From positions 682,001 through 746,000 of the forward strand of contig NZ_JAFBBJ010000001.1 of assembly GCF_016907085.1 (NCBI RefSeq): 64,000 nucleotides of DNA, written 5' to 3'. Under the pieces are notes generated by a model. That model saw only the letters and a list, made by a program, of their open reading frames with translations, made no database searches and was not told the origin of the DNA. The stretch comes from Clavibacter michiganensis (GTDB taxonomy: Bacteria > Actinomycetota > Actinomycetes > Actinomycetales > Microbacteriaceae). A program made the translations under genes and the position numbers. Of the stretch, positions 1-64,000 are shown piece after piece. Each line of letters starts with the position of its first letter. Position 1 is the stretch's first letter.

Positions 1-63
1 GGCGGCGGGGTCGGCGCCCGGTCGCAGCGCGCCGACGGTCATGGTGATGCGATAGGAGGGCAC
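1..63 (-). CDS. 5' end of an unidentified gene running off the left edge
   Basis: A GTG at 61-63 (minus strand) opens a 21-codon frame that reaches the window edge without a stop. Codon third positions are almost all G or C, as in the real genes here. The visible N-terminus begins MPSYRITMTVGALRPG, which vaguely resembles the start of actinobacterial NAD-dependent malic enzymes, but 21 residues are too few to assign a function. No convincing ribosome binding site precedes the GTG. The gene would be transcribed away from the cold-shock gene terminator. Confidence 0.35.
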   Translation of the reverse strand, partial: MPSYRITMTVGALRPGADPAA

Positions 64-100
64 GGTCCATGGTCCCGCACGCCCGGGTGAGCGTTAAATG

Positions 101-136
101 GAGAACGGCCCCGACCACATGGTCGGAGCCGTTCTC
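101..136 (-). terminator. hairpin terminator of the cold-shock gene
   Basis: An inverted repeat with arms GAGAACGGC and GCCGTTCTC, extended inward by CCGAC/GTCGG, lies 44 nt beyond the stop codon of the minus-strand cold-shock gene. There is no T-run, which is usual for GC-rich actinobacteria. Confidence 0.6.
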
Positions 137-179
137 GGAAGCTCAGCGTGCTGCGCTCACCAGAGGCGAGCGGGTGGCA

Positions 180-383
180 TTAGAGCGGGCGGATGTTCTC
201 AGCCTGGGGACCCTTGGGGCCCTGGGCGACCTCGAACTCGACCTTCTGGTTCTCGTCGAGCGACTTGTAGCCGCCCGTCGCGATCGCGGAGTAGTGAGCG
301 AACACATCCGCGGTTCCGTTGTCGGGAGCGATGAAGCCGAAGCCCTTTTCAGCGTTGAACCACTTGACGGTGCCTGTTGCCAT
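180..383 (-). CDS. cspA: cold-shock domain protein, CspA family
   Basis: A 67-residue single cold-shock domain that fills the whole protein, the normal length for the family. The RNP1-type motif KGFGFI is at residues 13-18 and an RNP2-type VFAHYSAI at 27-34. Such proteins bind single-stranded RNA and DNA and melt mRNA structure. The ATG at 381-383 is preceded by a clear GAAGGA ribosome binding site; longer readings of the frame have no family support. A TAGGGT -10 candidate on the minus strand (503-508) would give a leader of roughly 115 nt, and long leaders are typical of cold-shock mRNAs. Identification is secure; whether it is cold-induced or constitutive cannot be told. Confidence 0.95.
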
Positions 384-639
384 GACGAAATTTCCTTCAA
401 AAGAGATGCATCGATCCCGGGACCCGGGACCGCGGGTCGTCTGCCCCTCGTGACCCCTCCGGCGGACCGGGCGGATCGTGAGGACCTGACGACTTGTGAC
501 CAACCCTAGCGGGTGAAACCGCGCGAGCGGGGGATGCGGGCACAATCCCGTGCGGTGTTTCCCTGCATGACGCGATGCGGGGGAGCTGCGGCGAGCCCGG
601 GCGGAGGCCGACGTCGGACGCGCGAGGGATGATGAGGGC
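384..639. promoter_or_regulatory. divergent promoter region and long cold-shock leader
   Basis: This 256-nt gap separates the divergent cold-shock and polymerase genes. On the minus strand TAGGGT at 503-508 is a likely -10 for the cold-shock gene. Within its predicted leader, TCCCGGG-A-CCCGGGA (415-429) is a perfect 7-bp inverted repeat with a one-base centre, too tight for an RNA hairpin and so more like a protein site. No reading frame in the gap looks coding. Confidence 0.4.
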
Positions 640-2310
640 ATGCACATCCTGGCCGCGCGGACGCCCTCCGGCGTGCGGCTGGTCGACCTCGACGCGAACG
701 GCACCGTCACGGCCACGCGCGACGTCGCGTCCGCCGAGTGGCCAGCCGTCGCCGCCGCCCGCGAGCGGGCCGACCCCGCGCCACGCTGGGTCTGGGACGA
801 CACCGCTGTCTGGGCGCGCGCGCTGATCGCCGGAGGCGTCCGCGTCGCCCGCTGCCACGATCTCCGTCTCTGCCACGCGATCCTGCGGCTGTCCACGCAG
901 ACCGCCGACAGCCCGCTGGCCCGGATGCCCGCCGGGCCCTGGGACCGGGCCGCCCCGTCGGAGCGCGAGCCCTCGACGTCCGCGACGCTCTTCGACGACC
1001 TCGACGCACCCGAGGCCAGCTCGCCCGACGAGCTGGTCGCCGAGCTCCGCCTCCAGCTCGAGGCGGTCGCGGGCAGCGCCGAACCCGGCCGCCTGCGCCT
1101 CCTCCTCGCCGCGGAGTCGGCGGGCGCCCTCGTCGCCGCGGAGATGTCCGCCGACGGGCTGCCGTGGGACACGGCCGTCCACGACGCGCTCCTGATCGAC
1201 CTGCTCGGCGGTCGGCCCGCGCACGGCGGCGCGCCTCCCGCGCTGCTGCGGCTCGCCGCGCGGATCCGGGAGCTCCTCGCCGCCCCCGACCTCAACGTCG
1301 ACAGCCCGCCTGACGTGCTGCGGGCGCTCCGTCGTGCCGGCATCGACGCCACCAGCACCCGGCAGTGGGAGCTGCAGGAGATCGACCACCCCGTCATCGC
1401 GCCGCTGCTGGAGCACAAGAAGCTGTCCCGCCTCCTCACCGCGAACGGGTGGACGTGGATGGAGACATGGATCCGCGACGGCCGCTTCCACCCCGAGTAC
1501 GTCCCCGGCGGCGTGGTCACCGGACGCTGGGCCGCCAGCGGAGGGGGCGCGCTGCAGCTGCCCCGCCAGATCCGCTCCGCCGTCCGCGCGGATCCCGGCT
1601 GGCGGCTCGTCGTCGCCGATGCCGCGCAGCTCGAGCCGCGCGTGCTCGCCGCGCTGGCGGAGGACCGCGCCATGGCCGACGCGGGTCGCGGCACCGACCT
1701 GTACCAGGGACTCGTCGACACCGGCGTCGTCGACACCCGCGCCCACGCCAAGGTCGCGATGCTCGGTGCCATGTACGGCGCCACCTCCGGGGAGAGCGGG
1801 CGCCTGATGCCGCGGCTCGTCCGGGCGTACCCGCGGGCCACCGGCTACGTGGAGCGCGCGGCGCGGGCGGGGGAGAGCGGGGGGATCGTGAGCACGCGGC
1901 TCGGGCGGTCGTCCCCACCGCCCGCCGACGCGTGGGTGGACGTGCAGCAGATCGGACGCGCGGGCGAGGCGTCCGCGACGGACGCCGCCCGCGCCCGCAC
2001 GTCCGCCCGCGACCAGGGTCGATTCACCCGGAACTTCGTCGTCCAGGGCAGCGCCGCGGAGTGGGCGCTCTGCTGGCTCGCCGGACTCCGGCGCCGCCTC
2101 GCCGCGATGGAGCGGCCCGGATCCCGCCCGCACCTCGTCTTCTTCCTGCACGACGAGGTCATGGTGCACGCACCCGACGACCGCGTCGACGAGGTGCGCC
2201 TGGCCGTGGCCGAGGCCGCCGCGGAGGCCGGCCGCCTGCTGTTCGGCGACGCGCCCGTGGACTTCCCCGTCACGATCGCGGTCGTCGACGACTACGCGCA
2301 GGCCAAGTGA
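640..2310 (+). CDS. bifunctional 3'-5' exonuclease/DNA polymerase (pol I-like)
   Basis: A 556-residue family A polymerase, shorter than true Pol I (about 880-900 residues) and without the 5' nuclease domain. The N-terminal third corresponds to a degenerate 3'-5' exonuclease-like domain. Polymerase motif A reads DAAQLEPR near residue 326, motif B (O helix) [11 protein letters not shown] near 369, and motif C HDEVMVH near 504; the key Asp, Lys, Tyr and His-Asp-Glu residues are present. This type is common as a second, non-essential family A polymerase in Actinobacteria; its physiological role is poorly known. The ATG at 640 follows GAGGG. A bidirectional hairpin terminates it. Confidence 0.85.
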
Positions 2311-2326
2311 GCCGAGCCCGGACATG

Positions 2327-2360
2327 ACGACGCCCGGCCCCTCGCGGGACCGGGCGTCGT
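2327..2360. terminator. bidirectional hairpin terminator
   Basis: Perfect 11-bp arms ACGACGCCCGG and CCGGGCGTCGT around a 12-nt loop, placed between the convergent polymerase gene and the small acidic protein gene; it can serve both. Confidence 0.75.
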
Positions 2361-2374
2361 GAGCTCGTGGGGGA

Positions 2375-2563
2375 TCAGCCGCCGGAGGCGACGTCGCCCG
2401 TGTGGTCGTCGCCCTCATCCGTGTTGCTGCCGGAGCCGTCGGGGGTCGACCCGTCCGAACCGCTCTCCGACGTGACCGAGGAGGAGGACGACTCCACGTG
2501 CTCCTCGGTGTGCGTGGCCGTGCCGTCGTCGTCGGTCGAGGTGCTCTCGTGATCTGTGCTCAT
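2375..2563 (-). CDS. small acidic Ser/Thr/Asp-rich hypothetical protein
   Basis: A 62-residue protein made almost only of Ser, Thr, Asp, Glu and Gly, with no hydrophobic core, so it is probably disordered. I do not recognise a family. Its placement between a bidirectional terminator and a divergent gene supports it being a real transcription unit. The ATG at 2561-2563 has only a weak GGGGC upstream. Low-complexity composition means the frame could also be a chance reading of GC-rich DNA. Confidence 0.5.
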   Translation of the reverse strand: MSTDHESTSTDDDGTATHTEEHVESSSSSVTSESGSDGSTPDGSGSNTDEGDDHTGDVASGG

Positions 2564-2658
2564 GCCCCGACCGTACGCTCGCGGTGCTCCGCGGGGAACC
2601 CCGACGGCGCATGCGCGCCCGACTTGGCCGGGGCCCCGCGGCCCGCGAGGATGGGTCC

Positions 2659-3510
2659 ATGACCGATCCCGCCCCCGCCGCCCCCGCTCCCACCGACCCG
2701 GCGGAGGTGCTCGCCGTCTACCGCGCCCGTCGCGAGCAGATGGTGGTCCTGCCGCAGGGCAACCTGGCCCTCGTCAACACGCAGTGGATCTCCGCGGACG
2801 CCGCTCCGCAGCCCGTCTACGGGATCCCCGGTGCGTGGTCGCCCCTGGCACCCGGCGCCTCCGGCCTCCGGGTCCAGGCGACCGCGGCGGACGGACTCCA
2901 CGTCGACGGCGTCCTCGTCGACGGCGAGGCGGTCGTCCGCGGACGCGACGACCCGCAGCCCTCGTCCGTCGTCGCCAGCGACACGGTGTCGGCGTTCGTC
3001 ATCGCCAGCGAGGAGGGCGCGTACGCGCTCCGCGTCTGGGACGCGCAGTCCGACGCGATCCGCGACTTCGGCGGCATCGACGCGTTCCCGTACTCCGAGG
3101 AGTGGGTCGTGAAGGCGGACTTCACGCCCATCGAGGGCGGCCGGGCGATGGGCTTCGAGCACCTCAAGGACGACGGCGCGACCAAGGACAAGATCGTGCC
3201 CGGCGAGATCACCTTCACCAAGGACGGCGTCGACTACTCGCTGGCCGCCTTCCGCGAGGGCCGCGCGCTCCTGCTGGTCTTCTCGGACGCGACGAGCGGC
3301 GAGTCCACGTACGGCGTCGGCCGCTTCCTCATGGTCGCACCGTCACCGGACGGGACGATCACGCTGGACTTCAACCGCGCATATCTGCCCCCGTGCGCGT
3401 TCAGCTACAACTTCAACTGCCCGATGCCGCCGAAGCAGAACCGCTTCGCCGTCCCCATCGAGGCGGGGGAGAAGAACGTGCTCGCCAAGGACGGCGGCCT
3501 GCTGCACTAG
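2659..3510 (+). CDS. DUF1684 family protein
   Basis: A 283-residue soluble protein. The C-terminal third carries the DUF1684 signature: RAYLPPCAFSYNFNCPMPP followed by KQNRFAVPIEAGEK. No signal peptide is visible; the first 20 residues are Ala/Pro-rich. Biochemical function is unknown for the family. The ATG at 2659 was chosen because GCGAGG lies 8 nt upstream and family similarity begins soon after. It ends one base before the stop codon of the convergent PadR gene, leaving no room for a terminator between them. Confidence 0.85.
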   Translation: MTDPAPAAPAPTDPAEVLAVYRARREQMVVLPQGNLALVNTQWISADAAPQPVYGIPGAWSPLAPGASGLRVQATAADGLHVDGVLVDGEAVVRGRDDPQPSSVVASDTVSAFVIASEEGAYALRVWDAQSDAIRDFGGIDAFPYSEEWVVKADFTPIEGGRAMGFEHLKDDGATKDKIVPGEITFTKDGVDYSLAAFREGRALLLVFSDATSGESTYGVGRFLMVAPSPDGTITLDFNRAYLPPCAFSYNFNCPMPPKQNRFAVPIEAGEKNVLAKDGGLLH

Positions 3511-3511
3511 G

Positions 3512-4114
3512 TCAGGCGGCGGATCCGCCCGGAGCTCGCGAGGGCCGCCCCCGACGGGGAGCCGCGGCGAGCCCCGCGGGTCGCGCGCCCGTCGCGCGCG
3601 CGTCGCCGATACGCCGCTCGGCCGCGTCGAGCCACGCCAACCGCGCGTGCACCTGGGTCTCCTGGGCCTCCACGGACAGGATCCGCGCGAGCGCCGGCTC
3701 CCCGGCCTCCGCCTCGAGCCGCTCTCGGGCCCGGGCGAGCACGGCCGCCTCGGCGAGCGATCCCTCGCGCTGGATCCGCACGACCTCACGCGCGTCCGCG
3801 TCGGGGAGCGACAGCGCCAGCGTGACCTTCACCACCAGCTCGTCGCGCGCGCCGACGACGCCGACGCTCGCCGCGAGCCAGGCGCGGACCTCCGCCGTAC
3901 CGGCCTCGGTGATCGTGTAGGGCACGTGCCCCGCGTCGTCCATGGCGCCCTTCACGACGAGCCCATCGCGCTCGAGCCGATCCAGCGTGTTGTAGATCTG
4001 GCCGACGTTGAGCGGCGCCGCGGTGCCCGTGCGCCGCGAGAACTCCGTCCGGAGCTGGTAGCCGTAGCACGTGCCCTCGGTGAGGACCGCGAGGAGCGCG
4101 TGCCGCACCGACAT
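3512..4114 (-). CDS. PadR family transcriptional regulator
   Basis: A 200-residue protein with an N-terminal winged helix: HALLAVLTEGTCYGYQLRTE at residues 5-24 and the wing region GQIYNTLDRLERDGLV, both hallmarks of PadR. The C-terminal half is a long helical region (Vir_C type) used for dimerisation. PadR proteins mostly repress neighbouring genes, often in response to phenolics or drugs, but no adjacent transporter or phenolic acid gene is seen here, so the target is unknown. The start MSVRHALL at 4112-4114 was preferred over longer readings because the family begins there and GGGAGAC lies upstream. TATGCT (minus strand, 4154-4159) is a likely -10. Confidence 0.85.
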   Translation of the reverse strand: MSVRHALLAVLTEGTCYGYQLRTEFSRRTGTAAPLNVGQIYNTLDRLERDGLVVKGAMDDAGHVPYTITEAGTAEVRAWLAASVGVVGARDELVVKVTLALSLPDADAREVVRIQREGSLAEAAVLARARERLEAEAGEPALARILSVEAQETQVHARLAWLDAAERRIGDARATGARPAGLAAAPRRGRPSRAPGGSAA

Positions 4115-4378
4115 GCCCGCCCCGTCTCCCGGCCACGGCGGGCCGACACCTGGAGCATAGGCATTCCCGGCATGCATCCCGGTCGGACCCGCCGGGGACG
4201 CCGGAGGACGCGCGGCCTCCGGCTGCGGCGCGTCGCGACCCGCATGTTGCCCGCGCACAGGATCACCCGCCATGATGGGACCCGTCGGCGCTCGCGTCGG
4301 CCGCACCGGCAGGTGTGGAGCTCGTCCATCGCACGCAGATCGTTGGGGAAGACGCATCTGATCGGATGGAGGAGACCC

Positions 4379-4897
4379 ATGGAAGCACCCGTCGCCAACT
4401 CAAGACCGGCTCGAGGAGTGCTCTACGTGCACTCCTCTCCTCGCGCGCTCTGCCCCCATGTCGAATGGGCCGCCGGTCGTGCGCTGGGTCATGCCGTGAA
4501 CTTCACGTGGGATCCGCAGCCCGTGCTCAAGGGCGCCATGCGCGCCGAATACTACTGGGAGGGTCCGGAGGGGTCTGGCGCCGCCATCGCCAGCGGCCTC
4601 CGCGGCTGGGAGCACCTGCGCTACGAGGTCACCGAGGACGCCGGCCCCGGCCGTGACGGCGGTCGCTGGATGCACACGCCCGACCTCGGCGTGTTCTTCG
4701 CGCAGACCGACACGGCCGGCAACACCGTGATCCCCGAGGACCGCATCCGCTACGCCCTCGACGTCGCCGGCTCCAACACGCTCGAGCTCCACCGGGAGCT
4801 CCGCCTCGCCATGGGCCAGGCCTGGGACGACGAGCTGGAGGCCTTCCGCCACGCGAGCGACTTCAGCCCGGTCGTCTGGCTGCACAAGGTCGGCTGA
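4379..4897 (+). CDS. DUF3145 family protein
   Basis: A 172-residue soluble protein of the actinobacterial DUF3145 family, recognised from GVLYVHSSPRALCPHVEWA at residues 13-31 and from its position next to fabF, where it is usually found in Micrococcales. Function unknown; the neighbourhood suggests a link with fatty acid synthesis, which is inference only. The ATG at 4379 follows a strong GGAGGAGA. It faces fabF across a perfect hairpin. Confidence 0.85.
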   Translation: MEAPVANSRPARGVLYVHSSPRALCPHVEWAAGRALGHAVNFTWDPQPVLKGAMRAEYYWEGPEGSGAAIASGLRGWEHLRYEVTEDAGPGRDGGRWMHTPDLGVFFAQTDTAGNTVIPEDRIRYALDVAGSNTLELHRELRLAMGQAWDDELEAFRHASDFSPVVWLHKVG

Positions 4898-4940
4898 CCC
4901 GCGCCCCACTCGGCGCGCGGCTCCTCCCCGCCCGCCCGCA

Positions 4941-4980
4941 CGACGAGAGGCCCCGACCATCCGGTCGGGGCCTCTCGTCG
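4941..4980. terminator. bidirectional hairpin terminator
   Basis: Perfect 18-bp inverted repeat (arms 4941-4958 and 4963-4980, 4-nt loop) between convergent DUF3145 and fabF genes. Confidence 0.9.
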
Positions 4981-4989
4981 TTCGTGCCG

Positions 4990-6231
4990 CTAGACGCTGC
5001 GGAACGCGATGACCGCGTTGTGCCCGCCGAAGCCGAACGAGTTGCTGATGGCGAGCAGGTCGCCGTCGCCCAGCGACCGCGGCGACGTGACGACGTCCAG
5101 GAGGATGTCGGGGTCCTGCTCCGTGAGGTTGATCGTCGGGGGAGCGGTGCGCTCCGCCAGCGCCTTCACGGTGAAGACGGCCTCGATGGCACCCGCGCCG
5201 CCGAGGAGGTGGCCCGTGGACGCCTTCGTGGCGCTCACGGGGATGCCGTGCACCGCGTCGCCGAAGACGCGCTCGAGGGCCTTGTACTCGGCGATGTCGC
5301 CGACGGGCGTGCTCGTCGCGTGCACGTTGATGTGCGAGACGTCGGAACGCGAGTAGCCGGCGCCCTCGATGCTCTGGATCATGGCGCGCGCGGCGGCCGT
5401 GCCCTCGGGATCCGGGGCCGTGATGTGGAACGCGTCGCTCGTGACCGCGCCGCCCACGAGCTCGGCGTAGATGCGGGCGCCGCGGGCCTTCGCGTGCTCC
5501 TCTGTCTCGAGGACGAGGGCGGCGCCGCCTTCACCGAGCACGAAGCCGTCGCGCGCGATGTCGTACGGACGCGACGCGCGCTGGGGGTCGTCGTTCCGCT
5601 TGGAGAGCGCCTGCATCGCGGCGAACGAGGCGATGGGGAGCGGGTGGATGGAGGCCTCGGATCCGCCGGCCACGATGATGTCCGCTCGACCCGCCTGGAG
5701 GTGCTCGTAGGCGCTGGCGATGGACTCGGTGCTGGAGGCGCAGGCGGAGACCACGGTCTGGATGCCCGCGCGCGCGCCGAGGTCCATGCCGACCGCGGCC
5801 GCGGGGCCGTTGGGCATGAGCATGGGCACGGTCATCGGGAGGACCCGGCGGGGGCCCTTCTCGCGGAGGGTGTCCCAGGCGTCGAGCAGCGTCCACACGC
5901 CGCCGATGCCCGTCGCCCAGTCGACCGCGAAGCGCAACGGGTCGACCTCGGGCGACCCGGCGTCGGCCCACGCCTCACGCGCGGCCGTCAGGGCGAACTG
6001 GCTCGACGGATCGAGGCGCTTGGTCTCGATGCGCTGCATGACCTCGGACGACGGCACCTTGGCCTGGCCGGCGAAGGTGACGGGGATCTCCCACTTGGCG
6101 ACCCAGTCCTGCTCGAGGGTGCGGATGCCCGACTCGCCGCGCAGGAGCGCCTGCCAGGTGTCCTCGGCGGTGCCGCCGAGCGGAGACGTCGCGCCGATGC
6201 CGGTGACGACGATCTTCTTGGGGGTGGTCAT
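4990..6231 (-). CDS. fabF: beta-ketoacyl-ACP synthase II
   Basis: A 413-residue condensing enzyme that elongates acyl-ACP with malonyl-ACP in type II fatty acid synthesis. The catalytic triad is visible: Cys164 in VSACASS, His304 in INVHATSTPVGD and His341 in KASTGHLLGGAGA, with the conserved Lys336. The glycine-rich C-terminal SNSFGFGGHNA is present. It is the last gene of a minus-strand run fabD-fabH-acpP-fabF. GAGGAGA precedes the ATG. An 80-nt gap with a hairpin separates it from acpP. Confidence 0.97.
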   Translation of the reverse strand: MTTPKKIVVTGIGATSPLGGTAEDTWQALLRGESGIRTLEQDWVAKWEIPVTFAGQAKVPSSEVMQRIETKRLDPSSQFALTAAREAWADAGSPEVDPLRFAVDWATGIGGVWTLLDAWDTLREKGPRRVLPMTVPMLMPNGPAAAVGMDLGARAGIQTVVSACASSTESIASAYEHLQAGRADIIVAGGSEASIHPLPIASFAAMQALSKRNDDPQRASRPYDIARDGFVLGEGGAALVLETEEHAKARGARIYAELVGGAVTSDAFHITAPDPEGTAAARAMIQSIEGAGYSRSDVSHINVHATSTPVGDIAEYKALERVFGDAVHGIPVSATKASTGHLLGGAGAIEAVFTVKALAERTAPPTINLTEQDPDILLDVVTSPRSLGDGDLLAISNSFGFGGHNAVIAFRSV

Positions 6232-6269
6232 GCGTGGCGTCTCCTCGACGTCGGGAACGGGGGAGGGAG

Positions 6270-6299
6270 ATGGCCGGCCCCGGAAGCGGGACCGGCCAT
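6270..6299 (-). terminator. intercistronic hairpin between acpP and fabF
   Basis: Arms ATGGCCGG and CCGGCCAT with a partly paired interior, lying inside an otherwise continuous fab operon. It could be a partial terminator or an mRNA-stabilising 3' structure that raises acpP message above fabF; which one cannot be told from sequence. Confidence 0.5.
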
Positions 6300-6310
6300 G
6301 CTCCGCGCGG

Positions 6311-6559
6311 TCAGGACTGCGCGTTGGTGATGAACGTGACCGCGTCGCCGACGGTCTTGAGGTTCTTAACTTCCTCGTCCGGGATCTTGACGTCGAACTT
6401 CTCCTCGGCGTTGACGACGATCGTCATCATCGAGATCGAGTCGATGTCCAGGTCGTCGGTGAACGACTTGTCCATCTCGACGGTGTCGGTGGCGATCCCG
6501 GTCTCGTCGTTGACGAGCTCGGCCAGGCCGGCCAGGACTTCTTCGGTGGACAGTGCCAT
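6311..6559 (-). CDS. acpP: acyl carrier protein
   Basis: An 82-residue acidic carrier protein. Ser41 in the motif DIDSISM is the phosphopantetheine attachment site. It shuttles the growing acyl chain between the neighbouring FabD, FabH and FabF enzymes. A strong GAGGAGA precedes the ATG at 6557-6559, fitting the high abundance expected of this protein. It lies 53 nt after fabH and 79 nt before fabF in the operon. Confidence 0.97.
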   Translation of the reverse strand: MALSTEEVLAGLAELVNDETGIATDTVEMDKSFTDDLDIDSISMMTIVVNAEEKFDVKIPDEEVKNLKTVGDAVTFITNAQS

Positions 6560-6612
6560 GTGTATCTCCTCGTGGTTCGTGATGACCGGAACAGCTTATG
6601 GGGCGGTGGGGC

Positions 6613-7626
6613 TCAGGGCAGGACGACGACCTGCGCGCCGAAGACGAGTCCCGCGCCGAACCCGATCTGCAGGGCGAGGCCGCCGGAGAGCGACGGGTCC
6701 TCCTCGAGCAGGCGGTGGGTGGCGAGCGGGATGGACGCGGCGGAGGTGTTGCCGGTGGTGGCGATGTCGCGCGCGATGGCGACGGACTCGGGGAGGCCGA
6801 GCTGCTTCGCGAACTCGTCGACGATGCGCATGTTGGCCTGGTGCGGGATGAAGGCGGCGAGCTGCTCCGGGGCGATGCCGGCGCGGTCGAGTGCCTCCTT
6901 GGCGACCTTGACCATCTCCCACACCGCCCAGCGGAAGACCTTCTGGCCGTCCTGGCGGAGCGTCGGCCACGCGGATCCGTCGCGCATGCTCTTCAGGGTG
7001 CCGGTCATGCCGACGGCGTCCCAGTTCGAGCCGTCCGATCCCCACACCGTGGGAGAGATGCCGGGGGTGTCGCTCGGGCCGACGATCGCGGCGCCGGCGC
7101 CGTCGCCGAGGAGGAACGAGATGGAGCGGTCGGTCGGGTCGACGATGTCGGACAGCTTCTCCGCGCCGACCACGAGGACGTACTCCGCGAGGCCCGACCG
7201 GATGAAGGAGTCGGCCTGGGCGATGCCGTAGGTGTACCCCGCGCACGCGGCCGAGATGTCGTAGGCGGGCGCCGGGTTCGCGCCGATGCGGTCCGCCAGG
7301 AGCGCCGCCATCGACGGCGTCTGGACGGTGTTGCTCACGGTGCTGACGAGGACGATGCCGATCTGCTCCGGCCGGATGCCCGCCTTCGCGATGGCCTCGA
7401 GCGAGGCCGTGGTCGCGAGGTCCACCGCGTCGACGTCGGCGCCGGCGCGCTTGCGCGTGATGATGCCGGTGCGCTGGCGGATCCACTCGTCGGAGGAGTC
7501 GATCGGGCCGACGAGGTCGTCGTTCGGGACGTCGAGCTCGCCGCGCGCGGCGCCGAGGCCCCAGATGCGGGTGAAGCGCTCGACCACGGGCGCGGTCAGG
7601 ATGGTGGGGCGGGGCTGGTCGGTCAT
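6613..7626 (-). CDS. fabH: beta-ketoacyl-ACP synthase III
   Basis: A 337-residue initiating condensing enzyme. The catalytic triad is visible: Cys128 in ISAACAGY, His262 in FIPHQANMRI and Asn293 in TTGNTSAASIP. FabH joins acyl-CoA primers to malonyl-ACP and so selects straight versus branched starter units; members of this family of organisms make mostly anteiso and iso acids, so a branched-chain preference is likely but cannot be read directly. The gene lies 30 nt after fabD in the same operon. Confidence 0.96.
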   Translation of the reverse strand: MTDQPRPTILTAPVVERFTRIWGLGAARGELDVPNDDLVGPIDSSDEWIRQRTGIITRKRAGADVDAVDLATTASLEAIAKAGIRPEQIGIVLVSTVSNTVQTPSMAALLADRIGANPAPAYDISAACAGYTYGIAQADSFIRSGLAEYVLVVGAEKLSDIVDPTDRSISFLLGDGAGAAIVGPSDTPGISPTVWGSDGSNWDAVGMTGTLKSMRDGSAWPTLRQDGQKVFRWAVWEMVKVAKEALDRAGIAPEQLAAFIPHQANMRIVDEFAKQLGLPESVAIARDIATTGNTSAASIPLATHRLLEEDPSLSGGLALQIGFGAGLVFGAQVVVLP

Positions 7627-7656
7627 GGGTGCCTGTTCGGTGTCGGTGAGGCGGGA

Positions 7657-8577
7657 TCAGGCGTGCGCGTCGAGCATGTCGATGGCCGCCGGGAGGTCGT
7701 CGGGCGTGGAGAGCGCGAGCGTCGGGAGGCCCTTGAGGCCGCGCTTGGCGAGGCCGGTCAGCGCTCCGGCGGGAGCGACCTCGATGAGGCCGGTGACGCC
7801 TGCGGCGGCGAAGGACTCCATGCAGAGGTCCCAGCGCACCGGGCTCGCGACCTGGCCCACAATGAGGTCGAGGTACGCGGCACCGGACTCGACGCGGCTC
7901 CCGTCCCGGTTGGTCCAGACGGGGAAGCGCGGATCGCGGGGCGCGAGCGGCGCGACGGCGGCGCGCAGGGCGTCGACCGCGGGAGCCATGTGGTGCGTGT
8001 GGAAGGCACCGGCGACCTGGAGCGGGATGACGCGCGTGCCGCGGAGGGGCTCGGCCTGCAGGGCAACGAGGGCGTCGGGGGCGCCGGCGACGACGATCTG
8101 GCCGCCGCCGTTGAAGTTGGCGGGCTCGAGGTCGAGCTCGGCGAGGCGCGCGAGGACGGCGTCCTGGTCGCCGCCCACGACGGCGCTCATGCCCGTGCTC
8201 GTGATCGCGGCGGCCTCCGCCATCGCATCGCCGCGGGTGCGCACGACGCGCATGGCCTCGTCGTCCGTGAGGATGCCGGCCCCCGCTGCCGCCGTGATCT
8301 CGCCGACCGAGTGGCCCGCGATGCCGGCGACGTACGCGTCACGGCCGTCGGCGAGGAGCGCGTGCAGGGCGACGATGCCGGCGGCCACGATGAGCGGCTG
8401 CGCGACGGCGGTGTCGCGGATGGTGTCGGCGTCGGACGTGGTGCCGTGCGTGACGAGGTCGAGGCCCGCCGCGTCGCCCAGCTCACCCAATCGCCGCGCG
8501 TGCTCGGGGTGCTCGAGCCAGGAGGAGAGGAAGCCGGGCTTCTGGGAGCCCTGCCCCGGGCAGACGACGATGATCAT
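7657..8577 (-). CDS. fabD: malonyl-CoA:ACP transacylase
   Basis: A 306-residue acyltransferase that loads malonate onto ACP. The nucleophile is Ser90 in GHSVGEI and the catalytic His is His193 in GAFHTHHMAPA; the N-terminal CPGQGSQ motif is present. The ATG at 8575-8577 follows GGAAGATGG. It is the first fab gene downstream of the FasR-like regulator, with a 94-nt gap in which TAGGAC on the minus strand could be an internal promoter. Confidence 0.96.
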   Translation of the reverse strand: MIIVVCPGQGSQKPGFLSSWLEHPEHARRLGELGDAAGLDLVTHGTTSDADTIRDTAVAQPLIVAAGIVALHALLADGRDAYVAGIAGHSVGEITAAAGAGILTDDEAMRVVRTRGDAMAEAAAITSTGMSAVVGGDQDAVLARLAELDLEPANFNGGGQIVVAGAPDALVALQAEPLRGTRVIPLQVAGAFHTHHMAPAVDALRAAVAPLAPRDPRFPVWTNRDGSRVESGAAYLDLIVGQVASPVRWDLCMESFAAAGVTGLIEVAPAGALTGLAKRGLKGLPTLALSTPDDLPAAIDMLDAHA

Positions 8578-8671
8578 CCGTCCATCTTCCCGTCCGCAGC
8601 GAGGCCCGTCGGAGTCGGCGTCCTACAGAGGATCCGCCAGGACATTGTGTCGATGCCACACGCAGCGCGCG

Positions 8672-9946
8672 TCACCGCGCCGCCTGGCGCTTGGGTCGCG
8701 CGCGACCGGAGCCCTGCTGCTTGGGGACCGTGGTGCCGGCCTCCGCGATGCTGCCGATGATGAGAGCCGCCTGGAGGATGAGCGCCTCGCGGGCGCCCGT
8801 GGCGTCCCACCCGATGACGTCGGAGACGCGCTTGAGCCGGTAGCGCACCGTGTTGGGGTGCACGAACAGCTCCCGCGCGGTCGCCTCGAGCGAGCGGCCG
8901 GTGTCGAGGTAGCACCACAGCGTCGCGAGCAGCTCGGTCGAATGCGCCTGCAGCGGCTTGTAGATCCGGTTGATGAGGGTGGACCTGGCGAGCGGGTCGC
9001 CGGCGAGGGCGCGCTCGGGGAGGAGGTCGTCGGCGAGCGTGGGCCGGGGCGCGTTCCGCCACGACCGGGCGACGGCGAACCCGGCGAGTGCCGCCCGCGC
9101 GCTCCGCGACGCCTCCACCAGGCTCGGCACCTCGTGGCCGAGCACCAGGTGCCCGGATCCGAAACCGGGCTCGAGCTGCGTCGCGATCTCGAGGAACGAC
9201 ACGGGAGGCGTCTCCGCCGCGGCGGCCTCCGGATCCACGACCGCGGGGGACGCGCGTCCGATGACGAGGACCAGCCGGCTGCCCTGGACGCCGATGAGCA
9301 CGTCGGCCTCGAGGTGCCGCGCCGTGCGACGCAGCTGATCGACGTCGAGCACCGCGGGAGCCGTGCCCACGAGCACGGAGACCTCGCCGTGCCCGTGCCA
9401 GCCGAGCGCGGCGATCCGCGACGGGAGCTCGTCGTCGTACTCGCCGGAGAGGATGCTGTCGACGACGAGCGCCTCGAGCCGGGCGTCCCAGAGGCCGCGG
9501 GCCTCCGCGGCGCGCGCGTACACGTCTGCCGCGGCGAACGCGATCTCCCGCGAGTACAGCAGGATCGCGTCCCGCACCGTGCGGTGCCGGTCGCGGACCC
9601 GGTCCTCGACGACCTCCACCGTGACGCGGATGAGCTGCAGCGTCTGCTGCAGGCTCACCGAGCGGAGGAGCTCGCGGGGCGCGGCGCCGAAGACGTCCGC
9701 GGCGATCCACGGCGTGGAGTCAGGGTCGTCGTACCAGTGGATGAAGGAGGTGATGCCGGCCTGCGCGACCAGCCCCACGGCGGACCGCCGCCCGGGCGGC
9801 ATCTCGCCGTACCAGGGCAGCGTGTCCTCCAGCCGCTTGAGCGTCGCGCTCGCGAGCTCGCCCGACAGGGACCGGAGCCACGTCAGCGTCTCCGCCTTCG
9901 TCTCCCCGGTCTCCACGTCGGTGTCGTGCCGGTCGCTCGGTGTCAC
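8672..9946 (-). CDS. fasR: PucR/CdaR-type regulator, probable FasR-like activator of fab genes
   Basis: A 424-residue protein with a C-terminal PucR/CdaR helix-turn-helix (residues about 350-395: GRSLEATARELFVHPNTVRYRLKRV, split here as the recognition region) and a GGDEF-like middle region typical of the family. In Streptomyces the gene directly upstream of fabD-fabH-acpP-fabF encodes FasR, which activates that operon; the identical arrangement here supports the same role. The GTG start at 9944-9946 lies only 16 nt after the aceE stop codon, so the regulator may be made from the aceE transcript. Confidence 0.8.
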   Translation of the reverse strand: MTPSDRHDTDVETGETKAETLTWLRSLSGELASATLKRLEDTLPWYGEMPPGRRSAVGLVAQAGITSFIHWYDDPDSTPWIAADVFGAAPRELLRSVSLQQTLQLIRVTVEVVEDRVRDRHRTVRDAILLYSREIAFAAADVYARAAEARGLWDARLEALVVDSILSGEYDDELPSRIAALGWHGHGEVSVLVGTAPAVLDVDQLRRTARHLEADVLIGVQGSRLVLVIGRASPAVVDPEAAAAETPPVSFLEIATQLEPGFGSGHLVLGHEVPSLVEASRSARAALAGFAVARSWRNAPRPTLADDLLPERALAGDPLARSTLINRIYKPLQAHSTELLATLWCYLDTGRSLEATARELFVHPNTVRYRLKRVSDVIGWDATGAREALILQAALIIGSIAEAGTTVPKQQGSGRARPKRQAAR

Positions 9947-9962
9947 GTCAGGTCGGCGCAGC

Positions 9963-12689
9963 TCACGCCTCGCCGCCCGCCGATCCGGTCGTGCCAGCGT
10001 TCACGTCGAGCAGGCGGTACTTGTCGATCGCCCACTTCGGCGCGTCCTGGTCGACCTTGCCCTGCTTCGCGAGCCGCTGCAGCGTCTTCACGACCATCGA
10101 CGGACCGTCGATCGCGAAGAAGCGGCGGGCAGCCGGACGCGTGTCCGAGAAGCCGAAGCCGTCGGCGCCGAGCGTCGAGTAGTCGCCGGGGACGAACTGC
10201 CGGATCTGGTCGGGCACCGCGTGCGAGAAGTCCGTGACCGCGACGAACGGGCCCTCGGCGTGACGCAGCTTCTCCTCCAGGTACGGGACCCGGGTCTCGG
10301 AGTGCGGGTGGAGCATGTTGTGCTCCTCGGCGGCCAGACCGTCTCGGCGCAGCTCGCCCCACGAGGTGACGGACCACACGTCGGCGGACACGCCCCAGTC
10401 GTCGGCCAGCAGCTGCTGCGCCTCGAGGGCCCACGGCACCGCGACGCCGGACGCCATGAGCTGCGCCTTCGGTCCGTCGACCCAGCCGTCCTTGAGCTTG
10501 TAGACGCCGCGGACGATGCCGTCCACGTCCACTCCCTCGGGCTCGCTCGGGTGGATGATCGGCTCGTTGTAGACCGTCAGGTAGTACATGACGTTCGGGT
10601 CCTCGTGCTCCCCGCCGTACATGCGCTCGAGTCCGGACCGCACGATGTGGCCGATCTCGTAGGCGTACGCCGGGTCGTAGGACACGATCGCCGGGTTCGT
10701 CTGCGAGAGGACGAGCGAGTGGCCGTCGGCGTGCTGGAGGCCCTCGCCCGTGAGCGTGGTGCGTCCCGCGGTGGCGCCGATGAGGAAGCCGCGCGCCATC
10801 TGGTCGCCCGCCGCCCAGATCGCGTCACCCGTGCGCTGGAACCCGAACATCGAGTAGAAGACGTAGATCGGGATGAGCGGCTCGCCCTGCGTCGAGTACG
10901 TGGTGCCGAGGTTGGTGAACGCCGCGAGGGCGCCCGCCTCGTTGATTCCCACGTGCACGATCTGGCCCTGCGGGCTCTCCTTGTAGGACAGCAGCAGCTC
11001 GCGGTCGACCGACGTGTAGTGCTGGCCGTTCGGGTTGTAGATCTTCGCCGTCGGGAAGAAGGCGTCGATGCCGAAGGTGCGCGCCTCGTCCGGGATGATC
11101 GGGACGACGCGGTTGCCGAAGTCCTTGGAGCGGATGAGGTCCTTCAGCAGCCGGACGAACGCCATGGTCGTGGCGATCTCCTGCGTGCCGGAGCCCTTCT
11201 TGGAGATGCGGTACGCCGAGTCGTCCGGCAGCGTGATCGCCGTGTGCTGCGTGCGGCGCTCGGGCGAGTACCCGCCGAGCGCGCGGCGGCGCTCCTGCAT
11301 GTACTGGATGGCCTCGTCGTCCTGGCCGGGGTGGTAGTACGGCGGCAGGTAGGGGTTCTCCTCAAGCTGGGCGTCCGTGATCGGCACGCGCATCTCGTCG
11401 CGGAACTGCTTGAGGTTGTCGAGCGTGAGCTTCTTCATCTGGTGGGTCGCGTTGCGGCCCTCGAAGCTCGGGCCGAGGCCGTAGCCCTTGACGGTCTTCG
11501 CGAGGATGACCGTGGGCTGGCCCGTGTGCTCGCTGGCCGCCTTGAAGGCCGCGTAGACCTTGCGGTAGTCGTGGCCGCCGCGCTTGAGGTTCCAGATCTG
11601 GTCGTCGGTGTAGCCCTCGACGAGCTTCGCGGTGCGCTCGTCGCGCCCGAAGAAGTTCTCGCGGATGTAGGCGCCGCTCTCGGCCTTGTAGGTCTGGTAG
11701 TCGCCGTCGGGCGTGCGGTTCATGAGGTCGAGGAGCGCGCCCTCCGTGTCGCGGGCGAGCAGGTCGTCCCACTCGCGGCCCCAGACGACCTTGATGACGT
11801 TCCAGCCGGCGCCGCGGAAGAAGCTCTCGAGCTCCTGGATGATCTTGCCGTTGCCGCGGACGGGGCCGTCGAGGCGCTGCAGGTTGCAGTTGATGACGAA
11901 GTTGAGGTTGTCGAGCTTCTCGTTCGCCGCCACCTGGAGCTGGCCGCGGCTCTCGACCTCGTCCATCTCGCCGTCGCCGAGGAAGGCCCAGACCTGCTGG
12001 TCGCTGGCGTCCTTGATCCCGCGGTTGGTGAGGTACTTGTTCGCCTGCGCCTGGTAGATCGCGTTGATCGGGCCGAGGCCCATGGAGACCGTGGGGAACT
12101 GCCAGAACTCCGGCATGAGGCGCGGGTGCGGGTACGACGAGAGGCCGCCGCCCGCGTGGCTCTTCTCCTGGCGGAAGCCGTCGAGCTGGTGCTCGCTCAG
12201 GCGTCCCTCGAGGAAGGCGCGGGCGTAGGTGCCGGGGGAGGCGTGGCCCTGCACGAAGACCTGGTCTCCGCCGCCCGGGTGGTCCTGCCCGCGGAAGAAG
12301 TGGTTGTAGCCGACCTCGTAGAGGGCGGCCGAGGAGGCGTACGTGGCGATGTGCCCGCCGACCGCGATGCCGGGGCGCTGGGCCCGGTGCACGGTGACGG
12401 CCGCGTTCCAGCGGATCCACGCGCGGTAGCGGCGCTCGAGGTCCTCGTCACCGGGGAAGTCGGGCTCGTTCTCCGGCGCGATGGTGTTGATGTAGTCCGT
12501 GGTCGGGACCATCGGCACGCCGAGGTGCAGCTCCTTCGAGCGCTTGAGGAGGCTGAGCATGACGTCGCGTGCGCGACCCCGACCCTGCGTCTCGACGAGC
12601 CCGTCGAGGGACTCGTTCCATTCGGCGGTCTCTTCCGGATCCTGGTCGGTGTGGTTCACCGAGTACGGATCCTGGTCGTTGACAGTCAC
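9963..12689 (-). CDS. aceE: pyruvate dehydrogenase E1 component, homodimeric type
   Basis: A 908-residue E1 that decarboxylates pyruvate and acetylates the lipoyl group of E2. The thiamine diphosphate motif starts with [14 protein letters not shown] at residue 238 and ends in [11 protein letters not shown]. Length matches E. coli AceE (887). The GTG at 12687-12689 was chosen because AGGAAGAGG lies upstream and [10 protein letters not shown] is the usual actinobacterial start; an in-frame ATG at 12719 has no ribosome binding site. The E2 and E3 partners are most likely those at 31-34 kb or elsewhere. The gene runs directly into fasR and the fab operon, linking acetyl-CoA formation to its use. 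Confidence 0.96.
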
Positions 12690-12931
12690 CCTCGACCTCT
12701 TCCTGTGGTGTGCAGACATCGTCTTCGGTGCCACGGGGCTCGAAGGGTGCGAGACCGCGCGTACGCCGAGGGCCAGCCTACCCATGACGGCCGACGGTCT
12801 CGGACTACGGACGACGCGGCCTGTCGGGCCGCCCGGACGGGCCGGGGAGCTGGACTTCGCGGATCCCGGGCGTAGTGTGGCTCCTCGTGCCAGACAGGGG
12901 ACATCTGCCGGCACGGAAGGATCCGCACCCC

Positions 12932-13405
12932 ATGGCCCTGGCCAACGACACACAGGCTCCCGACTTCGAGCTCGCCAACCAGTTCGGCGAGCGCGTCCGG
13001 TTGAGCGAGTACCGCGGGCACCGCGCGGTCGCCCTCGTCTTCTTCCCCCTCGCCTTCTCCGGCACCTGCACCGGCGAGATGTGCCAGCTCGAGGAGAACC
13101 TCGGCCTCTTCGCCGACAGCCGCGTGGAGCTGATCGGCATCAGCGTCGACAGCAAGCACACGCTGCGCGCGTGGGCCCAGCAGCAGGGCATCGACTTCCA
13201 GCTCCTCGCCGACTTCTGGCCCCACGGCCAGGTGGCGAAGGAGTACGGCGTGTTCCTCGAGGAGAAGGGCTTCGCGAACCGGGCCACCTTCCTCATCGAC
13301 ACGCGGGGCATCATCCGCGGCAGCTTCATCACCGCACCCGGCGAGGCGCGCGAGCTCGAGGCGTACCGCACGGCGATCCGCGATCTGGCTCTCGTCCCGG
13401 CCTGA
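12932..13405 (+). CDS. peroxiredoxin, AhpE/Bcp type
   Basis: A 157-residue thioredoxin-fold peroxidase that reduces hydroperoxides. The peroxidatic Cys46 sits in [12 protein letters not shown], and Cys51 is five residues later, the spacing of the two cysteines in E. coli Bcp, whereas mycobacterial AhpE has only the first. The start ATG at 12932 has GGAAGG upstream at 12915-12920. An in-frame GTG at 12887 sits 8 nt after a TAGTGT -10 candidate (12873-12878), so a leaderless form 15 residues longer is possible. Physiological reductant unknown. Confidence 0.9.
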
Positions 13406-13423
13406 TCCGGTTCTCGCGGCGCC

Positions 13424-14113
13424 TCAGCTGAGGATGTTCACCGCGCGGGCGATGACCAGCGCGAGGATCACGAACCCGGCGAACGCCTCGAGCGCCATGA
13501 GCGACTTGGCGCGGTGGGAGAGCGGCATGACGTCGGTGGGGCTGTAGGCCATCGAGTTCGTGAGCGAGAAGTACGCGTAGTCGACGAAGCCCGGAACCCA
13601 GTCCGCGTGCTGCGACGAGCGGCGGGCGACCTCCGACACCGCCCCGGAGTCCTCGTCCTGCGGGAAGCGGAAGTCCGCGGGCGCGAGGGCCGCACGGGCG
13701 TGCGTGCGGCGCGCCACGGGGCCGCCGCGGTCCAGCTCCCAGAAGACGAGCGCGAAGGCCAGCACGTTGGCGACCCACACCTGCAAGGCCGTGAGCAGCA
13801 GCTCCGGTCCCGCTTCCGAGGCGTCGACCAGCGCGATCACCAGGACGACGAGGCTGACCTGGTTGGCGACCACGAGGAGGCCGCCGAGCGCGAGCCCCAG
13901 GCCGCGCGACCACGGGGTCTCGCGCACGAAGCGTCGGGGGTTGAGCGCGACCAGCGGCACGAGCAGGGCGACGGCGATCGCCACCACGGCGATCCGCACG
14001 CCAGCGGGGACGGCGGTCGGCGCCACCCCGTACAGCGCGACGGCGACGATGAGGCCGACGGCGGCGGGCCAGCGCGGCTCGGCGACCGTGCGCCGGGAGG
14101 GGTGGATGGGCAC
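13424..14113 (-). CDS. DUF1345 membrane protein
   Basis: A 229-residue integral membrane protein with about five hydrophobic segments (roughly residues 17-36, 40-57, 70-96, 104-122 and 204-227). Between the last two lies DYAYFSLTNSMAYSPTDVMP, resembling the pore-loop region of two-TM ion channels, as in other DUF1345 proteins; transport function is inference. The start is GTG at 14111-14113, with TAGCCT 7 nt upstream (14121-14126 on the plus strand), so the transcript is probably leaderless. Confidence 0.8.
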   Translation of the reverse strand: MPIHPSRRTVAEPRWPAAVGLIVAVALYGVAPTAVPAGVRIAVVAIAVALLVPLVALNPRRFVRETPWSRGLGLALGGLLVVANQVSLVVLVIALVDASEAGPELLLTALQVWVANVLAFALVFWELDRGGPVARRTHARAALAPADFRFPQDEDSGAVSEVARRSSQHADWVPGFVDYAYFSLTNSMAYSPTDVMPLSHRAKSLMALEAFAGFVILALVIARAVNILS

Positions 14114-14204
14114 GGGGGAGAGGCTACGACGCGCGCCCGCGGGGCGGCCGGGGCGCGCCGATGCGGTCGGCTAGCATGGCCGGGCGCCCGGCGACCGGGC
14201 GCGG

Positions 14205-14277
14205 GGGCCTTTAGCTCAGTTGGTAGAGCGCCACGTTTACACCGTGGATGTCGTCGGTTCGAGCCCGGCAGGGCCCA
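14205..14277 (+). tRNA. tRNA-Val (anticodon TAC)
   Basis: A complete 73-nt cloverleaf. The acceptor stem pairs GGGCCTT with AGGGCCC (one T-G wobble). The D arm is TAGCTCAGTTGGTAGAGCG, the anticodon stem is CCACG/CGTGG with loop TTTACAC and anticodon TAC, and the T arm is GTCGG-TTCGAGC-CCGGC. The CCA end is not encoded. TAGCAT at 14172-14177 is a plausible -10, giving a short 5' leader for RNase P to remove. Confidence 0.95.
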
Positions 14278-14319
14278 CCCACGCGCCGGCGTCGGCCCGA
14301 GCCCGCTCCCCGCCCGCGA

Positions 14320-14907
14320 TCAGGCGAGGGTCCCGAGGCCGCGGACGAGCAGGTCCACCCCGAAGGCGAAGTCCCGTGCCGGCTCCTCCTCTCCCGCGGC
14401 GACGGGCAGCAGGCCGAGGCGGTCGAGCTGGATGCGCTCCTGCTCGTGCGCCACGTGGCCGAGCACGAAGTGCAGGAGGGCCGACGCCGCGCGGCCGCAC
14501 TCGGCGTCCCGGAACCCGCCCGTGGCGACGGCCGCGGACAGCATGTCGCGTGCCGCGGTCGCGCCGAGCCCCATCGCCGTCGTGCTGGCCACCACCTCGG
14601 CGCCGTCCCGGTGCGCGAGGAGCGCCCCGCGGAGCCCCTCCGCCGCGTGCCGGACCCGGTTGCGCCAGTCGGCGTCCCGGCCGACCGTCGTCGCGGTCGC
14701 CGCCTCGGCGACGATGCGGTCGGCCAGCTCCGCCAGGAGGCTCTGCTTGTCGGGGAAGTGCCAGTAGAGGGCGCTCGGCTGCACGTCGAGCGCGGCGGCG
14801 AGGCGGCGCATCGTGAAGTCGGGGAGGCCGTGCTCGTCGAGGATCCGCAGGGCCGTGCGGGCGACGTCGTCGCGGGTGTGCCGCCCCGCCGCATGCGCCC
14901 GTGCCAT
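14320..14907 (-). CDS. TetR family repressor, probable regulator of bioYMN
   Basis: A 195-residue TetR-type regulator. The N-terminal helix-turn-helix spans residues about 12-58, with FTMRRLAAALDVQPSALYWHF typical of the family; the C-terminal ligand-binding region is variable. It is divergent from the biotin transporter genes with only 76 nt between, and two perfect 13-bp palindromes sit there, so autoregulation and control of bioYMN are likely. TATAGT lies 6 nt before the ATG, so the message should be leaderless. The ligand, perhaps biotin or a biotinyl compound, cannot be seen. Confidence 0.85.
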   Translation of the reverse strand: MARAHAAGRHTRDDVARTALRILDEHGLPDFTMRRLAAALDVQPSALYWHFPDKQSLLAELADRIVAEAATATTVGRDADWRNRVRHAAEGLRGALLAHRDGAEVVASTTAMGLGATAARDMLSAAVATGGFRDAECGRAASALLHFVLGHVAHEQERIQLDRLGLLPVAAGEEEPARDFAFGVDLLVRGLGTLA

Positions 14908-14920
14908 GCCGCCACTATAG

Positions 14921-14948
14921 TGAACGCCGTTCAGGTGAACGTCGTTCA
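14921..14948. promoter_or_regulatory. tandem TetR operator between the TetR gene and bioY
   Basis: TGAACGCCGTTCA (14921-14933) and TGAACGTCGTTCA (14936-14948) are two perfect palindromes with five-base arms differing only at the central base, 15 bp centre to centre. They abut the self-complementary ACTATAGT (14914-14921), whose TATAGT can act as -10 on both strands, so binding would block both promoters. Confidence 0.8.
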
Positions 14949-14983
14949 GGTCGTGCGCGGCCGCATCGAGCAGAAGGAAGCCC

Positions 14984-15625
14984 ATGACCCCGTCCCGCTC
15001 CCTGCCCCTCCGCGCCGGCCGCCGCGCGCGGCTCGACGCCACCGACCTCGCGCGGGTCGCCGTCCTCGCGGCGGTCGTCGCCGTGCTCGGGCTCCCGGGC
15101 AGCATCAGCGTGTTCGGCGGCGTCCCCATCACCGCCCAGACGCTCGGGGTCATGCTCGCGGGCGCCGTCCTCGGGCCCCGCCTCGGGGCCCTCGCCCTCG
15201 CCGTCCTCCTCGCGCTCGTCGCGGTGGGGCTGCCGCTGCTCTCCGGGGGCACGGGCGGCCTCGGGGTCTTCCTGGGCCCGTCCGCCGGATACCTCGTGGG
15301 CTGGATCGCCGGGGCCGCCGTGGTGGGCTTCCTCGTCCACCTCGGCGGCCGGCGGCCCACCGCGTGGCGGACGGCCGTCGCCATGGTGCTCGGGGGGATC
15401 GTCGTCATCTACGCCGTGGGGATCCCCGTGCAGAGCCTCGTCACGCGACTCCCGCTGACCCAGACGGCGTACACCAGCCTCGTCTTCCTGCCCGGCGACC
15501 TGGTCAAGGCGGCCATCGCCACGGCGATCGTGATGACGCTGGTGCGCGGCTACCCCCGGGCCTTCCGGCGTCCATCCGGCTGGACGCCGCCACGGCAGGA
15601 CGTCGTGGCGGCGAACGCCCGGTGA
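14984..15625 (+). CDS. bioY: biotin ECF transporter, substrate-binding S component
   Basis: A 213-residue membrane protein with about six hydrophobic helices. FGGVPITAQTLGVMLAGAVLG at residues about 40-60 is the BioY signature, split here around PITAQT. BioY captures biotin at the membrane; uptake is driven by the ATPase and T component encoded next. GAAGGA precedes the ATG. It overlaps the ATPase gene by four bases. With a dedicated biotin uptake module beside a repressor, the organism may rely on external biotin for acetyl-CoA carboxylase, which is inference. Confidence 0.92.
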   Translation: MTPSRSLPLRAGRRARLDATDLARVAVLAAVVAVLGLPGSISVFGGVPITAQTLGVMLAGAVLGPRLGALALAVLLALVAVGLPLLSGGTGGLGVFLGPSAGYLVGWIAGAAVVGFLVHLGGRRPTAWRTAVAMVLGGIVVIYAVGIPVQSLVTRLPLTQTAYTSLVFLPGDLVKAAIATAIVMTLVRGYPRAFRRPSGWTPPRQDVVAANAR

Positions 15626-16329
15626 CCCCGACGGACGGGCCCGGCGGCGCGACGGCCTTGCACCTCGCGGGCGTCGGCGTCCGTCTCGGCGACGTCGAGG
15701 CGCTCCGCGACATCACGCTCGACGTGGATGCGCGCACGGTAGCCGTCATCGGCGAGAACGGCTCGGGCAAGAGCACCTTCGCCCGCGTGGTCGGCGGTCT
15801 GGTCGAGCGCACGTCGGGGGAGCTGCGCGTGCTGGGCGTCGACCCGGGACGTGGATCCCGCGAGCTGCGACGCCGCGTGGCCCTCGTGTTCAGCAACCCG
15901 GACGCCCAGATCGTCATGCCCACCGTCGCCGAGGACGTCGCGTTCTCCCTGCGGCCGGAGCGCCCGTCGCGCGCCGATGCCGACGCGCGCGTCGCCGAGG
16001 CCCTCCGACGGCTCGGCATCGAGCACCTCGCCGACCGCTCGTCGCACGAGCTGTCCGGCGGGCAGAAGCAGCTGCTCGCGCTGGCGGGGGCCTTCGTCCG
16101 ACGCCCCGAGCTCGTGATCGCGGACGAGCCCACCGCCTACCTCGACGCCCGCAACGCCCGTCGGGTCGCGGACCACCTCTTCGAGGAGGGCCACCGGCTC
16201 GTGCTCGTCACCCATGACCTCGCCGCGGCGGCCCGGTGCGACGCCGCCGTCCTGTTCGCCGGCGGCCGCCTCATCCGCACGGGCCCTCCCGCCGCCGTCA
16301 TCGCCGAGTACGAGGCGATGCTCGGGTGA
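15622..16329 (+). CDS. bioM: ECF transporter ATPase (biotin)
   Basis: A 235-residue ABC ATPase. Walker A GENGSGKST is at residues 44-52, the signature LSGGQKQ at 144-150 and the Walker B LVIADEPT ends with Glu169; the switch His is in LVTHD. It energises BioY. The GTG start overlaps the bioY stop (GTGA at 15622-15625), implying translational coupling, and the stop overlaps the next gene in the same way. Confidence 0.92.
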   Translation: MTPTDGPGGATALHLAGVGVRLGDVEALRDITLDVDARTVAVIGENGSGKSTFARVVGGLVERTSGELRVLGVDPGRGSRELRRRVALVFSNPDAQIVMPTVAEDVAFSLRPERPSRADADARVAEALRRLGIEHLADRSSHELSGGQKQLLALAGAFVRRPELVIADEPTAYLDARNARRVADHLFEEGHRLVLVTHDLAAAARCDAAVLFAGGRLIRTGPPAAVIAEYEAMLG

Positions 16330-16937
16330 CGCCGACGGAGCCCAGGCGCCCCGGCCGTCTCGAACGCATGCCCGCCGGTCCTGAGCTGGTCGCGCTCATG
16401 GTCGTGGTGCTCGGCGTCTCGCTCCTGCCGTCCACCTGGTGGGCTGCGGTCGCGGCGGTCGCCGTCGCGGTCGTCGCCTACGCGACCGCGCAGCTCGGCG
16501 ACGGCCTCCTCGGCATGCGCCGCCTCGCCGGGCAGGTGCGCGCCGTGCGCTGGGTGATGCTGTTCACGCTCGTCAGCCAGCTCGTGCTGCTCGGGCCCGA
16601 GCCCGCCGTCGCGAACACGGCGCGCGTCACGGCGGCGATCGCCATCGCCGGCCTGCTGGTCCTCACGACCTCCATGACCGCGCTCCTCGACAGCATCGAG
16701 CGCGGCCTGGCTCCGCTGCGGCGGCTCGGCGTCGACACGGAGCGGATCTCGCTGCTGCTCACGGTCACCGCCGGCACCGTCCCCGTCCTCGGACGCCTGG
16801 CCGGCGACGTCCGCGAGGCGCAGCGCGCACGGGGCGCCCGCCCGGGACTGCGGACGTTCGTCGTCCCCTTCCTCGTCCTCGCCCTCAAGCACGCGGACCA
16901 GCTCGGCGACGCGCTCACCGCCCGCGGGGTCAGGTGA
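16326..16937 (+). CDS. bioN: ECF transporter transmembrane T component (biotin)
   Basis: A 203-residue membrane protein with four or five hydrophobic segments and the coupling motif ARG within EAQRARGARPG near residue 175, which contacts the ATPase. It is the third member of the bioY-M-N module, which follows TetR control. It is short for an EcfT protein (often 230-270 residues), in line with BioN. The GTG start overlaps the bioM stop by four bases. Confidence 0.9.
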   Translation: MTPTEPRRPGRLERMPAGPELVALMVVVLGVSLLPSTWWAAVAAVAVAVVAYATAQLGDGLLGMRRLAGQVRAVRWVMLFTLVSQLVLLGPEPAVANTARVTAAIAIAGLLVLTTSMTALLDSIERGLAPLRRLGVDTERISLLLTVTAGTVPVLGRLAGDVREAQRARGARPGLRTFVVPFLVLALKHADQLGDALTARGVR

Positions 16938-17020
16938 CGGGCCGGGCGGCACCCTCGATCGCGATGTCCACGGGCCGCGCGAGCCGTGTCGCCGCGGGCG
17001 TGTCGCGATAGCATCCACCC

Positions 17021-17212
17021 ATGAGCTCCGACACGGCCGATGGCGCCGACGCCTGGTCGGTCGTCGACGCCGCCACGCACGGGTCCAGCACCCACCGCGG
17101 ATCCGCCCAGCGGAGCCTCTGGCCGCTCGAGCCGCTCGTGCCCTCGCCGGGCGTCGCGCCCGACGGGCCGCGGGACGAGGCACGCCCCCGCCGCGCCAGG
17201 CGCCGGGGCTGA
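17021..17212 (+). CDS. small hypothetical protein
   Basis: A 63-residue polar protein, rich in Ala, Pro, Ser and Arg, with an Arg-rich tail (RPRRARRRG). I recognise no family. Support comes from the promoter: TAGCAT (17009-17014) lies exactly 6 nt before the ATG, the same leaderless arrangement seen for many recognised genes in this window. The next gene starts 52 nt later with its own promoter. Confidence 0.4.
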   Translation: MSSDTADGADAWSVVDAATHGSSTHRGSAQRSLWPLEPLVPSPGVAPDGPRDEARPRRARRRG

Positions 17213-17264
17213 TCGGCGCACGGCGCGTCACGGGCCGCGACCGGCCCTTCGTTACGATGGGCAC

Positions 17265-18092
17265 GTGATCCCCACCCTCGCCGACGTCGTCCGAGTCGTC
17301 GAGGACGCCTGGCCGCCCGCGGGCGCGTCCGACTGGGACTCCTCGGGACTCGTGTCAGGGGATCCGCGTCGGCGGGTCCGCCGCATCCACCTGGCCGTCG
17401 ACGCCGTCCGCGCCACGGTGGACGAGGCCGTCGCCGCCGACGCCGACCTGCTGCTCGTGCACCATCCGCTGCTGCTCCGCGGCGTCACGACCATCGCCGA
17501 GACGGGCTACAAGGGCGCGCTCCTCGCCGACCTCGTGCGCGCCCACTGTGCCCTGCACGCCGCGCACACCACCGCCGACGTCGTCGAGGAGGGCACGTCG
17601 GGCCGGCTCGCGGCGCTCCTCGGCCTGGTGCCCGAGACCATCCGACCGCTCGATCCCGCCGCGGGCGGCGTGCGCGGCATCGGCCGCGTCGGGGATCTGC
17701 CCGCCCCGACCACGCTCGGCCGCCTCGCCGGCGAGCTCGCCCGGATCCTGCCGCCGACGGCCACGGGGATCCGCGTCGCGGGCCCCTACGACGCGCCCGT
17801 CACCCGCGTCGCACTCTGCGGAGGAGCGGGGGACTCGCTGCTCGCCGCGCCCGAGGTGGTCGGCGCGGACGTCTACGTCACCTCCGACCTCCGCCACCAC
17901 CCGGCCAGCGAGGCCCGCGAGTCCGCCGCCCTCCGCGGCGGCACGCCGTACCTCATCGACACCTCCCACTGGGCGAGCGAGTGGCTCTGGCTCGACCAGG
18001 CCGCTGGCACGCTGCGCGCGGCGCTCCCGGACGTGGAGGTCACCGTCAGCGACATCCGGACGGACCCCTGGGACTTCGCCGTCACGCAGTGA
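17265..18092 (+). CDS. Nif3-like dinuclear metal centre protein (YbgI/YqfO family)
   Basis: A 275-residue protein of the Nif3 family. Metal-ligand motifs are visible: LLLVHHPLLLRG near residue 65, TSDLRHHPASE near 207 and DTSHWASE near 232. Proteins of this family often act as GTP cyclohydrolase I type 2 homologues, but the reaction is unproven. The GTG at 17265 is preceded by TACGAT at 17253-17258 with 6 nt between, suggesting a leaderless mRNA. The coiled-coil DUF164 gene follows, a common pairing in Actinobacteria. Confidence 0.88.
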   Translation: MIPTLADVVRVVEDAWPPAGASDWDSSGLVSGDPRRRVRRIHLAVDAVRATVDEAVAADADLLLVHHPLLLRGVTTIAETGYKGALLADLVRAHCALHAAHTTADVVEEGTSGRLAALLGLVPETIRPLDPAAGGVRGIGRVGDLPAPTTLGRLAGELARILPPTATGIRVAGPYDAPVTRVALCGGAGDSLLAAPEVVGADVYVTSDLRHHPASEARESAALRGGTPYLIDTSHWASEWLWLDQAAGTLRAALPDVEVTVSDIRTDPWDFAVTQ

Positions 18093-18183
18093 CCGGCCGC
18101 CGCGCGGACGGTCCCGCGCATCCACGACGCACGCATCGCGCGCACGCCGCACACCGGCGGAGCCGCACCACGAGAGGGAGAGC

Positions 18184-18918
18184 ATGAAAGCCGATCCGAG
18201 CATCCAGAAGGAGCTCCTCGACCTGCAGGAGATCGACACCCGGCTCACGCACCTCACGCGCCAGCTCGCCCAGCTCCCGCAGCTGAAGGAGATCGACGCG
18301 CTGCAGCGGGAGATGGAGCTCGTCCGACGCCGCCTCGGCGAGCGGACCGGCGTCGTGGAGGACGCCCAGACCGAGCTCACGCGCATCGAGTCCGACGTGG
18401 CGGTCGTGCAGGCGCGCATGGACCGCGACCGCACCCGCATCGAGGCCGGCGGCAGCTCGAAGGACGTCCAGGCGCTCGAGCGCGAGCTCGAGTCGCTGCT
18501 GCGTCGCCGCGACACCCTCGAGGAGGTCGAGCTCGAGGTGATGCAGAAGCTCGAGGAGGCGCAGGCGGCGCAGGCCGAGGTGGTCGTCGAGCGCGACGCC
18601 CTCGCGGAGCGGCTCGCCGCGGTCGAGGCCGAGCGCGACGCCGCGGCGGTCGAGCTGCGGGTCCAGGCGGAGCAGGCGAAGAAGGACCGGGACGCGCTCG
18701 CGCCGCGGTTCCCCGAGGACCTCCTCGCCCTCTACGAGAAGCAGCGCGCCAGGTACGGCGTGGGCGCCGCGATGCTGCACCGCGGCATCTCCCTCGGCAG
18801 CAACATCGCCCTGCACCAGAGCGACCTCGACGCGCTCCGCAAGCGCGCTCCGGACGACGTGGTCATCGATCCCGAGAGCAACGCCATCCTCGTGCGGACG
18901 GACGAGTCCGGGCTCTAG
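18184..18918 (+). CDS. coiled-coil DUF164 family protein lacking its zinc ribbon cysteines
   Basis: A 244-residue protein; residues about 5-180 are a long heptad-rich coiled coil. The C-terminal region aligns by eye with the zinc ribbon of this family, but the expected CxxC pairs are replaced: GISLGSNI at about residues 202-209 and DPESN at about 230-234 contain no Cys, and the protein has no Cys there at all. The terminal ILVRTDESGL is conserved. It follows Nif3, as in related genomes. Role unknown; a nucleic-acid or ribosome link has been suggested for zinc-bearing relatives. GAGGGAGAG precedes the ATG. Confidence 0.88.
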   Translation: MKADPSIQKELLDLQEIDTRLTHLTRQLAQLPQLKEIDALQREMELVRRRLGERTGVVEDAQTELTRIESDVAVVQARMDRDRTRIEAGGSSKDVQALERELESLLRRRDTLEEVELEVMQKLEEAQAAQAEVVVERDALAERLAAVEAERDAAAVELRVQAEQAKKDRDALAPRFPEDLLALYEKQRARYGVGAAMLHRGISLGSNIALHQSDLDALRKRAPDDVVIDPESNAILVRTDESGL

Positions 18919-18955
18919 GGGAGGCCTGCCCACCGGCTGCCCTAGACTCGACCCC

Positions 18956-19343
18956 GCGGATGGGTCGGCAAGACGGTCGCGCCGCGGAGGATCCCGAGAG
19001 GGGGAGACCGCGTCGAGGAACGTCCGGGCTCCGCAGAGCAGGGCGGTGGGTAACACCCACCCGGGGCGACCCGCGAGACAGTGCAACAGAGAGCAGACCG
19101 CCCGTCGCGGAAGCGGCGGGTGAGGGTGAAACGGCGGTGTAAGAGACCACCAGCGGCCCGAGTGATCGGGTCGGCTATGCAAACCTCGCCCGGAGCAAGG
19201 TCGAACAGGGGACGCACAGGCTGCTCGTCCAGTCCCCGGGTAGACCGCTGGAGGGCTGCGGTGACGCAGCTCCGAGATAGATGGCCGTCCATGGTGCCGC
19301 GAGGCACCGGGACAGAACCCGGCGTATCAGCCGGCCCATCCGC
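18956..19343 (+). ncRNA. rnpB: RNase P RNA, bacterial type A
   Basis: The catalytic RNA of RNase P, about 388 nt. The P1 helix pairs GCGGATGGGTCGGC at the 5' end with GCCGGCCCATCCGC at the 3' end (one wobble). Universally conserved cores are visible: GAGGAACGTCCGGGCTCC near 19014, ACAGAGAGCAGACCG near 19085, AGGGTGAAACGG near 19122, and AGATAGATGGCC near 19273. TAGACT at 18943-18948 is a likely -10. A 20-bp perfect hairpin follows. Confidence 0.96.
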
Positions 19344-19355
19344 ACCCCGCGCATC

Positions 19356-19400
19356 ACGACGAAACGGCCGGATCCCTCGGGGATCCGGCCGTTTCGTCGT
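19356..19400. terminator. strong bidirectional hairpin terminator
   Basis: Perfect 20-bp arms (19356-19375 and 19381-19400) with a 5-nt loop, between rnpB and the convergent ppgK gene. The longest perfect stem in the window. Confidence 0.92.
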
Positions 19401-19415
19401 GCGGTGCTGCGGCGC

Positions 19416-20237
19416 TCAGTCCTCGGGCTTCGTCTTGTCGACGAGGTCGGACGCGGGCGCGTGCGTCACGGCGCCCGCCGCGTGCGCGGCCAGGGCCGCG
19501 GCGCCCATGATGCCCGCGTTGTTCCGCAGCTCGGCGGGCACGATCGGGGTGCGCAGGCGCAGCAGCGGCAGGAAGTGCTTGTGGTTCTTGGACACGCCGC
19601 CGCCGACGATGAACAGCTCGGGCCACATCAGCTTCTCGAGCTGGCCGTAGTACACCTGCAGCCGCGCGGCCCAGCGCTTCCAGTTCAGGTGCGCGCGCTC
19701 CTTGGCCGCGTACGAGGCGCGGCGCTCGAAGTCGCGGCGACCCGCGACGTCCATGTGGCCGAGCTCGGCGTTCGGGATGAGGACGCCGTCGTGGATGAGG
19801 GCCGTTCCGATCCCCGTGCCGAGCGTGGTCATGATGACGAGGCCGCGCACGTCCTTGGCCGCGCCGTAGCGGGCCTCCGCGTAGCCGGCCGCGTCGGCGT
19901 CGTTGACGAAGGTGATCTCGAGGCCCAGGCGCTCCTCGAACAGCTTCTCGGCCTCGAGGCCGATCCAGCTGGGGGAGACGTTGGCGGCCGACATGGTGGT
20001 GCCGTGGACGATCGCGGCCGGGAAGCACACGCCGAGGGGCGTCCCGGCGGGGACCTCGCCGAGCGCGTCGATGATCTGCTTCACGGTCGCGACGATGTCG
20101 TCCGGCTCGCCACCCTGGGGCGTCGGCAGCTTGACGCGCTCGCTGCGCAGCTCGCCGGTCGCGACGTCCACGATGGCGCCCTTGATGCCGGTCCCGCCGA
20201 TGTCGATGCCGATTGCGGTCGTCGCGTCGTCGCTCAT
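19416..20237 (-). CDS. ppgK: polyphosphate glucokinase
   Basis: A 273-residue ROK-fold kinase that phosphorylates glucose with polyphosphate (and usually ATP). The phosphate-binding motif IDIGGTGIKG is at residues 11-20, the catalytic NDADAAGYAEARYG begins at 111, and LGTGIGTALI at 138-147 binds the adenosine or polyphosphate side. Actinobacterial PpgK proteins have this length and lack the ROK zinc motif, as here. The ATG at 20235-20237 is 7 nt after TAGGGT on the minus strand, so probably leaderless. Confidence 0.9.
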   Translation of the reverse strand: MSDDATTAIGIDIGGTGIKGAIVDVATGELRSERVKLPTPQGGEPDDIVATVKQIIDALGEVPAGTPLGVCFPAAIVHGTTMSAANVSPSWIGLEAEKLFEERLGLEITFVNDADAAGYAEARYGAAKDVRGLVIMTTLGTGIGTALIHDGVLIPNAELGHMDVAGRRDFERRASYAAKERAHLNWKRWAARLQVYYGQLEKLMWPELFIVGGGVSKNHKHFLPLLRLRTPIVPAELRNNAGIMGAAALAAHAAGAVTHAPASDLVDKTKPED

Positions 20238-20311
20238 GGGACCGACCCTACCGGCTCGTCCGGCCTCGTCCGGCCGGCGCACGCGGTGCGGACGGGCCTA
20301 GCATCGGCAGC

Positions 20312-20494
20312 ATGAGCGACAACGACGAGCAGTACTGGTACGACGACCGCACGGGCGAGGTGGAGAAGGGGATGCTGTCCCCGGCTGCCCATCGGATCGG
20401 CCCGTTCGCCACGGCGGAGGAGGCCGCGAAGGCGCCGCAGCGGTTGCGCGAGCGCGCGGAGCAGTGGGCCGCGGAGGACCGCGACGACGACTGA
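20312..20494 (+). CDS. small conserved SPOR-like protein
   Basis: A 60-residue protein with the pattern YWYDDRTGEVEKG, then IGPFATAEEAAKAPQRLRER. Short proteins of this type are widespread in Actinobacteria and are often labelled SPOR-like or, misleadingly, methionine aminopeptidase because of gene neighbourhood. Function unknown. TAGCAT at 20299-20304 lies 7 nt before the ATG, again a leaderless arrangement. Confidence 0.75.
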   Translation: MSDNDEQYWYDDRTGEVEKGMLSPAAHRIGPFATAEEAAKAPQRLRERAEQWAAEDRDDD

Positions 20495-20503
20495 TCCCGC
20501 GGG

Positions 20504-21373
20504 TCAGTCGGAGTAGCTCTCCGCCTCGGCCGGGAACGTGCCGCCGACGACGTCGTCGCGGTAGCGCGTCGCCGCGTCGAGGAGCAGCTGGCGCATGTCC
20601 GCGTAGCGGCGCACGAAGCGCGGCACGCGACCGCTCGTGAGACCCGCGAAGTCGGTCCAGACGAGGATCTGCCCGTCCGTCCCGTTCCCGGCGCCGATGC
20701 CGATCGTGGGGATGCGCAGCTCCTCGCTCACGCGGCGCGCGACCTCCTGGGGCACCATCTCGAGCACCACGGCGAACGCGCCCGCGTCCTGGACGGCGCG
20801 CGCGTCGGCGAGCAGCGCCTCGGCCGCATCCCCGCGGCCCTGGATGATGTGCCCGCCGAGGCCGTGCTCGCTCTGCGGCGTGAAGCCGATGTGCCCCATC
20901 ACCGGGATGCCCGAGGCGACCACGCGACGGATCTGCTCGGCGCTGCGCACGCCGCCCTCCAGCTTCACGGCGTGGGCGCGCGCCTCCTTCATGAAGCGCA
21001 CGGAGGTGGCGAGCGCCTGGTCCGGTCCCGACTCGTAGGAGCCGAAGGGCAGGTCGGCCACGACGAGGGCCCGATGGGCGGAGCCCGCGACGGCGCGGGC
21101 CAGCGGGATCAGTTCGTCGACCGTGACGGGCACGGTCGTGTCGTAGCCGAGCACCGTGTTCCCGGCGGAGTCGCCGACGAGCAGGAAGTCGATGCCGGCC
21201 TCGTCGAAGATGCCCGCCGTGAGCATGTCGTAGCTGGTGAGCCCCGTGATCTTGAGGCCCTGCTCCTTGGCCCGCGCGAAGTGGCGGATCCGCACCCGCT
21301 TCGGCGGCCCGGCGGGCTCGGTCGGGAGGCGGGCGGGATCGGGCGGGGAGACGGCAGCGTCGGGGCTCTGCAT
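20504..21373 (-). CDS. panB: 3-methyl-2-oxobutanoate hydroxymethyltransferase
   Basis: A 289-residue enzyme that makes ketopantoate from ketoisovalerate and methylene-tetrahydrofolate, the first step of pantothenate synthesis. Asp68 in [16 protein letters not shown] is a metal ligand, and KLEGG and GHIGFTPQ are family signatures. About 30 extra N-terminal residues precede the usual start. The ATG at 21371-21373 lies 7 nt after TAGACT on the minus strand, so the long N-terminus is read from a leaderless message. It is divergent from glnA2. Confidence 0.93.
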
Positions 21374-21458
21374 GCCTCGGAGTCTACGGCGGGCCCCGCG
21401 CGCTCTCGGCCCGACCCCTGGTCAGCCGGTAGGTTGGACACCGACGAGAGGGTGGTGG

Positions 21459-22796
21459 ATGGACAAGCAGCGTGACTTCGTCCTGCGGACGATCGAGGAG
21501 CGCGGGATCAAGTTCGTGCGCCTGTGGTTCACCGACGTGACCGGCACGTTGAAGTCGGTGGCGATCGCCCCGGCGGAGGTCGAGGGCGCGTTCGCGGAGG
21601 GCCTCGGATTCGACGGCTCGGCCATCGAGGGCCTCACCCGGTCGTACGAGGCCGACATGCTGGCCCACCCGGATCCGACGACGTTCCAGATCCTCCCGTG
21701 GCGCGGCGAGATCGACCCCACCGCGCGCATGTTCTGCGACATCTCGACGCCCGACGGGCAGCCGGCGATCGCGGATCCCCGCAACGTCCTGAAGCGCACG
21801 CTGGAGAAGGCGGCCGACCGCGGCTTCACCTTCTACACGCACCCGGAGATCGAGTTCTACCTCCTCAAGTCGAGCGAGTTCGGCGTCGACGGCCCGGAGC
21901 CGGTGGACGCGGCCGGGTACTTCGACAACGTCCCCGGCGGCACGGCGCACGACTTCCGCCGCCGCTCGGTGCGCATGCTCGAGGACCTCGGCATCTCCGT
22001 CGAGTTCAGCCACCACGAGGCGGGCCCCGGCCAGAACGAGATCGACCTCCGCTACGCGGACGCGCTCACCACGGCCGACAACATCATGACGTTCCGCACG
22101 GTCATCAAGGAGGTGGCCATCGAGCAGGGCGTCTACGCGACGTTCATGCCGAAGCCGCTCGCGGCGCACCCCGGCAGCGGGATGCACACGCACATGTCGC
22201 TCTTCGAGGGCGACGTCAACGCGTTCTACGCGTCCGGCGCCGAGTACCAGCTCTCCACGATCGGCCGCCAGTTCATCGCCGGACTGCTCAAGCACGCACC
22301 CGAGATCACGGCGGTGACGAACCAGTTCGTGAACTCCTACAAGCGGCTCTGGGGCGGCGGCGAGGCGCCGAGCTTCGTCACGTGGGGGCACAACAACAGG
22401 TCCGCGCTCGTGCGGGTGCCGCTGTACAAGCCCAACAAGGGCAACAGCTCCCGCGTCGAGTACCGCGCCATCGACTCGGCAGCGAACCCGTACCTCTCCT
22501 TCTCCCTCATGCTGGCCGCGGGCCTCAAGGGCATCGAGGAGGGCTACGAGCTCCCGGCCGAGGCCGAGGACAACGTCTGGACGCTGAGCGACGCCGAGCG
22601 TCGCGCCCTCGGGTACGCGCCGCTGCCGTCGAGCCTCGACCACGCCGTGCAGATCATGGAGCGCTCCGAGCTCGTCGCCGAGACGCTGGGGGAGCAGGTG
22701 TTCAACTATGTCCTGCTCAACAAGCGGCAGGAGTGGCGCGACTACCGCGCCCAGGTGACGCCGTACGAGCTGCGCTCCAACCTCGAGATGCTCTGA
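21459..22796 (+). CDS. glnA2: glutamine synthetase, GlnA2 type
   Basis: A 445-residue type I glutamine synthetase family enzyme. Active-site patterns include HPEIEFYLL, HHEAGPGQNEIDLRYADAL and GSGMHTHMSL. The C-terminal region reads AEDNVWTLSDAERRALGYAPLP, so the adenylylation tyrosine motif NLY/DLYxLPPEE of the regulated form is absent. In mycobacteria glnA2 also lies directly before glnE and has this length. The ATG at 21459 follows GAGAGGG. It probably forms an operon with glnE, 58 nt downstream. Some GlnA2/3-type enzymes prefer polyamines or other amines, so ammonia ligation is not certain. Confidence 0.9.
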   Translation: MDKQRDFVLRTIEERGIKFVRLWFTDVTGTLKSVAIAPAEVEGAFAEGLGFDGSAIEGLTRSYEADMLAHPDPTTFQILPWRGEIDPTARMFCDISTPDGQPAIADPRNVLKRTLEKAADRGFTFYTHPEIEFYLLKSSEFGVDGPEPVDAAGYFDNVPGGTAHDFRRRSVRMLEDLGISVEFSHHEAGPGQNEIDLRYADALTTADNIMTFRTVIKEVAIEQGVYATFMPKPLAAHPGSGMHTHMSLFEGDVNAFYASGAEYQLSTIGRQFIAGLLKHAPEITAVTNQFVNSYKRLWGGGEAPSFVTWGHNNRSALVRVPLYKPNKGNSSRVEYRAIDSAANPYLSFSLMLAAGLKGIEEGYELPAEAEDNVWTLSDAERRALGYAPLPSSLDHAVQIMERSELVAETLGEQVFNYVLLNKRQEWRDYRAQVTPYELRSNLEML

Positions 22797-22854
22797 GCCG
22801 GATCCCCGACACGAGCACCACGACCGACATCCGACGACGAGGCCGGAGCGAGCC

Positions 22855-25800
22855 ATGAGACGTGGGCAGACGCTGCTCGGCCCCTTGGCGCGCGCCGGCT
22901 TCGCGCGGCTGAGCGAGGTCGGCGAGGCCCTCGAGGAGGCCGCTGCGCTGTCCGGGTGGGCGGAGGCCGACCTCGTGGAGGCCCTGCACTCGAGCGCGGA
23001 CCCGGACGGCGCCCTCGACGCCCTCGTGCGGCTGCTCCGGGAGGATCCCGAGCGCACGCGCGCCGTGCTCGCCGACCCCGACGCCCGCCATCGGCTGGCG
23101 CGCGTGCTCGGATCGTCACGTGGCCTCGCCGAGTTCCTCGCGCGCCACACCGTCGAGCTCGACGCCTTCGCCCGTCCGCTGGATGGCGTACCGGCCCCGG
23201 CTGATGTGCGGGCACGACTGCTCGATGCAGTGGGCGCGGTCGACGGCGTGGCGGGGATCACCGGCCCGGCCGCCCGGACGGCCCTGCGCGTCCGTTACCG
23301 GGCCCTCGTCGCGCGCGTCGCGGCGTGGGACCTCGTGCACCCCGATCCGCTCGCGGCGGTGCGCCCGGTCACCGCAGCCCTGGCGGACCTCGCGGGCGCG
23401 GCCCTCGAGGCGTCGCTCGCCGTCGCGCGCGCGGAGCTGTCCGTCCCCGGGACGTTCGGTCGCGCGCGACCCGAGGAGATCGCCGCGACGCGCCTCGCCG
23501 TCATCGGCATGGGCAAGGCCGGCGCCCGCGAGCTCAACTACGTCAGCGACGTCGACGTGATCTTCGTCGCCGAGGCCGCGACGGACGCGGACGGCGAACC
23601 GGTCATCGAGCCGTCCCGCGCGGTCGAGCTCGCGACGCGCCTCGCCGTGCTGACCATGCGCGGCATCGACGAACACGAGATCGAGCCGGCCCTCTGGGAG
23701 GTCGACGCCAACCTCCGGCCCGAGGGGAAGGCCGGCGCGCTCGTCCGCACGCTCGACTCGCATCTGGCCTACTACGAGCGATGGGCGAAGGACTGGGAGT
23801 TCCAGGCGCTGCTCAAGGCCCGCCCGCTGGCCGGCGACGCCGAGCTGGGGGAGCGGTACGCCGGCGCGGTGGCGCCGCTGGTGTGGTCGAGCGCCTCCCG
23901 CGAGGGCTTCGTCGGGCAGGTCCAGCGCATGCGCACGCGCGTCACGGACAACATCCCCGCCGACCAGCTGCACCAGCAGATCAAGCTCGGGCCGGGCGGG
24001 ATCCGCGACATCGAGTTCACCGTGCAGCTCCTGCAGCTCGTGCACGGGCAGGGCGACGAGACCGTCCGGGACCGCAGCACGCTGGCCGCGCTCGTGGCCC
24101 TCGCGGACGCGGGCTACATCGGCCGCACGGAGGCCGGCGAGTTCGCCAAGGACTACCGCTACCTCCGGCTCCTGGAGCACCGGCTGCAGCTGGACCAGCT
24201 GCGGCGCACGCACCTCATGCCCACCGACGAGGAGCGCCTGCGCATCCTCGCCCGCAGCACCGGCCTCGACGGGCGCGCGGAAGAGCTCACGGCGCGCTGG
24301 AGCGCCACGAAGACCGCCGTGCGCACGCTGCACGAGCGGCTGTTCTACCGGCCGCTCCTCGCCGCGGTGGCGTCGCTCCCCGAGGAGTCGCTCGCGCTCA
24401 CCAGCGACCAGGCGGCAGCGCGCCTCTCCGCCATCGGCTTCGTCGACGCGCGCGGCGCGCTCGCGCACATCCGCGCGCTCACGCAGGGGGTGTCGCGCAG
24501 CTCCGCCATCCAGCGCCACCTGCTCCCGGTGCTCCTGCAGTGGTTCGCCGACGGCCCGGATCCCGACCACGGCCTCCTCGCGTTCCGTCGGCTCAGCGAG
24601 GCGCTGGGGGAGTCGAACTGGTTCCTCCGGATGCTCCGGGACTCGGCGGGTGCCGCGCAGCGCCTCGCGCAGGTGCTCTCGGGATCCCGCTTCGTGTCGG
24701 AGCTGCTGGACCGCGTCCCCGAGACCGCCGCATGGCTCGCGCGCGACGAGGACCTGCGCCCCCGCACCTGGGCTGCCCTCGAGGAGGAGGCCGTCGCCAC
24801 CGTGAACCGGCATCCCACGGCCGATGCCGCCGCAGCCGCGTTGCGCACGCTCCGCCGCCGCGAGGTCCTGCGCCTCGCCATCGGCGCAATCGTGGGGGTC
24901 ACGCACGTCGAGACGCTCGGACCGTCGCTGGCCGACATCACCACGGCGACCCTCCGCGGCGTGATGCGCGCCATCCGCCGCGAGGACGGCCCCTGGCCCG
25001 AGTTCGCCGTGGTCGCGATGGGCCGCTACGGGGGCGCGGAGCTCGGCTTCGGATCCGACGCCGACGTCATGTACGTGTTCCGCCCGATCGCCGGCATGGA
25101 TCCCGAGCTCGCCCAACGCCGCGCCCAGCTCATCGTCTCCGAGCTGACGCGCCTCACGGAGGACTCGCGCCTGCCGCTCGACCTCGACACCGGCCTCCGG
25201 CCGGAGGGACGAAACGGGCCCGTGGTGCGCTCGTTCGCGTCCTACCGCGCCTACTACGAGCGCTGGTCCCTGACGTGGGAGGCGCAGGCGCTGCTCCGCG
25301 CACGCGGGGTCGTCGGTGACAGCGGCCTCATCGCCGACTTCACGGCACTCGCCGACCGCATCCGCTACCCCGAGTCCATCGGCGACGCGGACGTACGCGA
25401 GATCAAGCGCATCAAGGCGCGCGTGGAGAACGAGCGGCTCCCGCAGGGTGCGGATCCCACACGGCACCTGAAGCTCGGCCGCGGATCACTCAGCGACGTG
25501 GAGTGGCTGGTGCAGCTGACCCAGCTGCAGCACGCGCACCCGCATCCCGCCCTGCGGACGCCGACCACGCTCGGAGCGCTCGACGCCGCCGTGGCGTCGC
25601 ACCTCGTGGCCGAGGACGACGCGGCGCGTCTGCGGGACGCCTGGCTCCTCGCGTCCCGGGTGCGCTCCGCGATGACGCTCTGGACCAACCGCACGGCCGA
25701 CGTCCTGCCCGCCGAGCGCGCCGCGCTCGACGCCATCGCGCGGCTGCTCGAGTACCCGCCCGGGTCCGCGTCCGTGCTCGAGGAGGAGTACCTCGGCGTC

Positions 25801-25875
25801 ACCCGCCGCTCCCGTGCCGTCTTCGAGCGCCTGTTCTACGGGGTCGACGACCAGCCGGATCCGCGCGGCGCCTGA
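22855..25875 (+). CDS. glnE: bifunctional glutamine synthetase adenylyltransferase/deadenylase
   Basis: A 1006-residue enzyme that attaches AMP to, and removes it from, glutamine synthetase. It has two nucleotidyltransferase domains: the first motif GMGKAGARELNYVSDVDVI starts near residue 218 and the second GRYGGAELGFGSDADVMYV near residue 723, each with the metal-binding Asp pair. Length matches actinobacterial GlnE (about 990-1010). GGAGCGAG precedes the ATG. Its likely substrate is the GlnA1 encoded convergently downstream, which carries the target tyrosine; the adjacent GlnA2 does not. Confidence 0.95.
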   Translation: MRRGQTLLGPLARAGFARLSEVGEALEEAAALSGWAEADLVEALHSSADPDGALDALVRLLREDPERTRAVLADPDARHRLARVLGSSRGLAEFLARHTVELDAFARPLDGVPAPADVRARLLDAVGAVDGVAGITGPAARTALRVRYRALVARVAAWDLVHPDPLAAVRPVTAALADLAGAALEASLAVARAELSVPGTFGRARPEEIAATRLAVIGMGKAGARELNYVSDVDVIFVAEAATDADGEPVIEPSRAVELATRLAVLTMRGIDEHEIEPALWEVDANLRPEGKAGALVRTLDSHLAYYERWAKDWEFQALLKARPLAGDAELGERYAGAVAPLVWSSASREGFVGQVQRMRTRVTDNIPADQLHQQIKLGPGGIRDIEFTVQLLQLVHGQGDETVRDRSTLAALVALADAGYIGRTEAGEFAKDYRYLRLLEHRLQLDQLRRTHLMPTDEERLRILARSTGLDGRAEELTARWSATKTAVRTLHERLFYRPLLAAVASLPEESLALTSDQAAARLSAIGFVDARGALAHIRALTQGVSRSSAIQRHLLPVLLQWFADGPDPDHGLLAFRRLSEALGESNWFLRMLRDSAGAAQRLAQVLSGSRFVSELLDRVPETAAWLARDEDLRPRTWAALEEEAVATVNRHPTADAAAAALRTLRRREVLRLAIGAIVGVTHVETLGPSLADITTATLRGVMRAIRREDGPWPEFAVVAMGRYGGAELGFGSDADVMYVFRPIAGMDPELAQRRAQLIVSELTRLTEDSRLPLDLDTGLRPEGRNGPVVRSFASYRAYYERWSLTWEAQALLRARGVVGDSGLIADFTALADRIRYPESIGDADVREIKRIKARVENERLPQGADPTRHLKLGRGSLSDVEWLVQLTQLQHAHPHPALRTPTTLGALDAAVASHLVAEDDAARLRDAWLLASRVRSAMTLWTNRTADVLPAERAALDAIARLLEYPPGSASVLEEEYLGVTRRSRAVFERLFYGVDDQPDPRGA

Positions 25876-25903
25876 CGCCCTCGGATCCTCGGCACCGGCG
25901 ACG

Positions 25904-25935
25904 ACGGGCCGCCCTCCTGGTGGAGGACGGCCCGT
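25904..25935. terminator. bidirectional hairpin terminator
   Basis: Arms of 14 nt with one mismatch (ACGGGCC ... GGCCCGT outer, CCTCC/GGAGG inner) around TGGT, between convergent glnE and glnA1. Confidence 0.8.
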
Positions 25936-25963
25936 GCATCACGCCGCGGGGGCGTGGTGGCGA

Positions 25964-27388
25964 TCAGACGCCGTAGTACAGCTCGAACTCGAACGGGTGC
26001 GGGCGCTGCGCGAGGGGCTTGATCTCCATCTCGCGCTTGTACTCGATCCACGTCTCGATCAGATCCGGCGTGAACACGTTCCCCGCGGTGAGGAACTCAT
26101 GGTCCGCCTCGAGCGCCTCCAACGCCGCACCGAGCGACGCGGGGACCTGCGGGATGCCCTTCGCCTCCTCGGGCGGCAGCTCGTACAGGTCCTTGTCGAC
26201 CGGCTCGTGCGGCTCGATGCGGTTCTTGATCCCATCGATCCCGGCCATCAGCTGCGCCGCGAACGCGAGATACGGGTTGCTCGACGCATCCGGCGCCCGG
26301 AACTCGATCCGCTTCGCCTTCGGGTTCGTGCCCGTGATCGGGATCCGGATCGACGCCGACCGGTTCCCCGCCGAATACACCAGGTTGACGGGCGCCTCGA
26401 AGCCCGGCACGAGACGGTGGTACGAGTTCACCGTCGGGTTCGTGAACGCCAGGATCGCGGGCGCGTGCTTGAGGATCCCGCCGATGTACCACCGCGCGAC
26501 ATCCGACAGACCGCCGTAGCCGGCCTCGTCGTAGAACAACGGCTTCCCGTCGTTCCACAGCGACTGGTGCGTGTGCATCCCCGACCCGTTGTCCCCGAAC
26601 AGCGGCTTCGGCATGAACGTCGCCGTCTTGCCCCACTGCTCGGCCGTGTTCTTCACGATGTACTTGAACTTCAGGATGTCATCCGCCGCGTGCACCATCG
26701 TGTCGAACCGGTAGTTGATCTCCGCCTGCCCACCGGTACCCACCTCATGGTGCGCACGCTCCAGGATCAGACCCGCATCGATCAGCTTCAGGCTGATGTC
26801 ATCACGGAGATCGGCCTGCTTGTCGACCGGGCTCACGGGGAAGTAGCCGCCCTTGTACGGGGTCTTGTTCCCGAGGTTGCCGCCCTCCTCCTCACGACCC
26901 GAGTTCCACGCACCCTCCTCGGAATCCACCGAGTAGAAGCTCGTGTGCTGGTTCACCTCGTACCGGACGTCATCGAAGATGTAGAACTCCGCCTCCGGCG
27001 CGAAGAACGCCGTGTCCGCGATCCCGGACGCCGCGAGGAACTTCTCCGCCTTCTTCGCCACCTGACGCGGATCACGCGCGTAGATCTCGCCATTCCGGGG
27101 GTTGTAGATGTCGAAGACCATGATCAACGTCCGCTCGATGCGGAACGGGTCGATGTACGCCGTCGTCACGTCCGGGATCAGCTGCATGTCCGACTCATGG
27201 ATGCTCGCGAAGCCGCGGATGGAGGAGCCGTCGAACAGCTGGCCGACGGAGAAGAACTCCTCGTCGACCGTGGAAGCGGGGATGTTGAAGTGCTGCTGCA
27301 CCCCGGGGAGGTCGGTGAACCGGATATCGAGGAACTTGACGTCGGTGTCCTTGATGAACGCGAGCACCTCGGATGAGTCTCTGAACAT
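25964..27388 (-). CDS. glnA1: glutamine synthetase, GlnA1 (regulated type I-beta)
   Basis: A 474-residue main glutamine synthetase, forming glutamine from glutamate, ammonia and ATP. Active-site patterns include [11 protein letters not shown] at 130-140, [15 protein letters not shown] at 217-231 and [12 protein letters not shown] at 267-278. Tyr402 in [10 protein letters not shown] is the adenylylation site used by GlnE. The ATG at 27386-27388 follows TTGGAGA; longer readings run through the promoter. A four-site GlnR box lies about 75-110 nt upstream, so transcription should respond to nitrogen limitation. Confidence 0.97.
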
Positions 27389-27445
27389 GTGGTGTCTCCA
27401 AAAGGGGGCCGGAGCGGATGAGACTGACGGTTTCAGCCTCTCCGA

Positions 27446-27498
27446 CCCTAGGGGGAAGGGGTTACCTCGCCATAACCGCCGTGTTTCCGCGATGTTAC
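27446..27498 (-). promoter_or_regulatory. glnA1 promoter with GlnR box
   Basis: Four pentamers at exact 11-bp spacing: GTTAC (27461), ATAAC (27472), GTTTC (27483), GTTAC (27494). Read on the minus strand this is GTAAC-N6-GAAAC-N6-GTTAT-N6-GTAAC, matching the actinobacterial GlnR pattern gTnAC-N6-GaAAC repeated. TAGGGT on the minus strand just downstream (27446-27451) is a likely -10, placing the box at activator distance. Confidence 0.8.
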
Positions 27499-27581
27499 GC
27501 ACCCCCGCCCGGGCGCGTCGGCGAGTGCTCCCAGGGCCCGCGGATCAGGGGATCCGCTGCATGCGCGCCTAGGATCGGGAG

Positions 27582-28010
27582 GTGCCCGCGACTCCCACGA
27601 ACCCCGACCTCGGCGATCCCGGCCGCAACCGCTGGCCGGGGGAGCGGCTCGGGCTGCCGGAGCGCGGCCGGGGCTCCGTCGCCCGCGCCGGTCGGCGCAT
27701 CGTGGGCATCTGCATCGACTGGGCCCTCGCCGTCCTGATCTCCTGGGCCTTCTTCGCCTACGACGCCACAGCCACTCTCGTGATCTTCGCCGTGATGCAG
27801 TACGTCCTCATCGTCACCCTCGGAGGGAGCGTCGGGCACGTCGTGCTCGGGATGCGCGTGCGCCCGCTCGGCGGCGGATACGTGTCGCTGTGGCGACCGG
27901 CCCTTCGCACGGTGCTGCTGTGCCTGGTGGTCCCCGCCGTCGTGTGGAACGCCGACCAGCGGGGTCTCCACGACGTGTTCTCGGGGACGGTGCTGGTCCG
28001 CACCTCGTGA
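27582..28010 (+). CDS. RDD family membrane protein
   Basis: A 142-residue protein with the RDD signature: ARAGRRIVGICIDW at about residues 34-47, then two or three transmembrane helices, and HDVFSGTVLV near the C-terminus. Function of the family is unresolved; some members are ion antiporter-like. A homologue sits beside glnA1 in mycobacteria as well. The GTG at 27582 is 6 nt after TAGGAT (27570-27575), so the message is probably leaderless. Confidence 0.85.
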   Translation: MPATPTNPDLGDPGRNRWPGERLGLPERGRGSVARAGRRIVGICIDWALAVLISWAFFAYDATATLVIFAVMQYVLIVTLGGSVGHVVLGMRVRPLGGGYVSLWRPALRTVLLCLVVPAVVWNADQRGLHDVFSGTVLVRTS

Positions 28011-28036
28011 CCACCGCGCCGCTCGTCGGCGAGGAG

Positions 28037-28762
28037 TCAGCCGGGCTCGCATCCGAGGTACACGAGCTCGGGGTCGACCCCGCCCAGCACCACGCGGGCG
28101 GGTGACCCGGCGCGCACCGCGCCCAGCTCCCGGCTCTCGGTCTCCCGCCCGTCGTCGGACCTCCCGGTCGTCACCTCGAAGCGGACGAGCGCCGCGCTGC
28201 AGTCCTCCGGGGCCGTCATGTCGAGGAGCGTGCACGAGGTGGTGTCCACGCACTCGCTCGCGCGCGACGCAGGATCCTCGACGGGGACGACGACCGCGCC
28301 CTGCGTGAGGTCGGCGCCGACCGTCGTGAACCGCGCCCGCGTCGAGTCCTGGAAGCTGACCACGACGACCAGGACGCCGGCCAGCGCGCAGACCGCGGCG
28401 ATGGACGGCCCCAGACCGCGTCGGGCCCGCTCGCGTCGAGAACGGCCGTAGGGGGACAGCCGCTCCGACGTCGGCTGCGGCCGGGGCGGGTTCGGCGGCA
28501 TCGGTCCCTGATGCGCCGGCCCCTGGCCCGTCGCGGGAGGAGCCGCGTCTCCCGTCGCCCCGCGCCCTCGAAGGAGGAGCACGTCCCTCGCGAGGGTCAG
28601 CTGGACGAAGCGCTCGTGCGCGGTCCTCAGCTGCTGCGGCGTCGCACCGGGAAGCCGGTCGGGATGCGTCTCGCGCGCCCGTCGGAGGTACGCGCGGCTG
28701 ATGGTCGGGCGGTCGGCGTCCGCGTCGACGCCGAGCAGCACCGCAGCGGAGGACGGATCCAT
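28037..28762 (-). CDS. J-domain membrane-anchored protein
   Basis: A 241-residue protein. Residues about 5-68 resemble a short J domain with the invariant HPD at 33-35 (RETHPDRLPG), a Pro-rich linker follows, and one transmembrane helix lies at about 119-137, leaving a C-terminal domain of about 100 residues outside with two Cys pairs possible. J domains stimulate DnaK; this one would recruit it to the membrane. The C-terminal domain is not recognised. CAGACT lies 6 nt before the ATG, a leaderless-type promoter. Confidence 0.75.
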   Translation of the reverse strand: MDPSSAAVLLGVDADADRPTISRAYLRRARETHPDRLPGATPQQLRTAHERFVQLTLARDVLLLRGRGATGDAAPPATGQGPAHQGPMPPNPPRPQPTSERLSPYGRSRRERARRGLGPSIAAVCALAGVLVVVVSFQDSTRARFTTVGADLTQGAVVVPVEDPASRASECVDTTSCTLLDMTAPEDCSAALVRFEVTTGRSDDGRETESRELGAVRAGSPARVVLGGVDPELVYLGCEPG

Positions 28763-28816
28763 GGGCTCAGTCTGCGCCGGGCGCGATGCCCGCGCAAACG
28801 TCGCCCGAACCGAGGA

Positions 28817-29527
28817 TCAGCGTGCCCGGGACGGACGGACCTTGAACGGATCGACGCCCTTGGGGATGGGCATGCTGTTCTGCCCGAGGGAGGTCAGGCG
28901 GTTGTTCACCGCCAGGACCTCCGCCTTCGTGATGGTGCGGGGGAACCGCTGCAGGCGACCGGCGAGCTTGTGGAGCTCGACCGAGTCGGCGTCGGGTCCG
29001 ACGAACACGAAGTGGACGGGGACGTTGGGGAGCACACGGGCGATCTTCCGGCGCTCGTCCTCGAGCATGCGCGTCGTGCGGCTCTTCGGGCCCTCGCCGA
29101 TGAGGGCCACGCCGGGGCGCCCGACGGCGCGGTACACGGCGTCCTGCGACTTCCCGTTCACGGCGACCGGCATCTCGCTGCCGACCCATCCCCGCTTGAG
29201 CGAGCTGCGGAGGACCACGCCGACGGCTCCGGGCTGGCCCTTGATCTGCAGGTAGGCCGCACGCTCCGCCTTGCGTCCGAGGACGATGAGGAAGGCCAGG
29301 ATGCCCGCGAACACGCCGGCGATGACGAAGAGGATGGCGGTGAGCCAGCTCCCGCCGGTCGCGAAGACCGCCAGCAGGACGCCCACGACGATGGGACCCA
29401 GCAGCGCCAGGAGCATCCACCAGACCGAGCTCTTGTCGTACCGCCGGGTCATCTGGAAGACCTGCCACATCTGCTTGATGCGGCCGGGTTCCTTGGGTGC
29501 CTTCTTCGAGGCTGTCTTGCGGGCCAT
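28817..29527 (-). CDS. DUF4191 membrane protein
   Basis: A 236-residue protein of the actinobacterial DUF4191 family. The N-terminus is basic (MARKTASKKAPK), two adjacent transmembrane helices span about 35-56 and 62-84, and the cytoplasmic rest includes KGQPGAVGVVLRSSLKRGW and RTITKAEVLAVNNRL, both family landmarks. In many actinobacteria it lies between lipA and glnA1; here lipA is not adjacent. Function unknown. TATCCT sits 7 nt before the ATG, implying a leaderless message. Confidence 0.88.
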   Translation of the reverse strand: MARKTASKKAPKEPGRIKQMWQVFQMTRRYDKSSVWWMLLALLGPIVVGVLLAVFATGGSWLTAILFVIAGVFAGILAFLIVLGRKAERAAYLQIKGQPGAVGVVLRSSLKRGWVGSEMPVAVNGKSQDAVYRAVGRPGVALIGEGPKSRTTRMLEDERRKIARVLPNVPVHFVFVGPDADSVELHKLAGRLQRFPRTITKAEVLAVNNRLTSLGQNSMPIPKGVDPFKVRPSRAR

Positions 29528-29739
29528 GGTGCCCAGGATACCGGTGCGCGGGCGGCCGCCGGAACGGCGTGAGGTCGATGCGCCGTCCCGTTCCCTCACA
29601 GGGGCTCGATGCCGACGAGATGCCCAGCGATCGCCTTCGCGGCTCGGCGTCGCCCGGCCGGCGCGCACACTCACGGCGACGGGCACCCGCCCCGCCGGTG
29701 GACGCGGACGGGGTCGCAGCGAGGAGAGGACGTGGGGCG

Positions 29740-31458
29740 ATGGATGACGGACGCGCTCACGCGCACGACGGGCGGGTCTCGAGTGAGGACCAGGGCACCT
29801 GGTCGTCCGACAGGGCGGTCGACCTGCGTCGATCGGCATCCGCCAAGGAGCGAGCGCTGCGGAGGCGGAGGAGCGCGGCACGCCCGCTTCCCGACGCGGC
29901 GGGCGCCAGCGGCACCGTCGTCGCGGGATATCGCCTCGTGCGGCTCGTCGGGAGGGGCACGCGCTGTGAGGTGCACCTCGCCCGACCCTGCCGAACCCAT
30001 GACGCCGCGGTCGGTTCGGCGGACAACGTCGCGGTGAAGATCGTGCCCGCGACCGAGCGCAGCCGCGGGGAGGCGGAGATCGTCGCTCTGCAGGCGGTGT
30101 CCTCCGAGCACGTCGTCACGCTGAGGGACGTCGCCACTCTGGCCGACGGCAGCCTGTGCATCGTGCAGTCGCTCGGCCAGCGTGGCACGGCGTCTGCCCT
30201 GCTCGGCCGACGCGGCAGCATCACGCCCGGCGAGACCGTGACCCTCGTCGCGTCCGTGCTCCGAGGGCTGGGCGACCTCCACGACGCGGGCATCGCGCAT
30301 GGCGCGGTCGACCTGACGCACGTGGTCCTCGACGCCACGGGGCGTCCGCTGCTGAGCGGGCTCGGCGCCTCCCGCGTCGTCGGCGGAGAGGTGGGGGCGG
30401 GCGCGGACGGCAGCGTCGGGGCCGACCCCGTCGAACAGGACCTGGTGCGCGTGTCGCGGATCGTCCAGGCGCTGCGCGAACCGGCGGACGCTCGCGGACG
30501 CGCATCCGAGGACCGGTGGGACGACTGGCTGGCGCTCCTCGACTCCGCCATCCACGGGGAGTCCGATCTCACCGCGCACGACCTCGCCGACCGGCTCCTC
30601 GACGTCGCGGACGCAGCCCCCCTGGCCGACGCGGGCGCCCCGCCGCGCTCCTCCGACGACGATCGCGTGCTGCCGAGCTCCTCCGACGACGATCGCGTGC
30701 TGCCGCGCGATGCGGCGCTCGGCGCTGTCCGCCCCCGTCCCCTCGGCGTCAGCACCACGCAGAGGACCCGGACCCGCCGTGGGTTCCTGCCCGTCGCGCG
30801 GGGGCGACGGGCAGGTCACCGTCGGCATCGTGCGGTGCGTGAGCCTCGGGCGGACGACGCTCGATCACGTCAGCGGGCGCTGCGGGTTCGGGTCACGGCC
30901 GAGCTCGCCTCGGTGCGCCCGCGCATCTGGGCGCTCGGAGCCTCCGCGCTCCTGCTCCTGGTCGCCGGCGCCGTCGCGGTGCCCGCCCTCACCGGCCCCG
31001 CTCGCGGCGCGACGGCAGCGCCGACGAGCGTGCCCACGCCCCCAGCGTCCGCGTCCGTGGAGGGCGCACCATCGACGACATCGGATGCCGACGTGGAGGC
31101 GACGGCCTCGCCGGATCCCGATGTCGCGGCCCCCGCGCTCCTCCGCCTCCGTGCCTCCTGCCTCCGCGGGGGCGACGTCGGCTGCCTGCGCGAGGTGGAC
31201 GAGGACGGCTCCGCGGCGGAGGACGCCGATCGCAGCGCCGTCGCGTCCGATGCGACGGCCGTCCTGGAGGCTGCCGCGCTCCACGCCGCGGATCTCCTCG
31301 GCCCTGCTCAGCGTCTCGGTGACAGCGCGCTCGTCGGCCTGCGACCCCAGGTCGAGCCCGGATCCGAGTCGCCGGCTCCCGGACGCCGACCGGCCTCCCT
31401 CCTGATCGTCAGGGGAGAGGCCGGGTGGCGGATCAGGGACCTGATGGACGACCGATGA
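29740..31458 (+). CDS. transmembrane pseudokinase
   Basis: A 572-residue protein with a protein-kinase-like fold at about 60-290. The glycine-rich loop LVGRGTRCEV (69-78) and the conserved lysine Lys100 in VAVKIV are present, but the catalytic HRD loop is HGAVDLTHVV (187-196), so the catalytic Asp is Ala, and DFG is SGLG (206-209). It should not phosphorylate. A charged linker with a 10-residue repeat (RSSDDDRVLP, SSSDDDRVLP) and a basic stretch lead to one transmembrane helix (about 397-417) and an extracytoplasmic domain of about 150 residues with two Cys. GGAGAGGA precedes the ATG. Its partner or signal is unknown. Confidence 0.7.
   Translation: MDDGRAHAHDGRVSSEDQGTWSSDRAVDLRRSASAKERALRRRRSAARPLPDAAGASGTVVAGYRLVRLVGRGTRCEVHLARPCRTHDAAVGSADNVAVKIVPATERSRGEAEIVALQAVSSEHVVTLRDVATLADGSLCIVQSLGQRGTASALLGRRGSITPGETVTLVASVLRGLGDLHDAGIAHGAVDLTHVVLDATGRPLLSGLGASRVVGGEVGAGADGSVGADPVEQDLVRVSRIVQALREPADARGRASEDRWDDWLALLDSAIHGESDLTAHDLADRLLDVADAAPLADAGAPPRSSDDDRVLPSSSDDDRVLPRDAALGAVRPRPLGVSTTQRTRTRRGFLPVARGRRAGHRRHRAVREPRADDARSRQRALRVRVTAELASVRPRIWALGASALLLLVAGAVAVPALTGPARGATAAPTSVPTPPASASVEGAPSTTSDADVEATASPDPDVAAPALLRLRASCLRGGDVGCLREVDEDGSAAEDADRSAVASDATAVLEAAALHAADLLGPAQRLGDSALVGLRPQVEPGSESPAPGRRPASLLIVRGEAGWRIRDLMDDR
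30647..30706 (+). repeat. 30-bp in-frame tandem duplication
   Basis: Two adjacent 30-bp copies (30647-30676 and 30677-30706) differing at one base, encoding the repeated SSDDDRVLP segment in the pseudokinase linker. Looks like a recent slippage duplication. Confidence 0.85.
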
Positions 31459-31484
31459 GTGTCGCCGTCCGGTCCGGAGACGAC

Positions 31485-32930
31485 CTAGATGCCCAGGTCG
31501 GCGTCGAACGCACCCGCCTCGAGGCGGTTCTTGACGGCCACGAGGAAGCGCGACGCGTCGGCACCGTCGACGATCCGGTGGTCGTAGGACAGGGCGAGGT
31601 AGACGGTGGAGCGGATGGCGATGGTGTCCTGCCCGTCCGCCGTGATGACCACGGGGCGCTTGGTGACGATGCCGGTGCCGAGGATGGCGGACTGCGGGAG
31701 GAACACCACGGGGGTGTCGAACAGCGCACCGCGCGAGCCGGTGTTGGTCAGCGTGAAGGTTCCGCCGGCCAGCTCGTCGGGGGACAGCTTGTTGTCGCGC
31801 GTCCGGGCGGCGAGGTCCGCGATCTCCGAAGCGAACTGCGCCAGGTTCTTGCCCTCGGCGTTCTTCACGACGGGGGTGAGCAAGCCGCGCTCCGTGTCGA
31901 CCGCGATGCTGATGTTCTCGTGGTCGGGGTAGACGATGCTGTCGCCGTCGACCGTCGCGTTGACGACGGGGTAGGCCTTGAGGGCCTCGGCGGCGGCGAG
32001 GGCGAAGAAGGGGAGGAACGACAGCTTGACGCCGGTCTTCTCCAGGAAGTCACCCTTCACGCGGTCACGGAAGCGGGCCACCTTGGTGACGTCGACCTCC
32101 ACCACCGAGGTGAGCTGCGCGGTGGACTGCATCGACACGACCGCACGGTCGGCGATGAGCTTGCGCATGCGGGACATCTTGGCGGTGGTGCCACGGAGCG
32201 GCGACGTCTCGAGGGGCGCGGCGACCGGAGCAGCCGAGGCGGCTGCCGCCGGGGCGCTCTTAGACGCGGCAGCCTCGGCGGCGGCCAGCACGTCCTCCTT
32301 GCGGATGCGACCTCCCACGCCGGTGCCGACGACCGAGCTGATGTCCACGCCGCGCTCGTTGGCGAGCTTGCGGACGAGCGGAGTCACGTAGCCCGCGTTG
32401 CCGGAGGCGGCGGGAGCCGGGGAGGCGGCGGGAGCCGCGGCCGCGGCAGGCGCCGGAGCGGGGGTCGCGGCCACGGGTGCGGGAGCGGCGGGCGCGGGAG
32501 CCGGGGTCGGCTCGGGGTCGGCCTGCTCGGCGGCGGGAGCCGGCTCGGGCTCGACGGGCGCAGGGGCCTCGGAGTCGTCGTCCGCTTCGGTGGAGGGGAT
32601 CACGGTCTCCTCGACGGCTTCGTCGGCTGCCGGCTCGGGCTCAGCGGCCTGCTCGGCGGCCGGCTCCTCTGCGGGAGCGTCGCCCCCGCCGGAACCGTCG
32701 CCGATGCGGACCAGCACGGCGCCGACCTCGACGGTCTCGTCCTCCTGGACGAGGATCTCCTCGATGACGCCGGCGACCGGCGACGGGATCTCGGTGTCGA
32801 CCTTGTCGGTCGACACCTCGAGCAGGGGCTCGTCGACCTCGACGTGGTCGCCGACGTTCTTGAGCCAGCGGGTCACCGTGCCCTCGGTGACGCTCTCGCC
32901 GAGTGCGGGGAGGTTGACGGATTCGCTCAT
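31485..32930 (-). CDS. sucB: dihydrolipoamide acyltransferase (E2), 2-oxoglutarate dehydrogenase type
   Basis: A 481-residue E2. One lipoyl domain (1-77) has the target Lys43 in [11 protein letters not shown] long Ala/Pro/Glu linker (about 80-178) is followed by the E3-binding domain [16 protein letters not shown] from 181, and the catalytic domain ends with YDHRIVDG, His451 and Asp455 being catalytic. Actinobacterial E2s of this kind are annotated SucB but may serve pyruvate dehydrogenase as well; the substrate cannot be told from sequence. lpd is directly upstream (60 nt), so E3 and E2 are co-expressed, but no E1 gene is adjacent. Confidence 0.88.
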
Positions 32931-32990
32931 GGGGTTGTCTCCTTCAGGCCCGACTCCGGACCCGGCTTGTGTGTCGGTGTTGGCGGGGTG

Positions 32991-34364
32991 CTACAGGGCG
33001 TGCAGAGGTGTCCCCGCGAGTGCCAGGTGGGCCTCGCCGAGCGCCTCGTTCTGAGTGGGGTGGGCGTGCACCAGGCTGGCGACGTCCTCGGGGTAGGCCT
33101 CCCAGTTCACGATGAGCTGGCCCTCGCCGATGAGCTCGCCGACGCGGGCGCCGATCATGTGGATCCCGACCACGGGACCGTCCTGCACGCGGACCACCTT
33201 GATGGACCCTGCCGTGCCGAGGATGGAGCTCTTGCCGTTGCCGCCGAGGTTGTACTCGTAGCTCGAGACCTTGTCGGCGCCGAACTTCTCGGCCGCCTTC
33301 GCCTCGCTGTAGCCGACGCTCGCGACCTCGGGGTCGGAGTAGGTGACCTTGGGGATGTTGATGTCCTCGACGACCACGGGCTTGTTGCCCGCGATCTCCT
33401 CAGCCACGAAGATGCCCTGCTGGAACCCGCGGTGCGCGAGCTGCAGGCCGGGGACGATGTCGCCGACGGCGTAGACGCCGGGGACGCTGGTCTGGAGCCG
33501 CTCGTCGGTCAGCACGAAGCCGCGGTCGGTCTTCACGCCCGCCTCCTCGAAGCCGAGGCCCTGGGTCGCCGGGCCGCGTCCGACGGCGACGAGCAGGAGG
33601 TCGGCGTCGTAGGTCGTGCCGTCCTCGAGGGCGACCTGGACGCCCTGGTCGTCCTGCGTGACCGACTTGAAGCGCACGCCGAGCGAGAACGCGATGCCGC
33701 GCTTGCGGAACGCCCGCTCGAACTGCTTGCTGATGGACTCCTCCTCGTTGGGAACGAGGTGGGGGAGGGCCTCGATGATCTGGACGTCCACGCCGAAGGA
33801 GCGCCAGACGGAGGCGAACTCGACGCCGATGACGCCGCCGCCCAGGATCGCGACCTTCTTCGGGATGTAGTCGAGCTCGAGCGCCTGCTCGCTCGTGATG
33901 ACGCGGCCGCCGATCTCGAGGCCGGGGAGCGTCCGGGAGTAGGAGCCGGTCGCGAGGACGACGCTCTTCCCGGTGATGGTCTGGTCGCCGACCTGCACGG
34001 TCGTGCCGGAGGTCAGGCGACCCTCGCCCTCGATGACCGTGATGCCGCGGGCCTTGATGAGGCCCTGGAGGCCCTTGTACTTGCTAGCGACGATGGCCTC
34101 GCGGTACGCGTTGACGCGGGCGATGTCCACCCCGTCGAACGTGACGTTGACGCCGTACTTCTCCGACTCCCGCGAGACATCGGCCACCTCGGCCGAGTGC
34201 AGGAGGGCCTTGGTCGGGATGCAGCCGCGGTGCAGGCACGTGCCGCCCAGCTTGCCCTTCTCCACGAGGCCCACGGTCTTGCCCAGCTGCACCGCACGGA
34301 GCGCCGCTGCGTAGCCGCCGCTCCCGCCGCCGAGCACCACCACGTCAAAGTTCTGTTCCGACAC
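32991..34364 (-). CDS. lpdA: dihydrolipoyl dehydrogenase (E3)
   Basis: A 457-residue flavoprotein that reoxidises the E2 lipoyl group. The FAD motif VVVLGGGSGGYAA opens the protein, the redox-active disulphide is Cys43-Cys48 in GGTCLHRGCIPTK, the NAD motif VAILGGGVIGVEFA lies mid-protein, and the catalytic His-Glu pair is in HAHPTQNEAL near the C-terminus. It serves the E2 encoded 60 nt downstream and probably AceE-based pyruvate dehydrogenase. Confidence 0.96.
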   Translation of the reverse strand: MSEQNFDVVVLGGGSGGYAAALRAVQLGKTVGLVEKGKLGGTCLHRGCIPTKALLHSAEVADVSRESEKYGVNVTFDGVDIARVNAYREAIVASKYKGLQGLIKARGITVIEGEGRLTSGTTVQVGDQTITGKSVVLATGSYSRTLPGLEIGGRVITSEQALELDYIPKKVAILGGGVIGVEFASVWRSFGVDVQIIEALPHLVPNEEESISKQFERAFRKRGIAFSLGVRFKSVTQDDQGVQVALEDGTTYDADLLLVAVGRGPATQGLGFEEAGVKTDRGFVLTDERLQTSVPGVYAVGDIVPGLQLAHRGFQQGIFVAEEIAGNKPVVVEDINIPKVTYSDPEVASVGYSEAKAAEKFGADKVSSYEYNLGGNGKSSILGTAGSIKVVRVQDGPVVGIHMIGARVGELIGEGQLIVNWEAYPEDVASLVHAHPTQNEALGEAHLALAGTPLHAL

Positions 34365-34455
34365 CCAGGATCTCCCTCGTATGCATCAAGGTCGTCTCAT
34401 GCGACCGCCCGACCGGGCAGGCGCGGGACCCCCTCAGGAGGCCTCTCCGAGCCTA

Positions 34456-35964
34456 CTACGCGCGTGAAAACCCGGCAGCCAGGGCCAGGAGCGTGCGGAC
34501 CGCGACTCCCGTCGGGCCCTTCCCCGTGAAGCCGTGACCGCCGCCCTTGTTGTGCGACGGGCCCGCGATGTCGATGTGCGCCCACGGGATCCGGGGGGCG
34601 TCGTCCGCGTCGCCGGTCCGGCCGACGAACTCCTTGAGGAACACGCCCGCGACGAGCATGCCGCCGGCGGGATTGCCGGGCTTGACGTTGGCGATGTCCG
34701 CGATGTCGGAGTTGAGGAGCGCGCGCATCTCCTCCGGGAGCGGCATGCCCCACATGCTCTCTCCCTGCTCGCGGGCCGCGTCGAGCAGACGGGCGACGAG
34801 CGCGTCCTCGCCCATGACGGCGGAGTACCGCTCACCGAGCGCCACGACCTGCGCACCCGTGAGCGTCGCGATGTCGACGATGGCGTCCGGGTGCTCCTCG
34901 CTCGCGGCGACGATCCCGTCCGCCATCACGAGTCGACCCTCGGCGTCCGTGTTGAGGACCTCGACGGTCGTGCCCCCGCGCATGCGCAGCACGTCGTCCG
35001 GGCGGATGGCGGAGCCGGAGGGCATGTTCTCGGCGATGCAGAGCCACGCGGTGAGGCGCACTGGCAGCTCGAGCCGCGCGGCGGCGACGACGACCTCGAG
35101 GATCGTCGCGGCACCGGTCATGTCGTACTTCATGCCGATCATCGGCACGGCCGGCTTGAGCGAGATGCCGCCGGTGTCGTAGGTGATGCCCTTGCCGACG
35201 AGCGCGAGGTGGCGCGTCGCGCCGGCGGGGGAGTAGGAGACCTTCACGAGGCGGGGCGGGCGCGTCGAGCCCTGGCCGACCCCGAGGATGCCGCCGAAGC
35301 CGTCGGCCGCGAGCGCGTCCTCGTCCCAGACGCGGACGTCGAGGGGCAGGCCGCTCGTGCGCTCCTGCACGGCGTCGACGAACGTCGCGGGATACAGGTC
35401 GAGCGGCGGGGTGTTGACGAGGTCCTTGGTGCCCGCGACGGCTCCCGCGACCGCGACGGCGCGCGCGACCGCCTCATCGGCGTCCTCGGGCGTCCAGGAG
35501 TCCCCCTGCGCGACCACGGTGACGGACGAGGCGCGCGGCTTCTGGCCGGCGAGCGAGTCGCGGCGGTAGGAGTCGAAGGAGTAGACCCCGAGCGCCGCAC
35601 CCTCCAGCACGGCGGTGAGCTCCTCGAGCGACGCGACCGGCACCGCCACCGCGACCCGCTCCACACCGCGCAGCTGGCGGGTCGCGCTGCCCACGGCGTA
35701 GCGGAGCGCGACGGCGTCCAGGGGCCCCGATCCCAGGCCCACGAGCGCGACGGTGCGGGCGGCGGTGCCGGTCCCGGCGACGCGGACGACCTCGTCGCGG
35801 CCCCCCGTGACGCCGATCGCGGACAGGCCGTCCACGTCGAGCCCGAGGCCCTCGGGCGCGTGCACCCGGATCCCCTCCTTCTCGCTGGAGACGGCGACGA
35901 CGAGCGCGTCGGCCTCCACGTCGACGGCGCGGTCGGAGGACACGGAGAGCTGGGGGAGGGTCAT
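34456..35964 (-). CDS. pepA: leucyl aminopeptidase (M17 family)
   Basis: A 502-residue cytosolic zinc or manganese aminopeptidase. The M17 signature NTDAEGRL is present, with the metal and catalytic lysine region LVGKGITYDTGGISLKP and the second lysine-containing KYDMTGAA. The N-terminal domain is variable, as usual. The ATG at 35962-35964 was chosen because TAGCCT-type element TAGGCT (minus strand; 35973-35978) lies 8 nt before it, a leaderless pattern; a longer reading adds nine residues without support. Confidence 0.93.
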   Translation of the reverse strand: MTLPQLSVSSDRAVDVEADALVVAVSSEKEGIRVHAPEGLGLDVDGLSAIGVTGGRDEVVRVAGTGTAARTVALVGLGSGPLDAVALRYAVGSATRQLRGVERVAVAVPVASLEELTAVLEGAALGVYSFDSYRRDSLAGQKPRASSVTVVAQGDSWTPEDADEAVARAVAVAGAVAGTKDLVNTPPLDLYPATFVDAVQERTSGLPLDVRVWDEDALAADGFGGILGVGQGSTRPPRLVKVSYSPAGATRHLALVGKGITYDTGGISLKPAVPMIGMKYDMTGAATILEVVVAAARLELPVRLTAWLCIAENMPSGSAIRPDDVLRMRGGTTVEVLNTDAEGRLVMADGIVAASEEHPDAIVDIATLTGAQVVALGERYSAVMGEDALVARLLDAAREQGESMWGMPLPEEMRALLNSDIADIANVKPGNPAGGMLVAGVFLKEFVGRTGDADDAPRIPWAHIDIAGPSHNKGGGHGFTGKGPTGVAVRTLLALAAGFSRA

Positions 35965-36133
35965 GGGCGACGAGCCTACCCATGCAGGCATGCGTCCCGG
36001 ATCGGAGCGCGGGCCCCCGACGACCCGGCGGATGCGGGCGTCCCGGCGCCCTCGGCGAGCGTGTTCGCTCTCGGCGGCACGCGCGACGCCCCGCCGGGGA
36101 GGGGCCGTCGGAGGCGCGGCTTAGAGTGGATCC

Positions 36134-37054
36134 ATGGCAGATGCGGACGGACTGTACGAGATCGACACCGACATCGGCGAGGTCCCGACCGGCCTGCCCC
36201 TGGTCGCCGGGCTGACCGGTTTCTCCGACGCGGGATCCGGCGTGTCCCAGGTCAGCGAGTACCTCCTGAGCACCCTGAGCCACCGCGACGTGCTGCGCTT
36301 CGACACCGACACCCTCCTCGACTACCGTGCCCGCCGCCCCACCATCTACTTCGACCAGGACCACCTCGCCGACTATCGACCGGCCCGGCTGGCGCTCTAC
36401 CTGGCGCACGACGAGATCGGGCAGCCGTTCCTCCTGCTCACCGGGTTCGAGCCCGACTTCCGCTGGGAGGCGTTCACCGCGGCCGTCCTGGGGATCGTCG
36501 ACCGCTACCGGGTCTCGACGACCACCTGGGTGCACGCCATCCCCATGCCGGTCCCGCACACGCGCGACATCAACGTCACCGTGAGCGGGAACCGCACCGA
36601 GCTGATCGACGCGCTCAGCGTGTGGAAGCCGAACACCCAAGTGCCGGCGAACGCGCTGCACCTGGTGGAGCACCGCCTGCACGACGCCGGGCACCCCGTC
36701 GCGGGATTCGTGCTCCTCGTCCCGCACTACCTCGCGGACACGGAGTTCCCCCTCGCCGCTGTCGCCGCGTTGGAGAGCATCAGCGCGGCCACGGGCCTCA
36801 TCTTCCCGACCGACCGCCTCCGCGAGGAGGGCCGCGACTTCGTCGGCCGCATCGACGAGCAGGTGGCGGGCAACCAGGAGCTGGCGCGCCTGGTCACGAC
36901 GCTCGAGGAGCGCTACGACAGCTACATGGAGGACACGCCCCTGAAGTCGCCGCTCACCGACGAGGACGGGGCGCTGCCGACGGCGGACGAGATCGCGGCC
37001 GAGCTGGAGAAGTTCCTCGCACGGCGCCGCCCCGGCGACGGCGACGCGGCCTGA
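36134..37054 (+). CDS. PAC2 family protein
   Basis: A 306-residue soluble protein of the PAC2 (proteasome assembly chaperone 2-like) family, recognised from PLVAGLTGFSDAGSGVSQVS near the N-terminus, LLLTGFEPDFRWE and the downstream PHYLADTEFP. In Actinobacteria these are not proven proteasome chaperones, and most Microbacteriaceae lack a proteasome, so the role is open. TAGAGT (36122-36127) lies 6 nt before the ATG, a leaderless arrangement. It is divergent from pepA with about 170 nt between. Confidence 0.85.
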   Translation: MADADGLYEIDTDIGEVPTGLPLVAGLTGFSDAGSGVSQVSEYLLSTLSHRDVLRFDTDTLLDYRARRPTIYFDQDHLADYRPARLALYLAHDEIGQPFLLLTGFEPDFRWEAFTAAVLGIVDRYRVSTTTWVHAIPMPVPHTRDINVTVSGNRTELIDALSVWKPNTQVPANALHLVEHRLHDAGHPVAGFVLLVPHYLADTEFPLAAVAALESISAATGLIFPTDRLREEGRDFVGRIDEQVAGNQELARLVTTLEERYDSYMEDTPLKSPLTDEDGALPTADEIAAELEKFLARRRPGDGDAA

Positions 37055-37129
37055 CGGCCTCGAGCTGATCCGCGCGCGGGCCGTCCGGGCCCGCCGCGAC
37101 GCACGCGCCGGGCCGGTATCCTCGTGCCG

Positions 37130-38452
37130 ATGAGCACCCGCCGCGCCCGCATCGTCCTCGGCGTGGCCATGGTCGCGTACCTCTCCTCCGTTCTCCAGCG
37201 CGGGTCGCTCGGCATCGCGTCCGTCGAGGCGGGGGAGCGCTTCCACGTCTCGGCATCGCTGCTCTCGACGCTCGCCGTCACGCAGCTCGTCGTGTACGCC
37301 GCGCTGCAGATCCCGGTCGGCGTGCTGATCGATCGGATCGGCCCGCGCGCTCTGCTCGCGACCGGCGCGCTGCTCATGGTGGCCGGGCAGGTCACCCTGG
37401 CGCTCTCCACGTCGCTCGAGGTCGCGATCGTCGGACGCATGCTCGTGGGCGCCGGCGACGCGATGACGTTCGTGTCGGGTCTGCGACTCATCAACTCCTG
37501 GTTCTCGGGTCCCCGCGTGCCGGTGCTGTCGCAGTGGTTCGCCAACGTCGGGCAGCTCGGGCAGGTGCTCTCGGCGATCCCGCTCTCGCTCGTGCTGCAC
37601 ACGGCGGGGTGGACGCCCGCGTTCCTGGGGTCCGCGTCCCTCGCCGTCGTCGCCCTCATCGCGGTCGTCGTGGCCGTGCGCGACCGGCCCGCGGGGGACG
37701 CGCCACCTCCCCGGCTGCCGTGGGGCGACTCGATGCGCGAGCTCGGCCGGAGCCTGCGTCGCCCGGGGACGCAGCTTGGTTTCTGGTCCCACTTCGTCAC
37801 GCAGTCGTCGGGTGTGGTATTCAGCCTGCTCTGGGGCTTCCCGTTCCTCGTGGGCGCCCTGGGGTACAGCCCGGCGCTCGCGTCCGGGCTCCTCATCGTG
37901 ATCGTGGCGTCCGGGATGGTGGTGGGGCCCGTGATCGGCATCCTCACCGGGCGATTCCCGTTCCGGCGCTCCAACCTCGTCCTCGGCGTCGTGGCGATGA
38001 TGGGCGCGGCCTGGGCGGTCCTGCTCCTCTGGCCGGGCACGCCCCCGCTGCCGGTCGTGGTCCTCGTGGTCGTCGCGATCGGCATCGGCGGCCCCGGCTC
38101 GCAGGTCGGTCTCGACTTCGCGCGCACGTTCAACCCTCCCCGGAGCCTCGGCGCGGCGTCCGGCATCGTGAACGTCGCCGGGTTCACCGCGAGCTTCACG
38201 ATGATGCTGCTCATCGGCATCGCTCTCGACGTGCAGGACGGGATCCGGGTCGCGGGCGGGGCGCCGAGCGACCTCTACGCGTTCGACTCCTTCCGCGTCG
38301 CCTTCGCCGTGCAGTACCTCGTCGTCGGCTTCGGCGCGGTGATGCTGGTGCGCACCCGGCGGCGGACGCGGCGGCTCCTGGCGGACGAGGGAATACGGGT
38401 GGGGCCCCTCTGGGTTGCCTACCTCGACAGGCGACGCCGACGCCGCACATGA
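37130..38452 (+). CDS. MFS transporter
   Basis: A 440-residue membrane protein with about 12 hydrophobic segments in two halves, split by a basic cytoplasmic loop near residues 185-220. The MFS A-type motif is IPVGVLIDRIGPRALL near residue 63. QRGSLG and the NSWF segment resemble the nitrate/organic-anion-like branch, but the substrate cannot be inferred. The ATG at 37130 is 7 nt after TATCCT (37117-37122); a GTG two codons earlier lies only 1 nt after it and is unlikely. Confidence 0.85.
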   Translation: MSTRRARIVLGVAMVAYLSSVLQRGSLGIASVEAGERFHVSASLLSTLAVTQLVVYAALQIPVGVLIDRIGPRALLATGALLMVAGQVTLALSTSLEVAIVGRMLVGAGDAMTFVSGLRLINSWFSGPRVPVLSQWFANVGQLGQVLSAIPLSLVLHTAGWTPAFLGSASLAVVALIAVVVAVRDRPAGDAPPPRLPWGDSMRELGRSLRRPGTQLGFWSHFVTQSSGVVFSLLWGFPFLVGALGYSPALASGLLIVIVASGMVVGPVIGILTGRFPFRRSNLVLGVVAMMGAAWAVLLLWPGTPPLPVVVLVVVAIGIGGPGSQVGLDFARTFNPPRSLGAASGIVNVAGFTASFTMMLLIGIALDVQDGIRVAGGAPSDLYAFDSFRVAFAVQYLVVGFGAVMLVRTRRRTRRLLADEGIRVGPLWVAYLDRRRRRRT

Positions 38453-38701
38453 CGCCGGCCCGCACACGTGCGGCAGTGGCTCGCCCCCGCGCCCATCCGT
38501 GCAATAATCAGGTACGGACCCGTTCATGTCCTGCATCGCGCGCCACCTCGGTGGCGGCATCACCTCGGTGGTGTTCGAGCAGCGGACTTGACATGGGTCC
38601 TAGCAATGTCCGAAAACAACCCCGACCCACCTCCGGCAGGTCACCCCGCAGCGTCACCGCGGAGCGCACGACCGGTCGTCGTGGGGACGAAAGGTGTTCG
38701 C
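38453..38701. promoter_or_regulatory. sigA upstream region with a repeated palindromic element
   Basis: CACCTCGGTGG occurs twice in direct orientation (38544-38554 and 38561-38571, 17 bp apart); each copy contains CACC-TC-GGTG, a short palindrome. TTGACA at 38588-38593 has no good -10 at normal spacing. An in-frame ATG at 38606 would add 32 residues to SigA. No other gene is visible here. Confidence 0.4.
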
Positions 38702-40171
38702 ATGGCCACCCCCTCCACCCCGTCCGCCACCCTGGACGCGGCCGCCGCGACCGGCACGGCCGACGACGCCGCGACGGGTGAGGCGAAGGCACCCGCGAAG
38801 CGCGCCCCCGCCCGCAAGACCGCGGCGACCAAGGCACCCGCGGCGAAGGCCGCGACCACCGCGAAGGCCCCGACCAAGGCCGCCGCGGCGAAGGCCGCGG
38901 CAGCAGCAGAGGCCGACGGGACCGCCTCCGAGGATGCCTCCACGGCTCCTGCCAAGGCGCCCACAGCCCGTGCGAAGGCCGCCGCCGCCAAGAAGGCCGC
39001 TGCCGCGTCAGGCGAGGCCGCGCCCGCCAAGGCGCCGCGCAAGACCGCCGCGAAGAAGACCGCCACGGACGGCGAGTCGTCGGACGAGGACGCCGAGGAG
39101 GTCGTGGTCCCGGTAGCCGAGGAGGACACCGACGACGAGGTCGTCGAGGACGGCGCCGTCAAGCCGCCCGTCGTGCTCGAGCCGCTCCCCACCGGGGCCA
39201 TGGTGCTGTCGAACAAGGAGGAGGACGAGGACGTCCCCGTCTACTCGACGACGATCACGGGCGCCACGGCCGACCCCGTCAAGGACTACCTCAAGCAGAT
39301 CGGCAAGGTCGCGCTGCTCAACGCCGCCGAGGAGGTCGAGCTCGCCATGCGCATCGAGGCGGGCCTGTTCGCCGAGGACAAGCTGGCGAACACCCCCGGC
39401 ATCTCCCGCGAGCTCGAGCGCGAGCTGCGCTGGGTCGCCCGCGACGGCCAGCGCGCGAAGAGCCACCTGCTCGGCGCGAACCTCCGACTCGTGGTCAGCC
39501 TCGCCAAGCGCTACACGGGTCGCGGGATGCAGTTCCTCGACCTGATCCAGGAGGGCAACCTCGGCCTGATCCGCGCGGTCGAGAAGTTCGACTACACCAA
39601 GGGCTTCAAGTTCTCCACGTACGCCACGTGGTGGATCCGCCAGGCCATCACGCGAGCGATGGCCGACCAGGCCCGCACCATCCGGATCCCGGTGCACATG
39701 GTGGAGGTCATCAACAAGCTCGCCCGCGTGCAGCGCCAGATGCTGCAGGACCTGGGTCGCGAACCCACGCCCGAGGAGCTCTCGCGCGAGCTCGACATGA
39801 CGCCCGAGAAGGTCATCGAGGTCCAGAAGTACGGCCGCGAGCCCATCTCCCTGCACACGCCCCTCGGCGAGGACGGCGACAGCGAGTTCGGCGACCTCAT
39901 CGAGGACACCGAGGCGGTCGTCCCGGCCGACGCGGTGGGCTTCACCATGCTGCAGAAGCAGCTGGAGTCGCTCCTCGACTCGCTCTCCGAGCGCGAGGCG
40001 GGCGTGATCCGCATGCGCTTCGGCCTCGGCGACGGCATGCCGAAGACGCTCGACCAGATCGGCGACACGTTCGGGGTCACGCGCGAGCGCATCCGCCAGA
40101 TCGAGTCGAAGACCATGGCCAAGCTCCGCCACCCGTCGCGCTCGCAGTCGCTGCGCGACTACCTCGAGTAG
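38702..40171 (+). CDS. sigA: primary sigma factor (RpoD/SigA/HrdB)
   Basis: A 489-residue housekeeping sigma factor. Residues 1 to about 150 are an Ala/Lys/Pro-rich, then acidic, low-complexity extension typical of actinobacterial SigA. Region 1.2 begins at [16 protein letters not shown]; regions 2.3-2.4 contain [19 protein letters not shown] and [16 protein letters not shown], binding the -10 element; region 4.2 holds [20 protein letters not shown] for the -35. The ATG at 38702 follows GAAAGGTG. murT begins 3 nt after the stop, so the cell-wall genes are probably translated from the sigma factor message. Confidence 0.96.
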
Positions 40172-40174
40172 GCC

Positions 40175-41455
40175 GTGCCCCTGCGCCTCGCCGTCGCCGC
40201 GGGACGGGCCGCCCGCTGGGCCGCCCGTCTCCGCGGCGGCGGATCCGCCGTGCCCGGCGTCGTCGCCCTCCGCCTCGAGCCCCGCTTCCTCGAGCGCACC
40301 ATCGCCGACCTGCCGCACGGCGTGGTCGCCGTCACCGGCTCCAACGGCAAGTCGACGACCACCCACATGCTCACCGCGGTGCTCCGCGCGCACGGGCTCC
40401 GCGTCTTCACGAACCCGTCCGGCGGGAACCTGCCGCAGGGCATCGCATCGGCCGTGCTCGCGGACGCCGACGCATCGGGCCGCCTGGACGCCGACGTCGC
40501 GGTCCTCGAGATCGACGAGGCGTACGGCGTCGCGCTCTCCGCGCTGCTCACCCCGCGCACGGTGCTCCTGCTCAACATCCAGATCGACCAGCTCAACCGG
40601 TTCCACGAGCCGGACCGCGTGGTCGGCATGCTCGAGCGCATCGCCGCCACGGCCACCGAGGCGGTCGTCGCCAACCGCGACGACGCGCACGTCAACGCCA
40701 TCGCCGCGCACACGGCGCGGTCCGGCCGCGCCGCGGTGGACTGGTTCGGCGTGTCCGAGGAGCTCCTCGGCGACAGCAAGCACGGGCTGGCGTCCGCCCC
40801 GCGGTTCGGCTCCGAGGACCCCGACCCGGTGCACGTCGACGCGGGCGTCGAGGCCGTGGCCCTCTCGCGTCGCGACGCCGTGTTCCGTCTGGCGTCCGGC
40901 GAACTCCCGGTGACGCTCCCGTCGCGCGGCCTGCACTACGCCGTCGACGCCGCTGGCGCGCTGGCGACGGCGCGCCGCGTGCTCGGCGACCGGTTCGACC
41001 CGGTCCGCGCTGCCGAGGGCCTGGGCTCCGTGGCTGCCGTGTACGGACGCGGCGAGATGCTGCGGGCGGGTGATGAGGACATCGAGATCATCATGATGAA
41101 GAACCCGGCGAGCCTGCAGATGAACCTCGACGCGCTGGGGGATCCGCCGGAGCAGGTGCTGCTCGCCGTCGACGACGGGACCCCCGACCCGTCGTGGATC
41201 TACGACACCGACCTCTCCGCGCTCACGCACGCGGACATCGTCTCGGGCACCAAGGGCTACCAGCTGGCCGTGCGCTTCGGCTACGAGGGCCTCGAGGTCG
41301 GCCGCGTGGAGCCGGACCTGCGCCGGGCGGTGCAGGCGTTCATCACGCTGGAGAAGCCGTCCCGCGGCGTCAAGACCATGATCGTCAACTACGAGCAGAT
41401 GATGGCGATCCGCCGCATCCTCGGCTACACGGACCTCGAGGGAGGCCCCGCGTGA
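40175..41455 (+). CDS. murT: MurT-like Mur ligase (lipid II D-Glu ligase subunit)
   Basis: A 426-residue Mur ligase family protein. The ATP loop TGSNGKSTTT is at residues 54-63; YGRGEM (290-295), MMKNPAS (307-313) and PDPSWIYD (337-344) match the conserved MurT C-terminal motifs, including the Asp proposed to be catalytic. The Cys4 zinc ribbon normally found around residues 195-235 is missing: the protein contains no Cys. MurT with GatD normally amidates the alpha-carboxyl of D-Glu in lipid II. It starts with GTG 3 nt after sigA and overlaps gatD by four bases. The ligase looks functional; its acceptor may differ from ammonia because the partner lacks glutaminase residues. Confidence 0.88.
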   Translation: MPLRLAVAAGRAARWAARLRGGGSAVPGVVALRLEPRFLERTIADLPHGVVAVTGSNGKSTTTHMLTAVLRAHGLRVFTNPSGGNLPQGIASAVLADADASGRLDADVAVLEIDEAYGVALSALLTPRTVLLLNIQIDQLNRFHEPDRVVGMLERIAATATEAVVANRDDAHVNAIAAHTARSGRAAVDWFGVSEELLGDSKHGLASAPRFGSEDPDPVHVDAGVEAVALSRRDAVFRLASGELPVTLPSRGLHYAVDAAGALATARRVLGDRFDPVRAAEGLGSVAAVYGRGEMLRAGDEDIEIIMMKNPASLQMNLDALGDPPEQVLLAVDDGTPDPSWIYDTDLSALTHADIVSGTKGYQLAVRFGYEGLEVGRVEPDLRRAVQAFITLEKPSRGVKTMIVNYEQMMAIRRILGYTDLEGGPA

Positions 41456-42186
41456 GCGACGCGCTGCGCATCCTGCACCTCTACCCCGATGAGCTCGGCA
41501 TCAACGGCGATCGCGGCAACGTGACCGTGCTCGTCGAGCGCGCGCGCATCCGCGGCATCCGCACGGAGGTCGTGCGTCACGCTCCGGGTGGCGGGGATCC
41601 GGGCGACGCCGACCTCGTGGTCATCGGCTCCGGGCCGCTCACCGCGCAGCGCGCCGTCCTGCCCGACCTCGTCGCGCACGCCCCGCACCTGGTCGGCCTC
41701 CGGGAGGCCGGCGTCCCGATCCTCGCGGTGGGCGGCGGTCTGCAGCTGCTGGGGGAGTCCGTGCGCCTCACCGACGGCGGCGAGCTCGTGGGCGCCGGCG
41801 TGCTGCCGGTGCGCACCACCCTGACGGCCGAGCGTCGCGTGGGCGACCTCGTGCTCGACACGCCGGACGGCGAGGTGGTCGGCTACGAGAACCACGGATC
41901 GACCCTCGACATCGGCGCGCACGCTCCGCTCGGCTCGGTCCGCGCGGGCTTCGGCAACGGCGGCCAGGGTGGCGGGGAGGGCGTCCGCGTCGGCGCCTCC
42001 ATCGGCACGCACCTCGGCGGCCCCGTCCTGGCGCTCAATCCGCGGCTCGCCGACGAGCTGCTGTCCGCCGCACTGGCGCGGCACGATCGGGAGCTGCCCG
42101 CCGACATCTCCGGGACGCTCGACCGGCTCGACGGCTGGGCGCGCGAGGCACGCGCCACCGTCATGGCTCGACCCGCCCACTACTGA
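41452..42186 (+). CDS. gatD: GatD-like glutamine amidotransferase with missing catalytic residues
   Basis: A 244-residue class I (CobB/CobQ-like) glutaminase-fold protein, partner of MurT. LHLYPDELGINGDRGNVTVL at residues 9-28 is the GatD N-terminal signature, shown here as its conserved start. The nucleophile motif, normally AVCGGYQLLG, reads AVGGGLQLLG with Gly94, and the catalytic His motif, normally GTYLHGP, reads GTHLGGP with Gly189; GYENHGS is retained. Both residues that hydrolyse glutamine are thus gone. It should bind MurT but not supply ammonia. The GTG overlaps the murT stop (GTGA). Start and frame are certain from the unbroken coding pattern. Confidence 0.88.
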   Translation: MSDALRILHLYPDELGINGDRGNVTVLVERARIRGIRTEVVRHAPGGGDPGDADLVVIGSGPLTAQRAVLPDLVAHAPHLVGLREAGVPILAVGGGLQLLGESVRLTDGGELVGAGVLPVRTTLTAERRVGDLVLDTPDGEVVGYENHGSTLDIGAHAPLGSVRAGFGNGGQGGGEGVRVGASIGTHLGGPVLALNPRLADELLSAALARHDRELPADISGTLDRLDGWAREARATVMARPAHY

Positions 42187-42222
42187 GGGAGCGGATCCCC
42201 GTCGTCGGCCGGGCGGGGACAT

Positions 42223-42261
42223 GACGAAGGGCGCATCCCCGGTGGGGATGCGCCCTTCGTC
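42223..42261. terminator. bidirectional hairpin terminator
   Basis: Perfect 18-bp arms with a 3-nt loop GGT, between gatD and the convergent DUF7455 gene. Confidence 0.9.
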
Positions 42262-42291
42262 CCGCGTCGGCCGGAGCCGACGCAGGTCGTC

Positions 42292-42519
42292 CTAGGCGCG
42301 CTCGTCGAGCAGGCGGCTCGACTCGTCGTGCCAGCTCGTGGCGATGGCCGACAGCTTCTCCTGGTACTTCTTGCCGTGGTGGGCGCAGAAGAGGAGCTCG
42401 CTGCTGTTCACCTCGACGCGGATGTACGCCTGAGCACCGCAGCTGTCGCAGCGGTCGTTGGCGGTGAGCTGGTGGTTGTCGAGCTCGTCCACGGGACGCT
42501 CGGTCGCGGTCGGTGTCAT
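42292..42519 (-). CDS. DUF7455 small zinc-binding protein
   Basis: A 75-residue protein with a probable zinc site: Cys24 and Cys27 in DRCDSCGAQAY and Cys45 with His47/His48 in LLFCAHHGKKY. Such short proteins lie beside sigA and gyrB/parE genes in many Actinobacteria; function unknown. GGAGGGGAG precedes the ATG at 42517-42519. It is divergent from parE. Confidence 0.85.
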   Translation of the reverse strand: MTPTATERPVDELDNHQLTANDRCDSCGAQAYIRVEVNSSELLFCAHHGKKYQEKLSAIATSWHDESSRLLDERA

Positions 42520-42676
42520 GTGATGCTCCCCTCCGGGTCGGGTCTGGTCGAGCCGAATGGATCAAGTAGACCACGTGCTCCCGGCAGTCAGCCCGACCGC
42601 TGTCGCCTGTTTCGCTCTGCGCGTAGGGCGCGGTGCGGCTGGCGGCGATTCGGAGGGGGAGGCGGCGGGCGACGGT

Positions 42677-42715
42677 TAAGATCGATGTCGGCTCGCGTCC
42701 GGCGAATGCCGGACG
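42677..42715 (+). promoter_or_regulatory. parE -10 element and leader hairpin
   Basis: TAAGAT (42677-42682) is a likely -10. The leader then holds CGTCCGGC-GAAT-GCCGGACG (42696-42715), a perfect 8-bp stem with a tetraloop, ending 5 nt before the GGAGGA ribosome binding site at 42721. Confidence 0.55.
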
Positions 42716-42732
42716 TACTTGGAGGACAGCAC

Positions 42733-44811
42733 GTGGCAGCATCCGATTATTCCGCCCGTCACCTCTCCGTCCTCGAGGGCCTCGAGGCGGTCCGCAAGCG
42801 GCCCGGCATGTACATCGGATCGACCGACTCGCGCGGTCTCATGCACTGCCTCTGGGAGATCATCGACAACAGCGTCGACGAGGCGCTCGGCGGGCACGGG
42901 GACCGCATCGACGTGCGGCTCCACCCCGACGGCAGCGTCGAGGTGCGCGACACCGCCCGCGGGGTCCCGGTCGACATCGAGCCCAAGACCGGACTCTCCG
43001 GCGTCGAGGTCGTCTTCACCAAGCTGCACGCCGGCGGCAAGTTCGGATCCGGCTCCTACGCCTCGTCGGGCGGCCTGCACGGCGTAGGCGCCTCGGTCGT
43101 CAACGCCCTCTCGGAGCGCCTCGACGTCGAGGTCGACCGGGGCGGCAAGACCTACGCCATGTCCTTCCGGCGCGGCGAGCCGGGCATCTTCGAGGACCAG
43201 GGCGAGGCCAGCCCCGACGCGCCGTTCCGTCCCTTCACGTCCGGCAGCGAGCTGCGGGTGGTCGGCAAGGTGCGCAAGGGCGTCACCGGCACGCGGATCC
43301 GCTATTGGGCGGACCGGCAGATCTTCACCCGCGGCGCGTCCTTCCTCACCGAGGAGCTCCTCGGTCGCGCGCGGCAGACCGCCTTCCTCGTCCCCGGGCT
43401 CAGCATCGACATCGAGGACCTGCGCGGCGAGCAGCCCGTGCGCGAGTCGTTCCGCTTCGACGGCGGCATCGCCGAGTTCGTCGACCACCTGGCCGTCGAC
43501 GCGCCGCTCACGGACACGTGGCGGCTCGAGGGATCCGGCACCTTCACCGAGACCGTGCCCGTGCTCACCGACGGCGGTGCCATGGTCCCGACCGAGCTCA
43601 CGCGCGAGTGCGCCGTCGACATCGCGCTCCGCTGGGGCACGGGCTACGACACCCGCTTCAAGTCGTTCGTCAACATCATCGCGACGCCCAAGGGCGGCAC
43701 GCACCAGGCCGGCTTCGAGGCGGGCCTGCTCAAGTTCGTCCGGGCGCAGGTCGAAGCCAACGCGCGCAAGCTCAAGGTCGGCACCGACAAGCTCGAGAAG
43801 GACGACGTGCTCGCGGGTCTCACGGCCGTGCTCACCGTGCGCTTCCCCGAGCCGCAGTTCGAAGGGCAGACCAAGGAGGTGCTGGGCACGCCCGCCGTGC
43901 GCGCCATCGTGTCCCAGGTCGTGCAGAAGGCCATGGCCGAGCGCTTCGCGTCCACGCGCCGCGAGGACAAGGCGCAGACCGCGGTCCTCCTCGAGAAGGT
44001 CGTGGGCGAGATGAAGTCGCGGATCTCCGCGCGCACCCACAAGGAGACGCAGCGGCGGAAGAACGCCCTGGAGAGCTCGTCGCTGCCCGCGAAGCTCGTG
44101 GACTGCCGCTCGAACGACGTCGCGAACAGCGAGCTCTTCATCGTCGAGGGCGACTCGGCGCTCGGCACGGCGAAGCTCGCGCGCGACAGCGAGTACCAGG
44201 CGCTGCTGCCCATCCGCGGCAAGATCCTCAACGTGCAGAAGGCGTCGCTGCCCGACATGCTCTCCAACACCGAGTGCGCGTCGATCATCCAGGTGCTGGG
44301 CGCGGGCTCCGGGCGCACCTTCGACCTGTCGGCGGCGCGCTACGGGAAGATCATCATCATGAGCGACGCCGACGTCGACGGCGCCCACATCCGCACGCTG
44401 CTGCTCACGCTCTTCTTCCGCTACATGCGGCCGATGATCGACGAGGGCCGGGTGTTCGCCGCCGTGCCGCCGCTGCACCGCGTCGTGGTGATGAACCCCG
44501 GCTCGAAGCCCAACGACGTGATCTACACCTACTCGGAGCGGGAGCTCGCGGCGGTGCTCGCGCAGGCCAAGCGGCAGGGGAAGCGCTACCAGGACCCGAT
44601 CCAGCGATACAAGGGCCTGGGGGAGATGGACGCCGATCAGCTGGCGACCACCACGATGGACCGCCGGAACCGCACGCTCCGCCGCGTGCGCGTCGACGAC
44701 GCCGAGGCCGCGGCGCGCATGTTCGAGCTGCTCATGGGCAACGACGTCGCACCGCGCAAGGAGTTCATCATCGACGGCGCCGGATCGGTGCGGGACCGCA
44801 TCGACGTGTGA
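42733..44811 (+). CDS. parE: type II topoisomerase subunit B (ParE/GyrB-like)
   Basis: A 692-residue ATPase subunit. The GHKL ATPase has EIIDNSVDEAL near residue 41 and GGLHGVGASVVNALS near 115; the TOPRIM metal sites are EGDSALG near 472 and SDADVDGAHIRTLLL near 544. The QRYKGLGEM motif follows. It is the size of the second actinobacterial GyrB paralogue, called ParE, rather than typical gyrase B beside dnaA/recF. The GTG at 42733 follows GGAGGA by 6 nt. Its GyrA-like partner lies convergently downstream rather than in an operon. Confidence 0.9.
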   Translation: MAASDYSARHLSVLEGLEAVRKRPGMYIGSTDSRGLMHCLWEIIDNSVDEALGGHGDRIDVRLHPDGSVEVRDTARGVPVDIEPKTGLSGVEVVFTKLHAGGKFGSGSYASSGGLHGVGASVVNALSERLDVEVDRGGKTYAMSFRRGEPGIFEDQGEASPDAPFRPFTSGSELRVVGKVRKGVTGTRIRYWADRQIFTRGASFLTEELLGRARQTAFLVPGLSIDIEDLRGEQPVRESFRFDGGIAEFVDHLAVDAPLTDTWRLEGSGTFTETVPVLTDGGAMVPTELTRECAVDIALRWGTGYDTRFKSFVNIIATPKGGTHQAGFEAGLLKFVRAQVEANARKLKVGTDKLEKDDVLAGLTAVLTVRFPEPQFEGQTKEVLGTPAVRAIVSQVVQKAMAERFASTRREDKAQTAVLLEKVVGEMKSRISARTHKETQRRKNALESSSLPAKLVDCRSNDVANSELFIVEGDSALGTAKLARDSEYQALLPIRGKILNVQKASLPDMLSNTECASIIQVLGAGSGRTFDLSAARYGKIIIMSDADVDGAHIRTLLLTLFFRYMRPMIDEGRVFAAVPPLHRVVVMNPGSKPNDVIYTYSERELAAVLAQAKRQGKRYQDPIQRYKGLGEMDADQLATTTMDRRNRTLRRVRVDDAEAAARMFELLMGNDVAPRKEFIIDGAGSVRDRIDV

Positions 44812-44834
44812 CCCGCCGGCCCGGTGCCGGATGC

Positions 44835-44872
44835 GCGGACGGCCGCGGACCCCCCGGTCCGCGGCCGTCCGC
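44835..44872. terminator. bidirectional hairpin terminator
   Basis: Perfect 17-bp GC arms with a CCCC loop between convergent parE and parC. Confidence 0.9.
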
Positions 44873-44891
44873 GTTCGTCTTACGGGCGCGT

Positions 44892-47438
44892 CTACGTCTC
44901 GAGCGGCGCGGAGCCGTCCTCGGCGGACGGCTCGACGACGCCCGCGGCCGCGCCCGACGCGGCGTCGGGCGCGTCGGCGGGGGTGACCGCCTGGCCGACG
45001 CTCCCGATCGCCTTCTCCAGCGGGATGCCCGACCCGTCGCGCTTCATGCCGGTGGGCGGCAGCTGCCTGACCTCGCCGGCCGGCCCGACCGCGAGGGCGG
45101 GCCCGGGGCCGACCCAGGCGAGGGCGAGGTGGTCCTCGCCCTTGAGGTACGCGTGCGCGCGCACCCCGCCCGTGGCACGGCCCTTGCGCGGGAAGTCGGC
45201 GAACGCGCTCACCTTGGCGCGGCCGGGATCCACCCCAGCGATGGTGGCCGACGACGCCGAGATCGTGACGACCTGGGCGCCCTCGGGGGCGACGGAGGAG
45301 AAGAACAGCACGCGCGCGCCGGCTGCGAGGTTGACGCCGGCGACGCCGCCCGCCTGGATGCCCTGCGGCCGCACCGACACCGCGGGGAAGTGCAGCAGCT
45401 GCGCCTCGCTGGTGACGAAGACGAGCTCGTCCGTCTCCGCCCCCTGCCGCGCGCCGACGACCTCGTCGCCCTTCTTCAGCGCGATGACCTCGAACTCCGG
45501 CTTCGCGGGCAGGGCGGACGGGGCGATGCGCTTGACGACGCCCTGGCGCGTGCCGAGGGCGATCGCCTCCTCCGTGCCGAGCGCCACGAGCGCGACGACG
45601 CGCTCCTTCTTGTCCGCGAGGCCGAGGTAGTCGCGGATGCGGACGCCGGCCCCCAGCTGCACGCTCGCGACCGGGACCACGGGGAGGTCGACCGGAGTCA
45701 TGGTGATGAGCCGGCCCGTGTTCGTGATGGCGCCGATGCGCGTGCGGCTCGTGGTCTCGATGGCCGTGAGGACGGCGTCGTGGGAGCTGCGACGGACCGT
45801 CTGCAGGGGCGTGCCCGGCGCGTCCGTCGGCAGGTCGACGCGCACCGCGCGCCCGGTCGTCGACAGCAGCACCCGGCAGGGCACGTCGGCGATCTCGAGG
45901 ACGGGCGCGGCACGACGGCTCGACGCCCCGGCGACGCTCGGCGCGGCCTCCGTCAGGAGCGTCCGGCGCGGCGTGCCGAAGCGGTCGGCCACCTCCTGCA
46001 GCTCGGTCGAGACGAGCGCGCGGAGCCGGCGCGGGTCGGCGAGGATCGCCTCGAGCTCGGCGATCTCGGCCTGCAGCTTGTCGCGCTCCTCCTCCAGCTC
46101 GATGCGGCTGAACCGCGTGAGCCGGCGGAGACGCAGCTCCAGGATGTAGTCGGCCTGCAGCGTCGAGAGGTCGAACACGTCCATGAGGCGGGCGCGCGCC
46201 TGCTCGGTGTCGTCGCTGCCGCGGATGACCTGGATCACCTCGTCGATGTCGAGGATCGCGATCAGCAGCCCGAGCACGAGGTGCAGCCGCTCCTGCCTGC
46301 GGGCGAGCCGGTACCGCGTGCGCCGCGTGACCACGTCGAGGCGGTGCGCCACGTAGACCTGCAGGAGCTCCTTGAGCCCCAGCGTCTGCGGGCTGCCGTC
46401 GACGAGCGCCACGTTGTTGATGCTGAAGCCGTCCTCGAGCGGCGTGTAGCGGTAGAGCTGCTCGAGCACCGCCTCGGGGTTGAAGCCCGTCTTGATCTCG
46501 ATGACGAGCCGCAGCCCGTGCGTCCGGTCCGTGAGGTCGGTGACGTTCGTGATGCCGGACAGCTTCTTGTTCTGGACGCCGTCCTTGATCTTCTCGATGA
46601 CCTTCTCGGGGCCCACGAGGTACGGCAGCTCGGTCACGACGAGCCCCGACTTCCGCGGGGTGAGGCTCTCCACGGAGACGCGCGCGCGGGTCTTGAAGCT
46701 GCCGCGGCCGGTGAGGTACGCGTCCTTCACGCCCGACAGCCCGATGATCGTGCCGCCTGTCGGCAGGTCGGGACCCGGGACGAACGCCATGAGGTCGTCG
46801 AGCGAGGCGTCCGGGTGGTCGATCAGGTGCCGCGCCGCGCCCACGACCTCGATGAGGTTGTGCGGCACCATGTTCGTCGCCATGCCGACCGCGATGCCGC
46901 TCGCGCCGTTGACGAGCAGGTTCGGGAACGCGGCCGGGAGCACGGCCGGCTGCATGAACGCGTTGTCGTAGTTCGGGACGAAGTCGACGACGTTCTCGTC
47001 GAGCCCCTCGACCATCGCGAGCGCGGACGCGGCGAGCCGGGCCTCCGTGTAGCGGGGCGCGGCCGGCCCGTCGTCGAGCGACCCGAAGTTGCCGTGCCCG
47101 TCGATGAGCGGCACGCGCAGCGTGAACGGCTGCGCCATGCGCACCATCGCGTCGTAGATGGCGGAGTCGCCGTGCGGGTGGAGCTTGCCCATCACCTCGC
47201 CCGTCACTCGGGCGGACTTCACGTGCCCGCGGTCGGGACGCAGGCCCATCTCGCTCATCTGGTACAGGATGCGGCGCTGCACGGGCTTCAACCCGTCGCG
47301 GGCGTCGGGCAGGGCCCGGGAGTAGATGACCGAGTACGCGTACTCGAGGAACGAGTTCTCCATCTCGGTGGAGACGTCGACGTCCTCGATCCGCTCGGCG
47401 GGCTCGTCGGGCGTGGTGTTCGTGGTGGAGGGACTCAT
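44892..47438 (-). CDS. parC: type II topoisomerase subunit A (ParC/GyrA-like)
   Basis: An 848-residue DNA-cleavage subunit. The active-site Tyr130 is in [11 protein letters not shown]. The quinolone-interacting region [13 protein letters not shown] has Ser92 and Asp96, the sensitive-type residues. The C-terminal domain has beta-pinwheel-like repeats, but a canonical gyrase GyrA-box (QRRGGKG) is not evident; [12 protein letters not shown] near residue 770 is the closest element. This supports topoisomerase IV-like function with ParE, though actinobacterial naming is uncertain. The low-complexity C-terminus is Ala/Ser-rich. Confidence 0.9.
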
Positions 47439-47522
47439 GGACTCTCTGGGTCGGGATCGGCGCTGCGTCGATCGGCGTCGTGACGCGGATGCGCGCCGGG
47501 CTGCTGTGGCAGACTGGGCCGG

Positions 47523-48662
47523 ATGGCCCCCATGCTACCGGCGCCCGGATCCCGCCGGATGAGCCTCACCGCGGTCATGCCCGGCTGCCTCGCCGCCCTC
47601 GCGGGGGAGGAGTCCGAGGCCGGCCTCCCGTCCGTCGACCGGGCCGTGGTCGTCCTCGTCGACGGGCTCGGCTCCGCCGCCCTCCGCGCCCGCGCCGGGC
47701 ACGCGCGCCACCTCGTCCAGGGCTGGCGGAAGAAGGACGTCGTCGACGTGGGCTTCCCGACCACGACCGCCGCCAGCATCACCTCCCTCACCACCGGCGT
47801 GCGCGCGGGGGAGCACGGCCTCGTCGGCTACGCCGCGCTGGATCCCGCGCACGACCGCGTCCTCAAGCTCCTGTCCGGGTGGGACGCCCGCAGCGTGCCG
47901 GAGGAGTGGCAGCCGGTGCCGACCGCGTTCGAGCGGGCGGTCGCCGCGGGCGTCCCCGCGTTCGTCGTCGGCTCGGCCCGCTACGCCGACTCGGGGTTCT
48001 CCCGGGCGGCGCTGCGCGGGGCGACCTACGTGGCGGCCGAGTCGATCGCGGAGCGGTTCGCGACCACCCGCGCCCTCATGGACCGGGAGCCGCGCGCGCT
48101 CGTCTACCTGTACGTCCCCGAGCTCGACCAGGCAGCCCACTCGCACGGCTGGGAGTCGGATCGCTGGCTCCGCCTGCTCGAGGAGCTCGACCAGGCGGCG
48201 GGGCCCTTCCTCGACCGTCTCGGCCCGCGAGAGGGAGCGCTGATCACCGCCGACCACGGCATCGTCGACGTGCCCGCCGGATCCCAGGTGCTGTTCGACC
48301 GGGTGCCGGAGCTGGTGGCGGGCGTCCGGCACGTGGCGGGGGAGCCGCGCTGCCTGCACCTGCACCTCGAGCCGGGCGCGGACGCCGACGCCCTCGCCGA
48401 CGCCTGGCGCGCCTCGGAGGGGACGAGAGCCCACGTGGCGACGCGCGCCGAGGCGATCGCCGCGGGATGGTACGGACCCGTCCGCGACGGCGTGGCGGCG
48501 CGCATCGGCGACGTGGTCGTCGCGACGCGCTCGCTCATCGCCTACTACGACGGCCGCCCGCGGGACCAGGGCGCCCGTCGCATGATCGGCCAGCACGGGT
48601 CGTTCTCGGACGAGGAGCGCCTGGTGCCGCTCATCCGCGCCGGGGCGTTCGCGCGCGACTGA
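47523..48662 (+). CDS. nucleotide pyrophosphatase/phosphodiesterase family protein
   Basis: A 379-residue alkaline phosphatase superfamily protein. Metal and nucleophile motifs: LVDGLG at 45-50 (Asp47), the nucleophile Thr in FPTTTAASI around 80-82, [21 protein letters not shown] and [11 protein letters not shown] near the C-terminus. No signal peptide is seen, so it is probably cytoplasmic. Substrate unknown (phosphodiester or nucleotide). CAGACT (47510-47515) sits 7 nt before the ATG, a leaderless arrangement. It is divergent from parC. Confidence 0.85.
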
Positions 48663-48687
48663 GCCCCGGGACGCCGACGGAGCGGGA

Positions 48688-49878
48688 TCAGGCCAGGTGG
48701 TCGTCGTCGCTGCGGGCGCCGAAGACGATCTCGTCCCAGCTCGGCATCGCCGTGCGCCCGCGCCGTCCAGACGGCTTCCCGGAGCCACGACCCTCGCCGG
48801 TGCCGGGCGTGCGCAGACCCTCGTCCTCGGCCTCGTCGCGCGGGACGTCGCGTCCCGTGTCGACGCGGCCGATCCCGGGGATCACGGCGGACCGCAGCGG
48901 CGGCACCGAGCGCTGACCGCCGCGCGGGCGGGACAGCGGCTCGTCGCGCCGGGCGGCGGGCGCGGGCGCGTCCTCCGCGACGTCGTCCCCCTCGTCCTCG
49001 CGCGGCACGGACTCCCGCTCGCCCCGCCGGCGCCGCAGCGCCTCGAGCAGGTCGGCGGTCTCGTTCAGCTCCACCTGCGCCACGCGCGCGGGCTGCTGGC
49101 TGCCCGCGGGGTGGTTGCCCTGTCGACCGAGGTGCGAGACGGACGCGCCCTCGTCGCGGCGAGGCGCCTCCCACGGCTGGGGGGCGGTGTCCTGCGTGCT
49201 CGACGCCGTCGGCTCGGGCAGGCGGAAGGCCCCGCTGTCGAATCGCGTGACGCCGGCCTCCTCGTGCGTGTCCGCGACCTCGGGCGGAAGGGCACGGAGC
49301 CGCGGGATGAGGGCACCGCGGATCTCGCCCTGCTGCGACAAGGTGATCGCCTCGTTGTTGGCGGGGGAGAGCGCGTGCTTCTTGGCGTCGTAGGACCACC
49401 TCGCGTCGTGCTCGATCTCCTCGCTCGTGAAGGCCACCTTGACGACCCAGCCGCCGAGCTGCTCCTTCCAGCTGCTCCAGCGCACGTCCTCGGCGCCGAG
49501 CGACTCGAGGCGCTCCTCGATGACCTGGCCGAAGAGCGTGCCCTGGCCCATCGGGTCGACCTCGATGGCGGTGTGCACGGGCACCTTCATCGCGCTGCGC
49601 ACGACGTGCTCGCGCTCGGCGACGACGGGACCCTCGAACTTGCGGACGTACTCGACGGACGCGCCGGTCTCCCGCGCGACGTCCTCGGCGCTCATGCCCT
49701 GGCGGATGAAGGACTGGATGATGCGCGGCGCGGCCTTGCGCGTCTGGCCGCCGTCGGCGGACTGGCGGCGCAGCGCGGACCGGAACGCGTCGTCCATCAC
49801 GAGGCGGTGCCGGTCACCGCCCGCGGTCTCGACGACGAGGGCGCCGTCCTCGACTCCGACGATCTTCAGATCCTGCAT
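48688..49878 (-). CDS. sepH: SepH-like septation protein (DUF3071)
   Basis: A 396-residue protein. The N-terminal DUF3071 domain (about 1-170) includes a helix-turn-helix-like segment (52-85, GMSAEDVARETGASVEYVRK). The rest is a long, disordered, Arg/Glu/Pro-rich region ending in MPSWDEIVFGARSDDD, a conserved tail of the family. In Streptomyces SepH binds FtsZ and promotes its assembly. The ATG at 49876-49878 was chosen because MQDLKIVGVE is the family start; the frame stays open upstream without support. Confidence 0.88.
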   Translation of the reverse strand: MQDLKIVGVEDGALVVETAGGDRHRLVMDDAFRSALRRQSADGGQTRKAAPRIIQSFIRQGMSAEDVARETGASVEYVRKFEGPVVAEREHVVRSAMKVPVHTAIEVDPMGQGTLFGQVIEERLESLGAEDVRWSSWKEQLGGWVVKVAFTSEEIEHDARWSYDAKKHALSPANNEAITLSQQGEIRGALIPRLRALPPEVADTHEEAGVTRFDSGAFRLPEPTASSTQDTAPQPWEAPRRDEGASVSHLGRQGNHPAGSQQPARVAQVELNETADLLEALRRRRGERESVPREDEGDDVAEDAPAPAARRDEPLSRPRGGQRSVPPLRSAVIPGIGRVDTGRDVPRDEAEDEGLRTPGTGEGRGSGKPSGRRGRTAMPSWDEIVFGARSDDDHLA

Positions 49879-50203
49879 GTGTTCCACGCCTCTCGCGCTC
49901 ACTGGACGATTCACGATCGCACGAGTCGACCCCTCTTCCGGGGAATACGCGTGGCGCGCCGCGACTTGAGTCCGACGAGAGCGCCGGAGGGCGGGATCAC
50001 GGGCCCCGGACGCAGGTTGTTCGTGCGCGAACGGTGTACCGTGTGAGTCCGCATCCGCGGCCCGGGGACGGGCCGGCTCCCCGCATCCAAACCGCCGATC
50101 AGGGCCCCCGACGGGGGCCTCAGGACGGTTTGCTATCCGGATGCGATTCATGCAAACTGTGCCCGCCGATTCCGTTCGGCGGTTATTCGAGAAGTGGACA
50201 GGA
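49879..50203. promoter_or_regulatory. divergent sepH/DUF4193 region with structured leader
   Basis: This 325-nt gap holds no gene. TACCGT near 50037-50042 is a likely -10 for the plus-strand gene. The predicted leader folds into two stems: AAACCG/CGGTTT (about 50089-50131) enclosing GGCCCCC-GAC-GGGGGCC (50103-50119), and CCGCCGA/TCGGCGG (50163-50182) just before the ribosome binding site. It resembles no riboswitch I know. Confidence 0.5.
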
Positions 50204-50497
50204 ATGGCAACTGATTACGACGCCCCGCGCAAGACGGAGGACGACTCCGACTCGATCGAGGCTCTGAAGGAGCGCGTCCCGGACCGCATGTCCGGGGTCG
50301 TGGACGTCGACGATGCCGACAACCCCGGGAGCTTCGACCTCGCCGGAGCCGACCTCTCCGACCTCGAGCTCGAGACGGTGGTGCTGCCGCCGCAGGCGGA
50401 CGAGTTCACCTGCGTGAGCTGCTTCCTCGTGAAGCACCGCTCGCAGATCGACCACCAGGAGAAGCTCGGGCCCATCTGCCAGGAGTGCGCCGCCTAG
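50204..50497 (+). CDS. DUF4193 zinc-binding protein
   Basis: A 97-residue acidic actinobacterial protein with a C-terminal zinc site of four cysteines: Cys70 and Cys73 in FTCVSCFLV, Cys92 and Cys95 in ICQECAA. Family members are often annotated as hypothetical or dUTPase-neighbour proteins; function unknown. The ATG at 50204 follows GGACAGGA and matches the family start MATDYDAPRK; an upstream in-frame ATG at 50141 lies in the structured leader. Confidence 0.88.
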   Translation: MATDYDAPRKTEDDSDSIEALKERVPDRMSGVVDVDDADNPGSFDLAGADLSDLELETVVLPPQADEFTCVSCFLVKHRSQIDHQEKLGPICQECAA

Positions 50498-50544
50498 AGC
50501 GACGCCGGGCGAGAGCCCCTACAGGCCCCGCGCCTGACCGCACG

Positions 50545-50994
50545 TCATGATCGCCGCGATCCCCGGATCGCGGCGATCAGTCGTTCCGGGCTGCGGGTGG
50601 ACAGCAGCCAGTAGGGGGCGGGGTCCGCGGCGTCCATCAGCGGCACCTTGACCACCGGATCCACCCACCCGCGGATGACGAGGTACGCCCGCGCGTGCAG
50701 CCGCGTACCGCGCTCTGCCGTCGCCTGCGCGCTCCGGAAGCCCTCGGGGTCGCCGAGCTGGTCGACGGCGATGGACGCGCGGCCGGCGCGCAGCCGCCCC
50801 TCGGCGACCTCGATGACCGGGCTGGTGAGCACGAGCGTGGCCACGACGCCCGCGTACAGCACGATCGCGACGATGACCCCGGCGACGACGCTGATGGGAA
50901 GGAACACGAGCAGGCTCGCGGGGATGACGAGGGCGGTGGCGACGAAGAGCCAGGGAGCCGGCCACAGCCGCTCGCGGTAGGGGGATGCGGGCAT
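50545..50994 (-). CDS. DUF3093 membrane protein
   Basis: A 149-residue protein of the actinobacterial DUF3093 family: MPASPYRERLWPAPWLF at the start, two transmembrane helices (about 13-32 and 35-56), then a cytoplasmic beta-rich domain containing RAYLVIRGWVDPVVKVPL. It usually neighbours dut and DUF4193, as here. Function unknown. Its last coding bases form part of a perfect 15-bp hairpin. Confidence 0.85.
   Translation of the reverse strand: MPASPYRERLWPAPWLFVATALVIPASLLVFLPISVVAGVIVAIVLYAGVVATLVLTSPVIEVAEGRLRAGRASIAVDQLGDPEGFRSAQATAERGTRLHARAYLVIRGWVDPVVKVPLMDAADPAPYWLLSTRSPERLIAAIRGSRRS
50548..50579. terminator. hairpin terminator overlapping the DUF3093 coding end
   Basis: Perfect 15-bp arms (TGATCGCCGCGATCC and its complement) with a CC loop. 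It lies in the last eleven codons of DUF3093 and 50 nt after the convergent DUF4193 stop. Confidence 0.75.
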
Positions 50995-51032
50995 GCGCCT
51001 ATTGCATCAGATTCCTGCACTAGCCTCGGACC

Positions 51033-51503
51033 GTGCCCGATCCCGTCGACGTCCTCATCGCGGGCGACGCCCCCATCCCGGCCTACGCGCATCCCGGCGA
51101 CGCCGGCGCCGACCTCGTGAGCGCGGAGGCCCTGCGCCTCGAGCCCGGCCAGCGGGCCACCGTCGGCACGGGCGTGTCGATCGCCCTCCCGGACGGGTAC
51201 GCCGCCTTCGTTCTCCCGCGCAGCGGCCTCGCCGCCCGCCACGGCATCACGATCGTCAACGCGCCCGGCACCGTCGACGCGGGGTACCGCGGCGAGATCC
51301 GGGTCACCCTCCTCAACACCGACGCCGAGGCCGCGTACGATGTCGCGGTCGGCGACCGCATCGCGCAGGTCGTCGTCATGCCGGTCAGCCGGGTGCGCTT
51401 CGTGCCCGTCGAGAAGCTGCCCGGGAGCCACCGCGGCACGGGGGGCTTCGGCTCCACGGGCACCGGCGCCCTCCCCGTCCGAGACCCAGGAGACCGAACA
51501 TGA
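51033..51503 (+). CDS. dut: dUTP diphosphatase
   Basis: A 156-residue trimeric dUTPase that hydrolyses dUTP to dUMP. The five motifs are visible: HPGDAGADL (20-28), PRSGLA (62-67), NAPGTVDAGYRGEI (76-89), GDRIAQVVV and the C-terminal RGTGGFGSTG. The GTG at 51033 lies 6 nt after TAGCCT (51021-51026), so the mRNA is probably leaderless. The stop overlaps the next start (ATGA). Confidence 0.95.
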   Translation: MPDPVDVLIAGDAPIPAYAHPGDAGADLVSAEALRLEPGQRATVGTGVSIALPDGYAAFVLPRSGLAARHGITIVNAPGTVDAGYRGEIRVTLLNTDAEAAYDVAVGDRIAQVVVMPVSRVRFVPVEKLPGSHRGTGGFGSTGTGALPVRDPGDRT

Positions 51504-52189
51504 CCGACGAGAACGCGAACCAGCCGGACGACGCCGTCGCGGACGACGCCGAGCACGTCCTGGACGCCAAGTCCGCGCCCGACGACCGGGCCGACGAGGG
51601 CCCGCTCGACGAGACCGAGGCGAACCCGGTCCGTCCCTACGTCGACCTCGGCGGGATCAAGATCCTGCCGCGCGAGGGCCTGCACCTGCGTCTCGAGGTG
51701 GCCGAGGGCACGCAGCAGGTCGTCGCGATCGGCCTCGACTTCGCCGAGTCCAGCCTGCAGGTGCAGCCGTTCGCCGCGCCGCGCTCGAGCGGACTGTGGC
51801 ATGAGATCCGCACGACCATCGGGGAGCAGATCCAGCGGCAGGGCGGCACGACCCGCCTGGCCGATGGGCCGTTCGGTCCCGAGCTCCACGCCGTCATCCC
51901 GGTCGTGCAGCAGCCCGGTCAACCGGCGGCGAGCACGCGCGAGGCCCGCTTCATCGGGGTGGACGGCCCCCGGTGGTTCCTGCGCGGCGTCATCACCGGC
52001 CGCGCCGTGACCGACCCCGAGGCCGCCGCCGCCGTCGAGGACCTCTTCCGCAGCGTCGTCGTCGTGCGGGGATCCTCGCCCATGCCCCCGCGTGACCTCA
52101 TCCCGCTCAAGATGCCCGCGGCCCAGGTCGGCACCACCCCGGGCGCCGCTCCGGCCGGCGAGAGCCCGGCCCCCGCGCTGGGCGCCTGA
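51500..52189 (+). CDS. DUF3710 family protein
   Basis: A 229-residue soluble protein. An acidic N-terminal tail (about 1-45) precedes the DUF3710 domain, recognised from YVDLGGIKILPREGLHLRLEV, SSGLWHEIR and RWFLRGVITGRA. It follows dut in most Actinobacteria. Function unknown. AGGAGA precedes the ATG, which overlaps the dut stop. Confidence 0.85.
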   Translation: MTDENANQPDDAVADDAEHVLDAKSAPDDRADEGPLDETEANPVRPYVDLGGIKILPREGLHLRLEVAEGTQQVVAIGLDFAESSLQVQPFAAPRSSGLWHEIRTTIGEQIQRQGGTTRLADGPFGPELHAVIPVVQQPGQPAASTREARFIGVDGPRWFLRGVITGRAVTDPEAAAAVEDLFRSVVVVRGSSPMPPRDLIPLKMPAAQVGTTPGAAPAGESPAPALGA

Positions 52190-52191
52190 GC

Positions 52192-52983
52192 GTGTCGGGG
52201 GAGGGCCCGGTCGGGGAGGATCCCCGGCACCCCGCGTCGACGGACGGGCTCCCCGCGCCCGATGGCACGTCGCGGCGATCCGCGCCCGCGCCCGGCGAGG
52301 CGCTCGGCGCGAGCATGGCCCAGGCCGCCGAGCGCGCGGGCCTCGGGCAGGCGGCGCGCGGCGAGACCATGACCGCCGCGACGCTCCTCGCCGCCATGGG
52401 CGGCATCCGGGGCGTCCTCGAGGCGATCGTGCCCGGGCTCCTCTTCCTCGTCGCCTTCACCCTCACGCGCGACATCGTGCTCTCGGTCGCCGTCCCGGTC
52501 GTCGTCGCCGTCGCCGCGGTCGTGGCCCGGCTCGTGCAGCGCTCGGCCGTCGCCCCCGCGGTGGGCGGGCTCGTCGGCATCGTCATCTCCGCGCTCCTCG
52601 CGCTCCGCTCGGGGGAGGGGCGCGACTTCTACGCGCTCGGCCTCTGGACGAACGGCGCGTACTTCGCGGTGCTCCTGGTCTCCGTCGTGGTCGGCTGGCC
52701 CCTCGTCGGCGTCGCCGTGGGCTTCCTCATGGGAGACGGCACGGCGTGGCGGCAGGACCGCAGGAAGGCCAGGGCCCTCCGCGTCCTCACGCTCGTGTGG
52801 GTCGGCTTCTTCGCCCTGCGCCTGGCGGTGCAGCTCCCGCTCTACCTCTCCGACTCCATCGACGCGCTCGGCGTCGCGCGCCTGGTGATGGGGACGCCAC
52901 TCTACGGCGTGCTCCTCGTCCTGTCGTGGCTCTTCGTGCGCGCCGTGTACGCGAAGGACCCGGCGGCGCCCGCGACCGACTGA
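52192..52983 (+). CDS. DUF3159 membrane protein
   Basis: A 263-residue membrane protein with about 55 polar N-terminal residues and roughly six hydrophobic segments between 80 and 250, ending in YGVLLVLSWLFVRAVYAK. It belongs to DUF3159, the usual third gene of the dut-DUF3710-DUF3159 operon; the GTG start is 2 nt after the DUF3710 stop. Function unknown. Confidence 0.83.
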   Translation: MSGEGPVGEDPRHPASTDGLPAPDGTSRRSAPAPGEALGASMAQAAERAGLGQAARGETMTAATLLAAMGGIRGVLEAIVPGLLFLVAFTLTRDIVLSVAVPVVVAVAAVVARLVQRSAVAPAVGGLVGIVISALLALRSGEGRDFYALGLWTNGAYFAVLLVSVVVGWPLVGVAVGFLMGDGTAWRQDRRKARALRVLTLVWVGFFALRLAVQLPLYLSDSIDALGVARLVMGTPLYGVLLVLSWLFVRAVYAKDPAAPATD

Positions 52984-53050
52984 TCCCCGGGCTCTCCCGA
53001 CGGCACGGACGGCACCACGCGCCGCGGCGTCCAGCACGGCGACGCGATGG

Positions 53051-53073
53051 TAGATTCATCTCGACGTCGAGAT
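53051..53073 (+). promoter_or_regulatory. acnA promoter with palindromic operator candidate
   Basis: TAGATT (53051-53056) looks like a -10. It is followed immediately by ATCTCGACGTCGAGAT (53058-53073), a perfect 16-bp palindrome covering the expected start site, so a bound dimer would block transcription. The leader to the GTG start is about 145 nt. Confidence 0.6.
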
Positions 53074-53208
53074 ACATCGGCGCCGTCCCGCCTCGCGTCG
53101 GCGTGCCCGATCAGGGTCGCCTTACTGGACCCGGCCGCGGCGGGCGACCAAGATCGGATGACGGGCGGAATCGACTTCCGCGCCCATCCAGCGAGGGAAG
53201 AGGGCCAC

Positions 53209-56022
<2,814 letters not shown>

Positions 56023-56033
56023 CAGCAACCTGA

Positions 56034-56061
56034 GGAGGCCGGACGGCGACGTCCGGCCTCC
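56034..56061 (+). terminator. acnA hairpin terminator
   Basis: Arms GGAGGCCGGAC and GTCCGGCCTCC (11 bp, perfect) with a 6-nt loop and TTC after it, 12 nt past the acnA stop. Confidence 0.8.
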
Positions 56062-56136
56062 TTCGTGCATGCAGGGCCCTGCGTACACTCGATGAGGCGG
56101 GCGTCGTTCCATGACGCCCGATGGAAGGCGGTCAGC

Positions 56137-58089
56137 ATGGGAATCCTCGAGACGATCACGGGACCCCGGGACCTCGACCGGCTGAGCCGCGAGCAGATGC
56201 TCGAGCTGGCCGCCGAGATCCGGCAGTTCCTCGTCGCGGAGGTCTCCAAGACGGGCGGCCACCTGGGCCCGAACCTCGGCGTCGTCGAGACGACGCTCGC
56301 GATCCACCGGGTCTTCGACTCGCCGAAGGACCCCATCGTCTTCGACACCGGCCACCAGTCGTACGTGCACAAGCTGCTCACGGGTCGCCAGGACTTCTCC
56401 CGGCTGCGCGAGTCGGGCGGCCTCGCCGGGTACCCGCAGCGCTCGGAGTCCGAGCACGACATCGTCGAGAGCTCGCACGCGTCGAGCTCGCTGAGCTGGG
56501 CGGACGGGATCTCGCGGGCGTTCGGGATCACGGGCCAGACCGACCGCCACGTCGTCGCGGTGGTGGGCGACGGCGCCCTCACCGGCGGCATGACGTGGGA
56601 GGCGCTCAACAACATCTCCGACGACAACACGCGGAAGCTGATCATCGTCGTCAACGACAACGGCCGCTCCTACGCGCCGACGATCGGCGGCATGGCCCGC
56701 TTCCTCAACACCGTGCGCACCCGCCGCACCTACCGCGGGCTGTACGAGACGAGCCAGCGCGTGTTCGGCGTCTTCGGCGCGCCGGGGGACAGCCTGTACC
56801 GCGGCCTCCGCGGCGGGCTGCACGGCTTCCTCACGCGCGTCACCGACAACGAGGCGCTGTACTCCAACCTCGACATCAAGTACCTGGGACCCATCGACGG
56901 GCACGACCAGCAGGCGATGGAGGAGGCGCTCGAGCAGGCCCGCGACTACGGCGCGCCCGTCATCGTCCACGCCATCACCGAGAAGGGCCGCGGCTACGAG
57001 CCCGCTCGTCGGGACGTCGCCGACCAGTTCCACGCGGTGGGGCAGATCGACCCCGAGACGGGCGAGCCCATCGATCCGTCGCAGGCCGTGAGCTGGACGA
57101 GCGTGTTCGCGGATGAGATCCTGGCCCTCGCCGACGCGGATCCGCGCATCGTCGGCATCACGGCCGCCATGCTCCGCCCGGTGGGCCTCCACAGGTTCGC
57201 CGAGAAGCACCCCGACCGCGTGCACGACGTCGGCATCGCGGAGCAGCACGCGGTGACGAGCGCCGCGGGACTGGCGTACGGCGGCCTGCACCCGGTCGTC
57301 GCGCTCTACGCGACCTTCGTCAACCGCGCCTTCGATCAGGTGCTCATGGACGTGGCCCTGCACCGCGCCGGCGTGACCTTCGTGCTCGACCGGGCCGGCG
57401 TCACCGGCCCCGACGGGCCGAGCCACCACGGCATGTGGGACCTGGCGCTGCTGCAGATCGTGCCCCACATCCGCCTGAGCGCCCCGCGCGACGCCACCCG
57501 GCTCCGTGAGGAGCTGGGCGAGGCCGTGAAGGTCGACGACGCACCCACCGTCGTGCGCTTCTCCAAGGGCAACGTGGGCGACGAGATCGAGGCGCTGCGG
57601 CGCCTGGACGACGGCGTCGACGTGCTGCACGACTCGGCGTCGCATGACGTGCTCATCGTCACCGTGGGGCCCATGGCCGCCATGGGCATCGAGGTCGCCG
57701 AGCGCCTCGCCGCGCAGGGCATCGGCGCCACCGTCGTGGACCCGCGGTGGGTCGTGCCCGTTCCGCGCAGCGTCGTGGAGCTCGGCGGCACCCACCGTCT
57801 CGTCGTGACGATCGAGGACGGCGTCGTGGTCGGCGGGATCGGCACGCGCATCCGTCAGGACCTGCGCGAGGCCGGCATCGACACGGGCGTGACCGAGCTG
57901 GGCCTGCCGGACGAGTTCCTCGACCACGGCACGCGCTCGGAGATCCTCGAGCGCGTCGGGCTCACGCCCCAGCACATCGCGCGGGACGTCGTGGCCCAGG
58001 TGCTCGGCAGCCGCGTGCCCTCGGCCCGACCGCTGCCGGGGGACGAGGAGCGCGTCTCCATCCGCGCGGAGGACGACGAGCAGGGCTGA
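56137..58089 (+). CDS. dxs: 1-deoxy-D-xylulose-5-phosphate synthase
   Basis: A 650-residue thiamine-dependent enzyme that condenses pyruvate and glyceraldehyde 3-phosphate, the first step of the MEP isoprenoid pathway. The thiamine motif GDGALTGGMTWEALNNI begins near residue 143; GHLGPNLGVVE at the N-terminus and GIAEQHAVTSAAGLA near 367 contain conserved His and Glu residues. GGAAGGCGG precedes the ATG at 56137; longer readings of the frame enter the upstream intergenic region. It has its own unit between two terminators. Products would feed menaquinone and carotenoids. Confidence 0.96.
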   Translation: MGILETITGPRDLDRLSREQMLELAAEIRQFLVAEVSKTGGHLGPNLGVVETTLAIHRVFDSPKDPIVFDTGHQSYVHKLLTGRQDFSRLRESGGLAGYPQRSESEHDIVESSHASSSLSWADGISRAFGITGQTDRHVVAVVGDGALTGGMTWEALNNISDDNTRKLIIVVNDNGRSYAPTIGGMARFLNTVRTRRTYRGLYETSQRVFGVFGAPGDSLYRGLRGGLHGFLTRVTDNEALYSNLDIKYLGPIDGHDQQAMEEALEQARDYGAPVIVHAITEKGRGYEPARRDVADQFHAVGQIDPETGEPIDPSQAVSWTSVFADEILALADADPRIVGITAAMLRPVGLHRFAEKHPDRVHDVGIAEQHAVTSAAGLAYGGLHPVVALYATFVNRAFDQVLMDVALHRAGVTFVLDRAGVTGPDGPSHHGMWDLALLQIVPHIRLSAPRDATRLREELGEAVKVDDAPTVVRFSKGNVGDEIEALRRLDDGVDVLHDSASHDVLIVTVGPMAAMGIEVAERLAAQGIGATVVDPRWVVPVPRSVVELGGTHRLVVTIEDGVVVGGIGTRIRQDLREAGIDTGVTELGLPDEFLDHGTRSEILERVGLTPQHIARDVVAQVLGSRVPSARPLPGDEERVSIRAEDDEQG

Positions 58090-58105
58090 CCGCCCGTCGC
58101 ACGCG

Positions 58106-58138
58106 AGGAGGGCCCGGCCGATGCGGCCGGGCCCTCCT
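58106..58138. terminator. bidirectional hairpin terminator
   Basis: Perfect 14-bp arms AGGAGGGCCCGGCC and its complement with a 5-nt loop, between convergent dxs and fadB. Confidence 0.9.
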
Positions 58139-58153
58139 GTCGTGCCGGTGGCG

Positions 58154-60283
58154 CTACGCCACGCCGCGGATGGGCGGGTGGTGGAACGTGTCGCCGAACG
58201 CCCGGCCGCTCGCCCCGACGCGGTCGAGGTAGGGCGTGAGGCCGCCCATCTGGAACGGGTAGCCGGCGCCGAGGATGAGGCACAGGTCGATGTCCTCCGC
58301 CGCGTGCACGACGTCGTCCTCGAGCATGCGGTGCACCTCGTCCGCGAGTCCCGTCTCCACGCGCTCGCGGATCTGCTCGGACGTCATCGGGTCGGAGCCG
58401 CCCTTCACGATGCGCACGGCCTCCTTGTCGAAGCCCGTCGGGCGGCCCTTGGCGTCACGCGCGTAGATGCGCCCGAGCTCCGCGAGCCGGTGCAGGTTGG
58501 GGCTCTCGAAGAAGCGATCGGGGAACGCGGCGTGGTGCGTGTCGAGCACGTGCGCGCCGACCTTCAGCCCCACGAGCTCGAGCAGCTCGAACGGCGTCAT
58601 CGGCAGGCCGAACGGCGCGAGCGAGCGGTCGACGACCTCGAAGGGCGTACCCGTGTCCACCGCGTGCATGGCCTCGCCGAGGACCTTCGCGAGGATCCGG
58701 TTCACCACGAAGCCCGGGGTGTCCCGGGTGATCACCGCGTTCTTGCGGAGCTGCTTCGCCACCTGCATCGCGGTCGACAGCGTCTCGTCGGTGGTCTGCG
58801 GCGTGCGCACGACCTCGATGAGCGGCATCACCGCGACGGGGTTGAAGAAGTGGAAGCCCACCACGCGCTCCGGGTGCTGCAGCCGCTCGGCGATGCGCTC
58901 GACCGAGAGGCTCGACGTGTTCGTGGCGAGGATCGCGGTCTCGGACACGTGCTGCTCGATCTCGGCGAAGACGGCCTGCTTCACCCCGAGCTCCTCGAAC
59001 ACCGCCTCGATGACCCAGTCCGCGTCGGCGAAGTCGGCCTTGTCGGTCGTGCCCGTGACGAGCGCCCGCAGCCGGTTCGCCTCGTCGGGCGAGATGCGCC
59101 CCTTCTCGGCGAGCTTCCCGATCTCGCCGTGGATGCCGGCGACGCCCGCGTCGACGCGCGCCTGGTCGAGGTCGGTGATGACCACGGGGACCTGGAGGCG
59201 GCGAACGAACAGCAGCGCGAACTGCGACGCCATGAGACCGGCGCCGACGACCCCGACCTTGGTGACCTTCCGGGCCAGCGCCTTGTCCGGCGCTCCCGCG
59301 GGCCGCTTGGCGCGCTTCTGGACGAGGTCGAACGCGTAGATGCTCGCGCGGAACTGGTCGCCCGAGATGAGGTCGGCGAGGGCCTCGTCCTCGGCGGCGA
59401 AGCCCTCCTCGCGTGTCGTGTTCCGGGCGGCCTTCAGCAGGTCGAGCGCGCGGTACGGCGACAGGGCGACCGTGCCGATGCGCTGCTCGAGCGACTTCCG
59501 GGCGATCCCGATGGCGATGTCCCACTTGGCGATGCGCTCGAGGCGGCCGGGTGCGTTCGGGCGCTTCACCTCGATCGCCCCGGAGATGACGCCGTCGGCC
59601 CACCGGATCGACTGCTCGAGGAACGACGCGGACGGGAAGGACGCGTCGGCGATGCCGAGCTCCATGACGTCGGTCGCCTTGAGCGTGCGGTTGTTCTTGA
59701 GCGGGTTCTCGATGATCACCTTGAGGGCGTTCTCGATGCCGATGAGGTTCGGCAGGAGCCACGCGCCGCCCCAGCCGGGGATGATGCCGAGGAAGACCTC
59801 GGGCAGCGCGACGGCGGGCACGGACTCGTCGACCGTGCGGTAGTCGGAGTTCAGCCCGATCTCGAGCCCGCCGCCGAGCGCGAGCCCGTTCAGGAAGGTG
59901 AACGACGGCACGCCGAGGCGGTGCAGCCGGCCCAGCGTGTCGTGGCCGAGCTGCGCCATCTGCCGGCCGACCTCGCGGCTGGGGATCTCGCCGACCTTGC
60001 TGAGGTCGGCGCCCGCGGCGAGGATGAACGGCTTGCCCGTGATGGCGACGCCGCGGATCTCGCCGGACGCCGCCCGGGCCGCGAGGCCGTCGAGCGCGTC
60101 GGCGAGTTCCAGCAGGGTGGCCGGCCCGAGCGTGGACGGCCGCGTGTGGTCGCGCCCGTTGTCGAGCGTGACGAGCGCGAGCACGCCGCCCGAGGGCAGC
60201 GGGACGTCGCGGACGTAGGAGTGCGTGACGACCTCGTCGGGATCGAGCGCCACGAGCTCCCGGAAGCGGCTGGTGTCGGTCAC
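58154..60283 (-). CDS. fadB: fatty acid oxidation multifunctional protein FadB type
   Basis: A 709-residue two-domain enzyme: enoyl-CoA hydratase at the N-terminus (GLALGGGLEIGLNSDYRT and PEVFLGIIPGWGGAWLLP) and 3-hydroxyacyl-CoA dehydrogenase at the C-terminus (NAD motif VGVVGAGLMAS, catalytic HFFNPVAVMPLIEVV). It carries out two steps of beta-oxidation. The GTG start overlaps the fadA stop by four bases, so both subunits are made together. GAGGACC lies before the start. Confidence 0.95.
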   Translation of the reverse strand: MTDTSRFRELVALDPDEVVTHSYVRDVPLPSGGVLALVTLDNGRDHTRPSTLGPATLLELADALDGLAARAASGEIRGVAITGKPFILAAGADLSKVGEIPSREVGRQMAQLGHDTLGRLHRLGVPSFTFLNGLALGGGLEIGLNSDYRTVDESVPAVALPEVFLGIIPGWGGAWLLPNLIGIENALKVIIENPLKNNRTLKATDVMELGIADASFPSASFLEQSIRWADGVISGAIEVKRPNAPGRLERIAKWDIAIGIARKSLEQRIGTVALSPYRALDLLKAARNTTREEGFAAEDEALADLISGDQFRASIYAFDLVQKRAKRPAGAPDKALARKVTKVGVVGAGLMASQFALLFVRRLQVPVVITDLDQARVDAGVAGIHGEIGKLAEKGRISPDEANRLRALVTGTTDKADFADADWVIEAVFEELGVKQAVFAEIEQHVSETAILATNTSSLSVERIAERLQHPERVVGFHFFNPVAVMPLIEVVRTPQTTDETLSTAMQVAKQLRKNAVITRDTPGFVVNRILAKVLGEAMHAVDTGTPFEVVDRSLAPFGLPMTPFELLELVGLKVGAHVLDTHHAAFPDRFFESPNLHRLAELGRIYARDAKGRPTGFDKEAVRIVKGGSDPMTSEQIRERVETGLADEVHRMLEDDVVHAAEDIDLCLILGAGYPFQMGGLTPYLDRVGASGRAFGDTFHHPPIRGVA

Positions 60284-61488
60284 TTGGTCCTCTTCCTCTT
60301 GCCGGTGAAGTGCGGGTTCTCCCAGATGACGCTGCCGCCCTGGCCGAGGCCCACGCACATCGCCGTGAGCCCGTAGCGGACCTCGGGGTGCTGCTCGAAC
60401 TGGCGCGCGAGCTGGTTCATCAGCCGGACGCCGCTGGAGGCGAGGGGGTGGCCGACGGCGATGGCGCCGCCGTACTCGTTGACGCGCGGATCGTCGTCGT
60501 CGATGCCGAAGTGGTCCAGCAGGCTCAGCACCTGGATGGCGAACGCCTCGTTGAGCTCGAACAGCCCGATGTCGTCGATCGTGAGGCCGGCCTTCCGGAG
60601 CGCCTTCTCGGTGCTCGGCACGGGTCCGATGCCCATGATCTCGGGCTCGACGCCCGCGAACGCGAACGACACCAGGGTCATCTTCGGCGTGAGGCCGAGC
60701 TCCTTGACCGCGTCACCGCTGGCGAGCAGGGCGGCCGTGGCGCCGTCGTTGAGGCCGGACGAGTTGCCGGCCGTGACGCGGCCGTGCGGGCGGAACGGGG
60801 TGCGGAGCCCGGCGAGGCCCTCCAGCGTCGTCTCGGGGCGCATGGCCTCGTCGCGCGTCGCGAGCCCCCAGCCCTCCTCGGAGCGGGTCGCGACGGGCAC
60901 GAGGTCCGGCTGGATCTCCCCGTTCGCGTAGGCGATGGCGGTCTTCTGCTGGCTCGCGAGCGCGTAGCGGTCGGCCCGTTCGCGGGTGAGCGCGGGGAAC
61001 CGGTCGTGGATGCGCTCGGCCGTGTTGCCCATGTTGAGGGCGTCCTGGCTCACGAGGCGCTCGGCGAGGAAGCGGGGATTCGGGTCTGCGTCGAAGCCCA
61101 TCGGGTGGCGGCCCATGTGCTCGACGCCGCCCGCGATCGCGAGGTCGTAGGCGCCGAACGCGATGCCGCCTGCGGTGGCGGTGACGCTCGTCATGGCGCC
61201 GGCGCACATCCGGTCGATGGCGAAGCCCGGGACGGAGCGGGGGAGTCCGGCCAGCAGCGCGGCCGTCCGGCCGAGCGTGAGGCCCTGGTCACCGGTCTGC
61301 GTCGTGGCCGCGATGGCGACCTCATCGATCCGGTCCTTCGGCACCTGGGGGTTCCGCTCGAGCAACCCGATCATGGCCTTGACCACCAGGTCGTCGGCGC
61401 GGGTCCGCCAGTACATGCCCTTCTCGCCCGCTCGTCCGAACGGGGTGCGGACCCCGTCCACGAAATGGACTTCGGCTCTCTCGACCAC
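60280..61488 (-). CDS. fadA: acetyl-CoA acyltransferase (thiolase)
   Basis: A 402-residue thiolase, the last step of beta-oxidation. Cys95 in DRMCAGAMTS is the nucleophile; NEAFAIQ, GGAIAVGHPLASSG and the C-terminal CVGLGQGGS carry the His and second Cys. GTG at 61486-61488 follows GAGGAGG. It is the first gene of a fadA-fadB operon on the minus strand. The basic tail GKRKRTK is unusual but harmless to the catalytic domain. Confidence 0.96.
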   Translation of the reverse strand: MVERAEVHFVDGVRTPFGRAGEKGMYWRTRADDLVVKAMIGLLERNPQVPKDRIDEVAIAATTQTGDQGLTLGRTAALLAGLPRSVPGFAIDRMCAGAMTSVTATAGGIAFGAYDLAIAGGVEHMGRHPMGFDADPNPRFLAERLVSQDALNMGNTAERIHDRFPALTRERADRYALASQQKTAIAYANGEIQPDLVPVATRSEEGWGLATRDEAMRPETTLEGLAGLRTPFRPHGRVTAGNSSGLNDGATAALLASGDAVKELGLTPKMTLVSFAFAGVEPEIMGIGPVPSTEKALRKAGLTIDDIGLFELNEAFAIQVLSLLDHFGIDDDDPRVNEYGGAIAVGHPLASSGVRLMNQLARQFEQHPEVRYGLTAMCVGLGQGGSVIWENPHFTGKRKRTK

Positions 61489-61559
61489 TGACGCCTCCTC
61501 GCATCGATTTCCCCCACCCTAGGAAGAAGCCGGACGGGGGCCGAATCCGTTGACTGTTC

Positions 61560-63056
61560 CTACGAGGCCCCGTCGTCGGTCGCGTCGTCGGCTTGGTCAG
61601 CATCGACAAAGGCCGCGGCCACCGGAGCGGCCGTCGCCTCGATCTGCCACGGGCGCGCGCCCCACGACACGAGGGCCTCGGCGACGGCCTCGGGCGTGAG
61701 GTCGGCGGGCGGCGTCCAGGCGACGCGACGCAGCACCTCGGGGGTCAGCAGGTTCTCCTGCGGCACGCCCATCCCGGTCGCGACCTCCTGCACGGCGACG
61801 CGGGCGCGCTTGAGGCGGCGGTCCGCGGCGGGATCCTTGTCCGCCCAGGCCTTCGGCGGCGGCATGGTCTCGCCCGTGCCGCGCAGCTGCGGGAACTCGG
61901 TGGCGGCGAGGCCCCGCTCGACGGCGGCCCACCAGCGGTCGATCTCGCTGCGGCTGGCGCGGCCCGAGAACTCGCGCACCGCGGCGAGGTCCCGCTTGGT
62001 CTGCGGCAGGGTGCGCGCGACCGCGACGAGGGACCCGTCGGGGACGAGTCGGCCGGGGCTCGTGTCGACCTCGCGCGCGTAGGCGTCGCGGGCCTCCCAC
62101 AGCTCCTTCGCGACCGCGAGGCCACGGCCGCCGCGGACCCCGTGCAGGCCGCTGAGGCGCCGCCACGGCTCGACCCGGGCGGGCTTCGCCTCCTTGGCGA
62201 TGGTCGCGGCGAACTCCTGCTCGGCGATCGCGGTCTTGCCCTGCTCCTCGAGGCGGCGGGCGATCTCGTCGCGCACGTCGACCAGCAGCTCCACGTCGAG
62301 CGCGGCGTAGACGAGCCAGGCGCGGGGGAGAGGTCGGGTCGACCAGTCGGCGGCCGAGTGCTCCTTGGCCAGGTGGATCCCGAGCAGCTCCTCCACCACG
62401 GTGCCGAGGCCCACGCGGGGGAGGCCGAGCAGGCGCGAGGCGAGCTCGGTGTCGAAGATGCGCTGCGGGTCGAGGCCCACCTCGCGGAGGCAGGCCAGGT
62501 CCTGGCTGGCGGCGTGCAGCACCCACTCGACGTCGCGGATCACCTCGTCGAGCTCCGAGAAGTCGCCGACGGCGGGCGGGTCGAACAGGAACGTGCCCGC
62601 GCCGCGCCGGAACACCTGGATGAGGTAGGCGCGCTGGCTGTAGCGGAAGCCCGAGGCGCGCTCGGCGTCGACCGCGATGGGACCGGTGCCGGCCGCGATG
62701 GCCTCGACCGCCCGGAGGTAGTCCTCCCGGGTGTCGATGACGGTGAGGTCGCCCGTCGCCGCGGCCTCGCGGAGGGGCGGCCGGTCGGGAGCGTCGTCGG
62801 CGACGCGCTCGACCGACGCCACGCGCGTCTCCTGCTGCGGTGCCGCGGAGGCGGGCGCGCGGTCGGGCGCCGGATCCGGCGCGGGCCGCCGGGTGCGGGT
62901 GCGCGTCCGGGCGACGACGGCGTCGGTGGCGGTGGATCCGGGGACGTCGGAGAACAGGGACGTGCCCATGGCCGGGCGGCTCAGGCCGGCGGGCGGCGAG
63001 ACCGGGGCGTCGCCGCCGGTCGCGTCGGGGTCGGGGGTGTCGGACGGGGCGTTCAC
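61560..63056 (-). CDS. rnd: RNase D family exonuclease
   Basis: A 498-residue DEDD exonuclease with HRDC domain. Exo I has Asp130 and Glu132 in IAVDAERASGFRYSQ; Exo II is HAASQDLACLREVGL; Exo III is VYAALDVELLVDVRDEI. The first 95 residues are a disordered, acidic then basic extension not present in E. coli RNase D. It trims 3' ends of tRNA and other stable RNAs. The GTG at 63054-63056 overlaps the DUF3000 stop by four bases, which fixes the start; a downstream ATG at 62969 is an alternative. Confidence 0.92.
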   Translation of the reverse strand: MNAPSDTPDPDATGGDAPVSPPAGLSRPAMGTSLFSDVPGSTATDAVVARTRTRTRRPAPDPAPDRAPASAAPQQETRVASVERVADDAPDRPPLREAAATGDLTVIDTREDYLRAVEAIAAGTGPIAVDAERASGFRYSQRAYLIQVFRRGAGTFLFDPPAVGDFSELDEVIRDVEWVLHAASQDLACLREVGLDPQRIFDTELASRLLGLPRVGLGTVVEELLGIHLAKEHSAADWSTRPLPRAWLVYAALDVELLVDVRDEIARRLEEQGKTAIAEQEFAATIAKEAKPARVEPWRRLSGLHGVRGGRGLAVAKELWEARDAYAREVDTSPGRLVPDGSLVAVARTLPQTKRDLAAVREFSGRASRSEIDRWWAAVERGLAATEFPQLRGTGETMPPPKAWADKDPAADRRLKRARVAVQEVATGMGVPQENLLTPEVLRRVAWTPPADLTPEAVAEALVSWGARPWQIEATAAPVAAAFVDADQADDATDDGAS

Positions 63057-63649
63057 GTCCGGGTGCGTCGCGCTGATAGCAGTGTCACTCCTTCGCCCGC
63101 GGGAGGGAGCCCTGCGAGCATGCACAGTAGTTCCCCCCAGCCTTCCACATGGGCGGTCACGTCGGCGTCCGCGGGTGTCCACGAGGCGCGCAGCTCGATC
63201 TTGGCGCCGCTGCCCTGGCGGGCCAGCTCCCCGTAGCCGGTGGAGATGATCCGGGTGGCGGTGCCCGACGGCGAGGAGTACCGGGCGCCGCGGGAGGCGA
63301 GGCCGTCGACGAGCCAGGACCACGCGACGTCGGCGAGGAACGGATCCGTGCCCATGTCGGTCTCGAGCGGCGCCTGCGCGAAGCAGACGACCCGGAACGC
63401 GCCGCCCCACGCATCGGGCTCCTCCGGGTCGTGCAGCAGGATGAAGCGGCCGGTGCCGAGCTCCGAGTCGGAGGCATGGCCCGAGGGCGAGACGTCCGCG
63501 GCGAGCGCCACGGCGTACGGCGCCAGGTTGCTCGAGGGCGAGGGGATCTCCGTCAGCACGAGCTCGGACCGCGTGGTCGCGCGCCGCAGCGCGTCCAGCG
63601 CCGCGCGGAACTCGGGCGGATCCTCGGCACTGTCACGGGTCTCTACCAC
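63053..63649 (-). CDS. DUF3000 family protein
   Basis: A 198-residue soluble protein of the actinobacterial DUF3000 family: EIPSPSSNLAPYAVALAADV near residue 34, RFILLHDPEEPDAWGGAFR and the C-terminal WTPADADVTAHVEGWGELLC. It regularly precedes rnd, as here. Function unknown. The GTG at 63647-63649 lies 6 nt after TAGTCT on the minus strand (63656-63661), a leaderless arrangement. Confidence 0.85.
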   Translation of the reverse strand: MVETRDSAEDPPEFRAALDALRRATTRSELVLTEIPSPSSNLAPYAVALAADVSPSGHASDSELGTGRFILLHDPEEPDAWGGAFRVVCFAQAPLETDMGTDPFLADVAWSWLVDGLASRGARYSSPSGTATRIISTGYGELARQGSGAKIELRASWTPADADVTAHVEGWGELLCMLAGLPPAGEGVTLLSARRTRT

Positions 63650-63742
63650 GTGTGCAGACTATGGTCCGCCGGTCGACGGGCCGGGAGCCACGCCGCGGCA
63701 GGGAAGCGCGGCACGGCCGCCGATGACCTCGCGATCAGGGGA

Positions 63743-64000
63743 TCAGCCCCGCGGCACCGTCCAGCGGGCGTAGGTGCGGTGGTCGTCGTCGACGAGCAGC
63801 TGGACGAGGCGCATCGCCGCGTGGATGCCCGATCCCGCCGGCACCAGCGGCGTGAGCGGCGTCACGAGCTCGGGCGAGGTGGTGAGGCAGAGCTCGTCCA
63901 CACGCCCCGCCGCGAGGAGCGATGCGGCGAGCGCGGGCCCGCCCTCGCACACGACGCGGGCCAGCCCGTGGCCGCGGAGCGCGTCGACGACGTGGGCGCC
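63743..64000 (-). CDS. RibD C-terminal / pyrimidine reductase domain protein, 3' part
   Basis: The last 85 codons of a minus-strand gene that runs off the right edge. RVVCEGGPALAASLL and DELCLTTSPELVTP are typical of RibD C-terminal reductase domains, which use NADPH to reduce a ribosylaminopyrimidine; the same fold also occurs in stand-alone proteins related to dihydrofolate reductase. The start lies outside the window, so full domain composition is not visible. Confidence 0.75.
   Translation of the reverse strand, partial: GAHVVDALRGHGLARVVCEGGPALAASLLAAGRVDELCLTTSPELVTPLTPLVPAGSGIHAAMRLVQLLVDDDHRTYARWTVPRG

Follow-up and report, generated by a model that had tools for sequence, protein, structure and literature searches.

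The window analyzed here, a 64,000-nt stretch of the Clavibacter michiganensis genome, contains a murT-gatD gene pair on the forward strand. The MurT/GatD enzyme uses glutamine-derived ammonia to amidate the α-carboxyl group of D-Glu in lipid II. The murT gene (40175..41455, + strand) encodes a 426-aa ATP-dependent ligase of the Mur-ligase type, with the Pfam domains Mur_ligase_M and MurT_C. It is followed by gatD (41452..42186, + strand), which starts with GTG and encodes a 244-aa protein with a GATase_3 domain. The gatD start overlaps the murT stop by four bases, in agreement with a preliminary description of this locus, which had stated that the overlap is kept. The flanking genes were named by eye as those of a primary sigma factor and a type II topoisomerase B subunit. 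The window MurT has a Mur ligase fold, with both its central and its C-terminal domain, and lacks the four-cysteine zinc ribbon, and the fold of the window GatD matches 5n9m with a TM of 0.86. Both proteins score far below the cut-offs of the NCBIfam equivalog models (GatD, 110 of 450 bits; MurT, 106.7 of 800 bits).

Alignment to S. aureus GatD revealed that the position of Cys94 is occupied by Gly (codon GGC, 41731..41733, + strand), as is the position of His189 (codon GGC, 42016..42018, + strand), confirming that both catalytic residues are replaced, as had been described. The accompanying claim that the rest of the GatD signature is intact needs one correction: the channel-plugging Tyr of intact GatD (NxYGD) is Asn in the window protein (INGD); thus, the signature outside the Cys/His pair is not wholly intact. 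In the partner ligase, residue 137, which aligns with Arg135 of the S. pneumoniae ammonia gate, is Ile (40583..40585, + strand), and residue 407, a Thr in MurTs paired with an intact GatD, is Glu (41393..41395, + strand). Judged by its residues, the window GatD cannot be a Cys-His glutaminase. A second, intact GatD in the same genome, which had been named as a finding that would refute the proposed re-purposing, was looked for and not found by a GATase_3 search, the other three matches being PdxT, PurQ, and HisH. A FemAB profile gave zero matches in this genome.

The Gly/Gly pair is also present in two more Clavibacter genomes (L006 and L007), and in the closest named proteins, P0002, P0008, and P0009, all from Clavibacter, which are 92%, 85%, and 85% identical to the window GatD, respectively. 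A sequencing error is rejected because identical residues occur in these other Clavibacter sequences. The dN/dS ratios among three Clavibacter genomes (0.09-0.115 for gatD, and 0.05-0.06 for murT) indicate purifying selection on both genes and, together with the shared residues, exclude a strain-specific pseudogene.

Conserved and altered residues of MurT

In what follows, a GatD without Cys94 is called dead, and one that keeps both Cys94 and His189 is called intact. The MurT residues that serve ATP, Mg, and acceptor binding have been tested by mutation or inferred in S. pneumoniae (PMC6085368). In window numbering, residues K59, N85, E112, D114, E115, N134, R142, R292, and D338 were found to be invariant across 40 MurTs paired with intact GatDs and 96 MurTs of the usual dead class. 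The S. pneumoniae counterparts K59, N85, E110, D112, E113, N132, and R304 are kept in 40/40 and 96/96 rows, respectively. The residues for ATP, Mg, and acceptor, including an asparagine proposed to position the carboxylate of the acceptor, are therefore all present in the dead class, which bears out the earlier statement that the MurT ligase is intact.

The differences between the two classes concern the ammonia path and the C-terminal domain. The gate Arg is present in all 40 MurTs paired with an intact GatD versus none of the 96 of the usual dead class, and the gate Tyr of GatD is present in 43/43 intact versus 0/96 dead proteins; both gate residues are replaced in the window. The loop that precedes the equivalent of S. 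pneumoniae D355 has 12 residues in 40/40 MurTs of the intact class and 9 residues in 96/96 of the dead class. Position 407 is Thr in all 40 of the former, and Glu (49 rows) or Asp (47 rows) in all 96 of the latter; the MKN and FKN subclasses have Glu, and the QN and LKN subclasses Asp. In a large subclass (QN) of 34 of the 96 dead rows (e.g., L103, L109, and L115), the KNP motif has Gln instead of its conserved Lys, always together with Asp407.

In a structural model, position 407 opens the final helix of the C-terminal domain, directly after a strand. In MurE, the incoming lysine is held by two acids of this domain, for which MurT is said to have no equivalent there (PMC6085368). One possibility is that the acid at 407 supplies a MurE-like contact to an incoming amino acid, and we offer this as a lead; a profile alignment of MurT with MurE stops before the 407 region, and a forced alignment was not significant.

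A mapping of MurT subclass onto wall chemotype was considered and dropped. Clavibacter and Leifsonia, both with diaminobutyrate in their walls, have MurTs of the KNP class. Cryobacterium was assigned to the QNP class via its nearest GatD relative (L115), and its wall is also listed with diaminobutyrate (PMC7033078). Since diaminobutyrate occurs with both KNP and QNP, the diamino acid alone does not account for the subclass.

Distribution of dead GatD proteins

A first set of 139 GatD loci, found with the window protein as the query, comprised 113 from Microbacteriaceae and 26 from six further families in the same order. Cys94 is lost in 96 of the 113 Microbacteriaceae proteins (to Gly, Ala, Ser, Thr, Asn, or His) and the remaining 17 are intact, whereas all 26 GatDs read from the other families, drawn from 88 genomes with a match, are intact. 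The query itself is dead, which biased this set toward dead GatDs; therefore, 150 Microbacteriaceae genomes were re-searched with a mixed GatD profile, MurT_C, and a divergent-MurT profile, and an additional MurT profile was run on 38 genomes, mostly GatD-negative. The mixed GatD profile matched in 130/150 genomes. Among the 119 genomes read, 102 have dead GatDs only, 14 have intact GatDs only, and three have both (G054, G066, and G124); two further genomes (G038 and G141) were left unread. By these searches, 29 of the 150 genomes have neither a MurT nor a GatD of proper size, three of them being less than 90% complete. These include G001, G019, G020, G022, and G023 along with 24 others, and eight of the 29 share a genus with a genome that carries the pair.

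Among the best 120 matches to the window GatD, 116 are without Cys94 and four are intact. Named proteins place dead GatDs in Clavibacter, Leifsonia xyli, Cryobacterium sp., Microbacterium sp., and an unclassified Pseudoclavibacter, and near-identity to named GatDs assigns further dead ones to Planctomonas and Diaminobutyricibacter. Intact GatDs are found by name in Leucobacter and Lysinibacter sp. HNR; the wall of Lysinibacter is listed as being of unknown structure (PMC7033078). In the Kocuria family, where one protein query matched a GatD in 47 of 120 genomes and none in 73, all 30 GatDs read of the 47 keep both Cys and His. The His is less informative than the Cys: His189 is retained in 59 of the 96 dead Microbacteriaceae GatDs, so that Cys loss alone tracks, and the suggestion that His189 loss follows wall type is not supported.

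An intact MurT/GatD pair occurs alongside a dead one in four genomes, namely G054 (L017/L090), G066 (L071/L085), G124 (L016/L080), and G392 (L224 and L230), which would be good natural tests for a division of labor. In several small Microbacteriaceae genomes (G081, G144, G010, G013, G027, G092, and G095), GatD is eroding, with open frames of about 190-260 aa from which most motifs are gone (L290-L294, L301, and L302). Their matches to the GatD profile are as weak as E = 2e-5, and the adjoining MurT is about full length.

A tree of 162 MurT sequences placed the 96 usual dead rows of Microbacteriaceae in one clade (SH-aLRT 99), and a second dead clade (support 100) united 12 divergent Microbacteriaceae sequences with 14 from Bacillota, ten of them Eubacteriaceae. 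Intact-class Microbacteriaceae MurTs are scattered among those of other families, with at least five changes on starred branches, and the dead versus intact state requires two changes on the gene tree, which was built by a quick method that returned long-branch warnings. MurTs of the second clade have changes of their own (DER and KQENP), and show no consistent acid at 407. Each of the 12 Microbacteriaceae genomes with a second-clade MurT has one MurT_C match, which suggests that in this family one dead class stands in for the other. In a divergent class (L136, L138-L143, L298, and L299), the nucleophile site reads His-Asn (FTHNALEVLG or close) and the KNP motif is missing; most members of this class have a four-Cys zinc ribbon. 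The genus g53 of Microbacteriaceae (L296 and L297) has an Acetobacterium-like MurT/GatD (KQETPDTL), possibly acquired by horizontal transfer.

Within the Bacillota, E. limosum ATCC 8486 (G421) and A. woodii (G415) have dead GatDs only, of the second clade; the RnfC of G415 is identical over 443/443 residues to PDB 9eri_C, an A. woodii protein (PMC11889175). Of 40 Eubacteriaceae genomes, 30 were read, and 22 of these have dead GatDs only (Gly and Leu), seven have intact GatDs only, and one has both; seven matches, one of them a fragment, were left unread, and three genomes gave no match of GatD size. A protein search with a dead GatD from Eubacteriaceae returned 65 close relatives, all without the Cys and the His, three of which are named Mogibacterium. 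A scan of titled-record genomes found at least 44 loci with a GatD; among those listed, 39 are intact and five lack the Cys, four of the latter being from Bacillota metagenome-assembled genomes (titled Clostridia, Firmicutes, Bacillota, and Eubacteriaceae), and the fifth from a metagenome-assembled genome whose MurT is 51% identical to that of the window. In A. woodii and E. limosum (L360 and L361), murT-gatD lies in a row with mnmA and a gene named by eye as glmM-like, and a glmS-like gene, also named by eye, comes next in A. woodii. The MnmA-like gene was set aside as a partner, being a housekeeping tRNA thiolase.

Wall type and a putative bridge ligase

Group B peptidoglycan, in which the bridge sits on the α-carboxyl of D-Glu, has been recognized for some fifty years. 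Microbacteriaceae are thought to be group B throughout, and Erysipelothrix is group B as well. E. limosum and A. woodii are said to be classical group B Bacillota, a view attributed to Schleifer and Kandler in 1972 and to Kandler and Schoberth in 1979. In Micrococcus luteus, the D-Glu α-carboxyl carries Gly, and the Kocuria family was sampled with this species in view. The wall of E. limosum contains Ala, Glu, Lys, Orn, and Ser (PMC4791908).

The proposal that residue loss tracks wall type stands in part. Cys loss is usual in the Microbacteriaceae sampled and is seen in E. limosum and A. woodii, and Gly substitutions in group A species, which would have spoken against the link, were not encountered: no dead GatD was present among those read from lineages known as group A. 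A strict rule, however, is not supported. Six Leucobacter strains are listed with cross-link type B (PMC4804768), and the 120 best-matching proteins retrieved by a Leucobacter-type query all keep Cys and His. Two of the listed species, L. celer (P0139) and L. chromiiresistens (P0215), are among those with an intact GatD, yet are typed B. In addition, the 29 genomes without MurT/GatD belong to the same family, and dead GatDs occur in Clostridia and Mogibacterium metagenome-assembled genomes that are not known to be group B. Leucobacter, the MurT-less genomes, and these Clostridia may point to other routes to a type B wall, or to several structures hidden under one type, or to a link weaker than it looks.

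FemAB ligases build the bridges of group A walls, and their profile matched in 26 of the 150 Microbacteriaceae genomes. By class, these are 10/14 genomes with intact GatDs only, 0/3 with both, 9/104 with dead GatDs (two of the 104 being unread), and 7/29 without MurT. The difference between the intact and dead classes gave a Fisher p of 7e-7 by genome, and of 2e-5 by genus (9/11 versus 9/62), kinship being ignored in both. Only two independent pairs are available on the MurT tree, too few for an ancestry-corrected test. The Leucobacter-genus genomes G014 and G096 have several FemAB matches.

To our knowledge, no enzyme has been assigned to the joining of the group B bridge to D-Glu, and a literature search, with most subscription papers outside its reach, found none. 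We propose that MurT with a dead GatD is a glutaminase-free ligase that joins the bridge amino acid to the D-Glu α-carboxyl, a reading that we hold at a probability of roughly 55%. The D-Glu α-carboxyl of lipid II would be phosphorylated by MurT, and the acyl phosphate would be attacked by a free amino acid, through its amino group, in place of channeled ammonia, yielding the group B bridge. The bridge amino acid is D-diaminobutyrate in Clavibacter, and D-Orn, D-Lys, or Gly elsewhere. The lost gate residues (Arg and Tyr), the shorter loop next to GatD, and the invariant acid gained at 407 would reflect a change of substrate from ammonia to an amino acid, and GatD would be retained because MurT requires its partner as a scaffold. 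Mur ligases accept amino acids and, because the bridge is on the D-Glu α-carboxyl, ligation of an amino acid is the simplest reading. The wider claim, that both dead clades, including the one common to Bacillota and Microbacteriaceae, are group B bridge ligases, with the 407 acid helping to hold the diamino acid in the Microbacteriaceae class, is held more tentatively, at a little short of even odds.

The idea that a dead GatD serves as a scaffold is favored by work on S. aureus, where neither MurT nor GatD is active alone and the GatD C94G mutant loses glutamine-dependent activity, while NH3-dependent activity is unaffected at pH 8.5, as reported by Munch et al. (PMC3266927). This behavior indicates that a dead GatD can support an amine-fed MurT, and a natural dead GatD would be expected to act as the scaffold that a MurT fed by a free amine needs. 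The nucleophile substitution is identical to that of the window, and MurT in the mutant depends on free ammonia; however, C94G is a laboratory mutant, reported there with ammonia and not with amino acids (PMC3266927, in part), whereas the natural proteins are also changed at His189, at the gate, and at MurT residues.

The same mutant lends some weight to an alternative, in which the complex still amidates D-Glu using free cytoplasmic ammonia, GatD is structural only, and the bridge is attached by another enzyme. Amidation of this kind would also fit the genomes without the complex, if amidation is optional. Nevertheless, S. aureus MurT/GatD is described as having no NH3-dependent activity at pH 7.5 (PMC3266927), the ammonia-gate Arg and Tyr are gone, and the invariant acid at 407 would have no obvious use. 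The D-Glu α-carboxyl is moreover taken by the bridge in group B walls, and we consider amidation by free ammonia unlikely. A similarly low probability is given to a complex that does not make the group B bridge, but attaches a different amine or works on a different acceptor, such as a wall polymer precursor. The failure to find it in 29 of 150 genomes of a family regarded as group B throughout, sometimes within a genus, and the dead GatDs of Clostridia that are not known to be group B are in keeping with such a role, as are the strong differences among MurT classes (QNP, KNP, and KQENP), from which substrates may differ. The recurrence of the dead pair in E. limosum and A. woodii near the glmM-like genes, and the inverse relation to FemAB, instead point to the cross-linking of stem peptides. 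That the two genes are decaying relics of an amidase superfluous in group B walls is disfavored, and very improbable: the erosion of GatD in several small genomes and the 29 genomes that show neither gene would agree with decay, but dN/dS is 0.05-0.115, the ligase residues of MurT are invariant in 96 dead-class rows, murT and gatD remain adjacent, and the class-specific changes are themselves conserved.

The re-purposing of GatD and MurT for group B walls, as first suggested, is thus partly supported: dead GatD recurs in a separate clade, the MurT residues are kept, and intact GatD goes with FemAB, but no strict rule emerges. The separate dead clade, in the only other group B lineage reached, considerably strengthens this sequence-based reading.

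Comparison with known systems helps to place the putative ligase. The Clavibacter pair resembles the MurT/GatD isoglutaminyl synthases of S. aureus and S. pneumoniae in gene pair and order, in both folds, and in the ligase residues, including an Asp that matches D355 of S. pneumoniae MurT. It differs from them in lacking Cys94, His189, the gate Tyr, and the gate Arg, in the shorter MurT loop and the acid at 407, and in scores far below the equivalog cut-offs. FemAB/MurM-type ligases and the D-Asp ligase, which add interpeptide bridges to precursors of group A walls, act on the side chain of the diamino acid and have folds different from those of MurT/GatD. MurC-MurF and the pseudomurein ligases differ in that MurT works with a GatD partner and is described as consisting only of the Mur ligase central and C-terminal domains (PMC6085368).

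If the proposed bridge ligation is correct, the group B bridge step would have a named gene pair, present in harmless, workable organisms (E. limosum and A. woodii), and loss of its ammonia source, with the dead subunit retained, would have converted an amidotransferase into an amino-acid ligase. The name GatD would then have been passed on to proteins that lack the Cys/His catalytic pair: in UniRef, the Clavibacter protein P0009 carries a name beginning 'Lipid II isoglutaminyl synthase (gluta', and the names of P0002 and P0008 begin 'Lipid II isoglutaminyl syn'.
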